Assembly: GCA_963281255.1 (NCBI GenBank)
Contig: OY725502.1
Span: forward strand, 2,108,001-2,172,000
DNA: 64,000 nucleotides
From: Aphrocallistes beatrix
Lineage: Eukaryota; Porifera; Hexactinellida; Sceptrulophora; Aphrocallistidae
Reading direction: 5' to 3'
Positions within the stretch are counted from its first letter, which is position 1, and each line of letters opens with the position of its first letter. The position numbers and the translations under genes are program-made. Positions 1 through 64,000 of the stretch are shown here, piece by piece. The notes beneath the pieces were generated by a model, which saw only the letters and a program-made list of their open reading frames with translations, was not told where the DNA came from and did no database searches.

Positions 1-2908
1 ATGTCATGTTCGTAAACAAAGGCGGGTTATCATTCGAGTCGTTTACGAATATCATCACCGATGCAAAACTTATGAAATCTGAATCACTCACCTCAATAGT
101 AATGGTGTGGAAGCTTAAAATTTCGAAGTTGAGATTCTGTGTCAAACTGATGGAACCAGTTCTATTATTAATAGTGAAAAATAGGGAATCTGGTGATTGT
201 TGGATAGAATAAAACAAAATTGTCTCATTATTTGGAGAACTTGAACTTTTACATGATTGCAAAAGTTCTGTTTTAAAGGTACCATCTGCATTACACTGAT
301 CTATTGTGCAACTGTCTTGATCGGTAGCTAGTTGAAGGGGCAATGAAAGTCGAGTTCCTTGGGTAGCATTTTCAGGAATATAGACTTGATAATAAAGCTG
401 AGTAAATAAAGGAGCAATATCATTATCATTTAGCACATAAATCTTGACACTCGTGACAGCTCTATTACCACCACCATCACTAGCTGTAACGTTAAACATG
501 TAATTGGAGGTTGCCTCATAATCAATTAATCGAAGTAGATAGATGTTTCCAGTTGTATTTCCAATAGAGAATGGTAAATATGTTGGAGTGATACTGTATA
601 TGATTACTCCAAAAGTACCACTATCGCTATCACTAGCTTCAATTTTGAGGATAGTATATCCTATAGGAGCATTTTCGCATATATTAGCAGTGTAAGCTGA
701 AAGAGTGAATATTGGAATGTTATCATTCACATCAGTTATATTAATTCGAAGTGTAGTTGATGAAGTGAGTGGAGGCCTACCGTTATCTATTGCTAATACG
801 GTTAGTATATATGATTGAGTAACTTCAAAATCCAAATTGATTAAGTTTCTTACAAAAACAATGCCACTAGTTAATGAAATTGAAAAAGTATTTGAAGGAT
901 CGATTAAAGAAAATGTAAAACTCCCATATATCCCAATATCCTCATCACTTGCAGCAACAATACAATTACTTGTAGATTGACTTTCGGAAAAGAAACACGT
1001 CAAATTTTCTGTTAAAAAGTTAGGTGCCATAATATTTTGAACTATACTAATTAATATTGAAGCATTTTTCGCGACTGATAGAGAACAATTCGGTCCAAAA
1101 GCACCAACAATAACAACATAAGATGTTATTGAAAAAGGTAGAAAATTTTCATCAACTGTAATGAATAAAACTCCCGACACAGGATCAATAGCGAAGAATG
1201 TAGAATTAGGAATTTGGGGCTCAACAAACAAGATTATGTAACGAATCGAATTCGAACCAAATGGATGAAGATCTTGGTCAAAAGCAGATACTTTCAAAAG
1301 ACTAGTCCCAATAGGAGACTGAATTGGAATAGTATAATGATAAACATTAGGAAAGAAAGTTGGGCAGTTATCGTTCTGATCTGTAATATTAATGAAAAGA
1401 GAAGTTGTTGAATTTAATAATCCATCAGAAACTACAAGTTGAATATGATAGAAATCTCTAGTTTCACGATCAATCACTATTGAAGGAGATGTAGAGACTA
1501 CCCCACTTGCAGAATTTATTAAAAAAGGACAATTTAAGATGCATTCAACTATTGCAAACGTTAGGGATATGATTGAATTCTGATCATCATAATCTCTAGC
1601 CTTTGCCTGCAAAAAAATTAAATCTAAGAGATTTTCTTCAATTATTGAGTAGTAGGGAGCGTTTAAAAAAGTTGGAACATTATCATTAGTTGGTTGGATT
1701 CTAACAACAGCTTTAGATGCAACACTCCAAGCTAGTCCATCAAATACTGATAAATAATAAATTCTGGATATATTATCGGGTTCATTTGCTGAATCAAAAA
1801 ATGTGATGTTATTAATAATAGAAGATGCGGATGATATTGAGATGGACGGAGTAAAGTTGATACTGCAGATTAAAGACTGATTTAAACAAGTTAATATCGA
1901 GTTAATGGATAAATAAAAGAAGTCAGAAAATCTTCCCACTTGGATCCGAAGTTCAGATATAAATACACTATCAGGATCGATAATGGATGCTTGAGAACTA
2001 ATTAATACAGGAAATCCATTCTCAATGAATATTGTTTGGAAATCGGATCCATTAGATGACAAATCAAGATCGAGTGACGGAGGATCGTTCACAAGTTCAA
2101 TATCAATAAATATACGAGCAGGGTCACTTATCAATAAACCATCAGATACAGTAATAATAACTTCTCGTGTAATATTAGAAGGCTCTGATTCAGAATTAGA
2201 ATAAGTCAGCGACAGTAGAAGGTCTCTAAAGCATAATATATCTGATCCTGAAGCGGAAGAAATTCTTATATAATTTTCGTTTTGAATTATGGAAAAAGAG
2301 ATATTATTAAAAGATAGAGAAATATATTCTGATTCGTTTTGTGGATTATTAAGTGTTATGTTAAGTTCAAAGAGCTGATTGTTATCTACATCTAATATGG
2401 AGACGATAGGTAATACAATAGAAATAGTGCCAGAAGATTCACGAAACTGAATTCGACTATCTCGTCCAGGTAGTAATCCATTGAGATCAACTATAGGGGC
2501 ATCATTGGTTGACATAAATGTTAGTGCTACATAATCAGGTTGACTGGTCAGATTCATGTCATCTCTCACTAATATCTCAAAAGTCCGAATTCCTGAGGTA
2601 GGATCACCAGAAGTGATGCTGTGCTCATAAAACACATTCCTCATTAAAGCTTGATAGGCAGAAATGCTAGCAGTACCTGAGAAAACCAAATTATGAGCGT
2701 TCTGAACAACAATAAATATATCGGATGGAATTTGACCGAGGAATGACAAAATTTCGCTCGAGTTTTCTGGAGGAGTAGTAACAAAGCTTATTTCAGCTCG
2801 AGAGAGAAAAGAGCTATCAACATCAATGATAGTAAGGTTAGGAGAAATTATGACTTGACGATTAAGCTGATCTTCCCGATAACTCACTGTAAACTGATTA
2901 ATTTGCAC
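1..2908 (-). CDS. Exon 9 (partial, continues past position 1): CSPG-like repeats followed by five cadherin repeats
   Basis: The reading frame is open from the acceptor at 2909-2910 to the window edge, about 969 codons. The first third holds three CSPG/FREM-like repeats, each closing with a 'TNDAPI' or 'VNDPPS' type motif and opening with an 'I.DVDS' or 'I.DPDS' motif. From about 1684 downward come cadherin repeats, recognised by linker motifs NDNVPTF, NDNCPTF, NDNIPIF, NDNDIAP and NDNPPLF near 1670, 1360, 710, 425 and 20, plus 'IDRET', 'LDFE' and 'IDYEA' type calcium-ligand motifs. The fifth cadherin repeat (about 408-20) carries a cysteine/serine-rich insertion after its 'TDQDS' motif. The exon joins exon 8 in phase 0 (…DAPM then VQIN…). 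The product continues off the left edge, so the membrane segment and cytoplasmic part, if any, are not visible. Confidence 0.9.
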   Translation of the reverse strand, partial: MQINQFTVSYREDQLNRQVIISPNLTIIDVDSSFLSRAEISFVTTPPENSSEILSFLGQIPSDIFIVVQNAHNLVFSGTASISAYQALMRNVFYEHSITSGDPTSGIRTFEILVRDDMNLTSQPDYVALTFMSTNDAPIVDLNGLLPGRDSRIQFRESSGTISIVLPIVSILDVDNNQLFELNITLNNPQNESEYISLSFNNISFSIIQNENYIRISSASGSDILCFRDLLLSLTYSNSESEPSNITREVIITVSDGLLISDPARIFIDIELVNDPPSLDLDLSSNGSDFQTIFIENGFPVLISSQASIIDPDSVFISELRIQVGRFSDFFYLSINSILTCLNQSLICSINFTPSISISSASSIINNITFFDSANEPDNISRIYYLSVFDGLAWSVASKAVVRIQPTNDNVPTFLNAPYYSIIEENLLDLIFLQAKARDYDDQNSIISLTFAIVECILNCPFLINSASGVVSTSPSIVIDRETRDFYHIQLVVSDGLLNSTTSLFINITDQNDNCPTFFPNVYHYTIPIQSPIGTSLLKVSAFDQDLHPFGSNSIRYIILFVEPQIPNSTFFAIDPVSGVLFITVDENFLPFSITSYVVIVGAFGPNCSLSVAKNASILISIVQNIMAPNFLTENLTCFFSESQSTSNCIVAASDEDIGIYGSFTFSLIDPSNTFSISLTSGIVFVRNLINLDFEVTQSYILTVLAIDNGRPPLTSSTTLRINITDVNDNIPIFTLSAYTANICENAPIGYTILKIEASDSDSGTFGVIIYSITPTYLPFSIGNTTGNIYLLRLIDYEATSNYMFNVTASDGGGNRAVTSVKIYVLNDNDIAPLFTQLYYQVYIPENATQGTRLSLPLQLATDQDSCTIDQCNADGTFKTELLQSCKSSSSPNNETILFYSIQQSPDSLFFTINNRTGSISLTQNLNFEILSFHTITIEVSDSDFISFASVMIFVNDSNDNPPLFTNMT

Positions 2909-2910
2909 CT

Positions 2911-2918
2911 AATAATAA

Positions 2919-2978
<60 letters not shown>
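2911..2978. repeat. (AAT)n microsatellite next to splice acceptor
   Basis: About 68 bp of near-perfect AAT/ATT trinucleotide repeat begins two bases from the acceptor AG of exon 9. On the gene's strand it replaces the usual polypyrimidine tract with ATT repeats. Confidence 0.95.
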
Positions 2979-2979
<1 letters not shown>

Positions 2980-3221
2980 GTCATAATGTGGGATACATCG
3001 GTAAGATGGGGACTAAAGCAATCGTAAGCGAATAAAAAAATACTGAATAATTGATTGGCCACACTTACATCTAAGATATCTCAAATACTTGGCAACTCAA
3101 TTAATGTTAGAGCATAGCCTACTATACATAAGGCCCCACAGTAACTTGAGGATTTTGGACCAGGGATGCGGAGAAAGTCCGAACTATCAAATTGAATAAT
3201 ACCCTACCCAATGGTTTAAAA

Positions 3222-3436
3222 CAGGGGTTTATCTAGGTGCTCGGCCGGCACTTATAAGTGCCAGTCTGGTGTCGTTCGAGAAGCCAAGGTGCTTGCAGTG
3301 TGATTCGATTTTGGTGTTGGGTTGCCATCACCCCTGGTTGTCATCACCATTACAAGATAAACCCCTGTTTGGGTGCCATATAACTTTTATCACCTTCAAA
3401 AAAGTGCCGGACTGGAAAATCCTAGATAAAACCATG
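3222..3436. mobile_element. hAT-like MITE inserted in the left TIR of the P element
   Basis: A 215-bp insertion splits the TIR. Its ends are CAGGGGTTTATCTAGG and, inverted, CATGGTTTTATCTAGG. It is flanked by the 8-bp direct repeat GTTTAAAA (3214-3221 and 3437-3444), and the right TIR of the host element at about 6995-7005 shows the same site once. A second internal inverse of the end sequence lies at 3356-3367. Confidence 0.88.
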
Positions 3437-3705
3437 GTTTAAAATACTAATGGTAGATTTAATAACGTATTCTAACCCTTTTAAATGAATATTTACTCAT
3501 TATTACACTTCATTTTAGTTATTAATAAATGTTTACAATTTCATTTAAAAATAACCCATAAGTGTTAAAAATAATATGTGTAATAAGTAACAAAATTCTT
3601 TTTTGTAAATCTGTTTTCAATTTTCTTCTTTTAATTTGCCTACTCTACTAAGTATAAACTCTGAAATATTATTTCTCAAGCTAGAGAATCCTTTTACTCA
3701 CTATT

Positions 3706-4156
3706 ATTCCCAACCGCTGTTCTGCTCCCAGTTGTAAGAGCAATTATGACAATGAAGAGCAAGTCCCAGTGTTCAGAGTACCACTTAAGCCTGATGAACT
3801 TAGACAAGCATGGCTTCGATCTCTCCACAGAGATGGCCTTGATGAACTCAAAGCTGTTTATGTATGTTACAAGCATTTCAAAGATGGAGACATTGAATAT
3901 ACACACAAAATACCCAACGGTGATGGTACCTATCGGGAAATCCCGCGAAAGTGCTTAAAGCTAAAAGAAGGTGCAGTACCATCTATTCTACCAGGATGTC
4001 CATCTTACTATTCACCACACTCAGGAACTAAACGCTCTCGTCTATCCCTCGAGTCTAAAAGTGATGAACTCCTCTCTCAAGCAATGAGTCTCAGCCTAAT
4101 ATCAAATGCTGAGGAGAATAAGAAGTTTCTGATCTACACTTTCCAAGACCTGCAAG
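3706..4156 (+). pseudogene. THAP DNA-binding domain exon of the P-like transposase
   Basis: The frame gives the start of a THAP zinc finger: PNRCSAPSC, then 'VPVFRVP', a W in 'AWLRSL', C..HF ('CYKHF') and the closing 'AVPSILPG' motif, the C2CH pattern that binds transposon ends. The codon where sibling genes have ATG (MPNR…) is ATT at 3706-3708, so either the start was lost or translation begins upstream. A strong donor (CAAG then GTAAGT) ends the exon at 4156; reading on without splicing meets a stop at 4224. The exon sits inside the TIR-bounded P element and is followed by the transposase body on the same strand. Confidence 0.8.
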
Positions 4157-4383
4157 GTAAGTTACCACTTGTTTCTATTTATGAAACATGGTCATACTGG
4201 TATCCGAATCCAAGTACAAGCTAGATACTAGCAATATTTCCATTGATGTTTACTTATCAGTAGAATTTGTCTGTCAAAGCATATCGCAAAAGTGAAATCT
4301 TTCCAATATCTCAAATATATCTTAGTGACACTCGCCAACTAGAAATGATATTTATTAAAAGAAATTTCTATTTCACCTCTTAG

Positions 4384-6703
4384 CAGTACAGAAACGAAAA
4401 ATAACTCTTCCAATTCCAATTCTAATTCCAATGATTTTCATATTGCATCTGCACAAATTCACATCCAACAAGTTATCGATAAAGTCCAGGCTAATGTGCC
4501 TGAGGACGAATTGCATAATTGTCCAGAAATTTGTAGACTTCAATTTATTAAATGCCAACTTGAAAACAGTCTGATACCGAAAAATAGGCGCGCTATAACA
4601 TATTGACACAAATTTTGTCACTCAAAACACATTTAATTTCACCTACGTGTTATAGATATCTCCAGCGTATGTCCTGCTTATCACTGCCACACTTTAATAC
4701 ATTGGAAAAATTGTATTCCTCCTTTGGACTTGAGAATGAATTTTTCTCTTTCCTTAGACAATCAACGAAATCGTTTTCCCCAGAGCAAAAGCATGTGATC
4801 ATTCAAATGGATGAGATACATGTAAAATCGGATATTTCTTACAAATGTGGTAAAATATTTGGTTCAAATCTCGATTCTGATGATCCTATGAAAGTGTTTT
4901 CGCCATTATGGTGTCCAGTCTATATAAGAAATGGTCTTGTATCGTTCGTCTCTTCAATGTGCATCTGTATCAGCTGAAAAGTTATTTGACATCATCAAAT
5001 CATGTATTCGTGATGTTGAGGAATGTGGTCTATTCGTTCATGTCATATCTACTGATAACTACCCCCTAAATGTTAAACTTTTCAAATTGTTTTCTACTCT
5101 CGGGAAATTGGAAACAAGGGTTCCACATCCTAATGATATACATAGAAGCCTTTTCTTGACATTTGACTTTGTGCACATTCTTAAAACAATTCGTAATAAT
5201 TGGTTGAATCAACAATCTGAAAGTAAACTCTTTTCGTATCCTGATTTAAATTGTATTTCTATTGACCAATGTACAAATCCTTTGAAAAAACAATTTGCTT
5301 CTTTTCGTGACATTCGAATGCTATATAATTCTGAAAAGGATAGCTTGGCAAAACTAGCTCCACGTTTGACTTTAACCTTACTTGGACTTGGGGTCAAAGG
5401 TATAAATAGAAAATTCCCACTTTCATTTTCACTTTCAGTTCACTTTCAATTAACTTTCACTTTCACTTCAACATTCCAAGTCCAATTAGGGTTAAAGTCG
5501 TGTTATCCATCCATTCTTGAACGTCAAAATATTAAGTTGGTGCTAAAAGTAATTCATGAATCCACCATTGCTGCTCTGGCTATTCAGAATGAACAACGCA
5601 GTCCACCATTTAAGTGCCACACATCCGAATTTGTCCAGATTCTTTTATCTCTTTGGAAAATCTTTAATGTCAATGTACCGGGTAAGCGTATTCGATTGAA
5701 TGATCCATTGTCTAGTCCTTTGACATTTAATGATGAGCGCTTTGTTTTTCTTACCCGCATTGTATATTGGTTGGAAGCTTGTCAATCACTACCTGAGAAA
5801 GGTGGAAAACTGAGCAAGCAGACCTTTACAAGCTTAAGACATGCATGCCTTGCGTTGCCTGAGATTACAAATTTCCTAACTGAGAACTGTGGTTATTCTT
5901 ATCTCTTAACATCTTTCTTACAGACAGACCCGTTAGAACATCATTTTGGTTTATATCGTATGATGTCAGGTGCAAATTATCACATTTCCTATCTTCAGAT
6001 TTTAGAATCAGAGCGTCGTCTTAAAGTATCCAATATCTTAAACTTGTTTTCCAAGCAAACCGTTTCTAGTACAACATGTTTACAAGAGTTTACTCAATCC
6101 TTCTCTTCAATAGAAAGTACATATTGTACCATTGAAGTTGATTTAGATCCATTCTTGAATACAATATCAGACCTCTCTACCATTGAGTGTGAAATCCAGG
6201 TACTTCAGTCCTTAGCATTTATTGCTGGCTATTCAATACATCGATACTTCAAATGTTCTCAGCCTTGTCTTATATGTCGGGATATCTTAACTCTCGAAAA
6301 AGCTCTCTTTATTGATGATATGTCTCTGTCTCAATTCAAATTATTAGACCTCTCTGATCGTGGATCTTTAAAATATCCTTATGAGATGGTATTATAATGT
6401 ATCGTAATTGTCTGGAAGATTTTCGTTAACATTGAAAATGATGATGAACTCTTGATGCTATTAATTGAAGGACCATCCAGGAAAATTATTATTGAATTAT
6501 CAGTACATTATATAATGGCTAGTGAACATTGTGATTTATGGAATAAAGTCTGTTCTTCTTGTGCTGCAAGTGGCTCTTACATCCTTCAGAAACTTATATT
6601 CGTAGCTGTTAACTGTTTTTTAGCAAACAAAATTAAAAATTATAATTCACTTGTAGTTGCCAAGGGTGTGGAGAAGCGGAAACTGAAAAAATTTAACAAA
6701 TAG
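4384..6703 (+). pseudogene. P-element/THAP9-type transposase body, frameshifted
   Basis: After an acceptor-like AG near 4383, frame segments follow each other: about 4385-4602 (N-rich linker and 'NRRAITY'), 4603-4890 (including 'IIQMDEIHVKSD', matching the first catalytic Asp region of the RNase-H-like fold), and 4960-6397. The last carries 'STDNYPLN', 'FDFVHILKTIRNNW' and 'QTDPLEHHFG', all P/THAP9 landmarks. A final segment at about 6400-6703 ends in a basic 'VEKRKLKKFNK' tail, typical of the C terminus. The breaks near 4600, 4890-4985 and 6397 are frameshifts or stops, so this is a decayed gene. Residues translated from 5372-5491 come from a MITE lying in frame. The enzyme would cut and join the TIRs in the nucleus. 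Confidence 0.85.
5372..5495. mobile_element. TTAA-flanked MITE (about 116 bp) inserted in frame in the transposase
   Basis: The unit lies between TTAA at 5372-5375 and TTAA at 5492-5495, with inverse ends near CTTGGACTTGG and CCAAGTCC. The interior shares 'GGTCAAAGGTATAAATAGA' and a run of ACTTTCA-type repeats with copies at 27111, 35597 and 47399. Offset between the two TTAA sites is 120 bp, a multiple of three, and the insertion has no stop. Confidence 0.85.
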
Positions 6704-7114
6704 TATTACCGCAATGATGTTTTCTTTGTCTAATATGTGTATAGTATTTCTTTTGTTTTATTTTCTTTAGATTAGAAGTAGAGCAGATATTCTATCTGGA
6801 GGGGAGGATTATCCAGTGGATTATATAGTAAACAAGTGTACATTATAGCATTTTGTGTTTTACTAGTGTTAGTATTGTATAATTACATGTACTGTACTTA
6901 TTGTGTAGAAATATATTATTAATATTAAAATGAAGTGTAATAATGAGTAAATATTCTTTTAAAAGGGTTAGAATACGTTATTACATCTACCATTAGTATT
7001 TTAAACCATTGGGTAGGGTATTATTCAATTTGATAGTTCGGACTTTCTCCGCATCCCTGGTCCAAAATCCTCAAGTTACTGTGAGGCTTTATGTATAGTA
7101 GGCTATGGTTAGAG

Positions 7115-7269
7115 TATACTCTTTTCTATTTTCCAAGTTCATACTGGTTTGAAAGATTTGAGATGGGAATTTGTACTCCAATATTACCAGATCAAGTGGG
7201 AATTTGGGTGTAGAAGTGGCTTCAAACGAGGAGGGGGCGGCTGTTGAATGTTTTGGTATAAAACTCGTA
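7115..7269. other. Intronic spacer, no feature recognised
   Basis: Short unique-looking sequence between the P element and the next MITE; no coding or structural signal seen. Confidence 0.5.
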
Positions 7270-7946
7270 CAGTCGAGCCTCTCTTATCCGGGCACTCCCG
7301 TCCGGAAGGTGCTCGTAACTCGGAATTTGTCCGGATGTCAGAATTACTATTATCCACATGGCAATATTAAAATATTTCTTTTCCAAAATGTCCAACTCTT
7401 TCCTAATGAGCCAACTTACAGTAGTAATGGTATAGTTTACTAGGTTAAATACTCGTAACTGGATGTACTATCTAAAGATATCCGGATCTCGACGTAAATG
7501 GAAAAATAAGGATAGCTCAATCTGAAAAAATATTAATTCTTAGTTGTATGATAGTGAAGTATTCGTATATATTTAAACTAAGTTGAATCAAATATAGCTT
7601 TTTGAACAATTCTAAGAGATAGATTGATTGACTTTGTATCAGGATCAATTTGGAATCAGGACAAAGTCAATCCATAACTCCGAGTTACAGGCACCTCCTT
7701 CAACCGAGAGGGTGCCCGCCCGGTTGAGGGAGGTGCCCGTAACTGGGAGGTCCGGATCTGAGAGGGTCTACTGCAGTGGTTCCCAACCTGGGGTCCATGG
7801 ACCCCTTAGTAGTCCACAGAAGATATCAGGGGGTCCACAGGTTTCGAAATTTTGTGTTATGGTTAATAGGAGGGGGTCCACAGAATATAGGAAATTTTTT
7901 ATAGGGGGTCCACAGCCCAAAAAGGTTGAAAACCGCTGGTCTACTG
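7270..7946. mobile_element. pogo-like MITE with TA target, hosting a hAT MITE
   Basis: Left end CAGTCGAGCCTCTC and right end, inverted, CAGTAGACCCTCTC are each bordered by TA. GC-rich segments near 7275-7325 and 7640-7765 ('GGTGC…', 'GGCACC') look like inverted subrepeats. The right end is interrupted by the hAT MITE at 7774-7938. Confidence 0.6.
7774..7938. mobile_element. hAT MITE (CAGTGGTTCCCAACC type)
   Basis: Ends CAGTGGTTCCCAACC and GGTTGAAAACCGCTG are inverted repeats, with an exact 8-bp duplication GTCTACTG at 7766-7773 and 7939-7946. The interior repeats 'GGGGTCCACAG' several times. A close relative lies at 12054-12175. Confidence 0.92.
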
Positions 7947-7994
7947 TATTAGATATGTTTTTTTAAAAGTGAGCATTATCATTTTTAATTGTAT

Positions 7995-8066
7995 TCGCTT
8001 GCTTACAACTGTATATATATATACACATATACACATTAATCGAGTTTTAATAGTAAGGATTAATAG
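7995..8066. repeat. (TA)n tract with 26-bp 'ATTAATCGAG' module
   Basis: TATATATATATACACA leads into ATTAATCGAGTTTTAATAG and TAAGGAT. The same tract-plus-module pair occurs beside nearly every family X copy; here it stands alone. Confidence 0.75.
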
Positions 8067-8377
8067 CAGAGAGAAATAATATTTGAATATTTTGTGGTTC
8101 GACCAGACTATTCGTAGGTTTTCAGAACAAAGTATCTGAGTTAGATCATTTGAAATGGCTAATATGCATTCAAATATGACGGGTCAAGAATTTCTAACTA
8201 GAAATAGTAGACTTTCAATTGAGTTGACTGAATTGGTCCGACTGGAATAGGTCCGACTGCTGTTTCTCCCTTACAGGAATAAGTCCGACTGGAAAAAGTG
8301 CGACCAAATTCCAATTCTAGTAAAACTTTTGGTTTATATTATACTCGGCCGATATATATATATATATATATATACAA

Positions 8378-8862
8378 GGGCGCTTCGCGTGCTTGCGCTG
8401 CGCGGCTGGCGGACACTTTGTGTCTGCCGGAGGCGCCCTTCGGGCGCCTGTGGTCACCACTGATTAATTATATGGGAGATGACATCTCTAAATACATCTG
8501 TCCTACTGTTATAATCGATATCGCACGAAAAATCACCAAATTTGTCAATTTTTCAATTTTTGATGCGTAATGATTACGTCATAACAGAGTGATGAGTCAT
8601 CATTTTTTGATGATAGTTGTGCCATATGTGAGATATATTAATATACATAATCTATTAAAATTTCAGCCTTCTATCTCCTATAATGGCTGAGTTATGCTCG
8701 AATAACTGTATTGCTTAACTTTGAAAAAATGTGATAATGACGTCATAATTCCATGATGAGTTGACATTTTCGTCTGAACTTAGAACTTACTGGAGCCATG
8801 CCAAATATCAGCTTTCTGTGCCTGGCAGTTTCTTCAATCAATTCGTTACAGGTATATATATA
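8378..8862 (+). repeat. Family X repeat, plus orientation
   Basis: Starts with the triple GC-rich hairpin end (GCGCGGCTGGCGGACACTTT …, GGCGCCCTTCGGGCGCC) and ends at AATTCGTTACAGGTATATA. It contains TGAGTCATCA near 8592 and TGACGTCA near 8738, as in sister copies. Confidence 0.85.
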
Positions 8863-8864
8863 TA

Positions 8865-8931
8865 CAGTAGAACTCGGTTAGTACGTACTCGGGATAAGAC
8901 GTACTTCAGCTTAGTACGTACTACAAACTGT
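8865..8931. repeat. One end of a pogo-like MITE (ACAGTAGAACTCGGTTAG type)
   Basis: Matches the end of the complete palindromic copy at 33633-33774. Here only one arm is seen, set in the TA tract after the family X copy. Confidence 0.6.
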
Positions 8932-9080
8932 ATTGCATACCTATATTTTGCTGAAATTTAATGGAGTGTGATGAATATTAAGACAATAGAGGTGGAAAAT
9001 AGTGATAGTTCTCTCTCTTACTACAAACTAACATGTATACGAATAGTTCTTCATATTAATTATGACCCAATCTCCCGTGG

Positions 9081-9880
9081 TTATGTTGGATGTTTTCTTG
9101 TCTGTATCATACTTCTTCTTAGCCCCCCCGATCGGGTGCACTCCTGGTTTTCTGCAATTTCACTCAATTCTTTCCTCTTCTTTACCGTTGTTTCGAGATA
9201 CTGACTGGCTGACCCTGTAACTTGTGTTGGAGTATTACCAGTGCTAATGAGCATATCGATTGGTGATCTCGGCTGACTGCCAAACGCCAACATGTGGAGA
9301 TATTTTACTTGACGCGTTGTCCAGATTATTGCAGTAGAAAGTAACCTCTGGAAACAACGACGGTCAGGAACCCTTTTCTAGGTGGCGTTCGAGCATCAAA
9401 CAACGTATCGCTTGTTTGACCAAGCCATACATACATACATAACACACACCTACTTTTATTGAATTGTACAGCGCACTTGAACATATTAATATGGAATCTG
9501 CGCTATATAAATGTATATTATTATTATTATTATTATTACAGTGTGGTGTGACGTTTAGTAATCCCTAAGTTGTGGCATAGTTCGTGCACCGCTAACTCAC
9601 CCACATTCTTCCCCTGATCTGTGAGCATAATATTTGGTACGCCATATCCACGATAGACCCATCCTTCCATGAATGCGTTAACGATGGATGAGGCGTTCTG
9701 GTTTTTCAACGGGATTGCTTCGACGTAATGTGAAGAGATCAACTATGAGTAAGAAGTACCTGTAGCCGCCATTGCGCAGTGTCGTATTCAGCAGGTTATT
9801 AGTAAATTGACCTCCGTTATCTGTCTGGAAGATGTGAGGTGCTGCATGTCCACAGAATATAGAGATCATAAGTATCATTG
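9081..9880 (-). pseudogene. Ty3/Gypsy-type integrase relic, broken into pieces
   Basis: Minus-strand segment 9878-9678 reads 'PHIFQTDNGGQFTN', an integrase D(D)E-core motif, then 'GYRYFLLIVDLFT'. It continues in another frame at 9742-9536 with 'YVEAIPLKNQNASSIV', 'MLTDQGKN' and 'LCHNLGITK', the usual order from first to second catalytic Asp and on toward the Glu region. A further segment at 9293-9081 ('RSPIDMLIS' then a charged helix) resembles the region after the catalytic core. A LINE/SINE-type 3' tail with (TTA)n separates the two parts. Frameshifts and the odd order (a second-Asp motif before a first-Asp region) show a rearranged relic. Confidence 0.65.
9440..9538 (+). repeat. Non-LTR-type 3' tail with GCGCTATATAAAT and (TTA)n
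   Basis: A segment reading 'GCGCACTTGAA…GCGCTATATAAATG' followed by eight TTA repeats looks like the 3' end of a LINE or dependent SINE. No coding sequence accompanies it. Confidence 0.5.
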
Positions 9881-9956
9881 TTAGTTTATATTGTATTACC
9901 TATAATATTTTTTAATTCCCAATTTATTCATCCACACGTATTTTTCTCACAGCGAT

Positions 9957-10168
9957 ATGCCAAATAGGTGTGTGTAGCCAACTGCTGTTCCATTTACGAC
10001 GGCACTGATTACGTTCCAGTGTTTGAAATGTTGAATCATTGGTCCAAAGAAATGCAAGATGAATGGCAAAGGTTTCTCCATAGAGATGATGCATGGAAAT
10101 TGGCGAGAGTCTTCTTCTGTGCGAGACATTTCTGTGACGAGGATATACTACTTCACTTCGATATATAA
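9957..10168 (+). pseudogene. THAP-domain gene fragment, frameshifted after MPNR
   Basis: ATG at 9957 gives MPN, then one extra TG in the run TGTGTGTA shifts the frame; the shifted frame from 9968 reads 'VCVANCCSIYDG', 'YVPVFEM', 'DEWQRFLH' and 'CARHFCDED'. These are the C2CH positions and the W of a THAP finger. The frame stops at 10166, before any AVPx motif, so the domain is truncated. No TIR pair is obvious here; the neighbour on the right is a hairpin module of family X. It is probably a relic of a P-type transposase first exon. Confidence 0.75.
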
Positions 10169-10204
10169 TAAATTATTTGTTTACTTTTGTTTACATTAGA
10201 TACA

Positions 10205-10336
10205 TAAAGTAAACAAGCAAGCGAAGCGCGCTTGTTATAGTTAACAGTCTGAGCCTAGGCGTCCGTAGGACGCCTCTGGCTGGCACAAAGTATTCGCCAG
10301 CCGCTCAGCGCAAGCAAAGGAAGCGCGCTTGTATTA
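10205..10336 (-). repeat. Solo hairpin end of family X with a compensatory stem change
   Basis: Contains only the GC-rich end. The stem at 10257-10274 reads AGGCGTCC GTA GGACGCCT, where most copies have AGGCGCCC and GGGCGCCT: both arms changed and pairing is kept. The adjacent 'GAAGCGCGCTTG' palindrome occurs twice. Confidence 0.75.
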
Positions 10337-11030
10337 TATAAACTATGTTGTGATATTCCATAGTCGTTTTGACTTCATTTCCTGGTGAAACCGATAACCT
10401 TTGGAAATTAAACTGATTGATATCGATTGTTTTCCCCTCTCATCTTCAAACCAATAGGGATCAATTATTCCTTTTGAAATCAGTGTTACCAAGGCTGTAA
10501 CTATGGGGCTGTGTAGAGGCTTCTTTTGTGTGTTTAAATAAGGATTTTCTGACTCCAGAACCTATAATTCTGTCGGTTTACTAATACATTCAGGTAGAAG
10601 CAAGTCCTGCGGAACTCGCGGCGAACTCCTACAATTTATCTATTTCGATGATATAATTCCACCATCTTTTTTTTGGTATCACTCGAAAACTCACACAAAT
10701 ATCATGAACTCCTGAACAAGATGCTAAAATATTGAACCAGTTGATTCTATACATTTGGGTGTACAGGGGTGGTTCCCAGGGGGGAATTCGAGCTTTTGAC
10801 CGGTTGATTCTACAGCCCGGATTTCATTGGACCGACCTAAGCCAAATAATTGTAATGCCCCTGCCTTGCCAGGGGCTTTGTAAATTCCTGCGACCGCCCC
10901 TGCCGGTATGTATTCTATGTTAGTGTTAAGTATGTTTCATAAGTAGTGAGAATACCAGTGGCAGTATGTATGGATGTCCATGGTTTAATGGTTAAAATGT
11001 TAAATAGATTTACAAAATATGAATTCTTAC
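10337..11030. other. Intron sequence with a possible GC-rich MITE near 10755-10910
   Basis: Mostly unique AT-rich sequence. Between about 10755 and 10910 'ACAGGGGTGG' and 'CCGCCCCTGC' face each other, suggesting a small MITE. No gene seen. Confidence 0.35.
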
Positions 11031-11213
11031 CATAGGTGCATCATTGGTTAACAAAATAAATACAGAAATAACTAAAGGATTTGATTCTAAATCCCCATCG
11101 CATACTATAATGGATACAAATCTTGTATCAGGGTGGGGTTCTGCAGCATTGTTTGAAAAGGTAAGAGTTTCAAGTATTGATAAAAAGTCAAGAATTGTTT
11201 GGTTTCCAATAGC
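11031..11213 (-). CDS. Exon 8: CSPG-like repeat end
   Basis: Exon of 183 bp (61 codons, phase 0 to 0) between acceptor CTTTTTAG and donor ATG then GTAAGA. It reads 'AIGNQTILDFLSILETLTF', 'SNNAAEPHPDTRFVSIIVC' and ends 'LLTNDAPM'. The pattern of an L..L..LT…N.A..P…R.I.V..CDG core followed by NDAP is the second half of a CSPG/FREM-like repeat; the first half is in exon 7. Confidence 0.9.
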
Positions 11214-11264
11214 CTAAAAAGGATAAATAATGTAATAATTATAGTTAAACATATATAAAATGGG

Positions 11265-11555
11265 TATGCCCAAGGGCATAGGGAGGGGGGACAGGGAGGC
11301 AGCTGCCCCCCTGGCTGGATAAAGTCTGAATATTTATTTAGTAAATTATAAAATAATTGGTGAGTGGGGAGTGTTATCGGAGGTAATTTGTATTTCTAGA
11401 ACCTCAAAATTAGATGAATCTGTCAATTGTGGGACAAATTATTGTCAGTTTCCAGGGGCTTTGCCCCTGGACCCCACTGGGGGACTTACAGCGCCCCCAG
11501 ACACCCAGCTGGTTGATATGCCCCAAAATTCCTGGCTACACCCATGCCATAGCTC
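11265..11555. repeat. Probable GC-rich MITE
   Basis: Contains 'GGGTATGCCCAAGGGCATAG', 'GGGGCTTTGCCCCTGG' and 'GGCTACACCC' with several short inverted repeats. No clear target duplication found, so assignment is tentative. Confidence 0.35.
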
Positions 11556-12031
11556 TATAAGGAATTAGTTTTGGAAGACAAGGAGACCAGTTATCTGATA
11601 ATTGGTATATATTGAAAAGACCTAAGATCCATTTATCCCTCAATCCCGATACCACAGATTCCCGGATTAGCATCGCACATTTGTAATATAATACTAAATA
11701 CTAAGGATTCAAAATTGATTCTACTAGTATACAGTCGACTCTACTTAACTGGGACTCATAAGGAATCGGTATTTTGTCCCGATTAAGTGGAGTTGCCAAT
11801 TCATCAGTGATGCAATTAAGGTTTCCAATTCCTGACAATTTTTCAATCCTGGGTTTTCAAGACTAACATACTCCTCAGTCCAGGGATCGCAAGAGTAACA
11901 TCGCACATACGTTTGTAATAATACAATGGTGTCTCCAAAATGGACTTATTATTTCCTAATAAGATATATCGTGACCTACATTTTAAAAAGCCTATTCAAT
12001 AGGCCTTATAAAATGTGAATATATATACAAC
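11556..12031. other. Intron sequence; one pogo-like end near 11732
   Basis: ACAGTCGACTCTACTTAACT at about 11732 resembles a TIR but no partner was found. Nothing else recognised. Confidence 0.3.
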
Positions 12032-12053
12032 TATAGCATTCTATACACTAAGG

Positions 12054-12175
12054 CAGTGGTTCCCAACCTGAGGTCCATGGACCCCTTAGTGGTCCACAGA
12101 AGATGTCAGGGGGTCCACAGAATATAGGAAAATTGCTATAAGGGGTCCACAGTCAAAAAAGGTAGAAAACCGCTG
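12054..12175. mobile_element. hAT MITE in left TIR, target CACTAAGG
   Basis: Ends CAGTGGTTCCCAACCTG and inverse GGTAGAAAACCGCTG; exact 8-bp duplication CACTAAGG at 12046-12053 and 12176-12183. Interior closely matches the MITE at 7774-7938. Confidence 0.92.
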
Positions 12176-12574
12176 CACTAAGGCAAGTGTGCTGATTAGT
12201 GGACTTGGACTAGGGATTGGTTAGATCAGTCAAAATTGATTTTCTAAAAATGCTTCGATTATGCTGGTATATATCTTCGTACATTATATACAAATCGTTT
12301 TCATGAATTCTACATCGATTTACATCAAAAAGGTTTGAGGATAGCAGTGTAGTTAATTTGTGGTTGAACAAATTTAAACCAACCACATTACTTTTATACA
12401 TTAACATACTTATTTGTATTGTTTTAAAATCAACCACATTAATTATATATTTATTTACTACCTTGATGTAAAGTTCTACATATCACTGTCTTTTCATATG
12501 CACAAATCAAACTCAATCTGAAACACTCCTGACTGCTCATACGTATCAAATTATTATTACTCTTTCGAACGACA

Positions 12575-12971
12575 ATGTCATGTCCAGGCTGCAAGTCTAA
12601 TTATAGAAGTCAAGCAGAATCTAACTCTGAAAATCTGAAACTGAAGAATGGTTTAGAGCAATTCCACGCCCACGAAAGGACTGCAAACACGCAAATGAGA
12701 GTAAGTCTCTATAATTATATTTCACTGATTGTCAGATTTACACTTCTACTCACCGTTTAGGTATGTGTACATCATTTCAAACCAGATGACATCGAGATTT
12801 GAGAGAACCATTACCTACAATGACGGGCTTCGCACTGTTACAGATTCCAGAGATATAATAGCTCTTAATAAACTGCAGTACCCAACCCAGTACATTCCCC
12901 AACCTTCCTATCTATGTGAAACCAATTCCAAGCTAAGAGACTATCTTTGGATCACAAAGAATGTTTGCTGA
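12575..12971 (+). pseudogene. THAP-domain gene, two exons, frameshifted
   Basis: Exon 1 starts at ATG 12575 and reads MSCPGCKSNYRS, the first two zinc ligands of a THAP finger, ending at donor AGA then GTAAGT near 12700. Exon 2 follows acceptor GTTTAG near 12761 with 'VCVHHFKPDDIE' (the C..H pair), after which a stop interrupts the frame. A shifted frame resumes 'FERTITYNDGLRTV' and ends with 'LQYPTQYIPQP', the counterpart of the AVPTxF motif. The spacing is unusual because the middle of the domain with the conserved W is lost. It lies inside the 12032-14669 element, so it is the DNA-binding exon of its transposase; the transposase body is missing. Confidence 0.65.
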
Positions 12972-13278
12972 TGGAATCTGCCTACTCTAAGAGTATTACT
13001 GACAACGAAGAAAAGGTAGATAAGTTCTTAGTTCATTTCCAGATCTTATTTCTAGATTAAATTTAATCGACCTACGAAACGGCTGGATAGCTCCTGTGTA
13101 GCAACTTTTATTTTTTATTGAGATAGTTATTACAGAAACCGGACCTTTCATGACCGATCCATGTCAATTAGCGACGAATTATATACAAAGCTTTTGAAAT
13201 AAAACGTCACAATTCCGATCTCGCGAAACAATGAGTTACTATATCGAGAGTTGCTATATATTTGTTGATGCTCTACTG

Positions 13279-13474
13279 CAGTGGTTCTGAACGTTTTCAG
13301 TCAGTATACCCCTTGGTGCGAAAATGAGGTTTCACGTACCCTCTAATTTTTGTTTTATTTGTTTCTTGGTTTGGTTTGGGATGAACTGCATGAATATATT
13401 GCTTGATTTAAAAAATTTACCGCAGGTACCCCCTGGGGGTGCTACGCGTACATACCCCAGGTTCAGAACCGCTG
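13279..13474. mobile_element. hAT MITE with degenerate target duplication
   Basis: Ends CAGTGGTTCTGAACG and inverse GGTTCAGAACCGCTG. Flanks CTCTACTG and CTTTACAG match at six of eight positions. Confidence 0.75.
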
Positions 13475-13479
13475 CTTTA

Positions 13480-13752
13480 CAGGGTGTTTCAAAAGTCTTG
13501 GCCCCTTGAACATTTTAACTTAAATACTACATAAAATACATGGTGAATTCCATTCACTTTGAGTTTCATTTGCCAATATAATCACCTTTCAATTATAGTA
13601 CTTTCCTAATTCGATTTGGCATACTACTCACTAAATTATCAAAGAATGATTTCGATATTATTATTTTAGCGGCCCGATTGATAATTTTTTGATTTCTAAG
13701 TTTGTTTTCATGGCTCTATTAGAATAGGTACCAAGACATTTGAAACACCCTG
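13480..13752. mobile_element. Tc1/mariner-type MITE, TA target
   Basis: Ends CAGGGTGTTTCAAAAGTCTT and its inverse (AAGACATTTGAAACACCCTG) with TA on both sides. It sits directly against the preceding hAT MITE. Non-coding. Confidence 0.85.
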
Positions 13753-14287
13753 TATGTACTGATAATTATCTATACCCGTTACAAATATTATTTCGAACCA
13801 AAGTTAGTACCTAATTATTGTATTATATTCTTATAGATAAATCCCCCGATATGATCTATCACTCCTGTATCTACAACCGTCTGAATGAATTCTCTACTTT
13901 ATCATTATCGAGGAACTCCACTAACAGCTACAATGACACTTATTCAAGACGCATCGGAATTACATTCTACCCTTATCATCATATCTCGCTTCTACGCAAA
14001 TTTCTAAACTATCTCTATGCTCATTTTAACTGTGAATCATATGTTATCAATTGTACTTATTTATGCTTGATTATTTATTAATTTACTTACTACACATGTC
14101 CACTATGTATAAAATTATCTCCAGACCATTCATGATTTCATAAAAGGGAAGTAGGTTATTAATTATTTACTTAAGATGGGTAGTTACAGCAAATTTACAA
14201 TTGTATTATAATTTTGAAATAAAAGTAAACCAACTGATCTAACCAATCCCTAGTCCAAGTCCACTAATCAGCACCATTGCCTTAGTG

Positions 14288-14647
14288 CAGTGGTTCTCAA
14301 CCGGGGTGCCGCGGCACCCTGGGGTGCCATTTGCTTCCTCTAGGGGTGCCGCAGGCCTTACCACACTTACATACTGCTTTATTTTCTTTTCTATTGATAC
14401 CATTGTCAATGTTGAATTTGATGATTGTCCTCTGACAATCCTCTGGAATAATTTATTACACAATATTCACAATAATTTCCTAGTTTATTAATTAGTTATT
14501 CTATAATAAAGTCGTAATAATTCAAATCAATCTCCACTTTTAATATCATTTGTTCATTGGCCTGCCCCTAAGTCAAATTAAGGGGTGCCGCTGAAAGGTA
14601 TAAGTTTAGAAAGGGTGCCGCGAGAAGAAAAAGGTTGAGAAACACTG
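14288..14647. mobile_element. hAT MITE in right TIR, target CCTTAGTG
   Basis: Ends CAGTGGTTCTCAACC and GGTTGAGAAACACTG, 8-bp duplication CCTTAGTG at 14280-14287 and 14648-14655. The interior is built on 'GGGGTGCCGC' repeats, unlike the left-arm MITE. The target is the reverse complement of that in the left TIR. Confidence 0.92.
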
Positions 14648-14689
14648 CCTTAGTGTATAGAATGCTATGGCTAAGCAAATATAATTTTA

Positions 14690-14848
14690 AGAATTTTAAT
14701 CCCCATCTCTACTTCTTCCATTGTATATTTGATACTAGAACTTATATGGAGTCGGCTATAAAATAATCTTTTAGCATAGCTAACTAAATAAGGTTCAGTA
14801 TCAAATGTACCATGGATGAAGTAGAGGTTGGGGATTAAAATTAATAAA
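14690..14848. repeat. Palindromic MITE-like repeat
   Basis: Arms 'TTTTAATCCCCATCTCTACT' and its inverse near 14825-14845 enclose a short AT-rich loop; 'TTTGATACT' and 'AGTATCAAA' pair inside. Confidence 0.6.
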
Positions 14849-14944
14849 AATATTTTGGCTTAGCTTATAAGCTATGTAATGTCATTATTCTGATCAAGAC
14901 TTCCATTTCCCATTATTACATACTCCAAAATCTAATGATCTTAA

Positions 14945-15597
14945 ACGCCCCCATATACGTTGCAACAAAGTTGCATGCAATAATTCAATATGCACGATAC
15001 AAGAATTTAATGCAATTTTTCTTTGTGCAACAATGTTGCATGCAACCTATTTTTCATCAAACAATGTTTCATGAATTTAAAATTACATTTTTGCTTGATT
15101 CAAATAATATATATTAAAAAATCTTTGTGCTTAGTAATATAAATATTTATTTGCTAAATTTATTTCGCTTCCTTCAATTTCCAGGAACATATTTAATCAC
15201 TTGAGACTATTAATTCACAATAAAAGAATGACACTATATTTAAACTAGTTATCGTCATAATAAGAAATATAATTTCCAGGCAACATGTTGCACGCAAGGG
15301 ATTATCTAGGAGCGCTAGACGCTCGTTTAGGCGTATCATCTTAAGCCTCAAAGTGTTTAGGAACCTGAAAATCCAGAATGATTCATAATTTACCGTATAT
15401 GATGATGGTATTTATCGATTTAGGCGAATGAAAATTTAAGTGTTTGAGATTAGGAGCGTATCCCTTGAGGACTGTATAATACCCTGGTTGCACGAAAATA
15501 GAACTGTTCTATTTCCATGGTACATTTTGCATGAAAAATTCACCATACACGATGCTACAAAGTTGAATGCAACTTTGTTGCATCGTGTATGGGGACC
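14945..15597. mobile_element. TTAA-flanked 650-bp element
   Basis: TTAA at 14941-14944 and 15598-15601. Ends ACGCCCCCATATACG and inverse CGTGTATGGGGACC, with subterminal GTTGCATGCAA-like repeats. TTAA targets occur in piggyBac and Kolobok superfamilies; no transposase is present to decide. Confidence 0.6.
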
Positions 15598-15714
15598 TTA
15601 AGTTTTATAATTTTTTAATATTTATTGATATTATTTAGAACAACAATGTATTTTGTTTAATTATGCTAAATTATGTAGTTAACCATTCGCTTTTCACCTC
15701 ATCTACTTAACTTC

Positions 15715-16320
15715 GGAAGAGAGCCTTCTTCTCCATTGGACACGTGGTGCAAAAACCTGAGAGGGTGAAAGCAACAGCCACGGGGAGTATTTTGGGGTTC
15801 CGAAGAGGAAGAGAGTAGAACTTAATAAAATGTCAGGGAGAATCTATCAAGAGCCAGAATGTGATACAATCTGAACAGGAAAGGAGGCGACATCGAAAGG
15901 GGAGACTGGGTCATGCTTAAGAAGAACAACATACGAAACTCACTATCAATTAAGTCTAGTGGACCTTTTGAAGCTTTTTGGAAAGAAAGGAACCAGATAT
16001 TAAGTAACAGCTAGAACGAAATGAAAATTGGTACACCTGGTTATATAAAGAAGTTCAAGGGTTCGGATACTCACCGTGATCTCACCTCGTTGTCCAAGAC
16101 CTACAAATAGATGTGAAGTCTCAGGCTGAGCGCGACACAACCTGGAAGACGGGAAGACAGAATCTGGTGATGAATCGAAGATGACAAAGAGAACCAAACT
16201 AACCCACACGAAGAGGCAGGGAGGAGACCGCCCAAAAGGCATAACTGGATTATTTTAATATTGACACCACCCAGTGAGGGTGGGATCCGGTAGGAAACCG
16301 GCACCAGTATAATTTACAGA
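15715..16320 (+). pseudogene. Possible LTR-retrotransposon pol 3' relic
   Basis: A plus-strand frame near 15886-16000 reads 'GDWVMLKKNN' and 'SSGPFEAFWKERN', resembling the small barrel that follows an integrase core (GD.V.L…GPF.V). Further on 'PPSEGG' resembles the end of some pol proteins. Base composition is richer in G and A than the flanks. Frames are broken and no LTR was found; this is a weak assignment. Confidence 0.35.
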
Positions 16321-16635
16321 ATACATTATGTTTCAATAGTTGTTTTTATTGACTATCCAAACCCATCGAAGAAAGAGAACAACTATCAAAAAATGATAAC
16401 TTTAATAAATGTTAAGTAGGCCATGGTGCCCCACTTCAATTAGGCTACGCCCCACCAGTGGCGGAGAGTGATTTGGTGATGGTGGCCGAATAGTATGAAT
16501 CTTGTCATTTGATATACAGTGGAACCTGTATATAACGGCCACCCAAGGGACTGGACAAAATTGGCCGTTATACACAGGTGACCGTTATATACAGGTTATT
16601 GTCTCAATCCCCAAAAGGAATCAACGTAGTGCAAT

Positions 16636-17731
16636 TAGGGTTGTAAAGGGTGGGAAACTTTCCGGGAATATTCCCGGGAATTTATAAGACCTGGAAATTT
16701 TCGGGAATTTTGGGAATTTTCGTTTTTCTTTAATAATGAGAAATATTCAAAGATTTTACTGTGCCGACTATAATATTGTATAGTGGCCCAGTTCTGAAAT
16801 GCATTATTTTATTTGTTTGTTTGTATTTGTCAATAGACCTATCCTGGCTACACCATTATACATTAAATTTGGCAAGTAGATATGAAAAGTCCATCCAATT
16901 TGCATCTCGGTATATGATTTTCTTACCAGCCACAATTTTGTATTCAATATTTTGAATTGTAATGTCATTCACGAGAATCACAAGATTCAGAACAATTATA
17001 GCCAATATACTTTTCATTTCAAAAGGGTTAAATAAAACTCGGTTAAAATTTGTCAGATATTTATTGACTAGAGCTGTAGCCAATATATTTTATAAGCTAT
17101 AAGCTTCTGTTTATCTCATATCAGTTTTAACTTAATACAGTCAGGGTCACTTATTATGAACCCGCTTAATATGAACATTCGTTTATTATGAACTAACCTC
17201 CTGCTCCCAATTTCATATCTAGATAGGATTTGTATTGAACCAAGTTCGCTTAATATGAAATATCTCTATTATGAACATATTTTTTGGTTCCCTGGTGGTT
17301 CATAATAAGCGATCCTGACTGTAATGACTAGTCAAAAACGTATTTGTTGACTATTTGATAGGTTCCCCGATTGTTATATGTACGTATATAGAAGAATCGG
17401 ATAACTTATACTTGCAACTAGTATTCGATTTTGTATTACATTTATTATTGATCCATCTTGAATCAGTTCGGCACTGGTTGTATAATTTACATTTTTTACA
17501 TGTTTCAGTTATTTTTTGAGTATTTAGAGGCAAATAAAGAAAGGTTTTAATTGAATTCAATTTATTACCTCAGAGAAATGCCTCGGGAACAATCAGATTT
17601 ATTTAAACACTATGCAGAAATTTCCAGGTCTTATAAATTCCCGGGAATATTCCCGGAAAGTTTCCAAAATTCCCGGAAAGTTTCCTGGCAAGTTTCCACA
17701 TTTGAAAATTCCCGGGAATTTTGCAACCCTA
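16636..17731. mobile_element. Non-autonomous hAT-like element, 1.1 kb, nested
   Basis: Ends TAGGGTTGTAAA and inverse TTTGCAACCCTA; subterminal GGGAATTTTC-type repeats at both sides in inverted order. Exact 8-bp duplication AGTGCAAT (16628-16635 and 17732-17739), present once in the paralogous copy near 30505. No transposase frame. Confidence 0.9.
17138..17321. mobile_element. Tc1/pogo-type MITE, third nesting level
   Basis: Ends CAGTCAGGGTCACTTATTAT and inverse; TA at 17136-17137 and 17322-17323. 'TATGAAC' motifs recur inside. Confidence 0.88.
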
Positions 17732-18573
17732 AGTGCAATAAATATAAGTTTTTAGAAATCCATTACTTGAAGTAATTATATGAAACTTGTTTATCGTTCG
17801 TAACAGGTCCTGTAATAAACACATAAAAAGGTGAAAAGGTGATAGTCATTATAGACAGTTTTAGGGTCAATAAGGGACTACAAACGGGTGGCCGCTGGCC
17901 GCCCGCCTTGAGCAGGTGACCACTATACACAGGTTCAATATTATGGAATTTCGGACGGGACTGTTGATTGGTGACCGCTATAGACAGGTGACCGTTATAT
18001 AGAGTGGCTGTTATAGCAGGTTCGACTGTATTTAAGAATAAAGCTATGGATGCAAACAAACAAAGCTTCAGTTATACCTGTATTTGTGCAACAAGATGTC
18101 GAAAGGAAATATCCATCGTAATCAGTCGAATTTTAAAGCACTACCCCGATGTTCCCGCAACAAAAAAAAACACTCAGTGACAACGAATGTTAAAGGTGTG
18201 AACACACGATATTAGTATGGAGTGCAGTTTAATATCATTGAGTTAATTAATTTTTTAACCATTCATGATATACCATAAGAACATACGTATTACCAACCTA
18301 GTATATAAACACGGTTTCTAAGTACCTCAAATTATGTTAAAAATCAGCATATATGTAATTGCAAAGATATAGGGCGAATTTAATTTTCTAACCTATTATA
18401 GATATATGTTAAGCATAATTATTATATACTGACTGTTCAAGTAGAACCGAGCTGTGGTCGAGGTGATTAGAATTCTTCAAAATTTCTTAAATTTCTACTT
18501 GCTATTAAAATCTGTCTCGGTCACTTAATTTTATGCAATCTTTAGTATAGAAAAATTACACAAAAATAATTAC

Positions 18574-18985
18574 CATGATCGAAATCAGTGTAGAATTGAG
18601 TTGCTTGATGATGAATCGATCAGGAATAGGAGGAAAAACTTGAAGTAAATCAAGTTCAGGTTGAAGAGATGAAAGTGTAATATTGGCACTTCTTAGAAAA
18701 ATACTGTCAACATCTACAATGCTAAAGTTAGTATCAGCTAAAAGTTGAATATTAGAAGTGCTAGATTCTGTGTAATTAACAGTTATAAATGAAGGTGAAA
18801 GAAATGGTGAGTCGTTGACTGGGATAATATTCATCACGAGTATATTAGATTCAATGGAAAAAGGACTAGTTGAATTGTTTGTGCTGGATATTCTACTGGA
18901 TTGATCCCATGCGAGAAATGTAATCGTACTTGAGCCAGTTTGATGAAGATTAGGTGATAACCTATCAAAGATATCATTCATAAAT
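18574..18985 (-). CDS. Exon 7: end of tandem-95-like domain and start of CSPG-like repeat
   Basis: Exon of 412 bp (1 + 137 codons) between acceptor TCTTCAG and donor ATG then GTAATT. It completes an AGA codon with exon 6 and continues 'FMNDIFDRLSPNLHQTGSST' into 'ITFLAWDQSS', the hallmark end of tandem-95 domains, followed by 'IIPVNDSPFLSPS'. A CSPG-like repeat then begins ('FSIVDVDSIFLRSANITL'). Ends in phase 0, matching exon 8. Confidence 0.9.
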
Positions 18986-19990
18986 CTGAAGACAATACAA
19001 GTATATTTTTAGGGAATTTCAAGAGAGTAAAATTCAGATTACGCGTAGACTTCAGTTAAAAATAGCAACAAAGAATCACTTTCAAAACTGTAAAAATCAT
19101 TAGTGGTAAAGTCGTGGTTTGGGGGTGTTAACAAAATTGTTAAAAAAAGGGAAATGCTAGATGCATGTTTCGAATAATTTCAAAATTATACAGATTATGT
19201 CACCAAAACCCTACATTATGCATTATATTTAGAAATTTTACCAAATCCGCTTACATAAGATCATCTTTAATTGTTTCTATAAAATGCAACCTTCGGGATA
19301 ATCGAGAGATAACAATCGTGGAACCTGACCGATTTGCTAACATTGGTTATGGCACAAGTCACCTTGATTATTAAATTTGGCCATAGATTAGGGGATAACC
19401 CCATTATAATATTTCATAGAAAGTTACTTTAGCCCATATATAGTACATTTAATAATATTTCATATTGTTATAATCACTCGGTTAGTGTTTGATTTATTAC
19501 TAGCTGCTTTACTATCTATTTTCACGATATCCACTGTTCTCTTTTCGGATGTAGAGTAACTATTCCCCAGATCGTGTAAATTGTGGACCTGTTTTAGTAG
19601 TCAGAAGAGATTTTATGTTTTAACAAATTGATTATTCTGAGAATATGAAAAAAACAGTTGGAACGGGACAGGACTGCTCATTCAAGAAGATAGTAACCCA
19701 TTGAGATGGGACTGAGGACGGAGGGTTAATCTTCTTCAATCCTGTCACGATCACACTCATAAAATTTTATTATTTCAATTTTTCCATTGTCATTTTGTGC
19801 AAGCGTCAATTACACACTTAATTCTGACATTCAGAGCATAAATCTTGGTGAAGGAGACCCCCCAAGAACTCAAAACCACCAAAAAGTTCATCATATTTCG
19901 GTGCAGGGCATTTTATTCAAACAATTCGTATAGTAAGGATAGCATACAGTTCCTGTCCACGATTGGCCATATAAATGTGCTATTAATGTA
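18986..19990. other. Intron sequence, no feature recognised
   Basis: About 1 kb of AT-rich sequence with no coding frame of note, inverted repeat or element end that I could see. Confidence 0.5.
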
Positions 19991-19993
19991 TAC

Positions 19994-21580
19994 AAGCTCG
20001 CTTCGCCTGCTTGCGCTGCGCTGGTGGCGGACACTTTGTGTCCGCCGGAGGTGCCCTTTGGGCGCCTGTGGTCACCATTGATTAATTATATGGGAGATAA
20101 CATCTCTAAATACGTCTGTCCTACTGTTATAATCGAGATCGAACGAAAAGTCACCAAATTTAACAATTTTTAAAATTTTGAAGAGTAATGATGACGTCAT
20201 AACAGAGTGATGAGTCATCATTTTTTGATGAAAGGTGCATCCATAGCCTACTGTATATAAGGCCTCACAGTAACTTGCGGATTTGGGACTAGGGATGCGG
20301 AGGAAGACCGTTGAACTAATACATGAGCTGCCTTAAATCATTTACAAAGTACAATAGAGCTTAGGAATGTACTACCAGCATATATAAATATGGTGTCAAA
20401 GTACCCATATCCGTTGTTAAAATTTTGATTCGTCACCATATAGTTGCGCAATAGGTTATATTTGTGACAAATTTGGTGATTTTCAGAGGCCCTTTAGGGA
20501 CACTTATAAGTGTTTTTATTATAATTTTTTTCGCATAGAACTTAGATGTGAATGGGTTAATGCGAAAAATTTGGAATTTTTTCATGGAATGTTGGTACAT
20601 TCCAGTGTTGCTATGGAAACGTGTTTTGGTCAGTTGGTGTTATATCTTGAAAACCGCAATAGCTAGACATTCAAATGTAATTCCATTTGATAGCGAATAT
20701 ACTACTTCCTATTAAGTGAAAATATAATTTCGACCTCTAAATTCAATAGTTTACGAGATATTCGACAATGTACCATATTGGTCACATTTGATAATTTGTC
20801 GAATATCTCATAAACTATTGAATTTAGAGGTCGAAATTATATTATCACTTAATAGGAAGTAGTATATTCGCTATCAAATGGAATTACATTTGAATGTCAG
20901 CTATTGCGGTTTTCAAGATATAACACCAACTGACCAAAACACGTTTCCATAGCAACACTGGAATGTAGCAACATTCCATGAAAAAATTCCAAATTTTTCG
21001 TATTAACCCATTCACATCTCAGTTCTATACGAAAAATTTTATAATAAAAACACTTAGAAGTGCCCCTAAACGGCCTCTGAAAATCACCAAAATTGTCACA
21101 AATATAACCTATTGCGCAACTATATGGTGACGAATCAAAATTTTAACAACGGATATGGGTACTTTGACACCATATTTATATATGCTGGTAGTACATTCCT
21201 AAGCTCTATTGTGCTTTGTAAATGATTTAAGGCAGCTCATGTATTAGTTCAACGGTCTTCCTCCGCATCCCTAGTCCCAAATCCGCAAGTTACTGTGAGG
21301 CCTTATATACAGTAGGCTATGGTGCATCATATGTGAGATATGTTAGTATACAGATTCTATTAAAATTTCAGCCTTCTATCTCCTATAATGGCTGAGTTAT
21401 GCTCGAATAACTGTATTGCTTAACTTTTAAAAATGTGACAATGACATCATAATTCCATGATGAGTCGACATTTTGCTCTGAACTCAGAACTTACTGGAGC
21501 CATAGCCAAAAGACTCCCACATGCCAAAAATCAGCCTTCTGCGCCCGGCAGTTTCTTCAATCAATTCGTTACAGATATAT
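19994..21580 (+). repeat. Family X repeat split by a P1 palindrome
   Basis: The hairpin end (GCGCTGGTGGCGGACACTTT) starts at 19994; the body stops at 20241 and resumes at 21322 with 'GTGCATCATATGTGAG', reaching AATTCGTTACAGATATATAT near 21575. Other copies show the uninterrupted sequence. Confidence 0.9.
20242..21321. mobile_element. Palindromic P1-family element (1080 bp), 7-bp target duplication GTGCATC
   Basis: Both ends carry CATAGCCTACTGTATATAAG, and the two 530-bp halves are near-perfect inverted copies meeting at about 20780 with a loop of roughly 30 bp. GTGCATC flanks it at 20235-20241 and 21322-21328. No coding potential; it would depend on a P-type transposase. Confidence 0.93.
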
Positions 21581-21583
21581 ATA

Positions 21584-21643
<60 letters not shown>

Positions 21644-21666
21644 CATCGAGTTTTAATAGTAAGGAT
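21578..21666. repeat. (AT)n microsatellite followed by the 'ATCGAGTTTTAATAG' module
   Basis: About 60 bp of AT dinucleotides then CAATCATCGAGTTTTAATAG and TAAGGAT, the usual tail of family X. Confidence 0.85.
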
Positions 21667-21714
21667 ATCCCTTTTCTTTGATACATTAAGTCCATCTAGA
21701 TTTTAACACTTGGG

Positions 21715-21897
21715 TTCCAGAATAATAAAAACGAGATGACATCCTTAGTGCTTTCAGCTCACTGTAAGAGTATAGGCTCAGATTACATTACCGAAGCAAT
21801 GTAATTGAGAGTAAATGCCAATGACTAGAGCGAGGTTAGAACTCGCGACCTAAGTCTTGGTATTCAAACGCCCTAACCACTGCACCACCCAAGCAGA
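21715..21897 (-). repeat. tRNA-derived SINE
   Basis: On the minus strand the 5' part has an A box (TGGTGCAGTGGTTAG) and, about 30 bases on, a B box (GCGAGTTCTAACCTC), the RNA polymerase III promoter pair of a tRNA. A non-tRNA body of about 100 bp follows and ends in a T-rich stretch near 21730. A cloverleaf is not preserved, so this is a SINE and not a tRNA gene. Confidence 0.8.
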
Positions 21898-21901
21898 TAC
21901 A

Positions 21902-22338
21902 TTTGAATGTAGTATAGCTCTTGAGGTTTGACCTGAAGATATGACCTCAACTGACCCAAACACGTTTTCATAGCAACACTGGAATATAGTAACATTCCAT
22001 GAAAGAATTCCAAATTTTTCGTATTAACCTATTCACATCTCAGTTCTATGCGAAAAACTTTATGATAAAAACACTTAGAAGTGCCCTTAAACGACCTCTG
22101 AAAATCACTAAATTTGTCACAAATATAACCTATAGCGCAACCATATGGTGACTAATCTAAATTTTAACGGATATGGGTACTTTGACAACATATTTATATA
22201 TGCTGGTAATACATTCCTAAGCTCTATTGTGCTTTCTTAATGATTTAAGGCAGCTCATGTATCAGTTCAACCATCTACCGCATCCCTAGTCCCAAATCCG
22301 CAAGTTACTGTGAGGCCTTATATACAGTAGGCTATGGT
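21902..22338. mobile_element. Half of a P1-family palindrome
   Basis: Matches the right half of the 20242-21321 element, ending GCCTTATATACAGTAGGCTA TGG. The left half is absent; the boundary abuts the SINE. Confidence 0.85.
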
Positions 22339-22364
22339 TTATACAATATCATATTTTTATCCCT

Positions 22365-22785
22365 AAATTATCTCTTACAATCATAGCTCCTGCAATCTTA
22401 TCATCGAGCCATTCAGGTTTCTTCCTATACTTGACTCGACGCTCACGATATGGAGCATATTTATTCAATACATCTGATCAAATTTATATCAGATATCCAG
22501 AGAGTCATTTGGACCTGTTAATGATCGAGTATAGACCAGGGAACTTTGGATATATCAGATATGAAGATTTCATCATCTATTTTTGTACTGTTTCCATACT
22601 TGATTGTAATATGTCGTCTTTTGTTTCTGTAGCCGGACTTTCTAGTAATTATTTCCGGGATTTTGATAGAGCTTATATTCTCATCATTTGACAGAAACAA
22701 GTGACCCAATATTGACTCAGTTTTTCTAGTTATCCTTGTTGGTTGATCTATCAGCTGCTTGAGACCCAAATGATCACTCATTAGA
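22365..22785 (-). pseudogene. LINE ORF2 fragment between endonuclease and reverse transcriptase
   Basis: Minus strand from about 22781 reads 'LGLKQLIDQPTRITRKTESI' then 'LGHLFLSNDEN', the C-terminal part of an APE-type endonuclease of CR1/Jockey-like LINEs. A nearby frame continues 'NKYAPYRERRVKYRKKPEWL' and 'DDKIAGAMIVRDNL', the conserved stretch before the reverse transcriptase. At least one frameshift and no reverse transcriptase domain; the copy is cut off by the P1 half-palindrome on its 3' side. Confidence 0.75.
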
Positions 22786-22789
22786 TTTA

Positions 22790-23634
22790 TCCTGTTTCTT
22801 GATTCATAGTATCTATTTTTAGGTTTAGATTAAATAACCTAAGATAATGATCTCCCTTTCTTCTAAGAGAGTGGATTCCGCGAAGGATTCATATTGTGTG
22901 AGTCATATAGATGCATGTAGTTATGAATGGTCATTTATAAACCGTGCATATTAGTATAAAACTTATTTTATTCAAGAATACCTGTATATAAGGCTGTCAG
23001 ACATGGGGCAGTAATGGCCGCCCCACTTTTGACGAGGCTTTTTTGTATGAAGTTTTGTAGATGTTTTATAAAGCAAATAATTATTTCCAAAGAAATATGC
23101 AGAACATCACATTCCTGGTTCGTTTCTTCACTTTTAGAAAGTGTTACTCAACCATATTAACTAAATTATTCTCAGTTCAAAATAAATGATACGTACTTAC
23201 TATAGGAGAGAGTCACTCATCTGAACCCTCTTTGGTCTCACGATTGGATAACTCTACTGTACAACAATCGAGTCTTAATAATTTGAGATGCTAAAAAATA
23301 TTTATATGGACTATCGTGCCAGATAATACTTTTTTTCTGAATATCGTGAATTTAATTAACTTTACTATTTCATCCAAAAAATGAAGGGTACGCAATTGCC
23401 TAATGTGTATCAGAACGCTATGCAGAGCCATATACTATAATATCCGATTAACCAAACACAGGGCGATATACTATACAAAATATACAACTTTATGTACTGC
23501 AAAATATTTATTCATAATATAGTAATAGTAAATGATGTTAAATTGGAAATGCAAAATAAAGTTTAAAATGTAAATAACGTTGAATAGTCTTTTTAAAATT
23601 GCAAGGCATTTTAATATATTAATAGTAAACTAAC
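22790..23634. other. Intron sequence, no feature recognised
   Basis: AT-rich stretch without coding frames or recognised element ends. Confidence 0.5.
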
Positions 23635-24033
23635 CTAATTCTACAATCAGGAACCAGGAGTAGGGGACTTGCTCTGGATATATTGAAAGGTAAAGGCTCC
23701 CATTCGGATTGATTTCCTGATAAACTTGTCTCCCATATCCCAAAGGAAGATTCAAACGCTGTCACAGCTATACCAATATCAATATCGTCGACATCATTAA
23801 CAATTTCAAACAAAACATCTCGAATTGTATTACCAACATTGTTAAATGAAGAGATATCCTCTAATATATGTCTCAATACAGGTGAAGAATTAGTTAAGAC
23901 TGGAGCTCTATTCAAATAAACAACTGATAAAATAGTATGGTTCAATTCATCACTGAAACTTGATGTTTCGAATAGGACACCATTCTCATCAAAAGAATCG
24001 CATAAATTTCTTGTGCTGCTGTTATCCCACACA
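23635..24033 (-). CDS. Exon 6: end of one tandem-95-like domain and most of the next
   Basis: Exon of 399 bp (1 + 132 codons + 2) between acceptor ATTTTAG and donor AG then GTTAGT. It completes CGT with exon 5 and gives 'VWDNSSTRN', then 'NRAPVL', 'DVDDIDIGIAV', 'FGIWETSLSGNQSEWEPL' and 'LLLVPDCRIR'. That is the signature of tandem-95-like repeats (G-I-A-V, W-x-x-S-x-x-G-x-x-x-W, LL…D.RIRF). The split AG/A codon joins exon 7. Confidence 0.9.
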
Positions 24034-25649
24034 CTAAAATGAATTACAATAAAATTTAAATATTCTTCAGAAGATAAAATGATTAACTAATCTATACATT
24101 TTATAAGATTTGGAACTACTAATATGCATTTGGAAAATATCCATCACAAAAAGAATGATGCTGCTAATCTTCCGAGGTGATGACACATACACTAGCCGAA
24201 CAGAAGCATTTAAACACTTCACTATTTCACATATGCAACTAAAACGAGTTTATTCATGAAGACGAATCCTTCTAAACGGTATGGGATACAACTAATCGGG
24301 TTTCAGGTTCGAAATATGCACATTCGAATAGTCATAGTGAAATACTATTTCTAAACAATTATTTATTCCCAACGTTTTCTAATTCTCAAGAAGTGCCAGT
24401 TTGTGTCACATATGCCCATTTTAATCATTATTCATGATGGTGATGGTGATGATGGTGACATCTGGTTGCAAAGGTTGATAATTTTATTCATTGGGATTAG
24501 CAATTTATTAGAATGCTTCAACTATGACTAATTCGAATGCGTAGATTCTTGAAATCAGAATCTTAGTATCTCTTAGAGTTTGATTGTATTTTGTATGTCA
24601 TATGATCCTCCAAGGAATGTGGTCGGGCATTCTCAACCTGCTTATCAATTTGGTTGCATGATTACAGATTATCCAGCGTCAGCATAATATCAGCATAATA
24701 TTGCCACTTTTACCTGGGTTCTTTTCTATTTATAGTCTGGACCCCAAATTTATATGGCTTCCCCGCCCAAAATGGCTTAAATAGGAAATGACGCAAAACA
24801 TTCCTGGTATAGGCGGGGATATATATACACTGCCCTACCAAAAGTAGACACCCCAAAATTCCCATACAAATTGTATAAAGAGTATCTATTTTTGGAGTCA
24901 ATAGTAATAAATCAGTAACAGTTTGACTAAATTTGGCTTAAAATTCATATTCACACATTCGATTTAATCATGTTATAGTCTTTCAACTCAATTACTCTAT
25001 TTAAAAGTTAAATATTTTTAACCCGTAACACCTAGTGCAACTAACGCTATCATACATAGTGGCATTTATATATGATATGTGGCACAATGACACAATGTGT
25101 TTGAAGGAGAGTAATTGAGTTGAGAGCTTATAAGGTTCGTAATTTCAATGTGAAGAAAACGAATTTTTTTAAAAAAATTAGTGTATTTGATACTACATAT
25201 TAAAAATTGTTGACTTCATAAATAGATTAGATTATAATCTAATTTGAATTTAATAATATTGTTGGCGTAAGATTATAAAAATTGACATTTTCTATACCGC
25301 TTCATTCTCATCATAGTAAAATATTTACGACATCGAACAAACCATGCTTGTCAATGATACCTCTAAGTAACAATTTATTCATATAGATTAATTTTTTCAT
25401 ATTGTATAGCTATTAAAAAGATGTGTATATCTTTTGACTCATATATACTGCATATACTCGAATAATCGCCCCTAAAGAGGGTCTTAATTTAAAAAAAAGA
25501 TCTCTTAGAATAAATAAACTCTCCTGTATATTCATCTCTAATCACTCTTGTGGTCATCTGTTTGTCTCACTTTTTGAAATATTTTTCTTTTCTGATAAAT
25601 GGGGTTAAACTTAATAAAACACCGGCTACGATTCGTGGATATAAGGTGC
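24034..25649. other. Intron sequence; short (GATGGT)n tract and a lone Tc1-type end
   Basis: A GATGGTGATGGTGATGATGG tract lies near 24434. ACACTGCCCTACCAAAAGTA at about 24828 resembles a Tc1-like TIR in a TA-rich context but I found no partner. Otherwise nothing recognised. Confidence 0.4.
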
Positions 25650-26008
25650 AAGGCTAGATTCGGTTAACCGGTTAACCGGCTAAACGCCGTCAATCTCGGT
25701 TAACGGTTAAGGAAATCTTAGATCGGTTAGCCGATCTGCTTTATTTTCTAAATATTCATATTAATTTCTTTGTTTTACGAAGGAGATTCAAGAATACTGC
25801 TTCTAAAAATTTGTAAATGTAATATAATTCCTATTTTCTAACCATAAAGTATATTTCGAGACCACTGAAAATTATCAATTTTTTCAATATCAGGTTAAAG
25901 CTTAGTCCAAAATCCATATTTCAACCAATTAATACTAGTATCGGTTAACCGCCCTGGAGGAAACCAATATAACCGAACCATAAAATCGGTTAATCAACCC
26001 CAGCACTG
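25650..26008. mobile_element. hAT-like MITE rich in GGTTAACC
   Basis: Begins AAGGCTAGATTCGGTTAACC and ends AACCCCAGCACTG; 8-bp flanks TAAGGTGC and TAAGGTGT (25642-25649, 26009-26016). TCGGTTAAC motifs repeat at both ends. Sister copies at 26722 and 55670. Confidence 0.88.
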
Positions 26009-26721
26009 TAAGGTGTTTATTTCTTAACTCCTTTCGATTAATTTAAAAAAGTTTTGAGATTAGCTTAGCGACTATACCAAGTTACTTTTGTAAGGCCTGG
26101 CATTATCGCACAATGATATGAACCATCTTGTTTGTGAATCCGCTCTGTGCTCCCAGTAGTACTTTCAACTGCTTAAGTAGTTTTTGGCATAAATTCTCGA
26201 TTGATAGTTTCAACTTTGGGACCATTAATAAGGCGACCTTTTGCATCGAAGAAAATCAAGTACAGAACCTTCTACTGAAGTCCGACCTTGGATATCCGGC
26301 GACTAGTATCTTTTTGTAACCCAAACCTTATTTTCCCCCTAGATAGTTTTGAGATTGTTTTTCTGTACATTTGTCATGCAATGAGGGAAAATGTTGCCAA
26401 TATGTATCACTTTTACAAGAGAAGTTTTCGAAGCTCTCGTTGAAATCCTTAAACTAATTGCTATCCTGTTTACTGCTACTAGTATATGCGGATCCACTGT
26501 ATTTCAGAGATATTTTCAATGGTGCCGTGAGATTTTGGAGATTTTGAAAGCTATCTTGCAAGGTCTCCTACTTTCACGAATCAGTTTCGTCTAATCCTTC
26601 ACTGAGGAATATTGAAGAATTGCATCTCTGTATACTAATTCCAAGTTCGATAGAATATCACTAGGAGAAAACCCGAGTTGATTGCTATATTTTATATACT
26701 AGTTCCTTTGCTGGAGTTGAC
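26009..26721. other. Intron sequence, no feature recognised
   Basis: Contains a 67-codon frame without recognisable similarity; nothing else seen. Confidence 0.4.
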
Positions 26722-27058
26722 TATAACCGCCGTCGATCTCGGTTAACGGTTAAGAAAATCTTAGATCGGCTAACCGATCCGCTTTATTTTCTAAATATTT
26801 ACACTAATTTCATTATTTTTCGACAGAGATTCATGAATATTACTTCTAAAAAATTAATAATCATTAAAATTTCTATTTTTAATCATATGGTATATTTCGA
26901 GACAACTGAAAATTATCAAATTAATCACTAACAGGTTAAATATTAGTCTAAAAATCCATGTTCCAACCAATTAATATTGACATCGGTTAACCGGTTAACC
27001 GCCCTAAAGGAAACCAAAATAACCGAGCCCTAAAATCGGTTAACCAACCCCAGCCCTG
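26722..27058. mobile_element. Left-truncated copy of the GGTTAACC hAT MITE
   Basis: Starts inside the consensus at ATAACCGCCGTCGATCTCGG and runs to the normal right end CAGCCCTG. Confidence 0.85.
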
Positions 27059-27110
27059 TTGTAAGCACACTTCCAACCCGTATGTGAGAGTATTTTTTGA
27101 GATTCTTCTT

Positions 27111-27237
27111 TTAAACCCTCGCCTGGCTAGGTCTCAAAAGTATAAATAGAGAAAACCCCACTTTCATTTTCACTTTCAGTTCACTTTCAATGTACTTTCA
27201 TTTTCACTTTCAACATTCCTAGCCAACCGCGGGTTAA
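27111..27237. mobile_element. TTAA-flanked MITE, diverged copy
   Basis: TTAA at 27111-27114 and 27234-27237; ends ACCCTCGCCTGGCTAGG and CCTAGCCAACCGCGGG; interior 'AAGTATAAATAGAG' and ACTTTCA repeats match the copies at 5372, 35597 and 47399. Confidence 0.8.
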
Positions 27238-27371
27238 TTCAAAATTACTTTGTTATACACTATAATAAAATGAACATATGTAGTATCTATATTTTGACTT
27301 GGAGCATTGATAACAACGAAGCTTTTGTGGTGGTGTATAATGATTTTATTGTGACTGTGAAGTCAAATAAA

Positions 27372-27836
27372 CAAGCGCGGTTCTCTTGCAAGCGCTGTGA
27401 GGCTGGCGGATACTTTGTGCCCGCCAGAGGCGCCCTTTGGGCGCATGAGGTCACATTGATCAATTTTAAGGGATATAACATCATCAATACGTCTGACCTA
27501 CTGTTATAATCGATATCGCACGAAAAATCACAATATAAAAAAATTGATGCGTAATGATGACGTAATAACAAAGTGATGAGCGATCATTTTTTTGATAGTT
27601 GCCTCATATGTGAGGTATATGAACATACACATTCTATTAAAATTTCAGCCTTCTATCACCTAAAATGGCTGAGTTATAGTCGAAAACTGAAATTTCTAAT
27701 TATAAAAAAGGTGACAATAAGGTCATAATTCCATGATGATTAGACATTTTCGTCTGAGCCCAGAACTTAGCGGAGCCATAGCCAAAAGACCCCATTTTCT
27801 TCAATCAATTCGTTACATATATATATATCGTTACAA
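27372..27836 (+). repeat. Family X repeat, left member of a mirrored pair
   Basis: Hairpin end at left (GGCTGGCGGATACTTTGTGC), tail end AATTCGTTACATATATATAT at right. Followed by the inverse 26-bp module (TTAAAACTCGATTAAT). Confidence 0.88.
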
Positions 27837-27879
27837 TTAAAACTCGATTAATATATTTATTATATATATATATATATAA

Positions 27880-28338
27880 TATCTCTGTAACGAATTGATT
27901 GAAGAAAATGGGGTATTTTGGCTATGGCTCCACTAAGTTCTGAGCTCAGGTGAAAATGTCGACTCATCATGGAATTATGACGTCATTGTAACCTTTTTTA
28001 TAATTAGAAATTTCAGTTTTTAGAATATAACTCAGCCATTTTAGGTGATAGAAGGCTGAAATTTTAATAGAATATGTATATTCATATACCTCACATATGA
28101 TGCACAAAAAATGATGACTCATCACTCTGTTATGACGTCATCATTACGCATCAAAATTTCAAAAATAGACAAATTTGGTGATTTTTCAAGCGATATCGAT
28201 TATAGCAGTAAGACAGACGTATTTAGAGATGTTATCTACCATATAACTAAATAATGGTGACCACAGGCGCCCAAAGGGCGCCTCCGGAGGACAATTTGTG
28301 TCCGCCAGCCGCGCAGCGCAAGCAGCGAAGCGCGCTTA
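27880..28338 (-). repeat. Family X repeat, right member of the mirrored pair
   Basis: Inverse of the preceding copy; tail at left (CTGTAACGAATTG), triple hairpin at right ending GAAGCGCGCTTATA. The forward 26-bp module follows at 28356-28382 after a (TA)n tract. Confidence 0.88.
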
Positions 28339-28383
28339 TATATATATATACATGCACATTAATCGAGTTTTAATAGTGAGGAA

Positions 28384-28869
28384 TGTATTGAAATTATGTG
28401 GAAAAATTATTTTTCATTTTTTACCAAAAGTATTCATAAGCTCTAATATTTCCCATGCAATAGTAATCAAGGACCCAAATCATTCCAAAAAGTGGAAAGG
28501 CAGGAGGAATACAATTTTTATAATTATATCTAAATGAAAGTTATAGTATTTGGAATTTAAAAAATAAAATATTATACTAGCTTCGAAGACCGAAATGTGG
28601 GAGGGATAGTCCACACCGTTCACCCTCATTGACGCCAATTGTTCTAATACTAATTCATTTATTGAATCAATAGTATTTAATTAATAAAGATCATATCTCC
28701 ACGATAGAATTACTCACTTTATAATTTTTAAACTTGGTTACTCACTCAAGATTTAAAAATTCAACCTGGGCTACTGAGCCAGTTCCACTATACTATACAG
28801 TGGTGATGACTGGTGGTATGTGGCATCGGGCAGCAAATGTTGAAAATATTCTATCTTGAATGAGAATAA
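28384..28869. other. Intron sequence, no feature recognised
   Basis: AT-rich; no element ends found. Confidence 0.4.
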
Positions 28870-29270
28870 TAGAGGTCGCAACGGGTCTGAATTCTCGGCC
28901 CGAACTCTTTAACCTAGGCCCAAGACCCGACCCGGACCGACGTACTTGGCCCGAGGCGCTGCCCGAAGCAAACAAGTATATAGCCTGCGTCTACCTATAC
29001 TCGAAAGTATGTTTCTCAAAATAACTATTGATGATGACTGTTAAATAACCTGAGAAATACGATATTAAATACAACCTTGGAATCCGGAAGAAATGAAATG
29101 AAATGATCTAGAATATTTGAAATTGTTGATAACTAAACTCAAAAACGCAGGCTCGGCCAGGCACGAAGCCCGGCCGACCCGACATATTGAGGCCCGAGCA
29201 CGGCCCATCCCGACAGACTGAGGCCCGAGCACGATCGGGCTTTGGGCTTGGGCCGGGCTTGAGACCTCTA
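28870..29270. mobile_element. GC-rich hAT-like MITE, target GAGAATAA
   Basis: Ends TAGAGGTCGCAACGGGTC and inverse; exact 8-bp duplication GAGAATAA at 28862-28869 and 29271-29278. The interior is rich in GGCCCGA/TCGGGCC repeats, contrasting with the AT-rich surroundings. The open frames inside are by-products of that composition. Confidence 0.9.
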
Positions 29271-29718
29271 GAGAATAATGATATATTAAGCAATGTCATT
29301 TAACTGTCATTCTATAAGAAATTGTAGTCATTGTTTAAAGTAAAATCTGTGTAAATGTGTGAAAAATAGCATGTACAGGGTACTTCAATTGTTCTGCAAC
29401 AATTAATTATTTGGTTTGACAAATTAATTTGGTCTCTTTGTAACACAGACATGAGCAATATAAATTATGCAGATTACTTTTCTCACAAAATTTGAATCAT
29501 ACATACCAAAAAACTTCTTAAGTTCAAAATGACTTTTTCTCCAGATTAAATATATTGATACCTCTAAAATTCAAATATTAATTGATAATACCATTATTCC
29601 GTTCGGTGTAAATAGAAGTAATCACCGATAGGAATAACCATGTTAAGGGTTACATTATGGTTATATTGTGTACGGTTATACGACATTTTTTTAAAATGGA
29701 ACAAATCTAAACCATTAC

Positions 29719-29945
29719 CGATATGTTAATCCAGTGAAAATAGTATTTTTCATCAGATTTGGTATAGGTCTGAATCGCAGTCTTCTTTCAGGAGGTAAAA
29801 GTAGTGGATTGCAAACAGAAGCGTTTACTGTTACCCATGTACCATCGAGTAATACTTCCCAAGATCCAAAGTTAGATGACAGATTCTGAATTGCTAGCCC
29901 TATAATATCCATAGATGTAGGATTCCGGAAATCAACATCTAACAC
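29719..29945 (-). CDS. Exon 5: tandem-95-like domain core
   Basis: Exon of 227 bp (75 codons + 2) between acceptor TTTAG and donor ATCG then GTAATG. It reads 'VLDVDF', 'DIIGLAIQNLSSNFGSWEVL', 'LDGTWVTV', 'NPLLLPPERRLRFRP' and 'IFTGLTYR', the same order of landmarks as the domain in exon 6. The final CG pairs with T of exon 6 to complete Arg. Confidence 0.9.
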
Positions 29946-30388
29946 CTAAACATGAAATATAGTTGTAACAAAAAAGCAGTAAAGAAAATTTAGCATACAA
30001 TTACAAGTATAATTTGGAAATCAAAGCCTCCATCAGCACTATGGTTTTAGATATAGCAGAATCCGCTATCTGGTCTTCTTCTACTATACGCTCCATCGAA
30101 TCGGGTGAAGAAGTACGGTACACATGCTAGTCGAAGTAATATTTTATTAATATTCACATATTAATATTCACACAACTTCCCGTTTTCGCCTCGTTTTCGG
30201 CCAAGAACTTGTTAAACTTCTATCCTTTGTGGTAGGATAATTCAACAGTTGTGAAATGTAGGATAATTGATAATTCAACAGTTGTGAAAAATTGATTCTC
30301 TTGAATAGTTCAGTCGCTTTTGAGTGCAATAGTTTTTGAAAATTAAAACACACCTGAAATTTGGGAGAATTCATAATGTAAAGAAATA
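29946..30388. other. Intron sequence, no feature recognised
   Basis: Contains a short direct repeat 'TAGGATAATT…AATTCAACAGTTGTGAAA' near 30233-30290; nothing else. Confidence 0.4.
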
Positions 30389-30765
30389 CAGTGGAAGCTG
30401 TATATAACCGCCACCCAAGGGACTGGACAAAATTGGCCGTTATACACAGGTGACCGTTATATACAGGTGATTGTCTTAAACCCAAAAAGGTATCAACGTA
30501 GTGCAATAAATATCAAGTTTTTAGAAATACATTATTGAAGTACGTAATTACATGAAAATTGTTTATCGTTCGTAACTGGACCTGTAATAAACACATAAAA
30601 AGGTGAAAAAGGTGATGGCCGTTATAGACAGTTTTAGGGTCAGTAACCGAAGGTGACCGCTATACACAGGATCAATATTATGGAATTTCGGACGGGATTG
30701 TTCATTGGTGACCGAAATAGACAGGTGACCGTTATATAGAGTGGGCCTTTTAGCAGGTTCGACTG
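30389..30765. mobile_element. pogo-like MITE, intact copy (empty-site reference)
   Basis: Ends CAGTGGAAGCTGTATATAAC and inverse, TA at both sides. It matches the two outer parts of 16517-18028 and has a single AGTGCAAT where that copy carries a 1.1-kb insertion. Confidence 0.92.
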
Positions 30766-31240
30766 TATATCTAAAAAATGGCCTGGTGCCACAATTCTGA
30801 AACAGTCATCTGAAAGGGGAAGGAACTCGCTAAGTCATCCTGCTAAAAAAGATTGGGGTTGGAAATTTGCAGAAAAATTCATTCCCAAATTGAATTTTTG
30901 GCGGATAATAACAAATCTCAACAAGTTCATCACAGAAAATGAGGATCTTTTAACTTTTAACTTCTGTTCATTTTCTTGAATCTTGAATATTAGCCTTAAT
31001 CAGTAATAAATAAACTAAATATGTCTTAAAGTTCTTTTCATCAATTTTTCTATGTATAATTATGCTATTTAACATCATTTTCATTCTTAACATTAAATAT
31101 TTCTAAATTTGCAGGGTCAATACTCCTCTAAACGATGGTGCTGAGAACCGTTTGAAATTATCTGAGAGAAGAGGTAATGTCGTTGAAAGATCTAAGTAAG
31201 CAACACCAAAGTGGAAAATGCGAATCAAAAATAAAACGAA
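30766..31240. other. Intron sequence, no feature recognised
   Basis: Nothing coding or repetitive identified. Confidence 0.4.
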
Positions 31241-31365
31241 AAAAAAGTCCCTTACAGACGGGCTAGAAGTGTGCTTCCAAATTCCTGAGGTGACCATGTA
31301 TTGTGTCATCATCCAAGGAATGTGGAAGCACACTTCTAGCCTGTCTGTGAGGGTTTTTACTAATA
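31241..31365. repeat. Short palindromic repeat
   Basis: Arms CCCTTACAGACGGGCTAGAA and its inverse ('TTCTAGCCTGTCTGTGAGGG') flank a loop of about 40 bp containing a second pair, 'ATTCCTGAGG' / 'CAAGGAAT'. Confidence 0.75.
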
Positions 31366-31904
31366 ATTTAATTAAAATACATCTTAGTTTAATTTTTACA
31401 TCGATTAAAGTTTGTAGGATGAAAATTGTGGATGTAAATTTTTGGGTGTGTCATCATGATGACGTCAGCATAATTAATTAGCATAGTTTTGTATAATCAT
31501 CTACACTGAACACTTTCTACAACATATGTTTATTTCTATTTCCTATCATTTTAACTCTATCAGCCATTTATAATGATCGCAGGGTCTTCATGATGACGTA
31601 AGCATAATTAATTAACATAATTTTGTTGAGACAGCTAAATTGAAAACTTTATTGAACAATTGTTTATCTCGAACTATTAAAATTTGAGATCTAATAGGCA
31701 TTTATCAATAAAATTAGGCGATGATGACACGACAAAATCTTTAACCGCAAATTGCTTAGAGGTCCTATGTCCGAAGGATCTAGGAATAAATGGATTTTAG
31801 AGGGCCTCAGACTTCACCAGTGTTTCTAATCTCAAGTTTCTAGCACTTCTAGTTTTCGTGCAATAAGCAAAATAATGAAATCACAAGATGCTACGTAATG
31901 ATGA
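31366..31904. repeat. Intron with a two-copy 'ATGATGACGTCAGCATAATT' repeat
   Basis: 'CATGATGACGTCAGCATAAT' near 31456 and 'CATGATGACGTAAGCATAAT' near 31589 head two loosely similar 130-bp units. No gene seen. Confidence 0.4.
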
Positions 31905-31906
31905 CA

Positions 31907-32400
31907 AGCGCGCTTCGCTTGCTTCTTATGCGCGGCTGGCGGACACTTGGTGTCCGCCAGAGGCGCCCTTTGGGCGCCTGTTGTCACCATTGATTAATTA
32001 AATGGGAGATAACATCTCTAAATATGTCTATCCTACTGTTATAATCGATATCGCACGAAAAATCACCAAAGTTGTCAATTTTTCAATCTTTGATGCGACA
32101 TGATGAAATCATAACAGGGTGATGAGCCATCATTTTTTGATGATAGTTGCACCATATGTGAGGTATGTTAGTATACAGATTCTATTAAATTTTAAGCTTC
32201 TATCTCCTATAATGGCTGAGTTATGCTCGAATAACCGTATTGCTTAACTTTTAATAATGTGACAATAACGTCATAATTCCATGATGAGTGGACATTTTCG
32301 TCTGAGCTCAGAATTTACTGGAGCCATAGCGAAAATAATCCCACATGCCAAAAATCAGCTTTCTGCGCACGGCAGTTTCTTCAATCAATTCGTTACATAT
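31907..32400 (+). repeat. Family X repeat, plus orientation
   Basis: Hairpin end GGCTGGCGGACACTTGG at left; tail AATTCGTTACATATATATAT at right, followed by about 35 bp of TA repeat that hosts two further elements before the 26-bp module at 33411-33436. Confidence 0.88.
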
Positions 32401-32433
32401 ATATATATATATATATATATATACGTATATATA

Positions 32434-32675
32434 CACTGCCTGGCCAAAAGTATTGGAACATATTCTAATGTATGCCACCATATGCCATAAATGGCACAGT
32501 GGAAGGGAAACGGGCCCATTGAAGGAAATCAACAAAAGTTTAGTGGAAGAGGGACAGTTTCTATTGATATCACAATGTTTACACTTGTTTAATATTGTAT
32601 TCAATGGGTTGTGCCACTTTGGCAAAAGTGGCACATAGTATTATAATGTGTTCCAATACTTTTGGCCAGGTAGTG
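32434..32675. mobile_element. Tc1-type MITE in the TA tract
   Basis: Ends CACTGCCTGGCCAAAAGTAT and inverse, within TA repeats. Interior arms also pair ('ATGGCACA…TGTGCCA' style), non-coding. Confidence 0.85.
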
Positions 32676-32692
32676 CATATATATATATATAT

Positions 32693-33372
32693 TAGGGTGC
32701 TCCAAAAAATTCCAAAGTTTAAATCTTATAATGCACACTCTTCAAATGGTTTACCTTGATTACCAAGTATTCACCATAAAATTTTCATGCAATTTGGAGC
32801 AGGTTTAGTGGTCGCGCAAGGTAGCCTCCCCATCGTGCTAATTTATAATGGGATATGTCCGGGTTGAGGCCAGAAGTTGTAAAAAGCCAACTTCTGACAT
32901 TTGAATATATTAGTAGCTTGATTTTTGTGTTATTCGAGGGTGGTTTTATATCAGCTAGTAATACATTTTAAAAACCTAAAATCAACCGGTTCCGAGATAT
33001 TGGTGAAAACAGTTGGGACCAGCCTTCATACTTGAAAGTATTAATGGTTCCAGCTGTTTTCACCAAAATCTCGGAACCGGTAGATTTTAGGTTATTAAAA
33101 TGTATTATTAGCTGATATAAAACCACCCTCAAATATTACAAAAATCAAGCTACTAGTTTGTTTAAATGTCAGAAGTACGCTTTTTACAACTTCTGGCCTC
33201 AACCCAGACATATCCTATTATAAATTAGCACGAGGGGGAGGCTACCTTGCGCGACCACTAAACCTGCTCCAAATTGCATGAAAATTTTATGGTGAATACT
33301 TGGTGATCAAGGTAAACCATTTGAAGAGTGTGCATCATAAGATTCAAACTTTGGAATTTCTAGGAGCACCCT
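32693..33372. mobile_element. 680-bp palindromic element in the same TA tract
   Basis: Ends TAGGGTGCTCC and inverse; two halves are near-identical inverted copies meeting near 33035 ('CATACTTGAAAGTATTAATG'). Flanked by TA repeats on both sides, consistent with a mariner-like TA target. Confidence 0.88.
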
Positions 33373-33373
33373 A

Positions 33374-33404
<31 letters not shown>

Positions 33405-33632
33405 AACAAACATTAATCGAGTTTTAATAGTAAGGATGATTTGCAATTATTGATAATCGTATGAGGAGGTGCACATCTACATATATGTCCGCAGCTTCAG
33501 AACAAATTTCAGGGCGATATCTTTTAACCTTGGTCTGTGCACCACTTATGGCAGGCCGGCCGGACACCAGCACCCATTTTAGAACTGTGCTACTATATTA
33601 TTATATTGGATCATAGTAGATCCAATATAATA

Positions 33633-33774
33633 CAGTAGAACTCGGTTAGCACGTACTCGGGATAAGACGTACTTCGGCTTAGTACGTACTCATTTCGCTT
33701 ATTCAAAATTCATTTATTATATAAATTCCTATGTAATATCAACTCGGTTAGTACGTACTAACCGAGTTCTACTG
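33633..33774. mobile_element. pogo-like palindromic MITE
   Basis: Ends CAGTAGAACTCGGTTAG and inverse with TA on each side; GTACGTACT motifs repeat inside. Confidence 0.88.
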
Positions 33775-33842
33775 TAATATAGGAAGCACACTCAAAACGT
33801 ATATATGTAGTTAATAGATAAAAAATAAACGTTCTAATAGTA

Positions 33843-34330
33843 AACAAGCATGCTTCGCTTGGATGCGCGGCGGGGCTGGCGGACACAAAGTGTCCACCAG
33901 AGGCACCCTTAGGGCATCGAGGCTCACATTGATTAATTAGAAGGTAGATAACATCTCTGAATACGTGTGTCATACTGAAATAATCGATATCACTCGAAAA
34001 AACACAAAATTTGTCAGTTTTTGATGCGTAATTATGACGTCATAACAGAGTGATTAGAATGTGAGTTGTATCATATTTGTGAAATAAGAACATACACATT
34101 GTCTATTAAAATTTCAGCCTTCTATCACCTGAATTGGCGGATTTATGGTCAAAAATTGACATTTCTTATTATTAAAAAAGTGACAATGACGTCATAATTC
34201 CATGATTAGTTAACATTTTCGTCTGAGGTCAGAACTTAGTGGAGCCATAGCCAAATACTCCTATATGCCAAAATCAGCTTCCTATGCCTGGCAGTTCCTT
34301 CAATCAATTCGTTAAAGAGATATAAATATC
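33843..34330 (+). repeat. Family X repeat, left member of a mirrored pair
   Basis: Hairpin at left (GGCTGGCGGACACAAAGTG), tail AATTCGTTAAAGAGATATAA at right, then the inverse 26-bp module at about 34329-34352. Its mirror is 37462-37927. Confidence 0.85.
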
Positions 34331-35071
34331 CTTCTATTATAACTCGATTAATGTGTATATGTGTATGTATATGTTACAGTAAGATGGTGAAATCAGTGAT
34401 TTCGCGAAATCCCACAATGTTTTAGAAAATTAAGTAATTACTATTTCACCCGAAGAATTCACGAATTTATTGAAATAATTAGGAAATTCACGAAATTCAA
34501 AAACACCTAGTTATTTCATTAATTTACTAAGTGAAAATGCCAGAATTATCACAAAAGCTCAACAAATGTGTGAAATTAATGATAATTTGAAAACTTCCCG
34601 AAATTTCCATTAATTCACCATAGCATGGCATCGGGATTGTTATTTTACACATCTGTGATAATTAGCTGTACAGCCGAAAGGTAAACATCTATTTTTGATG
34701 GTAACCACTTTGGATCTTAAAAAACTTGTGGTTATGAATGTGTATAAATACAAAAGATTAAATTTACAATTCTATAACTATTAACTCAAATCACTATTAC
34801 GCAATTTGTGAATATTTGCTAAATGCATTTGAAATGGTCCGAGCAAATGTAAATCGAAAGTGCTACAAAGCAAAACTTAAGTGTAATTCTCGGTGCGACG
34901 GAAGTCTCACTTTTGCTAACAAATTTTTTTTTCATTTCTCAACATTTCTTCATTTTGTTGTGTTCCCATAAATGCAGTATTGTATCTCTTACTTCTTTGT
35001 GTTGAGTAAATTAATGAAATAACTAGGTCTTTAAATTAGGAATTTCGTGAATTTCCTAATTATTTCGTTAA

Positions 35072-37122
35072 GGATACCGCCCTCGAAAAACATCGCCTGA
35101 CATTAAAAAAAATGGTGAAATTTTTTACTGTTAATTCCATCGGATTATTGAGTAGTCTACCATCTAATCGTACTTGTTGGACGGTATTTATTTTGATATT
35201 CTAGAAATGAGCACCTAAAGCTCAGTAGTACTAAAAATCGGATAGTTATTCGTGGTTTTGCGGCGGAATCATCAATTATTTTCCAGCTTATCTGATATTT
35301 TTTCAATTATATGAACCTCAAAATGGTTTTGGTCCCTTGAAATATTTTAAAACAGATGAATTTAGAAAAAGAGGCACTTAAAATCCAAACAAAAATATCT
35401 TTATGAGGGACTTCATTTCTAAAATGCTCGGGAAATGACCGTTGTGATATTAGCTATTGTGTATAGAAAAGAATTCTGAATATTTTTAAAAAAAATTTGT
35501 TCAGATCCGACCATTAGTTCGTAAGTTATAGTATATTGTATGTAAAGTTCGGACATCAAACCTCTCTATGGCCCCGAAAGTGCTCGATGTCAATGCTTAA
35601 CCCGAGGATTACTTGGGGTCAAAGGTATAAATAGAAATGACCCAGCTTTCACTTTCATTTTCAGTTTACTTTCAATTAACTTTCACTTTCAATTCAACAT
35701 TCCTGGACGTGCTCGGGTTAAAAACTATTGATGATATGTAATCTATTATAATCTTAAATGAAAGGATATATATGATAATATATAGGTTCCTCAAACATCT
35801 CTTTGTCAAAAAGTAAATATTTCTTGACTTATCATCGATTTTATTGTAACACAAATTCTATGGAGAACTTTGAATATATTAGAAAATGGCGAATCTTGTC
35901 ATGAAAGAAGTTCCCAAAAGTAGCTATCATACTCAAAAAACAATGCAATAGTCACTAGCAATGTATACAGAAATTTTGAAGCACTCAACATGATTATTTT
36001 TGAAGTTCAAAGCATTTATCTCTAAAATTCGGTCAAAGCCCCCCATTTATGGTCCAAAAACAGATTCCTCCATATCTCGGGAAATATACACCCAAATTCT
36101 TAGCTCTCAATTCCTAATATACTTTTCAAGACGGTATATATCTGATTCATAAATAATAAGTGTACTACATGGAATGGAATGCTAAGTATTAAATTTTTAT
36201 AACGTGATGACGTAGCATTTTTCGAAAATCCTAACTTGAAAACTAAAAGTCGTAGACTCTCGCTCTAACTTCCTAATATACTTTTTAGAAGCTCTTTATT
36301 CATTCTAAACCGATGAATTATACTTTGTAGTGCTAGGAATATGAATTATATTCCCTAATTGGTTCAAAATATTTGGGGTTAGAGGCTTCAAGATAATTTG
36401 TAAATTTTCAGCATAATTTTGCTATTTTCACCAAAATCTGTTGGAATACATTTAATTCATTTGTATACATGCGATTAAATGTCCATGGACGCTTTTATTT
36501 ATCGTTAATAGCTTTTTTTACATTGTTCTTAACATCAAAACTTCAAATCCCTATATCTCGGGACTTTAAAATTCCAAAATTGACCGTCTTTCCAAAATTT
36601 TAACTCAAAATTGCCTTGAGATAGAGGTTTGAAAATTTCAGGAGTTGTTCCATATCATTAGGCGATGAGCGTAGGACCACTCGATTTTCGATATCTTATA
36701 AATTTGTGATTTTATTGCTGATTTCCAAAGAAAATCGGACTTTTTTCGCCGTTTTTTGGACCTTTTTATTCGGACACCGATAAAATTTACAATTTTTCTA
36801 TTTTATACTTTCTTCTGGTCCTATGCAGTGGTAAATATGATAGACTATCTATGAATAAATTTTCGAAGCATTTGATCCAAACATGTGCTTTAAAAAAATC
36901 ACAGAGTGGAGGAGGGCTTACCATTAAGATGTGCTAGGGAAGAGCGGAAAAAACCCGACTTTGAGACGCTGTAACTCAAAAACTAGAAATGCGAACCAAA
37001 AACTGTTTGGCATGTGTCAATATTTTTTAATTGCACTACCTGCCCACGCTTAACATCTTATATATCTCTGTTCTTGATATATGCTGTAAGCCAAACCTAA
37101 GGATTTTTCACGGGCGGTATCC
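35072..37122. mobile_element. 2.05-kb TTAA-flanked element of unknown superfamily
   Basis: TTAA at 35068-35071 and 37123-37126; ends GGATACCGCCC and inverse GGGCGGTATCC. No open frame longer than about 60 codons on either strand, and the interior lacks any recognised domain. A smaller TTAA MITE lies inside. Confidence 0.75.
35597..35721. mobile_element. TTAA-flanked MITE with CCC/GGG ends
   Basis: TTAA at 35597-35600 and 35718-35721; ends CCCGAGGATTACTTGG and CGTGCTCGGG. Nearly identical to the copy at 47399-47523. TTAA target and CCC..GGG ends fit piggyBac-type MITEs. Confidence 0.88.
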
Positions 37123-37238
37123 TTAAATTCGTGAATTCTCTGGGTGAAATAGTAATTACATGAATTTCCTAAAACATTCAGGGATTTCGTGAAATCACTG
37201 ATTTCACTATCATACTATAACATACGTCGTAGTGGATA

Positions 37239-37407
37239 TGTTACAGTAAATCTGTGTAATTAGTTATTCCATGAAAGCCTAGTGATTTCACGAAATGACT
37301 AGGCTTTTCGTGAAAAACCCCACACTCATTTCACGAAATGCCTAGTAATTTCGTGAGATCACTAGGCACTTCATGAAATACCTAATTTCACAATCTGACT
37401 GTAACAT
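37239..37407. mobile_element. Small MITE with TGTTACAGT ends
   Basis: Ends TGTTACAGTAAATCTG and inverse; interior repeats of 'TTTCGTGAAAT' and 'ACTAGGC' in both orientations. Related by its ends to 34372-37224. Confidence 0.75.
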
Positions 37408-37424
37408 ATATACACATATACACA

Positions 37425-37927
37425 TTAATCGAGTTTTAATAGAAGGATATTTATATCTCTGTAACGAATTGATTGAAGAACTGCCAGGCACACAGAAAGC
37501 TGATTTTGGCATCTGTGAGTATTATGGCTCCACTACGTTCTGACCTCAGACAAATATGTTGACTAATCATGAAATTATGACGCAATTGTCACTTTTTTTA
37601 TAATTATAAATGTTAATTTTTGACCATAAATCCGCCAATTCAGGTGATAGAAGGCTGAAATTTTAATAGCATGTGTATATTAATGTATCTCAAATAGGAT
37701 ACAACTCTCATTAAAAAATGATGACACATCACGCATCAAAAATTGAAAAAAAATTGCTTAATTCTGTTATATTTCGAGTGATATCAATTGTACCAGTAAG
37801 ACAGACGTATTAAGAGATTTTACTCACGTTATAATTAATCAATGTGAGCCTAGGCGCCCAAAGGGCGCTTCTGGCGGACACAAAGTGTCCGCCAGCCCCG
37901 CAGCCCAAGCAAGCAAAGCGCTCTTGT
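37425..37927 (-). repeat. 26-bp module plus family X repeat, right member of mirrored pair
   Basis: ATTAATCGAGTTTTAATAG module at 37426-37450, then TCTGTAACGAATTG and the X body reversed, ending in hairpins AAGGGCGC / GCGGACACAAAGTGTCCGC and AAGCAAAGCGCTCTTG. Confidence 0.87.
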
Positions 37928-38456
37928 AGATATATACTTGTTTGAATGAGTGGAGGTAAGATTTAGCTTCGAAATTGTCTATATAACTGCGGATTTGGTT
38001 AAAAAAATATCGCCAATGGCGTTTTGTATTTTGGCCATGTAAAAGTGAATTTGAATTTTTTCTGATGGTAAGGAGTGAATGGATGCATTGATTGAATTAA
38101 ATGAGATAACCAAATAATGTTCTACCATAGTGGAATTTGTCATAATTTCGCCACTTGAGAGGGGAAGAAATGGCGGTAAATAACGATACTAACACAGTTT
38201 TCAACAGCATAAACCTGACAAAGAATTCAATTTAGACATTATTTGATACATAGATACTATATCGATGAAGTTCAAACTTTTCTTTCTGAGCTAACCCAAT
38301 GTCCCTTCTGGCTCCTAGGAGCTGGCCAGCTAGAGCATCGTGAATCAATTTGGGAAGGGATGCTAGGAAGAATTAAAAAAAAAACAATACTAAAGGACTA
38401 ATATGAAAGTAATCAAAATGGTGATAATTAGAGTGGATCCGATATTAACAACAAAC
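37928..38456. other. Intron sequence, no feature recognised
   Basis: No frames or element ends identified. Confidence 0.4.
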
Positions 38457-38667
38457 CTGGTTCGGAGATATTATATCTGATACTAAGAATCCAATATTAT
38501 TAGCTTCAGGTAAGTAGTTATCAAGAATTAATTCAATATTTCCAATCCCAACAATTTGAGGTTGGTCATTAAGAGCGAATATTTTCACTTGAGTATAAAT
38601 TGAATTAGATACAATCCCACGATTAAGGGGAAATTCTGTAAAATATAGCTCAATTTCCCGCTGAGTG
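38457..38667 (-). CDS. Exon 4: linker between CSPG-like and tandem-95-like domains
   Basis: Exon of 211 bp (1 + 70 codons) between acceptor CCCTTTTAG and donor CAG then GTTTGT. Reads 'TQREIELYFTEF', 'TQVKIFALNDQPQIVG' and 'LVSDIISPNQ'. The 'NDQP' motif closes the preceding repeat. The exon has no long enough frame with its own Met, so it would be missed by simple ORF calling; phases fit exon 3 (CA + C, His) and exon 5 (phase 0). Confidence 0.88.
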
Positions 38668-38959
38668 CTAAAAGGGGATAATTACATTTTAAATAGTAAA
38701 GGATATCGTTTAGTATGCAAATATGATTAATAAAAATGAGGCACAATAGCCATAAGCGTAGGTTCAGGTAGGGTTGGTAGATACCATATGGCCCTACCTA
38801 TAATTTGCCGAAGGCTATAATCTTCTAATACCCATAATTCGACTTTTTCAAGATGACTCAAATCAATCCTGAATCCGAGTCAAATACTTTACCAATCTTC
38901 ATCTCGAGTCTACTCGGTTCGCAATTATCACTTGAAAGGTGATAGAAGAGTGCATAATC

Positions 38960-39322
38960 AGTCTACAATATTTCATTTGAGACATAGTGTTATTGAACCA
39001 GTGATTGCGTAGATTTTTGAGACGCATATAATTCTGAGACATAGTGTTACTGAACCAGAGATTACATAGAATTTTGAGATTCATAGAATACTGAGACTGA
39101 GTTCACCATTTAAAAAATTAACATAGTAATTCTAATAGAATCTCTCAAAATTCTAAGCCCACTATTTGCCTAGTAAATTTAATTTTATGTTTAATTTTGA
39201 ATTATACGAATCTAATAGTGATGTATCAAAATTGTAAGCAAAACTGAATCCATAGTTCAATAACACTAGGGTCTCAGAATTATATGCGTCTCAAAATTCT
39301 ACGCAATCCCTGATTCAATTTT
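38960..39322. repeat. Short tandem and inverted repeats ('GAGACATAGTGTTA' units)
   Basis: Two direct units of about 60 bp start at 38979 and 39036 (GAGACATAGTGTTATTGAAC). An inverted copy lies at 39250-39315 ('CAATAACACTAGGGTCTC'). Confidence 0.7.
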
Positions 39323-40187
39323 GATGAGTCATCATATGATTGCGCAATATGTCAAATTACAAATTTAGCTACTTTCAGAACCGATTTATGGACACTTCTA
39401 AGCATTTTTAAGACAAAGATTTAGTATAGAACTGGGCTATAAATAGGTTGACGCGAAAAATTTGGAATTTTACCATTGTGTTAGTACATTCCATCGTTGC
39501 TATGGAAACGTCATTTGGTCAGTAAAGATCATCTCTTGAAAACCGTAGCTACTAGATTTTTTATCTAAGATTTATTTGATAACCAATAGACTACTTCCAA
39601 TCAAGCGATAATATAATTGCTATGTCTAAATTAAATGGTTTACGAGATATTAGACAAATTACCAAAAGTGATCAATATGATAAATTGTCTAATATCTCAC
39701 AAACTATTTAATTTAGCTGTACAAATTATATTATCGCTTAATAGGAAATAGTATATTGGTTAGTTACTGCGGTTTTCAAGATATGACCTCAAATAATAAA
39801 AATACGTTCCCAAAGCAAGGCTGGAATATAGCAATATTCCATGAAAAATTCAAAAAAATTTCCGCACCAACCCATTTACACCTCGGGTCTATGCAAAAGA
39901 CTTTATAATAAAAATGCTTAAAAGTGCATAAGCTGGCACTGAAAATCACTAAATTTGTCTTAAATTTGACCTATTGTGCAATCATATGATGACAAATCAA
40001 GATTTTAGGAATGGATATGGGTACTTTGACACAATATTTATATCTGCTGGTAATACATTCCTAAGCTCTATTCTGCGTGGTTAATGATTTTGGTAACTCA
40101 TGCATTTGTTCAATCACCTTCTACCGTATCCCTAGTCCAAAATTCTATAGTTGTTGCTAGGCCTTGTATGTAGTAGGCCATGTTGGA
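39323..40187. mobile_element. Diverged P1-family palindrome
   Basis: Two inverted halves meet near 39665 ('TTTACGAGATATTAGACAA' / 'TTGTCTAATATCTCACAAAC'), matching the 20242 element at lower identity. The right end AGGCCTTGTATGTAGTAGGC is present; the left end is lost. Confidence 0.85.
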
Positions 40188-40289
40188 ATAAAAATTAATT
40201 CATTTTAAAGTGCCCAATATGGAATTTTTCGGAAAAAACTTTTCCTGCTATGTCTACAGAGTTCAAATTTGATAATAACAAGACAAAAA

Positions 40290-41290
40290 AAATAATTTCA
40301 ATTTCAGGAAGAACGACTCATAGGTGTAAATTCTTTATAAAAATTTTTGAAAAATTACCAATGAAAACGGTTATTAATTTGAGTAACTAACTTATTGGTA
40401 GTGTCGGAATCATTTTACACGTAGATTGTAATCTGTCCGTCGCTTTGATATGTCGCTATATTTCCACACTAAGTATGGTATGAGTTAATTAAATTCGCTT
40501 TATAATTACTAGATTATACAGGTTTATGTTACACTAAATGATATTTAATGATGAAACTTTGATAAATCTTGTCAAAATGTAGGGTATGGTATCATGTCAT
40601 TTTTAATGTCCCACTTGACTTTCAACATAGATTTTATATTGCTAATTTATTTGTTTACGTTTTTACCAAAGCCCTTAGAATAAACAGTATCAGTTTAGAA
40701 ACTTTGACAACTATTTTTCATCATTTATAGACCATATGAACTAAGGACTAATCATGTCCGGATATTATCCCCAATACACTAAATAAATTCAAACATAGCC
40801 TACTGTATATAAGGCTAGCTGATACTATTTATTCTAAAGGCTTTAGAAAAAACGCAAACATATAAAATAGGAATATAAAATCTAATGTTGAAAGTCAAGT
40901 GGGACACAAAAAAATGACATAGTACAAAACCCTACATTTTGACAAGATTTATCGATGTTACATCCTTAAATATCATTTAGTGTGACATAAACCTATATGA
41001 TCTAGTAATTATAAAGCGAATCTAATTAACTATACTATACTTAGTGTGGAAACATAGGGACATATCAAAGCGCCGTCAGATTACAATCTACGTGTTAAAT
41101 GCAATATGGAATGAAGAAAATCGAATTTCTGAAAAGTTCTGACGTCACCAGATCAAATCAAAAACGGATTCCGACACTACCAATAAGCTAGTTACTCAAG
41201 ATAATAACCGTTTTCGTTGGTAATTTTTCTAAATTTTTCGTAAAGAATTTACACCTGTTGACTTTTCATCGGCATGGACATCGTATTATT
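40290..41290. repeat. 1-kb imperfect inverted repeat
   Basis: Segments 40310-40695 and 40824-41275 are inverted copies, for example 'AAAGTCAAGTGGGACA' / 'TGTCCCACTTGACTTT' and 'CACTAAGTATGGTATGAG' / 'CTATACTATACTTAGTG'. The spacer contains a lone P1 end, CATAGCCTACTGTATATAAG, at 40796. Confidence 0.82.
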
Positions 41291-41965
41291 GCAAAAGTTG
41301 GGACATATATTCATAAATTTTATTAAAGCAACTTATATTCAAACAATTGAGCAAATTTGAGATTATAATAATTATTTGCATTTTGACTGGTCGATTACAG
41401 ACGGATAATCACTATTTAATTAATTTAATAGGAAGTTTTCGAAATGCATTAAAAAATTCCCTTCACCATAGATATTCGTATACTACACGAATACCCATGG
41501 AGAGGATATTTTTTATATAACAGTCCATTGTTTATCCAACAATAACAGATTTCTTTGCTAAATTTTCAGGATAAGGCCATAATAGAACAGTTTTTATAGA
41601 ATCACAGTGATGGAACAAATTCTGTTTGAAAATCCCATATTTTCAACTCAATCAGCTCTGTTTTATGCGTAAAAATTATTAATTCCTAAGGTGTGCATAA
41701 AACAGTGCAAAAATTGGCAGATTGTGAGCAATATTGCCTGTTGTGTAATAATATAATGATAACAAAATATTTTTTTGAACTATGCATTTTGATGTCAGAT
41801 AAACTAAAGCACTATTCCCCATGGTTAACCATTTTGGTTTTCATGCAAAATAAAATTATCTGCACCTCAATCATATCCTTTTTTCTATTTTAATGGCAAA
41901 CCTAGTAGTGGAGTAGGAAAAGAAATACTAGGCTAGTGTATAATGTCTTATTACTACAAACATAC
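41291..41965. other. Intron sequence, no feature recognised
   Basis: A 66-codon frame at 41693-41893 shows no recognisable similarity. Confidence 0.4.
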
Positions 41966-42429
41966 TGAGGAGCTTGATCAAAACTTAAGAAAGAAATCTG
42001 TTGGATGTAGTTGAGAAATAATTGATGGGGCAACTGGTCCGCAAGAGCAGTTATGATCAATTGATTTGTCTCATTATCGGAAACATTAAAACCCGAGTTA
42101 AAAGGGATTATTAATATATCATCCACATTCATTGGTTGATTGGTAAGATTTACTGTAGCCTGAGCAAGAAATGAATTGTCTTCATCTGTTACAACAAGTC
42201 TATCATCATTGAATATTAAAACAGGGATCAAGCTATCTTCGATAAAATTAACAGTATAATTTGCTATCCAAGATATTACAGGAGGGTCAGGAACATTTTT
42301 TATGGTTAATGTAATAGAGCACTTGTTTTGCGAGAAACCAGATGGGTTAGATAAACTGATCGTTATCAGACGAGGATCTTGATTAGATGGTTCATCTGCT
42401 AAATTCTGATACTTCATACTTGAGATAAC
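41966..42429 (-). CDS. Exon 3: two CSPG/FREM-like repeats (parts)
   Basis: Exon of 464 bp (154 codons + 2) between acceptor CTGTAG and donor CA then GTATGT. Reads 'VISSMKYQNLADEPSNQDPR' and 'LITISLSNPSG', then 'NVPDPPVISW', 'FIEDSLIPVLIF' and 'LVVTDEDNSFLAQATVNL'. The 'YQN.ADEP…R.ITI' pattern is the typical second half of a CSPG repeat and 'VTDEDN' opens the next. A longer reading past the donor reaches a stop near 41902 and is not part of the exon. Confidence 0.9.
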
Positions 42430-43150
42430 CTACAGAAATAATAATTAAGTAACAACAGAATAGAGCAATGACAAAATACCTGGAGCTGCAAATAGATAAA
42501 ATAAAGTGATCCAGCAAACAATTATTGACCTACGACATACATTGCCTGGTTCAAAATTTTTGGAATCATTTGTGGATGGTGAAAAATAATTCAAGGTGGC
42601 AAAATGTCAAAATTTGGGAAGAAAATTTCCAAATATTTTTTTCCTTTCACCGTAATGTAATCGAATTAAAAAAACAATTTGATATCTGGTACCCTAAACT
42701 TCGGCCAGGGAGTGGAATCTTATATATTAAAACACTAGGATTTTTTCTATTTTTTATTGTTTTATTTGTTTGTCCGAATTAATTGAATAATTGGGAAGTC
42801 GTACAGATATGAGAATTGGCATGTAGGCGTCAAATGATATGACTACGATTAAGCTCTAAGAACAAAGCAAAATTTTCACACTTTCTCTATACTAAATAAA
42901 TGACTACACTATAACAATAGAAATCATTTTACGACACTACAATAGATCGTCATGGTTATTAACTTCAAAGCCACAACTTATGTTTGATATCTTAAATGTA
43001 TTACAGTGTATAGCAGTAAAAAGATTATGTCCATATTTTCACACCTTTATCTACATGTTTTCACACCATTTGACGAATTTTGAAAAATTTGCTAGAGACT
43101 AGCTTCCAACGGGTGACATGGGGTTTTGAGGGGCATAGATTTTCTGATTT
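42430..43150. repeat. Intron with a possible Tc1-type MITE near 42538-42720
   Basis: ACATTGCCTGGTTCAAAATT at 42539 and CGGCCAGGGAGTGGAATC near 42702 resemble the two ends of the Tc1-type MITEs elsewhere; the 85-codon frame over it is then incidental. Confidence 0.4.
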
Positions 43151-43152
43151 AC

Positions 43153-43360
43153 AAGCGTCTTGGTTTGCTTGCGCTGCGGGGCAGGCGGACATTTAGTGTC
43201 GGCCGGAGACGCCCTTTGGGCGCCAGGAGTCACATTGATTAATTATAACGGGGATGACATCTCTAAATACGTCTGTCCTACTGTTATAATCGATATCGCA
43301 CGAAAAATCACCAAATTTGTCAAATTTTGATGCGTAATGATGACGTCATAACAAAGGCAC
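43153..43360 (+). repeat. Family X, hairpin-side fragment
   Basis: GGCAGGCGGACATTTAGTGT and GACGCCCTTTGGGCGCC then the body to TGACGTCATAACAAAG, where it stops. Confidence 0.82.
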
Positions 43361-43479
43361 GTGAGAGTCTTTTGGCAATGATTCCACTAACTTCTGACCT
43401 CAGACAAAATAAAAGATGAAAATAGTGACGATACAAAATAATAACTATTCATGCATACACTACATACATCTTATATAGT

Positions 43480-43930
43480 AAAACATCTATACACTAAGCG
43501 AGCAAAAATATTTCAACACTTAAATCTTTTGCATACAAATAATACTAAATCGGATTATTTCATGAAGGGCAATAAGTTCAAATTCGAAGAGATACTAAAA
43601 TCTGATTTCAGATTCGAAATCTACACATTCGAATTAGTCATAGTTGAACATAACTAATAAATTACTCAACTCAATGAAAAATCTTATCAGCCTGAGCCAC
43701 CATAGGTAATTCATTGCCATCATGTATAGTGGTCAAAATGGGTGTATGTGGCATAAGGTGGCACCGATTGATAATTACAAAAAGTTAGGAATGAATGATT
43801 AATTAAAAAATTAACCTGTGACTAATTTGAATGCGTATTATTCGAATCTGGAATCCGATTAGCTGTATCCCATACCGTTTACTAGAAGTAACCATCTTCA
43901 TGAATAGACCCATTTTAGTATTATTTGTAC
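43480..43930. repeat. Diverged Tc1-type MITE region
   Basis: ACACTAAGCGAGCAAAAATA near 43490 and 'AGACCCATTTTAGTATTA' near 43906 are counterparts of the ends of 44539-45018, with matching interior words (TCAGATTCG, AACATA). Right end was displaced by family X. Confidence 0.45.
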
Positions 43931-44425
43931 AAGCGCGCTTCGCTTGCTTGCACTGCGCAGCTCGCGGACACTTTGTGTCCGCCGGAGGCGCCCTTTGGGC
44001 GCCTGGGATCACATTGATGAATTATAAGGGAGATAACATTTCTAAATACGTCTGTCCTACTGTTATATTCTATATCGCAAGAAAAATCACAAAATTTATC
44101 AATTTTTAAATTTTTGATGAGTAATGATGACGTCATAACAAAGTGATGAGTCAAAATTTTTTGGATGATAGTTGCATCATTTGTGAGGTATGTTAGCATA
44201 CAGATTCTATTAAAATTTCAGCCTTCTATCTCCTATAATGGCTGAGTAATGTTCGAATAACTGTATTGCTTAAATTTTAAAAATGTGACAATAATGTCAT
44301 AATTCCATGATGAGTCGACATTTTCGTCTGAGCTCAGAACTTGCTGGAGCCAGAGCCAAAAGACTCCCACATGCCAAAAATCAGCTTTCTGGGCCTGACA
44401 GTTTCTTCAATCAATTCGTTACAGA
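43931..44425 (+). repeat. Family X repeat, left member of a mirrored pair
   Basis: Full hairpin end CAAGCGCGCTTCGCTTGCTT … GGCGCCCTTTGGGCGCC and tail AATTCGTTACAGATATATA, followed by (TA)n and the module ATTAATCGAGTTTTAATAG at 44462-44487. Confidence 0.92.
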
Positions 44426-44538
44426 TATATATATATATGTATATACACATACTACACAAACATTAATCGAGTTTTAATAGTAAGGATGGGAAAGAATCAA
44501 GTGTTGAAATACCTTTGTCTGCTTAGTGTATATATATA

Positions 44539-45018
44539 CACTACCCGGACAAAAGTATTCGAACACCACGAAAACCTCCATACAAATAGTATTAAAGTGG
44601 ATCTATTCAAAATGGAATATGTAATCAAACAGAAGAGATATTCTATTTTTGATTTCAGATTCGTAAACTACACAACCGAATTACTAATTTTTGAAACTTT
44701 AATACAAATACAAATTCTCATGTAGAAAATTATCAACCTCTGCCACTTTGTGTCACTAATCGCCATCATATATGATGGCTGTGACTCGGGACAAGTAGCA
44801 TCAAGTATCAAAGGTAGATATTTATAATTTCGGGAGTTAGTAATTGAGTTGAGGATCTCAATTATGAGTAATTAGAATGTGTGGATTAGGAATTAGAAAT
44901 CAAAAATAGAGTATTTCTAACAGTTTGAGTACATATTCCTTTATGAATAGACCCACTTTAATACTACGTATTTGTATGGCGGTTTCTGTGGTGGTCGAAT
45001 ACTTTTGTCCGGGCACTG
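44539..45018. mobile_element. Tc1-type MITE in the TA tract between mirrored X copies
   Basis: Ends CACTACCCGGACAAAAGTAT and inverse (ATACTTTTGTCCGGGCACTG) with TA at both sides; long inverted arms, no transposase. Confidence 0.9.
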
Positions 45019-45025
45019 TATATAT

Positions 45026-45512
45026 ATATTTCTGTAACGAATTGATTGAAGAAACTGCTAGGCACAGAAAGCTAATTTTTGGCATGTAGGAACTTTTGGC
45101 TATGGCTTCACTAAGTTCTGAGCTCAGACGAAAATGTCGACTCATCATCGAATTATGACGTCATTGTCACCTTTTTGATAATTAGAAATTTCAGTTTTTC
45201 GACTATAACTCAGCCATTTAGGTGACAGAAGGCTGATATTTTAATAGAATGTGTATATTAATATATCCCACATATGATGCAACTATCATCAAAAAATGAT
45301 GACTCATCACTTTGTTATGACGTCATCATAACGCATCAAAAATTTAAAATTTGACAAATTTGGTGATTTTTGTGCGATATCGATTATAACAGCAGGACAG
45401 ACGTATTTTTGAGATGTTATCTCCCTTATAATTAATCAATGTGACCCCCAGGCAGACACTTTGTGTCCGCCAGCCGCGCAGCGCAAGCAAGCGAAGCGCG
45501 CTTGTTATTATT
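45026..45512 (-). repeat. Family X repeat, right member of the mirrored pair
   Basis: TCTGTAACGAATTGATTG at left, hairpin end GCGCAAGCAAGCGAAGCGCG at right. One of the three hairpins is shortened (GGCAGACACTTTGTGTCC). Confidence 0.9.
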
Positions 45513-46190
45513 ATTACTAGAACGAGGTTTGATGATTTAGTTTGGAAGTAGATTTAATCACTCATTTAGTATTTGTTTTTGCATGGTTTCCTTCTGACAT
45601 TAGTCAAGATAATCCACCCTATCTCGGCATGGACCCCCTCCGCCTATGTGCCCCGGGGTAGTGCCCCGACCGCCGCCCTCTCGTAGGGCATGACTTCAGT
45701 CGACTTTTGTCAACTATAAAGGTCTTCGCTTCTAAATTACCTGATTATGCACGAAAAACTTATTAATCATTGAAGAATGCAATGAAACCAAACTCAATTA
45801 CTAATCTGCAGGAGGCAAACAATAACATTGCATATCATATAACAATAAATAACAGTTGATTTTCCCGGGCGGGGAAATGGGAAGTCAAATATATGTGTGG
45901 GATCCCGGGACAGCAACACTAGTTTATATTGATTAAGTTTCCATGTAAGTGTGTTCATTCATTAACTTATCCATGGCTTTAAGTTAATTGAGTGGTGTCC
46001 AAGGTTTTTGTTGATTTTCTGAAATTGAGAATACACAACTACCAGTTAGGTTTCTCTTATACAGTAGCTATTCTTAAGTTAATTGAGTAGATATGTTTTG
46101 GAATAACAAAATTTGCGAGGTTTCTCATCATTCACTATTTTATACGTATATATTCATATATAAAGTTGATATCTCAATCAGAAATTAAAC
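45513..46190. other. Intron sequence with a GC-rich patch near 45615-45690
   Basis: 'GCCCCGGGGTAGTGCCCCGA' stands out by composition but gives no recognised feature. Confidence 0.35.
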
Positions 46191-46196
46191 ACGTTA

Positions 46197-46870
46197 TGGC
46201 TGCGTAAAAGCGGAAATATCGAGATGATTATCTTCAATTTGGTTTCGTTAGTATCGGTATTGGAATAGTTGAAAAACTTCAGTGTCATCAGTCATAAAGT
46301 GTTGGGTGCTGACAGTATGAGGCCGAACAAACTGACAGCACATTTCAAGAATGTTAATCCAACTTATCAGAGTAAAGATATTAGTTTCTTCCATGGACAG
46401 AAACGATATCTCAAGGAAGCGAAATTAGATAGCACAGGTCTATTTCAGCAACAAAATGAGGCAATTTTAATAGTATCGTACTAAAAAACTGCACACCATT
46501 GGTGAATCAATTATCTCGTTAGTATTGAAAATATCGTCGGACGAATGCTTGGATAGGATAAGGTAGCAAAGTTAAAAAAATAACTATAAAATACTACAGT
46601 AAAAATGCGAATTGTGCACTTGGATGAAGACATTGAGGAACAAGTTGTTACGAGTGAAATAGTGCGGCATTTGCAATTCAACTTGATGAATCGACAGATG
46701 TTGCATCATTGTCCCAATCGATCGCTTTTGTTCGACACTTCGACAAAGGTATGATGAATACTAAATTCTTATTCTGCAAACCTCTAAAAACAACTTGCAA
46801 AGCTGAAGATATCTACGAAATACTTTTCAACGAATGTCAGTCAACTCGTAACACATGCCAACTCGTACAA
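46197..46870 (+). pseudogene. hAT-superfamily (ZBED5-like) transposase fragment
   Basis: After ATG at 46197 and a stop, frames read 'KRKYRDDYLQFGF', then 'KVLGADSMRPNKLTAHF' (BED-finger histidine part), 'FFHGQKRYLKEAKLDS' and 'GLFQQQNEAILIVSY'. A shifted frame from about 46680 gives 'FAIQLDESTDVASLSQ', containing the first catalytic Asp, then 'FCKPLKTTCKAEDIYEIL'. These follow the order of ZBED5/FAM200-type hAT transposases. At least three stops or shifts and no downstream catalytic part. Confidence 0.8.
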
Positions 46871-46881
46871 CATACTACTTA

Positions 46882-47350
46882 GGTCATTTCATAAGTACTG
46901 AGCCGTGATCTGTATTCAGAAGGTAGTGAAAATATACTACTAAGTATTTTCGATTTGTCCATTGTATAGCTCAGGGGATCAGCTTTCGATTTGCATACAG
47001 AATTACTGTGATAGGACAATTTTTGTGGTTCCTACATCCAATTTAAGTACATCAGTTTAGGACACTGCCTTCAAACGTGAATTTTGAGTTCCTTAAGGCT
47101 GTATTTCATTTCTGAGCAAATTTGGATTAAAACGAACACCAATCTTTGAGCTAACAAACGGAGGTGTTCGGATAACCGAGGGTGTACTGTATATAAATCG
47201 AACGTACCAATCACCATAATTGTCCTATCACAACAATCCTATATGCAAATCGAAAGCTGATCCCCTGAGCTATACAATGGACAAATCGAAAATAGTATAT
47301 TTTCACTAACTTCTGAATACAGATCACGGCTCAGTACTTATGAAATGACC
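46882..47350. mobile_element. mariner-type foldback MITE
   Basis: Ends GGTCATTTCATAAGTACTGA and inverse with TA on both sides; arms about 150 bp ('GGGGATCAGCTTTCGATTTG'). A larger relative is 60868-61632. Confidence 0.9.
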
Positions 47351-47398
47351 TAAGTAACTCATAGTAAGCCACTCACTCACAGTTTCTCGGCTGACATT

Positions 47399-47523
47399 TT
47401 AACCCGAGGATTACTTGGGGTCAAAGGTATAAATAGAAATGACCCAGCTTTCATTTTCATTTTCAGTTTACTTTCAATTAACTTTCACTTTCAATTCAAC
47501 ATTCCTGGACGTGCTCGGGTTAA
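47399..47523. mobile_element. TTAA-flanked MITE with CCC/GGG ends
   Basis: TTAA at 47399-47402 and 47520-47523; almost the same sequence as 35597-35721, suggesting recent mobility of this family. Confidence 0.88.
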
Positions 47524-47930
47524 ACTCTTACTAGCAAAGAGAGAAATACAGCCAGAAACCAATATTGATTTTAGAATTGTGAATTATACTTTTATATTAG
47601 AGCATAGATCCAAAATAATACTATAGGAAATAAGTCATAATAGATAGGCATTTCCTCTTCCATTTTGAATTCTCGCTAAAATGATTTTTGAGGACTGAAA
47701 AAGGTTCATTCATTTAAAAGGAATAAAGAAATTACACTTGTGTTCATGAACAATGTGTGCAATCTTACACATACACTTGACCAAGAAATACATGGAATTT
47801 ATTGGCCTATTTGCATCTCTGAACTGTAGTACACTTTCCATTGATTATAAATCTAAGAACATCTTTCAGCCAAAAAATTTACTATTACCAGAAAATAAAA
47901 ACAGAATTGAATTTTAATAATATATAACAC

Positions 47931-48212
47931 CTGAATGAAATTCATCAATGATGATGTCCCTTCTAGTGAATATGTGTGTGTAAAGTTAGTCATAGTTGCT
48001 TGAGATGTTCTTAAAGCTGATATATTAGTACCAGTAGTATTAAAAGTTAGAAATTCTTGTTCTAAGTTATAAGCTACCATCAATTCGATCACAACTAATT
48101 CTATTTTTGTACTATCCACATCTTCAATTCCAAAATTAGGTACGAGTAAAAGGGGTGGGGCTAAAGAATTTGGAACTTCAAAATAATCCACCTCCAATTT
48201 AGTGGTCCGTTC
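47931..48212 (-). CDS. Exon 2: CSPG/FREM-like repeat
   Basis: Exon of 282 bp (94 codons, phase 0 to 0) between acceptor TTTCTAG and donor CAG then GTGTTA. Begins 'ERTTKLEVDYFE', has 'PPLLLVPNFGIEDVDSTKIE' (the I.DVDS opening motif) and ends 'SLEGTSSLMNFIQ', which runs into exon 3 'VISSMKYQN' to complete the repeat. Confidence 0.9.
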
Positions 48213-48369
48213 CTAGAAACACACAAGCATAGATAATATAATATAAAACTAGATGTTACAAACACACTACTTCAGTAAGAAAAAACGATAGAAATTAATA
48301 TAAATTTGGATTTTTTAACTTCATAAATAGTAAGAAAAAAACGGAAAGTAAGAAAAAACAGGTTTTGAC

Positions 48370-48720
48370 TGTATGATCTTTGTTACAGTGTACTAATAAA
48401 TATATAGGTATAACCATTAAGGAAGGGGACAAAATCCTATTTACAAACATGCCCAAATTGACAAAGATGCCAAATACTAAAAAACAGTCAAAGTTTTTAG
48501 GGACGTTTACAGCATCCAGAATCACTGACAGCCAAGCCATTATTTCAAAAGAGCAACTGAATCGAAGATGGATAAGAACGTACCTATCCACACTACTCAA
48601 CTCTACCACGAGCGTCAGGCTAATCTTTGCAAACTAACTCTGGGAAAAAGAAAATTAGATACGAAAATGATTGCGATGAGTCAAAGAATGAAGTCTACAC
48701 ACGTATGTTCTATTTTTTAA
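48370..48720 (+). pseudogene. Possible LTR-retrotransposon integrase C-terminal relic
   Basis: Frame 48380-48637 reads 'IKEGDKILFTNMPK', 'KFLGTFTASRITDS' and 'AIISKEQLNRR', close to the small C-terminal barrel of Gypsy/BEL integrases (GD.VL…GPF.V..I). A shifted frame continues with 'LYHERQANLCKL'. No catalytic core or LTR seen. Confidence 0.45.
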
Positions 48721-49200
48721 TAAATTGCGTAATCATTTGGTCTACCGCATTGATTTCTGTTTTCTAGTTCCCACACATTGAAATTGGGTTTACAAGTAAA
48801 GCAATTCATCATTTAGCCAATCTCAAGGTAATTTGATTAGTTTTGTAAGAATAATGTCATGTTTGCATCCTTTTCCATGACTTTCTTCTGGCAAGAATTC
48901 TGATGTACATAAAATGACTGCATTCTTCCATCGAGATCAGCGCTTGTTATTTTTATTAATCATAGACAATTCTTGACACTAATATATTGTGGTTAAATTG
49001 GTAAAACATTGTCTTTATCTTTAGATTATTAAAAGGGAGAATGTGAGCAAGAGTACTTCCATGATACCACTGCACGAAGCCCTGCAAAAGAACCTCAATT
49101 GATTTCACCATTATGTTCCGAATATTTTCATTTTTAATTTCCTAAAACTCGAATGAGGATCAGATGGTAAGTGATTATCAAATCTAAGACCCATTGATTT
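48721..49200. other. Intron sequence, no feature recognised
   Basis: Nothing identified. Confidence 0.4.
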
Positions 49201-49202
49201 TA

Positions 49203-49740
49203 CATTAATCGAGTTTTAATAGTAAGGATATACGTATATATATCTGTAACGAATTGATTGAAGAAACTGCCAGGCACAGAAAGCTGATTTTTGGCATGTG
49301 GGAGTCTTTTGGCTATGGCTCCAGTAAGTTCTGAGCTCAGAGCAAAATGTCGACTCATCATGGAAGTATGACGTCATTGTCACATTTTAAAAAGTTAATC
49401 AATACAGTAATTCGAGCATAACTCAGCCATTATAGGAGATAGAAGGCTAAAATTTTAAAAGAATCTGTATACTAACACGCCTCACATATGATGCAACTAT
49501 CATCAAAAAATGATGACTCATCACTTTGTTATGACGTCATCATTACTCATCAAAATTTTAAAATTGACAAATTTGGAGATTTTTCGAGCAATATCGATTT
49601 TAAAACTAAGATAGACATATTTAGAGATTATATCTCCCTTATAATTAACCAATGTCACCTCCAGGCGACCGAAGGGAGCCTCCGGCGGACACGAAGTGTT
49701 CGCCAGCTGCGCAGCGCAAGCAAGCGAAGCGTGCTTGTAT
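49203..49740 (-). repeat. 26-bp module plus family X repeat, minus orientation
   Basis: Module at 49205-49230, then TCTGTAACGAATTG and the reversed X body with TGACGTCA, TGACTCATCA and TGACGTCA; hairpin end has weakened first stem (AGGCGACC / GGGAGCCT). A second module in the same orientation lies at 50191-50217. Confidence 0.9.
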
Positions 49741-49749
49741 ATATATATA

Positions 49750-50178
49750 CTCTGAACAAAAGTATTCGTACACCCCATAATTCCTCATACAAATAGTTAT
49801 AATACTGATTTATTTAGTGTTTCAAGAATATTTAATTTGTGAGAGATACGCTTAATTTAACTACAAATTCGAATTCCCTGCATACAATTACCCACTTTAT
49901 AAGTTTTCAACTTAATTACTCATGTCGCGAGTGATCACCATTGTATATGATGGCATTGGTGGTATGAGGTAGCACAGTCTGAAAGTTTTTAACCTTGTGG
50001 GAGTGTAAACAAGTTGAAAGATTAAAAAGTGAGTAATTCGAATAAGGAGAATTCGAATTTGAAGTTAAATTAAGCGTATCTCTTACCAATTAAATACCTT
50101 GACTCGCTAAATACATCAGTATTATAACTATTTGTATGGGGAATTATGGGGTGTACGAATACTTTTGTTCAGGCAGTG
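49750..50178. mobile_element. Tc1-type MITE in the TA tract after family X
   Basis: Ends CTCTGAACAAAAGTATTCGT and inverse ('ACGAATACTTTTGTTCAGGC'), TA repeats on both sides, long inverted arms. Confidence 0.88.
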
Positions 50179-50344
50179 TATATACATATAGATTAATCGA
50201 GTTTAAATAGTAAGGATACATAATGTAAACTAATTTTAAAAATTAGTTAGATACTAACTTTCAATTGTTGACCTGGGGCTCATTAGTAAATGCTATTGGA
50301 ATAAATATATCTAGAAATGACGATCACAAAAGGTGGGGGTCATA

Positions 50345-50460
50345 AACGCATTTATTTGATCCTATGGCCGTAGTTAGCAGGGCGTTGGCTGTTCTACTTC
50401 CTGGAAAGTCGAACATTGAGAGAACATTGAGGTGGATTAGTAACATTGAGCTAGGATAAT
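50345..50460 (+). pseudogene. Possible hAT C-terminal dimerisation fragment
   Basis: Frame reads 'SRALAVLLPGKSNIERTLRW', comparable to the 'LP.SNA..ER.FS' motif at the end of hAT transposases. Short and isolated; weak. Confidence 0.25.
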
Positions 50461-51949
50461 TAACAGTATTTTTCTCATTCTTTGATGATAAGGGCTGATA
50501 TGTCATCTCTCAGCAAGACAACCAAACATTATCGTAGGAAAATCTATTGGGGAGTAATTACCTTGAAAAATGGAAAATGGCATTTAGAATAAGAGTTGTC
50601 ACTTCCGATGAATAAAAAGTAACTAAAATAAAATCATGGTAGGGAAACACATATTTTCGAACAATGTTATAGCCAATTTTATCGTAAACGAAGGGTCAAC
50701 AATGCATAGCCGGTATATTCGTTATACACGTGTAACTCCATGTGAATAATCCTTAAACGAAAACTAGGTATATCTTGAAGGCAGTTTCGGAAGTGATGTG
50801 GTAATTATAGATTTTCCGCTAGCATAGTACATTTTTTCCTAGCTTAGAACGACAATTGAAAAATTGAAAAACCAACTATGCCAACCATTATGGCCTCGCT
50901 GTTTTAATTAGTCGAGGTTTCCCCACCCGGAATCATGCTGGTGTCGGGCCGGACGAAATGCCTCCCCGGGCAGCAGTTTAAATAATATTACTTGAAACCT
51001 TTTGTGATGATGAGACATTAAATGCAACTTAAAAATAACGCATTTTCAAAATCTGCTAAATCATCATGATTACGCAGTTTCTTCAAAATCCGAGTCATTT
51101 AATTTAACAAGATTTATGTTTCACGAATAAGATGAGATAAAGTTTAACCGATGATTGAAGAAATATTTAATAGAGATGTATCTACAATATTAAGGTAACG
51201 TCATCATAATGATCCAATGATTAGATGCCAAAAAATCGGTTGTTTTCATTGTATCAGATTAAAAATAATATTAAAGGTATATTAACTATATCTAAGCTCT
51301 ATCAAATCTCAATTTGTTCCGCACTTCTATTCACTAAGATCTAAGCACCAAGACCGATCTTAAGACCAAACTTAGAGCTATTCACTAAGAATTAAGATCG
51401 AACTTAAGATCGATCTTAAGATCGAACTTAAAAATAACGTTAAGGTAAATGTGATTAGAATATTGCATTTACTAATCAAATACAAAACGAAAGCACAATA
51501 TTAGTAAGGGAAAGTAGTTATTTATTATTGATCTCTTAATAGAGAAATATATTTCTATATTTTGTACAAAATTGAGGCAATTAATGTCAAAATATTAGGA
51601 GCAAAGAAGATTGATTAACCCAGTCCTGTATAGCTTCTACTTGTATTTATGTAGTTGTATCGCCTGGAACGCCTGGTGAGTCTCTTACAATATCTGTGGC
51701 AAAATATTGTTTTGACTTGATTGAATTCTATCATGAAAATTCGATGTTTTATGTATGTAATCTATAATTATCATACACTAGTCAATATAAAAGGAAGACA
51801 AGGAATCTTTAAGGCAACCAACACATCTTTTGAATATTCTTATTGAACTTACGTATTGCCGTTCGTAATTTTGCCATTCGCGGCAATTCTCAGGAACGTA
51901 ACCCCCCGCGAACGGCGAGGGATACCTGTATAGTATATCAACTTTGAAT
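50461..51949. repeat. Intron; AAGATCGAACTTAAG repeats and a pogo-type end
   Basis: At 51325-51435 'CTATTCACTAAG' and AAGATCGATCTTAAGATCG motifs repeat in both orientations, a MITE remnant. At 51870-51935 a segment whose inverse is ACAGGTATCCCTCGCCGTTC resembles a pogo/Tigger-type end. No genes seen. Confidence 0.5.
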
Positions 51950-52304
51950 ATTCTTTTGACCTAGTCAGATCAAGTCTATCACTTATATTCATTAATCATG
52001 ACGTCATGACATTCGAATCAGCTGATGAAAAATAGGTGAAACGGTTATTCAAGATTGAGATAGACGCATCAAATATATCATCATTGTATAGTATTTCAAC
52101 CATAAACAATCGTTTAACCAAGTTAGATCACTTCTATCTCTTTTCATTTACTCATGATGATGTCATATCATCTGTTATGTGATGCTAGTGTTCACTACGT
52201 AAATATTATGCTTTCGTAGAATACTTATTTTTAGTAAACCTAAGTCGTGGTGCCAACTCTAATATATACACTAGTTCGTGATCATCATTAGGCTAATCCA
52301 TGGT
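51950..52304. repeat. Left arm of large inverted repeat with 165-bp satellite units
   Basis: Inverse of 54347-54700; includes ATGACGTCATGACATTC, 'AAACAATCGTTTAACCAAG' and 'CCTAAGTCGTGGTGCCAAC'. Confidence 0.85.
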
Positions 52305-52369
52305 CGAATTTAATGATTTTCAGAGGCAGTTTGTGGAGAGGCGCATGCATTAGTTATTCCGTATATAGA

Positions 52370-52860
52370 AATTAGATCTATTTTGAATGTAGACGTTAGT
52401 TTACTCCCAAAATTGGCATTAGTTTACTTTTTGAGTAAGTAAACGGAAGTTCTACTTCCAAAATTGGCGTTGGTTCTATTTTTTGAATATAAACATTAAT
52501 TCTATACCACAATTGTCTCGCATTTCGGATGAGATATCTGCAAGAAGATAGCAAAAGCAGCATTTTGAGTTGATAATATTAGCCAAAGACTGAAAGAGGA
52601 ATTTCTAAATGGAGAGGTGGTTGAGTGTCATTTTAAGTTGAGAATACTAGCCTAAATACTGTGAAAGAGGCATTTCAGAACGGAGTATAACTAATGTCTA
52701 CGACTCTACGTTTTCAAAAAGTAGAACCAACGCTCATTTTGGAAGTAGAACTAGCGTTTACTTACTCAAAAAGTAAAACTAATGCCAATTTTGGGAGTAT
52801 AACTAACGTCTACATTCAAAATAGATCTAATTTCTATATACGGAATAACTAATGCATGCG
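52370..52860. repeat. Internal inverted repeat
   Basis: 'AGTTATTCCGTATATAGAAA TTAGATC' type sequence at 52352-52440 is inverted at 52740-52860, with 'AAAATTGGC' / 'GCCAATTTT' motifs repeated between them. Confidence 0.75.
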
Positions 52861-53254
52861 CATCTCCACAAACTGCCTCTGAAAATCACTAAATTCGAAA
52901 CAGATATGACTAATCAAAATTTTATCAATGGATATGGATACTTTGATAGCGTTTGTATATATGCTGATTATACATTCATAATCTCTACTCTGCGTGGTTA
53001 CTGACTCTAGTCAGATCATGTATTTGTTTAACCGGGGGCACTGCTTTAGTTAGAATTTTTAGATAGTCATTAGTTAGAATTTTCTGAATTGTAACAAGTT
53101 AGAATCAATTTTTAGTAGATTGTAACAAGTTAGAATCAATTTGTAGTAGATTGTAACAAGTTAGAATCGGCATTACATATAATGTTTATACTATTTAATT
53201 GAAGGTGGTTGCAATAATGATAATGCTGTTTGCTAATAATAAATGATAAAAGAA

Positions 53255-53910
53255 AGAGATGAAAATACTAGTAAGACAGAATAAATGGTACACTGTGAAG
53301 ATTCGGAACCTATCCTCTATGACCGAACGGCAGATTGGACAAGGTTGTCTTAACTCTTCAATCCGTTCGCTACAACTAATACAGCATACAACATGTCTAC
53401 AAGGAATGAAAACGCATGTGGTTGTACGGGTTAAGAGACAGACAGCGCATTTACTATCAGTAACCTCATTTATCTGATACTCTTCTTCAGATTATTCAGA
53501 ATCGCTCTCGATTAAGACTTCAGTGGTCTTAAAGTTACCAATAGTATCTTCCATCGCTTGTAGAAACTCCTATGGCGAGTACAGTCCATCAGTTAATTTT
53601 CGTTTGAAAATACTTCTATTTTCATCAGTTTTTGTGTTTCTTTTTTCTTGCCCTACTTATCTCTCTTCCTTGTCGTAAACGTCCAATTTCATTATCGGTA
53701 TCCTGTATTATTTCATTTAGCGTTTTCAGATACGATTCTATCAATATCGTACTGCAGTTTACTTGTTCCCTTGCATCTAAATGTCTTAAATAACACGCAT
53801 CTAAGGTAAGTGGAGTTTGTGTTAGTTTTGGATTTGATACACTTGTATCCATCAGAAGTTGTAAAAACCCTTCTTGTAGTACGTTTGAAATCTTCAATTG
53901 TGTATTCCAT
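53255..53910 (-). pseudogene. FLYWCH zinc finger plus C3HC4 RING protein gene, broken
   Basis: Reading on the minus strand from ATG 53910: 'MEYTIEDFKRTTRR', then a FLYWCH-like finger 'FTTSDGYKCIKSKTNTNSTY' with 'LRCVLFKTFRCKGTSKL'. In the next frame comes a charged helical segment 'NEIIQDTDNEIGRLRQGREI' and a basic 'RARKKKHK'. A third segment from about 53600 contains 'EFLQAMEDTIG', an acidic 'SEEEYQ' stretch, and a RING finger: 'CAVCL', 'CVFIPCRHVVCC', 'ISC' and 'CPICRSVI', with all C3HC4 ligands in order, like IAP/MDM2-type terminal RINGs. There is one frameshift and at least two in-frame stops (TAG near 53573, TAA near 53502). FLYWCH fingers often accompany transposase-derived DNA-binding proteins; the RING suggests ubiquitin ligase activity in the ancestor. 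It is not a transposase and appears to be cargo. Confidence 0.75.
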
Positions 53911-54346
53911 TATGCAAAAAGATTAAAACTCTCAAAATATATACCAGACGAGTGTTTATTAAATACAGTTTACGCAATATTATATGGTATAAAATTATAA
54001 ATGCAGATTCAATATAATCCAGTTAAATAAGGATTCAGATAAGTGACAAATGATAACTGTCTATTCAAATTAACCAGCTAAGTTAGCTAACAATAGACTA
54101 AAATTGATTCTAACTTGTTACAATCTACTACAAATTGATTCAAACTTGTTACAATCTACTACAAATTGATTCAAACTTGTTACAATCTACTAAAAATTGA
54201 TTCTAACTTGTTACAATTCAGAAAATTCTAACTTATAACAACCTTAAAATTCGAACTAAAACATGCACCCCGTTTAACCATCTCCTATCGCATCCCTAGT
54301 CCAAAATCCACAAGTTACTGTTTGGCTTTATATGTAGTAGACCATG

Positions 54347-54930
54347 GATTAGCCAAATGATGATCACGAACTAGTGTATATCATAGAGTTGGCACCACGA
54401 CTTAGGTTTACTAAAAAGTATTTTACGAAAACATAATTATTACGTAGTGACACTAACATCACATAACAGGTGATATGACATCATCATGAGTAAATGAAAA
54501 GAGATAGAAGTGATCTGACTTGGTTAAACGATTGTTTATGGTTGAAATACTATACAATGATGATATATTTGATGTGTCTATCTCAATTCTTAAATAACCG
54601 TTTCACCTGGTTATCATATTCTGATTATACTGTGATGACGTCATGATGAAAAATCAAAAGGATATACAAATAATATGACCGGGCCAAACGATTGTTTATG
54701 GTCGATATACTATACATTGATAATATATTTGATGTGTCTATCTCAATTTTAATCAAACGTTTCACCTATTTTTCATCTTCTGATTCGAATGTGATGACGT
54801 CATAATGAATGAATAAAAAGTGATAGACTTGATCTGACTAGGTTAAAGGATTATTTAGGGCGGATATACTATACATTGATAATACATTTTCTGTCTACAC
54901 ATCGATTATAAATAGCAATATTTATCGATT
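54347..54930. repeat. Right arm with about three 165-bp tandem units
   Basis: Units beginning near 54480, 54645 and 54795 share 'GTGATGACGTCAT', 'CGTTTCACCT', 'AAACGATTGTTTATGG' and 'TGATGTGTCTATCTCAAT'. First part is the inverse of 51950-52304. Confidence 0.85.
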
Positions 54931-55474
54931 TTTAATTTAGGCCCTTCTCTGTTGTCGTAGGTTATGTAATTTATTTTTGCCTAACTCATGGAGAAATTTT
55001 GGGGGTGTCTGGAATTTTCAATATAGTGAAAAATGCTTCAAAACAACATATTTAATCACTAAAATTTAGGTTCCCAAAGTATCTCCGAATGCTATCTCAT
55101 AATTCCGGTTTGACTTCAGGTGTTAGTTTCAGTTCCATTTTTGAAACCGAAAATGCATTCAAATCAAAATAGCACCGATAACTCTGCAGATTTTAAATTA
55201 CTGACATGATTAATTTTAGACCAATCAGGAGTAAAATGACAAATCTATATTGGTTGGAAGTGTTTTTGTGAGTATAGAATTTCACAGAAACACTCAATGA
55301 AAGTCCAAAATTTCATTTTGGTGACGTCATAATTTCAAAATGGCTGGACCAAACGATTTGAAACTTTCGTATATTCATTGACTGGTTGAGGGCTTGCGTT
55401 TTCAGGAAAATCGGTTGATGTTGGTGAAATGACTGGATGAATTAACCTGGAATTCCCCATATACAAACCATGTC
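54931..55474. other. Intron sequence, no feature recognised
   Basis: Nothing identified. Confidence 0.4.
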
Positions 55475-55669
55475 AACGCATGTCATTCAACTGTCAAAAG
55501 GTTGATATGTCATCGTGATTGCGAATAGGCTTTTTAGAGCGAGAAATGCTGCGGTTCAAGCTTATTTTGAACAACATTATCTGCATTAGTAATGCTTGAT
55601 TTTTTGAGATGAAGACAATAGGAAGGTCTTATTCAAAAAAATAGAAATTCTTAATTGCAATGTCTATGC
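55475..55669. repeat. Dispersed repeat Y, shared with 58190-58320 and 61780-61900
   Basis: 'GCATGTCATTCAACTGTCAA', 'AATAGGCTTTTTAGAGCGAG' and 'AATGCTGCG' are inverted at 61785-61895. 'TTAATTGCAATGTCTATGCA' is inverted near 58242. Confidence 0.7.
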
Positions 55670-56035
55670 AAGGCTGGATTCGGTTAACCGGTTAACCGGC
55701 TAACCGCCGTCGATCTCGGTTAACGGTTAAGAAAATCTTAGATCGGCTAACCGATCTGCTTTATTTTCTAAATATTTACACTAATTTCATTATTTTTCGA
55801 CAGAGATTCATGAATATTACTTCTAAAAAATTAATAATCATTAAAATTTCTATTTTTAATCATATGGTATATTTCGAGACAACTGAAAATTATCCAATTA
55901 ATCACTAGCAGGTTAAATATTAGTCTAAAAATCCATATTTCAACCAATTAATATTGACATCGGTTAACCAGTTAACCGCCCTAGAGGAAACCAAAGTAAG
56001 CGAGCCCTAAAATCGGTTAACCAACCCCAGCCCTG
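55670..56035. mobile_element. hAT-like MITE rich in GGTTAACC
   Basis: Begins AAGGCTGGATTCGGTTAACC, ends CCCCAGCCCTG, exact 8-bp duplication GTCTATGC at 55662-55669 and 56036-56043. It interrupts repeat Y. Confidence 0.92.
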
Positions 56036-56084
56036 GTCTATGCATTTCTCAATTATTATGGAAACAAAAAATTATATCGGCCTC

Positions 56085-57480
56085 CCTACTCAAGGTACTA
56101 CCTATTTCTAACTTCTTTGAACAGTATTCATCCCTCCTTGAACCCATCCTCTTATGCAAGGAGCCCCTCATAATAACTGGTGATTTCAATATCCATGTTG
56201 ACACTGACATGATGAACAGAGAACGTCGCAGTTTCCATTTATATTGGATCAGTCAGTCCTGTCGTAACCAGCGCTCACTCTTCCGTAAGGCTAACTCACT
56301 TCTCTGCTGACGCCAGCAACAGGTTATACTACCTCATGCTAATGAGGCTGCTCTTACTCAGGAATTCGCCAACTTCTTTGTTCTTAAGGTATACCACATC
56401 CGTTCTACCATTGATTCAAATGCATCGTCATCTTTCGCTACCCCTCAGATAATTCAAATATCAAATCCAAACATCCTTTCCACCAATTCAAAGAATTATC
56501 TGAGGAAGATATTGTTTCCCTTGTTTCCTCCGCTCCTAATAAATCTTGCATCCTCGATGCTATTTCAACATCCCTGGTCAAATCATCTCCACCCATCCTA
56601 GCACCCATCCATTAGATAATCGTAAATGGTTCCCTCTCCACTAGTCATTTTCATTTCCCTGGAAGTGTGCCTTCATCTTTCTCAAACTTAAAAGACCAAA
56701 TTTCGATCCCATCTTCTCTAACTATCGTCCACTTAGCAATCTTTATTTCATTTCTAAGACAACTGAGAGGGCCGCTTCCATCCAGGTCGTGAATCATTCA
56801 CATTACATCATCTCTTCCCCGGGACACAGTCTGCCTATCGTAAGGATCACAGTACGGAGACTGCGCTCCTGAAGGTCACAAACGACATCCTCCTCCGCAT
56901 GAATCGCCAACACGTATCACATCTGGTTGTTCTTGATCTCAGTTCATCCTTCGACACCGTCGACCATACCATCTTACTCAATCGTCTCCAGTCTCATTTC
57001 GGCATTTGTGACTCTTCTCTATCTTGGTTTGAATCTTACCTCTCTGGTAGGACTCAATTCGTCTCGATAAAGGGTTCTGATTCCTCAAATATCCCGGGCC
57101 AACACGGAGTTTCTCAGGGTTCTTGTCTCGGTCCGCTCCTCTTTAATATCTATTGCAGTCCACTTTTCGACCTTATCGAAAAGTGGACTGCAATAGAGAT
57201 TAAGAGAAGCGGAAGGTCTCACCTCCCTGACATGCACTGCTATGCCGACGATACTCAGGTCTATCTTTCTTTTAAACCAGATTTCAACACTTCTGAAGAT
57301 TCTGCTTTCTCCGCCATCCAATCTTGCATCTCTGCGACTCGTTCTTGTTTCCTCACCAACAAGTTGTCTCTGTTGGTGAGTCGAGAATTTCTTCTTCCAA
57401 AGAAGTACGGAATCTTGGAACTTGGCTGTACAACACTCAATCTCTACTCAGGTCAGCAAGGTTGCCTCCTCCTGTTTCTA
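56085..57480 (+). pseudogene. CR1/Jockey-like LINE: endonuclease end and reverse transcriptase
   Basis: Near 56120 a frame reads 'FEQYSSLLEPILL' and 'IITGDFNIHVD', the GDFN motif of APE endonucleases. The stretch to 56890 is frameshifted. From 56899 the reverse transcriptase reads 'VVLDLSSSFDTVDHTILLNR', 'LSWFESYLSGRTQFVS', 'GVSQGSCLGPLLFNIY' and, after an inserted palindrome, 'MHCYADDTQVYLSF'. The catalytic Asp of 'LDLSSSFD' and the YADD box are present. The frame leaves the family after about 57400 and ends in unrelated sequence at 57636. 5' truncated and dead. Confidence 0.85.
57141..57213. repeat. Perfect 30-bp palindrome inside the reverse transcriptase
   Basis: 'TATTGCAGTCCACTTTTCGA' is followed after a few bases by its exact inverse. 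It falls between the PQGS-type motif and YADD and replaces the normal residues there without a stop. A smaller palindrome with CTCACCAACA arms lies at 57351-57379. Confidence 0.88.
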
Positions 57481-57716
57481 GATTTTCATTGCATTAAATT
57501 GATAAAAAATAAAATGCAATATACAATTTTTTTATTTTTGCTAAAACTAGAATATTCATACTTCACATACAATATTCCACATTTTTTGCCGGGACTGTAT
57601 ATATTATCGAATAAAAGCTTTCATCTAATATTTTGATGATATTATATCTTCAATAGCTTTCAAGATATAAATGACTTCAGCCTCATTCAGGACCTAGAGA
57701 GGTTTTATGCCCGAAC

Positions 57717-58155
57717 CATAGCCTACTATATATAAGGCCTCAGAGTAACTTCACCAGGGATGCAGTAGAAGATGGTTGAACTAATACATGAGCTGCCTTA
57801 AATCATTAACAATGCACAATAGAGCTTAGGAATGTTTTACCAGCATAAATAAATATGATATCAAAGTACCATATCCGTTGTTAAAATTTAGATTAGTCAC
57901 CATATGGTTGTACAGTAGGGTATAGTATTTGTGACAAATTTGGTGATTTTCAGAGGCCGTTTAAAGGCATTTTAAAGCGTTATTATTACAAAACTTTTCG
58001 CATAGAACTGAGGTGTTAATAGGTTAATACGAAAAAATTGGACTTTTTCATGGAATGTTGCTACATTCCAGTGTTACAATGGAAACGTGTTTTTAGTTGG
58101 GGGTATATCTTAAAAACTGCAACAGCTACACATTCAAATGGAATCACATTTGAAT
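57717..58155. mobile_element. Left half of a P1-family palindrome
   Basis: Starts CATAGCCTACTATATATAAG and matches the left half of 20242-21321 to about the midpoint region; the right half is missing. Confidence 0.83.
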
Positions 58156-58298
58156 GTTCACGAATTTTACTTGATCTACGATATATACTTTTTGAGCAAT
58201 GGCTTAAACTTCAATTTTATGCTTCCATTGCAACTGAGGAATGCATGGACATTCCAATTAAGAATTCATTTTTTTAGATTAAGACCTTCTTTCTTATG

Positions 58299-58395
58299 AT
58301 TGTCCATGGACTTCCAAACTACCTGGACAGTCCACTCTATTTTGACTCTATACCAAGTTAGGCCAGTTTGTATCCTTACTATTAAACTCGATTAA

Positions 58396-58397
<2 letters not shown>
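58299..58397. repeat. Left outer arm of the 58.3-61.75 kb palindrome
   Basis: Contains 'CCAAGTTAGGCCAGTTTG', then the inverse 26-bp module; the inverse of 61646-61752. A (CT)n(AT)n tract follows at 58398-58428. Confidence 0.85.
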
Positions 58398-58427
<30 letters not shown>

Positions 58428-58895
58428 AAGCTGATTTTTGGCATGTCGGAGGCTTTTGGCTATGGTTCCACTAGGTTCTGAGCTCAAGCAAAATGTCGAC
58501 TCATCATGGAATTATGACGTCATTGTCACATTTTAAAAGTTAAGCAACACAGTTATTCGAGCATAACTCAGTCATTATAGGAGATAGAAGGCTGAAATTT
58601 TAATAGAATATGTATACTAACATACCTCACATATGATGCAACATAGCCTACTAAAGATAAGGCCTGATCACTACTTTGGACCAGGGATAACAGGAAGTCG
58701 AGTTTTCTATAATTTAACATAGCATAAAAATGGGTATTTTCGATTCATTCAATTGTCAAATGAGTACAATATTTTTTATTAGTACATCATAATCAACTAA
58801 TAGAAACTGTACTATTCTAAATATAATAGTAATTTGTTTCTTTCAAATTTCTCTGAAAATACATACACACACTATTTTGAACTAAGTTTAAGGAT

Positions 58896-58935
58896 CTTTC
58901 TCCCAGGTTCAATTTGGGTATAGGGGCGAAAGACT

Positions 58936-58991
<56 letters not shown>

Positions 58992-59858
58992 CTGTGCTAT
59001 GTGTGTAGTTTTATCAGGTAAAGCGAATGATTATATATAGGTATTGGGGTTGAAATGGTCTCAACCTATTCTCAAACTTTAAATGGGTAAGAAGTGCAGC
59101 TTACTTGTGTGAAGTTACAAGTTATGTTCGAATACAGAGGCTCTTAGTGGGCCATTTTGGTGAGTTGGTCCTAAGAGATGGGCGAAAGCCTGGTTAGTAA
59201 GGGTGCAGATGTGCTCGCTCCCTCAAAAAAGGTGAGCATGTCCGATTGGTTCTTCACCGAGCCAGAAGTGGCACCTTCTCTCGAAAGGGTATCGGGTTAA
59301 TATTCCCGAACCAGACACTTGGATGCCGTGTGGTCTTGCCTTCTCGGAGGTGGGCCGCATGGGGCACGGTAACGTATATATATCATTTATGCTAGTACTC
59401 GGTGACGCTTGCGATAGCCCTGGGAAGAGTTGTCTTTTCTTCTTAACCGTACCAACCGTGTGCACAGCCCTGGAAGCAGTTTACCTTGAGAGAGGGCTGG
59501 AGGTCGGGTAAAGCGCTGCACTTATTGCCGCGTCCAGTGCGCTATCGAGAGCCCTTGAAAAGCTGAGTTAGTACTGGACCATGTTAGTCTCGTGTCTGGC
59601 CGTACCCATCACCGCAACAGGTCTCCAAGGTGCAAAGCCTCTGGCCGATAGAACAATGTAGGTAAGGGAAGTCGGCAAAATGGATCCGTAACTTCGGGAA
59701 AAGGATTGGCTCTAAGGGCTGAGTAGGTCGGGCTGCGGGAAGAAGCGTCTGGGCAAGAGACCGATTGCTCGACTGGGGCTGGCCGGCCCTCACCGGTTGG
59801 GCGAGGAGTTGACGGCTCGGGCGTGGACACTCGCAGCTTGAAGCTGGTCGGCTGGAAA
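58896..59858 (+). rRNA. 28S rRNA fragment (pseudogene) inside a transposon
   Basis: Runs of universally conserved large-subunit sequence are present in order: GGGGCGAAAGACTAATCGAA with 'CATCTAGTAGCTGGTTCCCT', 'GGTAAAGCGAATGATTA', 'CTCAACCTATTCTCAAACTT', 'CGAAAGGGTATCGGGTTAAT', 'GAAGAGTTGTCTTTTCTTCT', 'AACAATGTAGGTAAGGGAAG' and 'GGATCCGTAACTTCGGG'. These cover the middle part of 28S, about a quarter of the molecule. Many substitutions in positions that are normally invariant (for example GGGGTTGAAATGGTC for GGGGTCGAAACGATC) and small insertions such as an ATATATAT run show that it is a decayed copy, not a functional gene. Both edges lie within the P1 element. Confidence 0.93.
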
Positions 59859-59972
59859 ACGCATCCACTTATCTTGTATATCTGGCGAATGAGGCATCTT
59901 GAATACAGATATACCACTGTGGTCATTATAGTACCCAGTCTGGCACATAGGTGCGGAACAAGAGTTTGGCAT
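59858..59972 (-). pseudogene. THAP first exon fused to 28S sequence
   Basis: ATG at 59972 gives MPNSCSAPMCQTGYYNDH then 'GISVFKMPHSPDIQDKWMRF', the start of a THAP finger with its first two cysteines and conserved W. At about 59858 the reading passes into antisense 28S sequence, so the second half of the finger (C..H and AVPx) is missing. The gene therefore encodes at most half a domain. Orientation is opposite to that of the rRNA. Confidence 0.82.
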
Positions 59973-60437
59973 AATCAATGACAAATTTACGATGCTAATA
60001 GTAAAAACAAACAAGATTAATCGAAACAAGAACAAACTAGGAGTAAAATCAGCAAGAAAATCAGTTAAGAAGCGGAATAGAAGTTGAATTTAGTTGGTAT
60101 ACATTTGAGAACAAATATTGTAATCATAATAATTCTAAAAATATACATTATGGGTGAATAATAAAATCCCTTTCCTTTTATCCCTGGTACAGTAAAATTT
60201 GCTCAGTGATCAGGCCTTATCTTAAGTAGGCTATGGATGCAACCATCTTTAAAAAATGATGACTCATCACTTTGTTATAACGTCATCATTACGCATCAAA
60301 ACATTTACATTGACAAATTTTGTGATTTCTCAAGTAATATAGATTTAACACTAAGATAGACATATGTAGAGATGTTATCTCCCTTATATTTAAACAATGT
60401 GATCCCAGACGACCGAAGGGAGCCTGCGGTGGACACT

Positions 60438-60860
60438 TTGTGTCCGCCGCAGGCTCCCTTCGGTCGTCTGGGATCACATTGTTTAAATATAAGGGAGATA
60501 ACATCTCTACATATGTCTATCTTAGTGTTAAATCTATATTACTTGAGAAATCACAAAATTTGTCAATGTAAATGTTTTGATGCGTAATGATGACGTTATA
60601 ACAAAGTGATGAGTCATCATTTTTTGATGATAGTTGCATCATATGTGAGATATGTTAGTATACATATTCTATTAAAATTTCAGCCTTCTATCTCCTATAA
60701 TGACTGAGTTATGCTCGAATAACTGTGTTGCTTAACTTTTAAAAACGTGACAATGACGTCATAATTCCATGATGAGTCGACATTTTGCTCTGAGCTCAGA
60801 ACCTAGTCGAGCCATAGCTAAAAGACTCCGACATGCCAAAAATCAGCTTTATATATATAC
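60438..60860 (+). repeat. Family X right arm, near-perfect mirror of the left arm
   Basis: The two arms meet at a hairpin centred on about 60438 and stay almost identical for at least 200 bp on each side. The same 71-codon frame can be read from both strands (60289-60504 and 60372-60587). Confidence 0.92.
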
Positions 60861-60867
60861 ATATATA

Positions 60868-61632
60868 CTTGGGCATTCAAAAAGTTCTCATCCCAAATCT
60901 GTATCTCAAATGATAGTGAAAATAGGATATTTTCTATTTGTCTATTGTATTCCTTAGGGGATCAGCTTCCAATTTGTATATTGGTTTATTTTACAAGGAC
61001 AATTGTTGTGGTTCCTACATTATATTTTTGTACATCGGTTTAAGGTAGTCCCTTTGAACGTGATTTTTCGGGTTCCCTTTGATATATTTCAGTTCTGAGC
61101 AAATTTAGATTAAAACTGATCCCTCCATCGAATTCTACGCATCAACTAACATATAGATTGAAATTTCTGAAGTATTATAGTTTGAGGCTGAGGGAATACT
61201 ATGTTTTGAAGTGGTTTACAACCATTTTTGTCCCACTTTTGGAGTGGCGAAAATTGACAAAAAATCCACTAAAAGTAGCATGATATTTTTTCAACACGAG
61301 CAATACTATTGAACACCTCCCGTTTACTTTTTCACATTGGTTCTTAATTATTTAACCTTTTAATGACCTTATTCTACGATTTTCACAACTTTTATTCTCC
61401 AAATTTAGTTTTAAGCCATTTTCAATGGGGAGATTCCAACTTTTCGACACTACCCTAAACCGATGCACAAAAAATCTAATGTAGGAACCACAATAATTGT
61501 CCTTTTAAAATAAACCAATATATAAATTGGAAGCTGATCCCCTAAGGAATACAATGGACAAATCGGAAATATCCTATTTTCACTATCATTTGAGATACAG
61601 ATATGAGATGAGAACTTTTTGAATGCCCTAAG
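60868..61632. mobile_element. mariner-type foldback element in the TA tract
   Basis: Ends CTTGGGCATTCAAAAAGTTC and inverse with TA on both sides; about 200-bp inverted arms ('GGGGATCAGCTTCCAATTTG'). Relative of 46882-47350; no transposase frame. Confidence 0.9.
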
Positions 61633-61645
61633 TATATAGAGAGAG

Positions 61646-61752
61646 ATTAATCGAGTTTTAATAGTAAGGATACAAACTGGCCTAACTTGGTATAGAGTCA
61701 AAATAGAGTGGACTGTCCAGGTACGTAGTTTACTAGAAGTCCACGGATTGTC
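61646..61752. repeat. Right outer arm of the 58.3-61.75 kb palindrome
   Basis: ATTAATCGAGTTTTAATAG module, then 'CAAACTGGCCTAACTTGG' and 'GGACTGTCCAGG', inverse of 58299-58397. It passes into repeat Y at 61780-61900. Confidence 0.85.
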
Positions 61753-61900
61753 CTATCAATAAATCAATCATTATAAAAGCAGAATACGATGTTTAAAATG
61801 AGCTGAACGCAGCATTTTTCGCTCTAAAAAGAGCCTATTGCGTAATCATCTGATGCCGCATCAACTTTTTGACAGTTGAATTTGATACGCTGATATGATG

Positions 61901-62262
61901 TTTGTATATGGTAATAATACATTTTGTTAAAATTAAAGGTCTATTGTTTACAGTTTTTGATTCATCGGCCAAATTATACTTTTAACAGTTAAAACTGAAC
62001 TCTTATTTTGCATTATGATTCGGCAGCATGTATAGTCGTATTACAGTAGGGCACGGATCACACATAGGTAGATCCTACATAATAGTATAGGAAGCACACA
62101 AAAAATGTTTACCACCTTATTATATCGAGTTAAAAATTAACATTACTTTTTAGCAAATGAAGTAATATGCAAACTCTGAACTACACACGTGATTAAGTAT
62201 CTCATTTAATGAAAGGGATGTACGTAAATGATTAGAATTAATAACGAAATAAAATTACTCAC
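61901..62262. other. Intron sequence, no feature recognised
   Basis: Nothing identified. Confidence 0.4.
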
Positions 62263-62486
62263 ATCAACAGCTGTTAAGCACAGAGGTGGATCATCAAATC
62301 CAAAGATAGTTAGATTTAAATATTCGGGGACACTCCCTAATCCATTTGAATCAAATATTTGAAATTGAATTAATCTTGTTAGTTGAGATAAATTTCGGTT
62401 AAAATTGACAAAGGTCGCATTGCTCAGAACAGATAAATAGGTTGCAATGCTCTCGATACCAAAAATATGCAACGTACCAATAGACC
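62263..62486 (-). CDS. Exon 1 (first visible): CSPG-like repeat end
   Basis: Exon of 224 bp (2 + 74 codons) between acceptor TTTTCTAG and donor GAT then GTGAGT. Reads 'SIGTLHIFGIESIATYLSVL', 'RLIQFQIFDSNGLGSVPEYL' and 'LTIFGFDDPPLCLTAVD'; the last 'DDPP' motif ends a repeat. It starts two bases into a codon, so at least one more exon lies upstream beyond the window or in the remaining 1.5 kb. Continues in phase 0 into exon 2. Confidence 0.87.
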
Positions 62487-64000
62487 CTAGAAAAAATAAA
62501 AGTAATTAATTACAGCATTAAAACACAAAATTTAAACTCGTTCAAAATAATTACTACAACCACCTTACGTGGACATGCGTGGTGCGGCTAGAGCACACGT
62601 ATCCGCGGAGTAGTCCTACGTACGCCTGGAGGTATCATATAAACAAAGGCTCCCTACAAGCACAAAATATTTATTACTTTCACTAATCTATTTCAAAATT
62701 TTGTTTACTTTATCCAGCTATCCTAAACAATCCGATAAAATCTACTTGGCATATAGATTCGAAAATACAATATTCGGAATCCACAACTAGGTTGGGGTCA
62801 AGAATGCATATTTTCTTAGATCACAATCATTAAAGGATTATGGTTCTTTGGGTGTACTATATAAACATATTTTCTCCCATCTCAAAAAAAGATTTAGGGG
62901 ACCACATGACATGATCATAGATTACAATTTACAAAATGTAAGTAAATAAATTGGTAATATTAAATGTGTTAGTACAACATATAAAGTCGACAATAAAAGA
63001 ACATTTTTGTGATAAGTTTTATTGACATTTCATATTTTACATAATAGGATATATATATTAAAGATGATGGCTGTGAAATCTACTGGTTAAATTCAAGATG
63101 TTATTACTACAAATAGATACGACCAGTTGTTAACGCTTCTTTTTGTCTCTGTTCAAATAAATGAGCTTAGTATGATCAGTTCAATTAGGCAAGATAATCC
63201 TTTTTGCAATCAAATTCAGGCACTTGTTCACAAGAGCTAAGTGTCAATAGAATTGGTTGATGGAATCGTACATAACTTGAGTAAGTATAGCCATTCCAGT
63301 TACTAGTTTTATCGTCTTTTCTACTGCTTGGGTATGACAGGGAATGTCTGGTATTGATCTTGGTTATCACAAATCTAGGTTCGGACTTGGAGGTTATCTG
63401 AGTTTACACTCAGTGAACGAATCAAATAAATAGTCTCTACAGCTCCCTTTTAATTTCATCATAAAGCCAATTCTGGCTAAAAGAACATTTTCACGTTAGT
63501 TGAAATGTAGATATAGTATATTATTTTCTCGTGTCAAACACATATCATGATGTAAAGGCCAGGATTACATGTCGTCAACTCCGGTGTGACATAATATAGT
63601 CCAGTTTAGATAGCAATTCCTACTTCATACATCTTAACCCTAGATTATCGAAAAGTCACGATATCGCGGATGTCTCCAGCCATTTTCAATGGGAAAGAAG
63701 CCATAAATTTGTACCACTGTGGTACATTTCGGTAGTCTTAGGTGAATAGGATCAGTTTTTCCAAAATATGTCTAAGTGGGATCATTTAATTACTAAGGGC
63801 AAGCAATCAAAATAAAAAACACTGGTATTAATTGTTCTTTATGGAAGACATTATATACTGTACTAAATCTATTCACAAGTCTGATAATCTGTTTCGAACC
63901 TTAAGGTTACGTGCACCCCCCTAAAATTATATTTTTGGACATAGAAAAAAGGCTGTAATCCCTCCTCTACATAAGTTTAAAAGATTTTAATATTTTAAAA
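62487..64000. other. Upstream intron; one unassigned minus-strand open segment at 63187-63404
   Basis: The segment encodes 'KSEPRFVITKINTRHSLSY' and ends 'CEQVPEFDCKKDYLA' before a TAA. Its composition looks coding-like but it has no recognised domain and its frame ends in a stop, so it cannot be an internal exon of the large gene. It could be a terminal exon of an alternative transcript or chance. The rest shows nothing. Confidence 0.25.

Follow-up and report, generated by a model that had tools for sequence, protein, structure and literature searches.

A P-type DNA transposon family carrying a captured piece of the 28S rRNA gene in the hexactinellid sponge Aphrocallistes beatrix

Several described transposons resemble, in one respect or another, the element reported here. 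According to the parts of the literature cited here, the P element of Drosophila makes 8-bp target duplications (PMC7776569), and Galileo, a Drosophila transposon of the P superfamily, makes 7-bp duplications and has chimeric copies that arose by ectopic recombination (PMC2775673). The P-MITEs of Anopheles gambiae have kept P ends and duplications around a centre that is not P sequence, and their spread is attributed to P transposase (PMC1562414). Ribosomal sequence is carried by Pokey, a member of the piggyBac superfamily in Daphnia, which contains repeats from the rDNA spacers (IGS and ITS2) and inserts into 28S genes (PMC3849761); the Pokey repeats evolve in concert with the rDNA (PMC3849761). 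In maize, Ds elements combine transposon ends with filler taken from host genes (PMC3260210), and MER6, a Mariner-derived MITE, carries the V domain of a SINE and has amplified it (PMC6887750). Finally, SINE28 is a mobile sequence derived from 28S that retrotransposes by an RNA route (quoted in PMC6337102). The locus that we analysed lies in a stretch of 64,000 nucleotides of the A. beatrix genome (assembly GCA_963281255.1, contig OY725502.1, positions 2,108,001 to 2,172,000), hereafter called the window. It is a non-autonomous P-type transposon (58642-60235) whose middle consists of 28S sequence joined inside a THAP exon.

The element is flanked by two exact copies of the 7-bp target duplication GATGCAA (58635..58641 on the left and 60236..60242 on the right, neither with a strand). 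As is characteristic of the P superfamily it is bounded by terminal inverted repeats, here of 31 bp (58642..58672 on the plus strand, pairing with 60205..60235 on the minus strand), the left being 96.8% identical to the reverse complement of the right. The P-type sequence is found in two ends, both belonging to a transposase gene on the minus strand: a left end of 269 bp (58642..58910) from the 3' side of the gene, which is common to the rRNA-free relatives L020 (contig C7) and L050 (C12), and a right end of 380 bp (59856..60235) from the 5' side, the outer 233 bp of which are shared with L020 at 95% identity. The empty site is represented by a copy of the host repeat that is inverted (60341..60865, minus strand) and free of any interruption; the flanks of the element, joined with one copy of the duplication, matched this copy at 96.8% over 525 bp. 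The terminal repeats, the exact duplication and an uninterrupted host sequence elsewhere had all been proposed in the initial annotation and are borne out, as is its central claim of a P-type transposon with 28S sequence inside its THAP exon, which is confirmed by the Rfam match, the ends and the duplication, together with a sub-threshold match to half a THAP domain (see below). At the insertion the host repeat itself (58412-58641 and 60243-60865) is arranged as a long inverted pair; in the genome it is very abundant, with 1909 candidate places, 40 of which were scored.

The 28S piece (58911..59855, 945 bp, sense on the plus strand) was matched by the Rfam model LSU_rRNA_eukarya (RF02543) with 262.4 bits (E = 2e-67). 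Its edges, 58911 and 59855, were set by alignment to L026, a locus in the same assembly that contains 18S, 5.8S and 28S; the edges suggested previously (about 58896 and 59858, enclosing about 960 bp) were close, and are revised accordingly. In rDNA terms the captured block amounts to 1386 bp (L026 3948-5333), and the full copy C9a (see below) has 1337 bp of 28S. The window copy has private rRNA deletions of 380 bp and 14 bp. The joint of the larger one is at 59158..59159 (no strand), where positions 515-894 of the C9a reference are gone, and the other copies are without it. What looks like decay in the window copy is for the most part loss of sequence by deletion. The donor of the host fragment persists, in that the rDNA unit L026 is present elsewhere in the assembly, and the fragment sits between intact transposon ends.

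The relatives and the other copies support the assignment to the P superfamily. A duplication of 7 or 8 bp, which is a further trait of the superfamily, was found as an exact 7-bp duplication in all four free-standing 28S copies, and a P-type RNase H transposase was found in the full-length relatives. L020 (C7, 3760 bp) has the same ends and no rRNA, with a duplication that matches at 6 of 7 bases, and L060 (C7:3336350-3340152, 3803 bp) has the 7-bp sequence ATATTCT on both sides. Both contain pieces of PF21787 (TNP-like_RNaseH_N) that score above the cut-off (best E-values 7.2e-6 for L020 and 1.8e-11 for L060), and an L060 piece matches the Drosophila P transposase 6p5a (E = 3.7e-4). The element does not have the traits of rRNA-derived SINEs (SINE3, SINE28): its ends are inverted, its duplications are of a fixed 7 bp and there is no tail at the rRNA edges. 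A second P-type element elsewhere in the window (3685-6397, plus strand) encodes a complete THAP domain (E = 2.7e-13), and a frame of 489 aa in it resembles P-type transposase weakly, with matches below the cut-off.

We searched the 100.5-Mb assembly with the left 269 bp of the element and scored all 20 candidates. Eleven loci had at least 190 bp of the left end, and 28S sequence was present in nine of them, distributed over eight contigs: the window copy (C16), C1, C2, C6, C9a (C9, 4373022), C9b (C9, 1607077), C10, C12 (C12, 664551) and C19. The two rRNA-free loci are L020 and L050 (C12:2806524). When the 28S segment of L026 was used as a DNA query in a second search, in which all 12 candidates were scored, the places found were the nine transposon copies, L026, L027 on C10 and a fragment on C13. 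Nine of the 12 places that match the captured part of 28S are thus transposon copies, a proportion that holds for the assembly and not for the cell, because the assembly may contain too little of the rDNA array.

L027 (G000:C10:3087500-3096500) is a 28S copy interrupted by a 0.7-kb insertion with inverted ends; it is without about 290 bp present in L026 and is probably a decayed rDNA copy. Inside the 28S fragment on C13 is an element of 1006 bp (G000:C13:2348758-2349763; L069, L022) that has P-like ends, with inverted repeats 120 bp or longer, and is flanked by the 7-bp duplication CAGCTGC. The end of this element is very abundant, with 2444 candidate places in the genome, 40 of which were scored, and its position means that elements with P-like ends come into contact with 28S DNA here. 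Several members of the 28S-bearing family have lost internal sequence: in addition to the 380 bp gone from the window copy, C19 has lost 600 bp, with a 4-bp filler, and in C12 177 bp were replaced by 391 bp of another repeat. The right end of C12 is also internally shortened. In C2 (L009), a repeat resembling the host repeat of the window is inserted at element positions 191-779, and the left 28S joint was removed.

Comparison of the copies indicated that the capture was a single event. The left joint between 28S and P sequence is kept, with at most one substitution, in eight of the nine copies (all except C2, whose joint was removed by that other insertion), and the right joint in seven, C9b and C19 being truncated. 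A 46-bp deletion within the rRNA is present in eight of the nine copies, the whole stretch being gone from the window copy, and is found in neither L026 nor L027. It is the recurrence of both joints and of this deletion across copies that identifies one capture. The initial annotation had expected the joints to recur elsewhere if the unit moved as a whole, as they do, and had regarded rRNA edges with a target duplication of their own as the mark of a later insertion; none was seen.

These joints also bear on the possibility that the rRNA arrived as a separate insertion, either a retrocopy or a SINE-like sequence, in a P element that was already mobile. Mobile sequences of this kind exist, SINE28 being one (PMC6337102). 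However, neither a duplication nor a tail was found at the rRNA edges, the block comes from the interior of 28S and has flush edges in every copy that retains the joints, and about 3.1 kb of P sequence that is present in L020 (3760 bp) is absent, and replaced, at the same place. Measured against L020, the chimera retains 649 bp of P sequence, so what the 28S displaced at capture was the main part of the transposase gene; it did not simply insert into a complete element. We consider a separate insertion very improbable. No microhomology was found at the left joint, where the rRNA-free relatives L020 and L050 run on in P sequence beyond 58910. The right joint is not comparable with an unbroken parent, because no intact P1 donor (P1 being the P-type element that received the 28S) with THAP exon 1 was found in the assembly, the similarity of L020 to the right end being confined to its outer 233 bp.

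To estimate divergence we took distances from reference-anchored columns (reference C9a, 1335 usable rRNA columns); whole-element alignment distances were dropped for C2, C12 and C19, being inflated by inserts and deletions. The pooled comparison comprised five copies at separate places (the window copy, C1, C10, C12 and C9a), and omitted C6, C2 and C9b (the members, besides C9a, of the nested group described below) and C19 (truncated). Pairwise divergence was 1.79% in the rRNA (198/11080) and 1.77% in the P ends (111/6280). This equality implies a single clock and argues against constraint on the rRNA, i.e. the rRNA is a passenger that diverges at the rate of the P ends. Of the 1335 rRNA columns, 59 were variable among the copies, and five substitutions were fixed in all copies covering the column and absent from the rDNA references. 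The copies differed from L026 by 1.6-2.1% and from L027 by 4.2-5.2%, and L026 differed from L027 by 4.0%; these age figures are relative and give no absolute date, because L026 and L027 may not be the functional consensus. The capture preceded the spread of the family by a short interval. An old capture, which had been read earlier from the decay of conserved rRNA positions, is not supported by five fixed substitutions and one 46-bp deletion set against 1.79% divergence among the copies. We saw no sign of concerted evolution with the rDNA, the 46-bp deletion and the five substitutions being fixed against it.

Transposases of the P superfamily start with a THAP domain. At the right joint, the minus strand of 59856..59972 encodes 39 aa that resemble the first half of such a domain and continue into antisense 28S. 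They match positions 1-36 of the PF05485 profile with E = 6.6e-4 and 20.8 bits, below the gathering score of 23.9; the mid-domain junction first noted for this exon is in keeping with this match. The 39 aa of the window copy are 75% identical to the first THAP half of L060, in which the domain is spread over two exons. In a Pfam search the first half of L060 gave no match, and the second half scored below the cut-off (E = 5.6e-4). The zinc ligands of the THAP domain are divided between its two halves, and a THAP finger is therefore not expected to form from the half that was kept. Genome-wide there are many THAP-like first exons: a 39-aa query gave 201 candidate places, of which 150 were scored, and all 150 matched at E <=0.5.

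A frame that runs from the THAP ATG into antisense 28S is present in all seven copies that retain the ATG, as might be predicted if the chimera were functional, with either this frame or an antisense 28S RNA acting on the transposon or the host. Against this, the frame ends at different points among the copies and varies from 58 to 133 aa, the second THAP half (in another exon of L060) is missing, and the rRNA and P ends diverge equally. We rejected a fusion protein as the function because of the variation in frame length between copies. Judged from the sequences, a functional chimera would be as improbable as a separate insertion of the rRNA, and we think it just as doubtful that the scattered 28S copies, read in antisense from the P 5' end that was kept, might act on the host. 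If they did, the effect could involve e.g. small RNAs against rRNA, or templates for exchange with the rDNA, and a P-type transposon would have been turned into an rDNA-homologous regulatory or recombination element.

Transposition after the capture is recorded in the flanks of the copies. The flanks differ among the four free-standing 28S copies, and so do their 7-bp duplications, all of them exact: GATGCAA (window), GGCAAGC (C1), ATTCTAG (C10) and GAAATAG (C12). The element has therefore transposed, at least four times, since it acquired the rRNA. These differences also mean that no fixed insertion site in rDNA, such as that of Pokey, is used. The initial annotation had reasoned that copies with different 7-bp duplications would prove such movement, and that, if other copies exist, the rRNA is being spread by P-type transposition. 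The latter holds for the element's own transposition in these four copies; another part of the spread occurred by riding inside a second P-type element.

This second element, which we named P2 (it begins CATAGCATTCTAATACACTAAGG), contains C2, C6, C9a and C9b, all of which have common flanks. Without an insert, P2 is represented by L046 (2023 bp, duplication CTCTATC), whose THAP exon scores above the cut-off (E = 3.7e-6), and by L049 (2030 bp, duplication GGACAAC), both duplications being exact and of 7 bp. Three nested copies have both outer P2 ends; two of these have exact 7-bp duplications (ACTGAAT and ACTTACC) and C9a is without any. C6 and C9a are 99.956% identical over 2271 bp. P2 carried P1(28S) onward with it, making 7-bp duplications of its own. 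At the inner joints between P1 and P2 (L028, L029, L030 and L031) no duplication was found in the three tested, and 1728 bp of P2 are missing there; these joints would fit an aberrant transposition, or two insertions in P2 that recombined with each other, and the cited section on Galileo provides a precedent for chimeric copies (PMC2775673). In trees the nested copies C2, C6, C9a and C9b were grouped with support of 87 (combined), 78 (rRNA) and 41 (P ends), and the trees add little. A P2-like end is also present in L027, about 60 bp from the first 28S match and outside it.

The P2 flanks common to four of the nine copies would be explained by spread through segmental duplication, or solely as part of P2, with no transposition of the 28S-bearing element itself. 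Four other copies, however, have different exact 7-bp duplications directly at the P1 ends, and for the window copy a corresponding empty site was found. We therefore regard this account as a shade less probable again than a separate insertion, although P2-borne spread remains true for part of the copies. Ribosomal DNA is a frequent source of misassembly, but an artefact in which rDNA reads were joined to transposon ends is of practically negligible probability, as the left joint recurs at eight loci and the right at seven, with matching duplications at four, and the copies share a 46-bp deletion that is absent from L026.

The account that we favour, and hold to be very probable, is that a gap or break in P1 was repaired with 28S sequence as filler, and that the product then spread both by its own transposition and inside P2. 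From its form alone, the 28S is most likely filler from the faulty repair of a P-element gap. A full-length P-type element would first have suffered an excision gap or a break. Repair would have spared only the ends: the left 269 bp, and a right-hand 380 bp that stops halfway through THAP exon 1. Most of the transposase gene between them has given way to the 28S block; this substitution is observed in the copies, and the repair pathway is proposed to account for it. Template switching onto a very abundant gene could have supplied the filler, and so could the joining in of an rDNA fragment. Since both ends were kept, the chimera could presumably be moved by transposase supplied by relatives. 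At least four transpositions with 7-bp duplications followed, and the chimera also ended up inside the related element P2, which took it to further sites.

That transposons capture host fragments is known in principle; what is new is the combination of this cargo with this carrier and a spread in two steps, and we recognised no report of 28S coding sequence inside a P-type element in the open-licence literature searched. The family demonstrates that a cut-and-paste DNA transposon can capture and spread part of a core ribosomal RNA gene, and that a second transposon that houses the first can spread the captured 28S again. The order of events can be read from the shared joints, the duplications, the rRNA-free relatives and the rDNA of the same assembly, which is unusual for a filler capture. 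Dispersed look-alikes of rDNA are relevant to rDNA barcoding and to ectopic recombination with the rDNA array, and in annotation such 28S pieces can pass for rRNA genes.

As far as the cited parts of the literature describe them, each of the known systems shares some of these features. The P-MITEs of Anopheles gambiae are alike in retaining P ends and duplications around a centre unrelated to P; their centre is of unknown origin and their duplications are of 8 bp, whereas the present family has a 28S centre and duplications of 7 bp. In this last feature the family agrees with Galileo, also of the P superfamily, and differs from Drosophila P with its 8 bp. Galileo, however, has long, internally repetitive inverted ends, and the sections cited report no rRNA in it, whereas here the cargo is 28S. 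Maize Ds elements likewise consist of ends with captured host DNA, but belong to the hAT superfamily and hold fragments of protein genes, and MER6 likewise amplified a foreign sequence on a DNA transposon, in that case a SINE domain on Mariner and in this case 28S on P. SINE28 is a mobile 28S-derived sequence too, but the inverted ends and 7-bp duplications of the present family are those of DNA transposition. Pokey is similar in being a DNA transposon that bears rDNA-derived sequence; its cargo consists of spacer repeats that evolve in concert with the rDNA, whereas the P-type family of A. beatrix carries 28S coding sequence that shows no sign of doing so.
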